Shown here: positions 1 to 10,659 of the stretch, piece after piece
Layout of the letters: each line of letters begins with the position of its first letter
Numbering within the stretch: position 1 is the first letter of the stretch
Source of the DNA: Candidatus Saccharimonadota bacterium
Lineage (GTDB): Bacteria > Patescibacteriota > Saccharimonadia > Saccharimonadales > UBA7683
Reading direction: 5' to 3'
Assembly: GCA_020427905.1 (NCBI GenBank)
Contig: JAGQNU010000003.1
Coordinates: forward strand, 1 to 10,659
DNA: 10,659 nt
The notes under the pieces: generated by a model
What the model was told of the DNA's origin: nothing
Databases searched by the model: none
What the model saw: only the letters and a program-made list of their open reading frames with translations
Program-made: the position numbers and the translations under genes

Positions 1-1727
1 ACCATTGGGTTGGCAGTGAAGGCTCCAACCTTATTCAAAATCGGTGCCACCGCTTCCGTAGCAAACTTATCGTTCCAGCTGGCAAACTCGATCGTCCAGA
101 ACTGTTTTACAACCACGTCTTGGATATTGTCTATGATTTGCTTCCTAAATTTAACATCGGTCAGCATGCGTGTGATATCGAGCATGGTGGTACCTGGTGT
201 ATCGAGTAGCGCCAGGATGGTGTAGCGTAGAATATACTCCAATCGTGGCCCCCAGCTGTGCTCAAACATACGCTTTAGGACACCAACAAGCTCAGAGCTT
301 GTATGCCCCTTCATGTTCTGATCATATACCTCAAGGGGGTTAAATCCTATCGGAAAATCAGTATCAGCTGGATTAAAATAGACGACATCTTGCACCCTGT
401 TCTCGGGGATGTACTTCATGATGTCGGTGGCATAGTCACCATGTGGATCAACAACTGCAAAACCTTGATTGTGGAATATATCGGAGAGGGTTAGGAGTGT
501 GAGAAGCCCCGATTTACCCGTACCGGTCTGACCAATGATATACATGTGCCTTCCTCGGTCACCACGCTTGATGCCAAATTGTATCTTACTACCACGGAAA
601 GTGGTGATGCCAAACGGACTGATACCTTCAACAAACTGACCACCAGTTACAGGGAGGGTAGCTGGTGGCTCAGCAGTTTTGGCGGTTGCCCAGACAATAT
701 TTGGCGTCTCTACGGTTGTGTGCGGCAAGTGATAGAGACTGGCAAGCTCCTCAATGTTAAAGATAAATCCTTTGTCAATAAAAAATCGTGAGCGGTATTC
801 AGCGAGTTTAACTGGGTCAAATGAAGCTCCCCTAATCTTGAATCCATTAAGATTGGTACTATTGAACTGTTTAAATGTACCTACCATTGCCTGCATCCTG
901 AGCCGTGCGGTGGTTTTGTCAGTTCCGAGGTATGCGAGACGAACCTTTACTTGGTAGCCAAGCTTGCGACTCTTCTCTTCGGCGGCGGTAATACGCGACT
1001 TATCACGCTCGGATATGTCTTTTGTGGTTGTCGTCTCGCTTGGTGGAGCCCAGAGCGCGCCAAGTGCCGTGCCGAGCCAACCCGTTGTACTGGTGCCTCC
1101 CCCGCTTCGTATACGTTCGATAAACCGAGCACTTTTTTTATGCCAGTTGTCATCAATAGGTCGGGCGAGAACGTGGATCCACATCTCCTCCCCTTCTCCC
1201 TCGAGTTTTGACAGCGTGGCTGTGATTGCGGCTAGAGGGTCGACCTCAAAACTTGGAAACGTCAAAATTGGCAGAGCTTCACTGTCTGAAAGAGTTATCT
1301 CGGCTGTGTGTATCACGGGTACTTTAGAGAAGTCGCGCTTGGTGTAATCCTCGTCGGCAACATGGATTTGTACGGTCGGATACTGAGCATATACTTGTCC
1401 CTCTACAAAATTTCTGAGGTGTTCTGGTACCCATACATAAAATCGGATGCGGTTACCAATCGAAGCAACTTCAAAGCTAATATGCTCCTGTGCGTGCCCT
1501 TCGCGTAGTAGCTCCCGTTTGTCACGCAAAATGCCGTGTAAGCTGGCAAACATTTGCTCGGCTGCCAACTCTTTTTTGTCATTGGCACGCGGTATCTCGA
1601 GGACGAGCAGTACATGGTCGGCCTCTTTGAGCGATTTAACCTTGCGATTATTTTGCCAGGTTAAATAGACCAAAATTGCAATAATCGGTATATAGATCCA
1701 CCAGGCTGTCAGTAAAAAAGAAATCAT
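1..1727 (-). CDS. VirD4/TraG-type type IV secretion DNA-transfer ATPase (partial, C-terminus outside window)
   Basis: The reading frame starts at ATG 1727 and stays open for 575 residues to the window edge, so the C-terminal part is missing. An in-frame TAA lies seven codons upstream, fixing the N-terminal limit. Residues 4-24 form one hydrophobic membrane segment, followed by basic residues, which suggests an inner-membrane anchor with a cytoplasmic body. Residues about 30-380 form a CPR-type N-terminal region. A P-loop NTPase begins near 385 with Walker A GQTGTGKS at 399-406, followed by FAVVDPHGDY at 423-432, a typical start of FtsK/VirD4/TraG-like ATPases. By family knowledge these hexameric ATPases feed DNA or protein to a secretion channel; whether this one acts in conjugation, competence or secretion cannot be told here. 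No other type IV secretion gene lies in the window. No Shine-Dalgarno sequence is obvious. Family call is strong; the substrate is unknown. Confidence 0.85.
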   Translation of the reverse strand, partial: MISFLLTAWWIYIPIIAILVYLTWQNNRKVKSLKEADHVLLVLEIPRANDKKELAAEQMFASLHGILRDKRELLREGHAQEHISFEVASIGNRIRFYVWVPEHLRNFVEGQVYAQYPTVQIHVADEDYTKRDFSKVPVIHTAEITLSDSEALPILTFPSFEVDPLAAITATLSKLEGEGEEMWIHVLARPIDDNWHKKSARFIERIRSGGGTSTTGWLGTALGALWAPPSETTTTKDISERDKSRITAAEEKSRKLGYQVKVRLAYLGTDKTTARLRMQAMVGTFKQFNSTNLNGFKIRGASFDPVKLAEYRSRFFIDKGFIFNIEELASLYHLPHTTVETPNIVWATAKTAEPPATLPVTGGQFVEGISPFGITTFRGSKIQFGIKRGDRGRHMYIIGQTGTGKSGLLTLLTLSDIFHNQGFAVVDPHGDYATDIMKYIPENRVQDVVYFNPADTDFPIGFNPLEVYDQNMKGHTSSELVGVLKRMFEHSWGPRLEYILRYTILALLDTPGTTMLDITRMLTDVKFRKQIIDNIQDVVVKQFWTIEFASWNDKFATEAVAPILNKVGAFTANPM

Positions 1728-1739
1728 TATACGTGTAAT

Positions 1740-1759
1740 CTGTTAGACATTACTAACAG
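1740..1759. repeat. Perfect 7-bp inverted repeat over the ATPase gene transcription start
   Basis: CTGTTAG (1740-1746) and CTAACAG (1753-1759) form a perfect inverted repeat around the 6-nt centre acatta. It overlaps the downstream edge of the -10 box and the predicted start site, so it could be a repressor operator in DNA or a small hairpin at the 5' end of the mRNA. No T-tract follows on either strand, so it is not a terminator. Confidence 0.45.
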
Positions 1760-1786
1760 TATAGCAAACCGCTTCTGTTTTGTCGG
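1758..1786 (-). promoter_or_regulatory. Promoter of the VirD4-like ATPase gene
   Basis: On the minus strand a -35 box CCGACA (1781-1786) is separated by 17 nt from an extended -10 box TGC-TATACT (hexamer 1758-1763). Transcription would start near 1751, giving a leader of about 24 nt before ATG 1727. The -35 box matches consensus at 4 of 6 positions and the -10 at 5 of 6. Confidence 0.55.
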
Positions 1787-1805
1787 GGATACGTAACGTA
1801 GTGGA

Positions 1806-2846
1806 TTATTTCTCTTCAGCGAGAGTGTAGGTTGCTTTGGCAACGCGCTTGAATTGGGGTTTACCCTGAAGATTGAGAAGGATGGTTGTTTCCTTCACCT
1901 GTCGACTCTTAAGTACTTCGCGGACGATATCGTCTCGGTGCATAGGCTCTTTGGATTTTTTAAGGACTTTAGTAATAATGTCGGACACAGTACCCTTGCT
2001 ATAGCCCCACTCCTTAAGTGCATAGATGCCACGGCCAATGAGGACAAAACGTGCATCCTTGATGAGTTCGTTATGAATTGCTTGGGTTGTGACATCTTTA
2101 CGCTTAAAGTCAGAATCTTTTATTTGCTCAGCAATCTCCGAAAAGTGCATTGGCTTACCTTGCTCCTGTAAGATAACAAAAATCTTGTCACGGATGTTCT
2201 TAGGATTAACCAGTGGCCACTTAAGGAGACCCCATTGATCCTTGAGGCTTGCAAGCTTCTTGCTGACACTTGCGAGTGCGCGTACGTGATCTGGGTGCTC
2301 GTAACCGTTTACAAGGCCGTGAAGTTGCGGGATAGTAACAGGCTCCCCGTGAGTCTTAATGGCCTTGACGATGTCGTTTACCTCACTCTTGAGCTTTGCC
2401 TGGTCAAAGTAGTCGGCGATAGCCACTGCTTGGTAGTAGTCATCGTTCTCATCAAGAACAGTAAGACCAGGTGCCAGTGTTGCCAGAAATGCAACGTGTG
2501 CTTTGTCTCGATCGTTGCCCTTCTCGCTTACTTTGGCAGCGAGGTCACTAACACGTGCTACGCGGCCCATCTCTGAGAGTTGCTTTACAAACTCCTTTTC
2601 AATATCTTCAACGTGGGGTAGCTCACCCTTCTCTGACGCAAGTTTAAGACGGATGAGGATAGCCTTCTCTAGCTGTCGGACGCGCTCACGGGTAATACCT
2701 AGTAACTCACCAATTTGCTCGAGTGTTTCTTTGCGGTCATAAAGTCCAAAGCGACGCGAAATAATCTCTCGCTCTCTCTCGCGATCGATAGTCTCCAAGA
2801 TATCCTTGGCTGTCTTTTTGATATCGAGTGCTTTCGCTTCGTCCAT
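1806..2846 (-). CDS. Sigma-70 region 4 / HARE-HTH transcription regulator
   Basis: This is a complete 346-residue protein starting at ATG 2846 behind an AGAGGA Shine-Dalgarno sequence. Residues 21-62 match sigma-70 region 4: EREREIISRRFGL, then the helix-turn-helix TLEQIGELLGITRERVRQLE, the part of a sigma factor that reads the -35 element. There is no region 2 or 3, so it cannot be a complete sigma factor. Residues about 218-280 are a HARE-HTH winged-helix domain like that in RNA polymerase delta subunit (RpoE) and ASXL proteins, and 286-343 look like a second, diverged copy. The middle (65-215) is helical and charged. Inference: a DNA-binding regulator or RNA polymerase accessory factor. 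It has its own promoter and sits downstream of RNA-B on the same strand, so readthrough from RNA-B is possible. Domain call is strong, role uncertain. Confidence 0.85.
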   Translation of the reverse strand: MDEAKALDIKKTAKDILETIDREREREIISRRFGLYDRKETLEQIGELLGITRERVRQLEKAILIRLKLASEKGELPHVEDIEKEFVKQLSEMGRVARVSDLAAKVSEKGNDRDKAHVAFLATLAPGLTVLDENDDYYQAVAIADYFDQAKLKSEVNDIVKAIKTHGEPVTIPQLHGLVNGYEHPDHVRALASVSKKLASLKDQWGLLKWPLVNPKNIRDKIFVILQEQGKPMHFSEIAEQIKDSDFKRKDVTTQAIHNELIKDARFVLIGRGIYALKEWGYSKGTVSDIITKVLKKSKEPMHRDDIVREVLKSRQVKETTILLNLQGKPQFKRVAKATYTLAEEK

Positions 2847-2850
2847 ATGG

Positions 2851-2856
2851 TCCTCT
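2851..2856 (-). promoter_or_regulatory. Shine-Dalgarno sequence of the sigma4/HARE gene
   Basis: The minus strand reads AGAGGA four bases before ATG 2846. It is one of the few clear ribosome binding sites in the window and supports this start codon. Confidence 0.65.
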
Positions 2857-2890
2857 TGTAAATTACGTTGTTATGTTATGGATTAAACTT

Positions 2891-2919
2891 ATTTTAATAC
2901 ATAAATTTTTATAAGTCAA
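2891..2919 (-). promoter_or_regulatory. Promoter of the sigma4/HARE gene
   Basis: On the minus strand TTGACT (2914-2919) is followed after 17 nt by TAAAAT (2891-2896), each 5 of 6 to consensus. The start would be near 2884, leaving a leader of about 38 nt. A second possible extended -10 box (TGC-TATAAT, hexamer 2956-2961) lies further upstream with a poor -35 box. The remainder of 2985-3065 is AT-rich and shows no gene. Confidence 0.6.
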
Positions 2920-3065
2920 CACCTATTTTGTGTATTTTCACAGATGTATGCGCTAATTATAGCACTAAATAGACCATACGCGAAATACATGAACACACTA
3001 GATGTAGTTTTTTGTAGTTGTCAAAATATATGAATAATAAGCATAAGCCAGAACATTTTTAGGTA

Positions 3066-3695
3066 AGTTAAAAGCGCTCCATGATGCAGCGCCGCGAGCG
3101 GGTGAAAAAGTATCGCTCATGCGCGCTTCAGAGCGCTTAGATGGGTTGTCAACCCCGGGACCACACGTGGGTGGGACCGGACAGTGGCGGGAACTGCCCG
3201 TCACCAGGGAGGGAGCCACGTGGGCCCCGGGGTCGATCCTCAGGTGTCTGTGGCGAAAACGTCGCGAGCATCGCGCCAAATTCAGCGGCACAGAGCACCT
3301 GGCGGTCAACAGCAACTGTTGACCAGATATCGGACATATCCCTGCTGGCGCCAGGAGGGATAGAGGTTTCATCACAGGACAAGTATCCTGTGGCGACCCA
3401 AAGGGGTTACGATCCGCTTTGTGAGCACATGCTCTTGAAGGGGATCAGAAACTACTCCACCACCGCCGTGCTCGGCAAGAGGTGTGTCCGCTGAGTGTTG
3501 CGTGGGGTTTAGCCACATATCTCGCAAGAGGAGTCCCAGGAGGGGCACTCCGCGAGCTGCAACGACTCAGGCTAGGTTTTTAAAGACCTTGGGTGGGGGT
3601 TGCTTGAGGACAAGCCTCTGCATCCGTTAACGCGCTAGGCGTTGCGTGGTTACACAACCCCCACCACTTGGCACATTGAATGTCCTAGGAGGACA
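3066..3695 (-). ncRNA. RNA-B: candidate large structured RNA of about 630 nt, family unknown
   Basis: The tract has no credible gene: open frames are short and rich in Arg, Pro, Ser and Gly, as expected of GC-rich noncoding DNA. It is crowded with helices. Examples in plus coordinates: 3681-3685/3691-3695 at the extreme 5' end; 3592-3602/3655-3665 (11 bp, perfect), enclosing 3603-3606/3611-3614 and 3629-3633/3639-3643; 3373-3379/3386-3392 (7 bp); 3337-3347/3352-3362 (10 bp plus one G-G mismatch, loop gcgc); 3304-3312/3316-3324 (9 bp, perfect); and a compound arm, 3152-3159/3226-3233 plus 3164-3170/3216-3222, capped by 3184-3191/3197-3204. A perfect sigma-70 promoter sits just upstream on the minus strand, which sets the direction. 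The tract is far richer in G+C than the AT-rich DNA on both sides. I do not recognise the family; rnpB, ssrA, ffs and 6S hallmarks were not found. Confidence 0.65.
3073..3092 (-). terminator. Weak candidate terminator of RNA-B
   Basis: On the minus strand GCGCT (3088-3092) pairs with AGCGC (3074-3078) across a 9-nt loop and is followed by TTTTAA. The 5-bp stem and four-T tract are weak, so the exact 3' end of RNA-B is uncertain and readthrough toward the sigma4/HARE gene is possible. Confidence 0.35.
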
Positions 3696-3701
3696 AATAC
3701 T

Positions 3702-3729
3702 ATTATACATGATATGCACAATATGTCAA
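3702..3729 (-). promoter_or_regulatory. Perfect consensus promoter of RNA-B
   Basis: The minus strand carries TTGACA (3724-3729), a 16-nt spacer and TATAAT (3702-3707), with TG one base ahead of the -10. Both hexamers match consensus exactly, making this one of the two best promoters in the window. The start falls near 3694-3695, exactly where the first hairpin of RNA-B begins. No reading frame with a plausible start follows, so the transcript appears to be noncoding. Confidence 0.8.
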
Positions 3730-3747
3730 TATATTTTTGACTTTTCT

Positions 3748-3784
3748 ATAAAAAAAGAGCCTCGCGGCAATTTTTGCGCGAGGC
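3748..3784 (-). terminator. Intrinsic terminator of RNA-A
   Basis: On the minus strand GCCTCGCG (3777-3784) pairs with CGCGAGGC (3759-3766) around a short AT-rich loop that can add three more pairs, and is followed by TCTTTTTTTA. The T-tract lies only on the minus-strand side, which fixes direction. It ends about 20 bases before the RNA-B -35 box, so the two RNAs form separate units. Confidence 0.85.
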
Positions 3785-4446
3785 GTGGGTTTGTGGCCCC
3801 TAGGGCACCGCTGGGTAGCTTCTTCTCCATCGAAGGCTTATCCAGCGGTGCCCCGTCCCCCCGGGTGTGTTCGGTATCCACTAGTGTGGGTCGATCACTA
3901 AGAGGGTGCCGGCAGGCGGGGCGGGAACCGCCTGCCGGCTAACGCTCCGGGGGTGGTGTCCGGAGCGCGATTGGTTGAGGGGGCTTGGCGCGGCGCTGCT
4001 ACGTCTCCAGCAGGCACGGGACGGAGTTGCTGCTGCCATCTTGCCCAGCCCCCTCAATGTGGTGAATAGTCTCCTAACCACCACGTTCTTCACGGATACC
4101 ATACTCAACAAGTATTACCCAAGCCGGAGCTGTGGTAGACCTGCTCCCCTTGTGGGGCGACGTTTGGAGTCGAGAGTGGAACAGAGTCAAGCTTCCATCC
4201 AGGGCATGTGATGCACCCCAGACTTTATGTGTATCCGCTAGGCGTCCTGAGGTTTTGAAGATCATCCGGATGGATGACTTGTCACCCAGGATACGTGGTA
4301 CTGGACTTCCGCTTCTGGTCCCCTTGGGGATCGGTGTAACGGGAGTGTATGCCACTTCGCCATGGTATATGAGCCAAAGACTCAGTTAACTGCTCGCCTG
4401 AGCAATAAACAGAATCTTTGACCCCACCATCATTTATCAAGGTGCG
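3748..4446 (-). ncRNA. RNA-A: candidate large structured RNA of about 700 nt, family unknown
   Basis: It lies downstream of topA on the same strand, bounded by a promoter and a strong terminator. Helices, in plus coordinates: 4375-4380/4415-4420 enclosing 4392-4395/4400-4403; 4146-4149/4154-4157 (loop ttgt); 4101-4105/4111-4115; 4059-4063/4077-4081; 3975-3985/4047-4057 (11 bp, perfect) enclosing 3996-4000/4009-4013; 3943-3950/3960-3967 (8 bp); 3908-3919/3928-3939 (12 bp, perfect, 8-nt loop); and 3803-3814/3842-3853 (12 bp, perfect) with an inner bulged stem. The 3' half is a string of strong arms, while the 5' half (4130-4370) shows fewer obvious helices and may hold single-stranded or long-range paired elements. 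I see no tRNA-like domain, no tag frame and no RNase P core. The start is set by the promoter and the end by the terminator. Function unknown. Confidence 0.65.
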
Positions 4447-4452
4447 AGAACT

Positions 4453-4481
4453 ACTGTATGTGCTCGAGCTTTGCATGTCAA
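4453..4481 (-). promoter_or_regulatory. Promoter of RNA-A
   Basis: The minus strand has TTGACA (4476-4481), a 17-nt spacer and TACAGT (4453-4458). The -35 box is perfect and the -10 matches 4 of 6. The start would be about 4446. It lies between the topA stop codon (4514) and the structured tract, and no terminator separates topA from it, so RNA-A may also receive topA readthrough. Confidence 0.6.
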
Positions 4482-4513
4482 CAGGGTATAGTGTAATAGT
4501 TGTAAATTGTACG

Positions 4514-6868
4514 CTAGGACTTCTTCTTGGTGCTTGGCTTTCGGGTTGTCTTTTTGGCTGGAGCTTTGCGGCCTCTGAAGCCTTTCTTCTCTGGTGCCTC
4601 GGCAATCATCTGCTTTGCCTGCTCCTCGGTGATTGATTTAGGATCGGTGTCTTTAGGGACTTTGGCGTTCTTTTTGCCATCTGTGACGTAGGGGCCAAAC
4701 CGGCCATTGAGCACTTTCAGACCGCCGCCGAAGTCGGCGATGTTCTTCTCAGCCTCAGCTTTAAGTTTGGCGGCGTAGAGCTCCTTGGCCTCTTTTAGAG
4801 TAATCGTGTGCGGATCAAGAGGTTTAATACTGACAAAGAGCTTCTCAACTTGAATATAGGGCCCAAAACGACCAATGTTTGCCTTAATGTCTTGTCCTTC
4901 ATCTGTTTGACCAACAACTCTTGGGAGCTCAAAAGCCTTCAGCGCCTCCTCAATTGTGACAGTCTCAAGCTTGGCACCCTTTGGCAGTGGTGCAAATTGG
5001 GGCTTTTCTTCATCCTCAGTGTCACCGAGTTGCAACATTGGGCCATAGCGACCAAAGCGAGCCAGGATTGGCTTGCCAGATTTTGGATGTTTACCGATCT
5101 CTCGAGCCTGGGCTACTTTAGAGCGGTCAATGTCACCAGACTTCTCTATCAGCTTGTGGAATGGATCATAAAACTCTTGGAGCATATCGTTGCGCTTCAA
5201 CTTGCCCTCGGCAACCTCATCAAACTCCTCCTCTACCCTTGCGGTGAAGCCATAATCGATAACTGGGTCAAAGTGGTTACTCAAAAAGTCACTGACAACC
5301 TGGCCGCTGGCGGTCGGTACAAGTTTACCTTTATTAGAGCCAGTCTTCTCCTCCTCGACTACTCTCTCAACAGAGGTGCCCTTGGTAGAAAGCACGATAA
5401 CCTCGCGTGGCTCACCTTCGGATTCGCCGCGTTCGGCGTAGCCACGCACTTGTACGGTGTTAATGATAGTGGCGTAGGTTGATGGGCGGCCGATGCCAAG
5501 CTCCTCGAGCTTCTTAACTAAACTACCCTCGGTATAACGTGCTGGCGGTCGGGCAAAAGTTTGACGAGCCTGTGCAAGTCGTAGCTTTAATGTGTCGCTG
5601 GCCGCGAGTGGCGGTAGAATCTCCGGATCCTTTTTGCTTGCGCCATACACCTTCAGAAAACCATCAAATATCACGACCTCGCCCTTGGCCTCAAATACTT
5701 CTTTAGCAGTAGAGATAGTAATAGTGATGGTTGTCTTCTCAAGTTTGGCGGGCGCCATTTGACTGGCAAGTGTGCGACGCCGGATGAGATCATACAACTT
5801 TTGGTTGTAGGTGTCAGAACTGGCTACCTCGAGACTGACATCAGTTGGGCGGATGGCCTCATGCGCCTCCTGGGCGCTGGAGTTTTTAGTCTTGAAGGTT
5901 CTGAACTGGTGATAGTCCTCACCGAATTGCTTTTTGATATAGCTTGTCATCTGGGCGAGTGACTGTTTGGAGAGGTTGACCGAGTCAGTACGCATGTAGG
6001 TGATCTTACCGTCTTGATAAAGCTTTTGGGCAGCGCCCATGGTGGCTTTAGAGCCAAAGCCAAGGCGCGAGTTGGCATCTTGCTGCAAAGAGCTGGTTGT
6101 ATACGGTGCGCCTGGGTTACGTGTACCTGGTGATTTAGTGACGTCGCTGACGGTGAAATCGGCGTCTTTGAGGCTCTCAAGGAACTTGCTTGCCTCCTTC
6201 TCGGTGTCAAAGCGTTTTGGAAGCTCTGCTTTGAATGTCTCACTACCGTGCTTGAACTCAGCTGTAACCTTAAACTGAAATGACCCCTCAAAAGCCTCGA
6301 TCTCACGCTCACGCTCAACGAGTAACTTCACGGCCGGAGACTGCACGCGACCAGCAGATTTGCCGCCGGGTACCTTTTGCCAGACGACTGGAGAAAGTTC
6401 AAAGCCAACGATTCTATCGAGTATTTGGCGAGCTTGCTGGGCCTGCACCAAGTTCATATCGACAGTACGCGGGTTCTGAACCGCCTCTGTTATGGCGTCT
6501 TTAGTAATCTCATGGAACACAATACGGTTGGTAGTTTTTGGATCGAGTTTTAACACCTCGCACAGATGCCAGGCAATTGCCTCTCCCTCGCGGTCTTCAT
6601 CAGTTGCCAGCCAGACAGTCGTGGCATCTTTGACAGCCTTCTTCAGCTCAGTGATGACCTTCTTCTTCTCTGGATCTACCTCATATTCAGTTTTAAAGCC
6701 GTTTTTTATATCAATAGCCTGGCCGCCATCTTTGGCCTTTTTGGGGATAGAACGGATGTGGCCAACAGATGAGAGTACTTTGAAATCACTCCCGAGGTAC
6801 TTCTCGATAGTCTTGGCCTTTGCCGGGCTCTCTACTATAACCAGATTCTTCTTTGCGCTTGTGCTCAT
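4514..6868 (-). CDS. topA: DNA topoisomerase I (type IA)
   Basis: The enzyme relaxes negative supercoils by cutting one strand through a 5'-phosphotyrosine. ATG 6868 gives 784 residues beginning MSTSAKKNLVIVESPAKAKT; the frame continues to a TTG at 6898, but the TOPRIM sequence starts right after the ATG. TOPRIM residues are Glu13 and the DEDRE acidic triad Asp90/Asp92/Glu94. SAGRVQSPAV lies at 171-180. The catalytic tyrosine is Tyr291 in GKITYMRTDS. The C-terminal third carries three GRFGPY or GRYGP repeats (Topo_C_Rpt type) and a tail rich in Lys and Arg. The four-cysteine zinc fingers of E. coli TopA are absent, as in many small-genome bacteria. It lies 89 bases after dprA on the same strand, a common dprA-topA operon order. 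No strong Shine-Dalgarno sequence is seen. Confidence 0.97.
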   Translation of the reverse strand: MSTSAKKNLVIVESPAKAKTIEKYLGSDFKVLSSVGHIRSIPKKAKDGGQAIDIKNGFKTEYEVDPEKKKVITELKKAVKDATTVWLATDEDREGEAIAWHLCEVLKLDPKTTNRIVFHEITKDAITEAVQNPRTVDMNLVQAQQARQILDRIVGFELSPVVWQKVPGGKSAGRVQSPAVKLLVEREREIEAFEGSFQFKVTAEFKHGSETFKAELPKRFDTEKEASKFLESLKDADFTVSDVTKSPGTRNPGAPYTTSSLQQDANSRLGFGSKATMGAAQKLYQDGKITYMRTDSVNLSKQSLAQMTSYIKKQFGEDYHQFRTFKTKNSSAQEAHEAIRPTDVSLEVASSDTYNQKLYDLIRRRTLASQMAPAKLEKTTITITISTAKEVFEAKGEVVIFDGFLKVYGASKKDPEILPPLAASDTLKLRLAQARQTFARPPARYTEGSLVKKLEELGIGRPSTYATIINTVQVRGYAERGESEGEPREVIVLSTKGTSVERVVEEEKTGSNKGKLVPTASGQVVSDFLSNHFDPVIDYGFTARVEEEFDEVAEGKLKRNDMLQEFYDPFHKLIEKSGDIDRSKVAQAREIGKHPKSGKPILARFGRYGPMLQLGDTEDEEKPQFAPLPKGAKLETVTIEEALKAFELPRVVGQTDEGQDIKANIGRFGPYIQVEKLFVSIKPLDPHTITLKEAKELYAAKLKAEAEKNIADFGGGLKVLNGRFGPYVTDGKKNAKVPKDTDPKSITEEQAKQMIAEAPEKKGFRGRKAPAKKTTRKPSTKKKS

Positions 6869-6957
6869 TACAATTGTCCAGTGTCGAGCATTTAACAAAT
6901 AAATGCAACAGGAACCAACGTTACACGACCGACTATGTGCACGTCAAGCATCAACAC

Positions 6958-7815
6958 TTAGCTGAGGGTCCAGTGAGCGGCGCCTAAGGGGCGAATTTTG
7001 CCGCTGATCTCGAGCATGGTGATAGTCTGATTGAAGAGGGCTGGATCGAGTTCAGATTTACTCTGTATATGATCTAACTCGGTGATGCCCTCTCTGATGA
7101 TATCTATGATGAGTTGCTCCTCTTTGGTATCTCCAAATACCTCCGCGCGCTGTCTCTCGGTTGCCTGAATACCGAGCGCATCAAGTACATCTTGCGCTGA
7201 GGTGATGGGTGTAGCGCCACTTTTGATCAGGTTATTTGTACCCACGCTTTGGCCACTCGTGATATTGCCGGGGATGGCCCCTACGAGCTTGTTCTGCTCG
7301 AGCGCAAAGCGCGCTGTAATAAGGCTACCGCTGGCCTCGGCAGCTTCCGTGACGATGACCATGTCTGAGAGCGCAGCTACTAGCCGGTTGCGAGCAACAA
7401 AGTTTTGTTTTAGCGGCGGTCTGCCCTCTGGGTGCTCACTAATGAGAGAACCACTGTGCTTTAGAATATCGATTGCCAAGTTGCGGTGGCTGCTCGGATG
7501 AATACTATCAAGCCCACCGGCCAGCACGGCAATGGTCCGACCCCTTGCATCAAGCGCTGCTTGATGCGCTACGCCATCTGCGCCGAGCGCAAGACCACTT
7601 ACGATCGTCACGCCTTGTTTGGCAAGATCATAACTGAGGCGGTATGTCACCTCTCTGCCGTAGGCTGTGAGCTTGCGACTCCCAACAATTGTGACTGCAG
7701 GTAGATAGCTGTCGAGATCCTCGCCAAGAATGTACAACTCCTTTGGTGGGCTGGCTATCTCTAAGAAGTACGCAGGATACCGCTTATGTTTTTTTGTAAT
7801 GTTTTTGATTTTCAT
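6958..7815 (-). CDS. dprA: DNA-processing protein DprA (Smf)
   Basis: DprA binds incoming single-stranded DNA during natural transformation and loads RecA. ATG 7815 gives 285 residues starting MKIKNITKKHKRYP. The frame also extends to a TTG at 7842, but the ATG places RYPAYFLEIASPPKELYILG in the usual N-terminal position for the family. The Rossmann-like core is intact: TIVGSR (42-47), SGLALGADG (73-81), the GGLDSIHP loop (100-107), QNFVARNRL (137-145) and EASGSLITA near 160-168. A winged-helix domain of the DprA C-terminal type follows (about 230-285). The short N-terminus lacks a SAM domain, unlike pneumococcal DprA. The gene leads the dprA-topA operon. The RNA-C promoter lies divergently only about 20 bases upstream. 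No Shine-Dalgarno sequence or convincing promoter was found. Confidence 0.95.
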   Translation of the reverse strand: MKIKNITKKHKRYPAYFLEIASPPKELYILGEDLDSYLPAVTIVGSRKLTAYGREVTYRLSYDLAKQGVTIVSGLALGADGVAHQAALDARGRTIAVLAGGLDSIHPSSHRNLAIDILKHSGSLISEHPEGRPPLKQNFVARNRLVAALSDMVIVTEAAEASGSLITARFALEQNKLVGAIPGNITSGQSVGTNNLIKSGATPITSAQDVLDALGIQATERQRAEVFGDTKEEQLIIDIIREGITELDHIQSKSELDPALFNQTITMLEISGKIRPLGAAHWTLS

Positions 7816-7835
7816 ACAATTATCTATTTTAGGTA

Positions 7836-7864
7836 TTGACAATATTAGATTTGGGTGCTAATAT
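7836..7864 (+). promoter_or_regulatory. Promoter of RNA-C
   Basis: TTGACA (7836-7841), a 17-nt spacer ending in TGC, and TAATAT (7859-7864) form a perfect -35 box with an extended -10. The start would be near 7871-7873, immediately before the first hairpin. The -35 box would sit inside the dprA frame if the upstream TTG start at 7842 were used, an argument for the ATG at 7815. Confidence 0.65.
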
Positions 7865-7870
7865 GGTAAT

Positions 7871-8230
7871 TCGTAAGCGACATTAGATCGCTTTCGCACC
7901 TTTTATACCCCATTGTAACACTTCCGAGTAATCGGAAACTGTTAGGAAGTCCTCTCAGGTAGTCATAAAGTTTTTACCCTCCACTTTTTAACTTAGGCAA
8001 GAACGACTGTTCGCTTGAAGCCGATCCTAGAGGATCTTCTAACCCCTTTAACCCTACCCCTACCATCTTCGGTTGGTTGGAGTAATTCAACGGTGAGTCA
8101 TCACAGATTCCCGCAGTAGCGGGAGACGCAGGCGTCCGAGAGAGACATGCTTGACGTTTCATCCGGGTGGGTTGAAGGGTATTATCAGCGCCCAGCAGTG
8201 CCCACCCCTGCTGGGCGCTGTTTATTTATT
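7871..8230 (+). ncRNA. RNA-C: candidate structured RNA of about 360 nt, family unknown
   Basis: A complete transcription unit with promoter and terminator but no credible gene. Helices: 7875-7880/7888-7893 (6 bp); 7922-7927/7932-7937 with a GTAA tetraloop; 8001-8004/8009-8012; 8023-8027/8032-8036; a long-range helix pairing 8044-8054 plus 8056-8059 with 8165-8179 (15 pairs, one bulged T), enclosing 8062-8067/8072-8077 with a C(TTCG)G tetraloop, 8109-8114/8119-8124 and 8125-8128/8133-8136. The closing helix around several arms is typical of a folded RNA domain. The length fits rnpB or ssrA, but I find no convincing RNase P core (AGGAAGTCC at 7944-7952 resembles part of it, without the partner strand) and no tRNA-like end with a T-arm. 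It could be a diverged housekeeping RNA or something new. Confidence 0.65.
8186..8230 (+). terminator. Strong intrinsic terminator of RNA-C
   Basis: CAGCGCCCAGCAG (8186-8198) pairs perfectly with CTGCTGGGCGCTG (8208-8220) across a 9-nt loop, followed by TTTATTTATT. A 13-bp GC-rich stem with a following T-rich tail is a clear plus-strand terminator. Its tail runs into the -35 box of the next gene. Confidence 0.92.
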
Positions 8231-8258
8231 GACAAAATAAGTAATAAAATTGTATAAT
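8229..8258 (+). promoter_or_regulatory. Consensus promoter of the small acidic protein gene
   Basis: TTGACA (8229-8234) and TATAAT (8253-8258) are both perfect, separated by 18 nt. Only six bases (ctttat) lie between the -10 box and ATG 8265, so transcription should begin at or next to the A of the start codon. Confidence 0.8.
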
Positions 8259-8264
8259 CTTTAT

Positions 8265-8543
8265 ATGACAGAACGTAACATTAGTGGCCCAGACGAGCAT
8301 AACGATGCGTCAGTGCCGGAAGTTATAGATACGAGTAGATCTCTACTCATTGCTGAACTACTTTTTGAGTTATCGAATCCAACAATGGACTACCGCGATA
8401 GACAATCACTAATGGATACAGTACAAAGACTTAATGGTGGTGTATATCCTGATGCGCGACAACAAGCCATGCTGCTCACTATGTACCGGGCTGCTCGTCA
8501 CGAGGAAGAGCATCACGATGCAGGGCCTGATATTCCAGGATAG
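8265..8543 (+). CDS. Small acidic protein, unknown function (probably leaderless mRNA)
   Basis: I do not recognise this 92-residue protein, which starts MTERNISGPDEHND and ends HDAGPDIPG. The frame extends five codons upstream to a TTG, but that lies ahead of the -10 box, so ATG 8265 is the real start. It is acidic overall, with disordered-looking ends rich in Asp, Glu, Pro and Gly and a helical middle (about 24-80) rich in Leu, Met, Arg and Gln. It has no signal peptide, membrane segment or cysteine. A perfect promoter directly upstream and a strong terminator 23 bases after the stop make it a compact single-gene unit, which argues that it is real. It converges on pth, with one base between the two stop codons. 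It could be a small regulator or adaptor, but nothing in the sequence decides this. Confidence 0.75.
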   Translation: MTERNISGPDEHNDASVPEVIDTSRSLLIAELLFELSNPTMDYRDRQSLMDTVQRLNGGVYPDARQQAMLLTMYRAARHEEEHHDAGPDIPG

Positions 8544-8544
8544 C

Positions 8545-9156
8545 TTACACTTCGATTTTTTCTGCAGCAGCTTGGATGATGTCATCAAGCTGCTCTTTTT
8601 CTTTTAAGCTAAACTTTGCAAGTACAAAGTCGGCTGAGTCGGTAGTATCGAGTTGGTCGTTCTTTATCCCCATCCGTACTCGTTTAAAGTCATCACCTAT
8701 GTGTGCAATGAGACTCTTGATCCCGTTGTTGCCAGCGGATCCACCACCCTGTTTCTGTTTGATCGTACCAAATGGCAGGTCAAGTTCGTCGTGAATGACG
8801 GTGATGTCGGAATTCTTCAGCTTGTAGAAGTCTTTGAGTGCACGCACGGCCTCGCCACTATTGTTCATGAGTGTTGTTGGTTTGGCGAGAATCACCTTCT
8901 TCCCGCCAACAAAATCCTCAGATATGAGCGACTTAAACTTTATCTTCTCTTGCCACTCAGGAAGCCCATGTTGCACGCGTAGTGTATCAATAACTGTGAA
9001 GCCAATGTTGTGGCGGGTGCCATCGTATTTTTTGCCGATATTACCAAGCCCAACAATAAGTGCCACAAACCTATCATCGGTCATTGTAGACGTGGGAATA
9101 TCCTGAGTCACTTGAATAAGTTGGTCATTGCGTTGAAACCGCTGAAATAATGCCAT
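8545..9156 (-). CDS. pth: Peptidyl-tRNA hydrolase
   Basis: Pth cleaves the ester bond of peptidyl-tRNA released from stalled ribosomes. ATG 9156 gives 203 residues, slightly longer than the 194 of E. coli Pth. The frame runs on to a TTG at 9192, and an internal ATG precedes the conserved core (MTDDRFVALIVGLGN). I prefer 9156: MALFQRFQ is a leader I recall from Saccharibacteria Pth proteins, and a -10-like box lies six bases upstream. Core residues in this numbering: Asn39 (GLGN), catalytic His49 (TRHNIGF), Asn98 (TTLMNNSG), Asp123 (VIHDELDLPFG) and Asn144. The usual GGHNG reads AGNNG, so E. coli His113 is replaced by Asn143. The 151-residue gene upstream ends 42 bases away on the same strand, so the two may be co-transcribed. 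The 3' end carries a terminator for the opposite strand. Confidence 0.95.
   Translation of the reverse strand: MALFQRFQRNDQLIQVTQDIPTSTMTDDRFVALIVGLGNIGKKYDGTRHNIGFTVIDTLRVQHGLPEWQEKIKFKSLISEDFVGGKKVILAKPTTLMNNSGEAVRALKDFYKLKNSDITVIHDELDLPFGTIKQKQGGGSAGNNGIKSLIAHIGDDFKRVRMGIKNDQLDTTDSADFVLAKFSLKEKEQLDDIIQAAAEKIEV
8566..8605 (+). terminator. Plus-strand terminator inside the 3' end of pth
   Basis: AGCAGCTTG (8566-8574) pairs perfectly with CAAGCTGCT (8586-8594), with three further pairs possible across a bulged G, and is followed by CTTTTTCTTTT. The T-tract is on the plus side only, so it serves the small gene at 8265-8543. It is written within the last codons of pth, where it reads as part of KEKEQLDDIIQAAA. 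Confidence 0.8.
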
Positions 9157-9162
9157 AGTACC

Positions 9163-9192
9163 AGTATGGCCCATACACGATTGTTGCTGCAA
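9163..9192 (-). promoter_or_regulatory. Possible promoter of pth (leaderless)
   Basis: On the minus strand CATACT (9163-9168) lies six bases before ATG 9156, with a poor -35 candidate TTGCAG (9187-9192) 18 nt upstream. The spacing matches a leaderless start, but box quality is modest, and readthrough from the upstream 151-residue gene would also supply pth. Confidence 0.35.
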
Positions 9193-9198
9193 GGTATT

Positions 9199-9654
9199 TT
9201 AGGTCTCGGTGGCGTGCTGTATAGAGCATTTACCAGCACAACTACCTATGCGTCGTACTAGCTCTGATACCACAGTAAAATGTTCAATGCTCGCAATTGT
9301 ATCTGAATTGCGTGAATCAAATGTGTCTAATTCAGATCCTCTCATATCTGACACGAGCCGACCCTGAACCATGATATGAGGAAGCCATAATCCTCGACTA
9401 GGCATCGAGTGAACTACGCCATACAGATCAGCCCCCGTCGAAGTCTTAACACCGTTCAGTTCTGCGTAAATACCTTCAGCGCCAATGGTTGCAGAAACTA
9501 TCGGACTCGACTTTTTGAATGGACTTGGGATTTCGATTGAGCCCTCCCGAGTGTGTTGTGATACAGCAGGCTCTAGCCCTGCCGCTTTAATGCGCAGCAG
9601 AAGTGACTCGGCGTGGTTGAAGATGCTCCTTGATTTTGTTTTGGTTGTTTCCAT
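9199..9654 (-). CDS. Protein of unknown function, 151 residues
   Basis: I do not recognise this protein. It starts at ATG 9654 (METTKTKSRSIFNHAE), with AGGA eight bases upstream as a modest ribosome binding site. The N-terminal 30 residues look helical (SLLLRIKAAGLEP). The middle (about 50-105) alternates hydrophobic and polar residues with glycines, suggesting a beta-rich fold. Residues 118-138 look helical (DTIASIEHFTVVSELVRRI), and two cysteines close together (GSCAGKCS) lie near the end. No signal peptide or membrane segment is visible. It precedes pth by 42 bases on the same strand, so it could share its transcript, and it is divergent from the oxygenase-like gene. The fold suggestion is inference only; the frame is plausibly real because it has a promoter, a ribosome binding site and no competing frame of similar quality. 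Confidence 0.7.
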   Translation of the reverse strand: METTKTKSRSIFNHAESLLLRIKAAGLEPAVSQHTREGSIEIPSPFKKSSPIVSATIGAEGIYAELNGVKTSTGADLYGVVHSMPSRGLWLPHIMVQGRLVSDMRGSELDTFDSRNSDTIASIEHFTVVSELVRRIGSCAGKCSIQHATET

Positions 9655-9687
9655 ACAGATTGTCCTATTCTCCCACCGATTGTCTAG

Positions 9688-9696
9688 ATAATACCA
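9688..9696 (-). promoter_or_regulatory. Extended -10 promoter of the 151-residue gene
   Basis: The minus strand reads TGG-TATTAT (hexamer 9688-9693), a 5 of 6 match with the extended TG. The -35 region is poor. The start would be near 9681, with a leader of about 27 nt carrying the AGGA at 9663-9666. Confidence 0.45.
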
Positions 9697-9726
9697 CGAT
9701 TACACTCTCAATATGAGTCTGTGGAC

Positions 9727-9755
9727 TTGTAAAACATTAGAAGTGCTTGTAGTAT
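9727..9755 (+). promoter_or_regulatory. Possible promoter of the oxygenase-like gene (leaderless)
   Basis: TTGTAA (9727-9732), 17 nt, then TAGTAT (9750-9755), each 4 of 6 to consensus. Only seven bases separate the -10 box from ATG 9763, so the mRNA would begin at the start codon. No Shine-Dalgarno sequence is present, consistent with a leaderless message. Confidence 0.45.
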
Positions 9756-9762
9756 CTGGTTC

Positions 9763-10605
9763 ATGACCGCAGCGACAGAGAGACTTCCACAAGACGTCAC
9801 AGAGGAGCTTACCTTTGATGAAGCATCGCGAGAATCTGTCGACGCGTTACTCAAGTACGGTGTAGTTGTAACTCGGGCAGCCGTAGACCACTCTGATTTA
9901 GAGGGGCTGAGAGTAGCGGTCGATACGATGTTCTTCGAGACCATACATAGACGGCTCTATTACAAGGCTCTGGAGCAAAGACAAGATGTCGCCGCTAGAC
10001 AGGGGACACTACAGAAGCACTCTATGCTTAGTCAGTTTGATCCCAACGATGTTCCAGATAAACTAAGTCCAGTATCTCCTGCTCTAGAAACCCTTCTTGA
10101 TCTTGACGCACAGTTTTTTGAAGATGACAGACTACAGTTTTTGTATGCAGACAGAGCGGTTAGACCAAATGTTGTAAATGTGAGCCGTGCGACTCCTCGC
10201 CAGGTTGCGTTTGAGAAGCACCAGGACTCAGTCAACGTGTGTCGGCTTGGTCATGCTGTACACACCACCGATACATGGTGGACTATAGTTGGTGGCGAGG
10301 CGCCATCAAGACATGAAACCGACCAAAGATTTTTAGTAGAGGCTGGATCAGTCGTCACGTTGCTTGAGCGTGCTGGTGATAAGCCTAAGCTGGATCGGCC
10401 TGGTCAGGGTTCTGTATATTTTCTAGAGGATGGGAGTGAGGTGCACGCTGGTGAGAATGCTACCGATGAAACTCGCTATAGGATTGCACTGTTTGCCCAC
10501 GAGGTAGATTACGAGCTGCTTCCCTGGGAGAGCCGACGATCTGACATCTTCACAAATATCGTTGTTAGCGCTGCACATCGTAGACGTTTGCGTGCACGCG
10601 TGTAG
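9763..10605 (+). CDS. 2-oxoglutarate/Fe(II)-dependent oxygenase-like protein (IPNS-type)
   Basis: This is a complete 280-residue protein starting at ATG 9763. Residues 152-155 (KHQD) give the HxD iron ligands His153 and Asp155; a distal His228 lies in GSEVHAG, and RYRIALF at 238-244 follows ten residues later. This is the HxD...H...R arrangement of 2-oxoglutarate/Fe(II) oxygenases of the isopenicillin-N-synthase type, with the usual RxS changed to RxR. GSVYFLEDGSEVH fits a late strand and turn of the double-stranded beta-helix. The N-terminal part, with LLKYGVVVTRAAVDHSDLEGL, resembles the family's N-terminal helical region. By family knowledge such enzymes hydroxylate, desaturate or close rings on small molecules, proteins or nucleic acids; nothing here identifies the substrate. 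It is an unusual function for a reduced genome. It is divergent from the 151-residue gene and convergent with the next gene. Confidence 0.7.
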   Translation: MTAATERLPQDVTEELTFDEASRESVDALLKYGVVVTRAAVDHSDLEGLRVAVDTMFFETIHRRLYYKALEQRQDVAARQGTLQKHSMLSQFDPNDVPDKLSPVSPALETLLDLDAQFFEDDRLQFLYADRAVRPNVVNVSRATPRQVAFEKHQDSVNVCRLGHAVHTTDTWWTIVGGEAPSRHETDQRFLVEAGSVVTLLERAGDKPKLDRPGQGSVYFLEDGSEVHAGENATDETRYRIALFAHEVDYELLPWESRRSDIFTNIVVSAAHRRRLRARV

Positions 10606-10610
10606 CACAG

Positions 10611-10659
10611 CTACTCTTTGATCTTGGGGAGGAACTTTTTGGTTTTGCCTGATTTTCTG
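10611..10659 (-). CDS. C-terminal end of an unidentified gene (partial)
   Basis: On the minus strand a frame enters from the right edge and ends at TAG (10611-10613). The visible residues read RKSGKTKKFLPKIKE, a strongly basic tail. It is too short to identify. Its stop is five bases from that of the convergent oxygenase-like gene, a spacing in keeping with tight gene packing. It could also be chance. Confidence 0.4.
   Translation of the reverse strand, partial: RKSGKTKKFLPKIKE

Follow-up and report, generated by a model that had tools for sequence, protein, structure and literature searches.

Few bacterial RNAs as large and complex as those considered here are known, and the closest described systems are OLE, GOLLD, ROOL and raiA. 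GOLLD and ROOL are found in phages or prophages, in some cases alongside tRNAs. According to the extracts of PMC12286853 available to us, the functions of GOLLD, ROOL and OLE are poorly understood, and one loop of OLE switches palindromes (GGCC to GAUC or AGCU), which is taken as evidence of self-pairing. Extracts of other sources give OLE a size of ~600 nt (PMC9723947, PMC12054373) and report raiA from >2,500 species (PMC11706538).

Here, we analyze a stretch of 10,659 nt (hereafter, the window) that forms positions 1–10659 of contig JAGQNU010000003.1 in assembly GCA_020427905.1, a Candidatus Saccharimonadota genome that is 76.9% complete in 132 contigs. Between topA and a regulator gene, the window contains two tandem units, RNA-A and RNA-B, which probably represent a class of large structured noncoding RNA that has not been described before and that, as far as searched, is confined to one Saccharibacteria family. 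Among the matches listed for open-licence PubMed Central articles, the extracts contained no description of RNA-A, RNA-B or a large Saccharibacteria RNA. For a lineage with reduced genomes, it would be surprising to invest ~1.4 kb of noncoding DNA, with a perfect promoter, in a tandem pair of this kind.

Organization of the locus

The gap between topA and the gene for a protein with Sigma70 region 4 and HARE-HTH domains (hereafter, the regulator gene) spans 1.67 kb in the window. Its minus strand is organized as two units, first RNA-A and then RNA-B, with the following features:

4514–6898, minus strand: topA (DNA topoisomerase), the upstream gene, by domain assignment
4453–4481, minus strand: promoter-like site of RNA-A, TTGACA-17-TACAGT, 10/12 (pattern scan)
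3750–4446, minus strand: RNA-A, a predicted sister structured RNA of ~700 nt (fold z of −9.1; homologue in the relative G001)
3750–3784, minus strand: terminator-like GC-rich hairpin of RNA-A (10 pairs, one bulge) with a T run (folds; pairing kept in G001)
3702–3729, minus strand: promoter of RNA-B, TTGACA-16-TATAAT, 12/12 (promoter pattern scan and shuffles)
3066–3695, minus strand: RNA-B, a predicted structured noncoding transcript of ~630 nt (fold z and G001 homologue)
3681–3695, minus strand: hairpin UGUCCU-CCU-AGGACA at the predicted start of RNA-B (sequence and fold)
1806–2846, minus strand: the regulator gene, downstream (Sigma70 region 4 and HARE-HTH)

The initial annotation of this DNA, made for RNA-B, had described a perfect minus-strand promoter with a hairpin at the predicted 5' end of the transcript, and we find both in place (3729–3702 and 3695–3681, respectively). 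The window has only one other 12/12 site, on the plus strand at 8229–8258, and none of 100 dinucleotide shuffles has any. The promoter-like site of RNA-A is not significant by itself, as three sites of its quality were found vs 1.9 in shuffles; at the matching place, G001 has TTGACT-17-TATAAA. The RNA-B promoter begins 20 bases past the terminator-like hairpin of RNA-A. As read from the fold, RNA-B probably ends in a compound hairpin followed by UUUU. The pattern scan, which allows only short loops and no bulge, listed no minus-strand terminator for either RNA.

Comparison with a relative from another genus

The genome G001, from a different genus of the same family, has the regulator gene, the RNA-B unit, the RNA-A unit and topA in the same order. 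From the TATAAT to the terminal UUUU, RNA-B measures 638 nt in the window and 632 nt in G001, with 46% identity over 601 columns. RNA-A, taken from the −35 box through the terminator hairpin, is 723 and 728 nt long, respectively, with 49% identity over 678 columns. The RNA-B promoter of G001 is likewise 12/12, with a 17-nt spacer, at the matching place (L034 1527–1499). Because lengths (within 1%) and signals are kept at 46–49% identity, we conclude that the length and signals of the RNAs are conserved and their sequence is not. The surrounding DNA is more similar: the stretch from RNA-B to the regulator gene is 80% identical over 200 columns, topA 70% and dprA 65%. The RNAs may be evolving at an unusually high rate, or each genus may have acquired its own, diverged copy.

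A BLASTN comparison with Saccharibacteria genomes had been put forward as a check in the initial annotation. With RNA-B as the query against 60 genomes (its own and G001 included), blastn did not report the G001 homologue, which was located by synteny; RNA-B thereby shows how such RNAs slip past sequence searches. The sole blastn match of RNA-B outside its own genome, in G022, is a promoter-like stretch before another gene and was rejected. RNA-A is recognizable in G001 by blastn (62% over 351 columns, E of 1e-11). The RNA region of G001 also matches nine other genomes, all of one family (f34), and these matches were set aside, eight falling on the promoter and one elsewhere. Divergence to 46–49%, vs 80% in the flanks, at constant length amounts to a natural experiment on which parts of the RNAs matter.

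Predicted fold of RNA-B

RNA-B folds far more stably than its shuffled versions (z of −10.8 with 20 shuffles and −9.5 with 40), vs −1.0, +0.05 and +0.6 for three coding stretches of the window, and the two G001 copies behave alike (sense z of −9.7 and −9.3). Strongly negative values are unspecific, as three of ten loci from other Saccharibacteria with a long gap at this site (L064, L081 and L055) have z of −5.0 to −7.6; the 650-nt pieces entered into the same comparison gave −7.1 for the window (mostly RNA-A) and −8.1 for G001. Because L055, where the matching place holds a small frame, reaches −7.6, a very negative z alone is no proof of a structured RNA. The case for RNA-B as a predicted structured RNA is carried by the comparison with G001 and not by z alone. 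Two of the helices named in the initial annotation, a long stem closing a pair of hairpins and a 9-bp hairpin, recur in our folds, which include the following parts:

3591–3665, minus strand: arm 1, a long stem closing a two-hairpin domain (fold; an arm with no clear sequence similarity occupies the equivalent position in G001)
3331–3490, minus strand: multibranched central domain (fold)
3337–3362, minus strand: hairpin with a palindromic apex (GGCGCC; GUGCAC in G001), flanked by common GAAACC and UAUGU
3303–3325, minus strand: arm 5, a 9-bp hairpin plus a further G-U pair (both partners differ in 2 of 7 compared pairs)
3242–3301, minus strand: arm 6, a long arm (both partners differ in 3 of 6 compared pairs)
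3146–3239, minus strand: arm 7, a long arm with an inner UCCCGCC loop at 3192–3186 (both partners differ in 3 of 9 compared outer pairs)
3067–3138, minus strand: arm 8, a compound 3' hairpin ending in UUUU, the probable terminator (outer stem identical in G001, 7/7 pairs)

Base pairing in the two genomes

Anchored pairs are standard in both genomes in 71 of 71 cases (42 in RNA-A and 29 in RNA-B), and 16 of them are changed on both sides. With two sequences only, this covariation is statistically weak. For RNA-B, the helices were picked by hand after viewing both folds and anchored by hand on common sequence; in the four arms so anchored, 29/29 pairs are standard in both genomes, with eight changed on both sides and two on one side, vs 11–14 of 29 paired and 0–2 both-side changes in slid controls. 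A lack of covariation in the listed helices had been named in the initial annotation as grounds for rejecting the RNA, and in this two-sequence comparison the helices compared hold. For the 3' domain of RNA-A, tested on MAFFT alignments with a structure drawn from both folds, 42/42 pairs are standard in the window and G001, eight changed on both sides and three on one; sliding the partner by 1–3 columns leaves 34–53% paired with 0–1 both-side changes. A letter-shuffle control reached the observed values of this domain in 71 of 500 shuffles on alignment A8 and 12 of 500 on alignment A12.

The pairs tested are a minority of those predicted (29 of 223 in RNA-B and 42 of 243 in RNA-A). RNA-A P3 and RNA-B arms 1–4 were excluded from the counts because MAFFT misaligned several stems; between the window and G001, the arms outside these counts agree in their order and approximate size alone.

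We also aligned the RNAs by structure only. Against shuffles, the RNA-B pair scored z of 4.6 and 4.8, and cross pairs of RNA-A with RNA-B scored equally high, so the shuffle controls were replaced by rotations. Across 22 rotations, the true register was best for both RNAs (z of 2.7 and 3.5): RNA-B scored 317.9, vs a rotation mean of 277 and a nearly equal maximum of 317.3 at the smallest rotation, and RNA-A scored 391, vs a mean of 328 and a maximum of 376. In the A/B cross-comparisons, the true register was not best. On structure-fitted alignments, RNA-B has 66 pairs in common, vs 0–55 in 15 rotations, and RNA-A has 67, vs 0–73, with small rotations reaching up to 73; A/B cross pairs gave 8–36 and reverse complements 36 and 10. 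This second measure supports RNA-B and not RNA-A. Its shared pairs were left out of the covariation evidence, as the controls are also rich in both-side changes. Altogether, the computational comparison shows a conserved promoter, length and predicted arm order and base pairing in the face of strong sequence divergence.

Common ancestry of RNA-A and RNA-B was considered and rejected, as the two have no sequence similarity and their structural cross-comparisons are not best in register. The resemblance that is left is the UCCCGCC apical loop alone, in three of the four RNAs: RNA-B of the window and RNA-A of both genomes (3927–3920 on the minus strand of the window).

Distribution of the RNAs

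Under strict filters, covariance models R2 and R1 (RNA-A) and R3 (the 3' arm of RNA-B) gave strong matches only in the genome of the window and in G001, among 392, 392 and 384 genomes of the order, respectively. Weak R1 matches in seven genomes (E of 0.002–0.04) reached 18–24 bits vs 117 and 150 for the true pair and were deemed chance or terminator-like. Of the three family genomes covered, two have the RNA pair. In the third (G002, 81% complete), a single contig carries the beginning of the regulator gene and topA, separated by ~500 bases that include a small frame and neither RNA. By blastn, neither the 50,697 phage records nor the 72,556 plasmid records searched gave a match, and two exact patterns were absent from viral contigs. 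The pattern search of genomes covered 392 of the class, G001 not among them.

Elsewhere in the window, a further candidate, RNA-C (7835–8226, plus strand), is arranged divergently to dprA. TTGACA-17-TAATAT was read by eye, and the end of RNA-C carries a GC-rich hairpin. RNA-C has fold z of −5.4 on the plus strand and −5.7 on the minus strand, no Rfam match, 90% identity in G001 and 72% in G002, and a 3' hairpin region that blastn recognizes in ~30 other loci. Unlike RNA-A and RNA-B, RNA-C is conserved and widespread, and it may therefore be the more important RNA of the window. The plus-strand 12/12 site mentioned above has an 18-nt spacer, and the 97-aa frame that follows it matches nothing in Pfam (8229–8543); G001 has a 12/12 site with the same spacer at L034 6160–6189.

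Alternative explanations

RNA-B could be read as a long cis-regulatory 5' leader of the regulator gene: both are on one strand, with RNA-B upstream, and nothing more than UUUU comes after its 3' hairpin, so that read-through is possible. The regulator gene is far more widespread than the RNA: 56 of 60 relatives have a strong match (E of 4e-36 or better; the remaining four only ~1e-8), vs 2 of 384–392 genomes for the RNA. The gene also has its own promoter-like site at 2919–2891, similar sites precede it in G001 as well as in genomes that lack the RNA, and ~220 nt of AT-rich DNA (28% GC) separate it from RNA-B. A strong match in most relatives, together with these promoter-like sites, makes a leader function unlikely.

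Another reading takes the stretch as a small cassette that encodes, or before decay encoded, a protein, as apparently found at this place in other Saccharibacteria. We surveyed the gap upstream of the regulator gene in 54 of 71 loci (excluding three at contig edges, two from family members and 12 from outside Saccharibacteria), measuring from the nearest frame of at least 160 aa, which is not always topA; four of the 54 gaps start at a contig end. The gap is 128–328 nt in 40 loci, 375–489 nt in four and 676–1337 nt in ten, and the ten long-gap loci have ATG frames of 83–150 aa. Their small frames differ (L055, L056, L060, L061, L064, L066, L069, L072, L075 and L081); by eye, the small hydrophobic proteins encoded at L055 and L061 resemble each other, and L064 and L066 have nearly the same frame. 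A cassette would fit these loci, the strong fold at L055, the small frame at the same place in G002 and a 124-aa ATG frame in the RNA stretch of the window. It would leave unexplained that no frame is common with G001 (best tblastn E of 0.39 for RNA-B frames and 0.048 for RNA-A frames) and that length, promoter and paired stems are kept, which is unexpected under decay. The longest minus-strand frame at RNA-B, 125 aa with a GTG start, also has no counterpart in G001 (tblastn E of 0.41 for the part inside the RNA). We regard a coding cassette as improbable here, in line with the initial annotation, which saw no credible gene in these ~630 nt. The site upstream of the regulator gene may be a place where small cassettes are taken up, the RNA pair being the one taken up here.

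Rfam 15 includes OLE, GOLLD, ROOL and raiA. At gathering scores, cmscan against it gave no match in the window or G001, and in permissive searches the only families listed were unrelated ones that stayed well short of their cut-offs (E of 0.03 at best in the window and 0.004 in G001), with none of those four families in either search. The best permissive match in G001 is a microRNA model, which we take to be plant-type, on a long hairpin (27 bits vs a cut-off of 130). Neither covariance models nor gene finders matched RNase P RNA, tmRNA or a group II intron, and no tRNA or tmRNA gene was found in the window. A very diverged member of a known family (OLE, GOLLD, ROOL, raiA, RNase P, tmRNA or group II intron) would have a size and complexity in the same range, given the ~600 nt stated for OLE in extracts of PMC9723947 and PMC12054373, and is, in view of these searches, quite unlikely. 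The proposal of a new or CPR-specific large structured RNA, whose novelty an Rfam hit would have refuted, stands as to the Rfam result and the restriction to Saccharibacteria among the genomes searched, and is now widened from one RNA to a tandem pair.

It is very improbable that features of the DNA itself (palindromes, a replication or recombination site) give rise to the strong fold: the antisense strand of RNA-B also folds well (z of −8.0), but the perfect promoter is kept in G001 and the sense strand folds better than the antisense in all four RNAs (the two RNAs of each genome, antisense z of −8.0, −4.9, −7.4 and −5.2).

Proposed mechanism

Returning to RNA-A and RNA-B as structured noncoding RNAs, each would stand as a unit by itself, complete with promoter and terminator, and RNA-B would be strongly transcribed. 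It would serve neither as a messenger nor as the leader of the next gene. With a leader unlikely and no frame in common with G001, an RNA acting in trans remains, and RNA-B may do so as a folded molecule, as a structural or protein-binding RNA. The constant length and arm order, the UCCCGCC apical loop and the switching palindromic apex point to an architectural or binding role. The least certain step is that RNA-B might assemble with its own copies or with RNA-A.

In the predicted folds, the palindromic apex of RNA-B, which differs between the genera, hints at self-pairing or a homo-oligomer. The hairpin is unformed in the whole-RNA minimum of G001, where forcing it costs 4.8 kcal/mol, and in the window the apex may be no more than a continuation of the stem. 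No 6-base palindrome lies in a loop in the minimum-energy hairpins of either genome at this place; by arithmetic, the chance of one in a 7-base loop is ~1/32. A fuller model, in which RNA-A and RNA-B form a new RNA particle and RNA-B copies pair via a genus-specific palindrome (GGCGCC vs GUGCAC) while the rest drifts freely and the arms keep their size and order, is speculative and, as a whole, doubtful. An anti-Shine-Dalgarno mimic was considered and rejected: CCUCCU occurs three times vs 0.3 in RNA-B of the window, but once vs 0.2 in G001 (20% of shuffles).

Comparison with known large RNAs

The features that mark a large structured noncoding RNA were found at this locus: a promoter and terminator of its own (the terminators being read from folds), no conserved frame, and compensatory changes, in two sequences. 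A phage or tRNA setting of the GOLLD/ROOL type was not found, to judge by tRNA genes in the window and blastn against phage and plasmid records, neither of which gave a match.

In the extracts of PMC12286853, GOLLD and ROOL appear as large, ornate, sequence-variable bacterial or phage RNAs with stems kept by covariation, which RNA-A and RNA-B resemble; the latter two differ in having no covariance-model match, no phage-record match and no tRNA in the window. The likeness to raiA is that of a structured bacterial noncoding RNA, raiA having an ordered three-dimensional fold according to the same extracts (PMC12286853). The raiA RNA is reported from >2,500 species (extract of PMC11706538), whereas RNA-B is in two genomes and has no model match. 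Finally, OLE is described, in the extracts available, as well conserved and mostly from Bacillota, whereas RNA-B diverges fast and matches no model. RNA-B is nonetheless like OLE in its ~600 nt and elaborate predicted fold, and its palindromic hairpin resembles the loop in which OLE switches palindromes.
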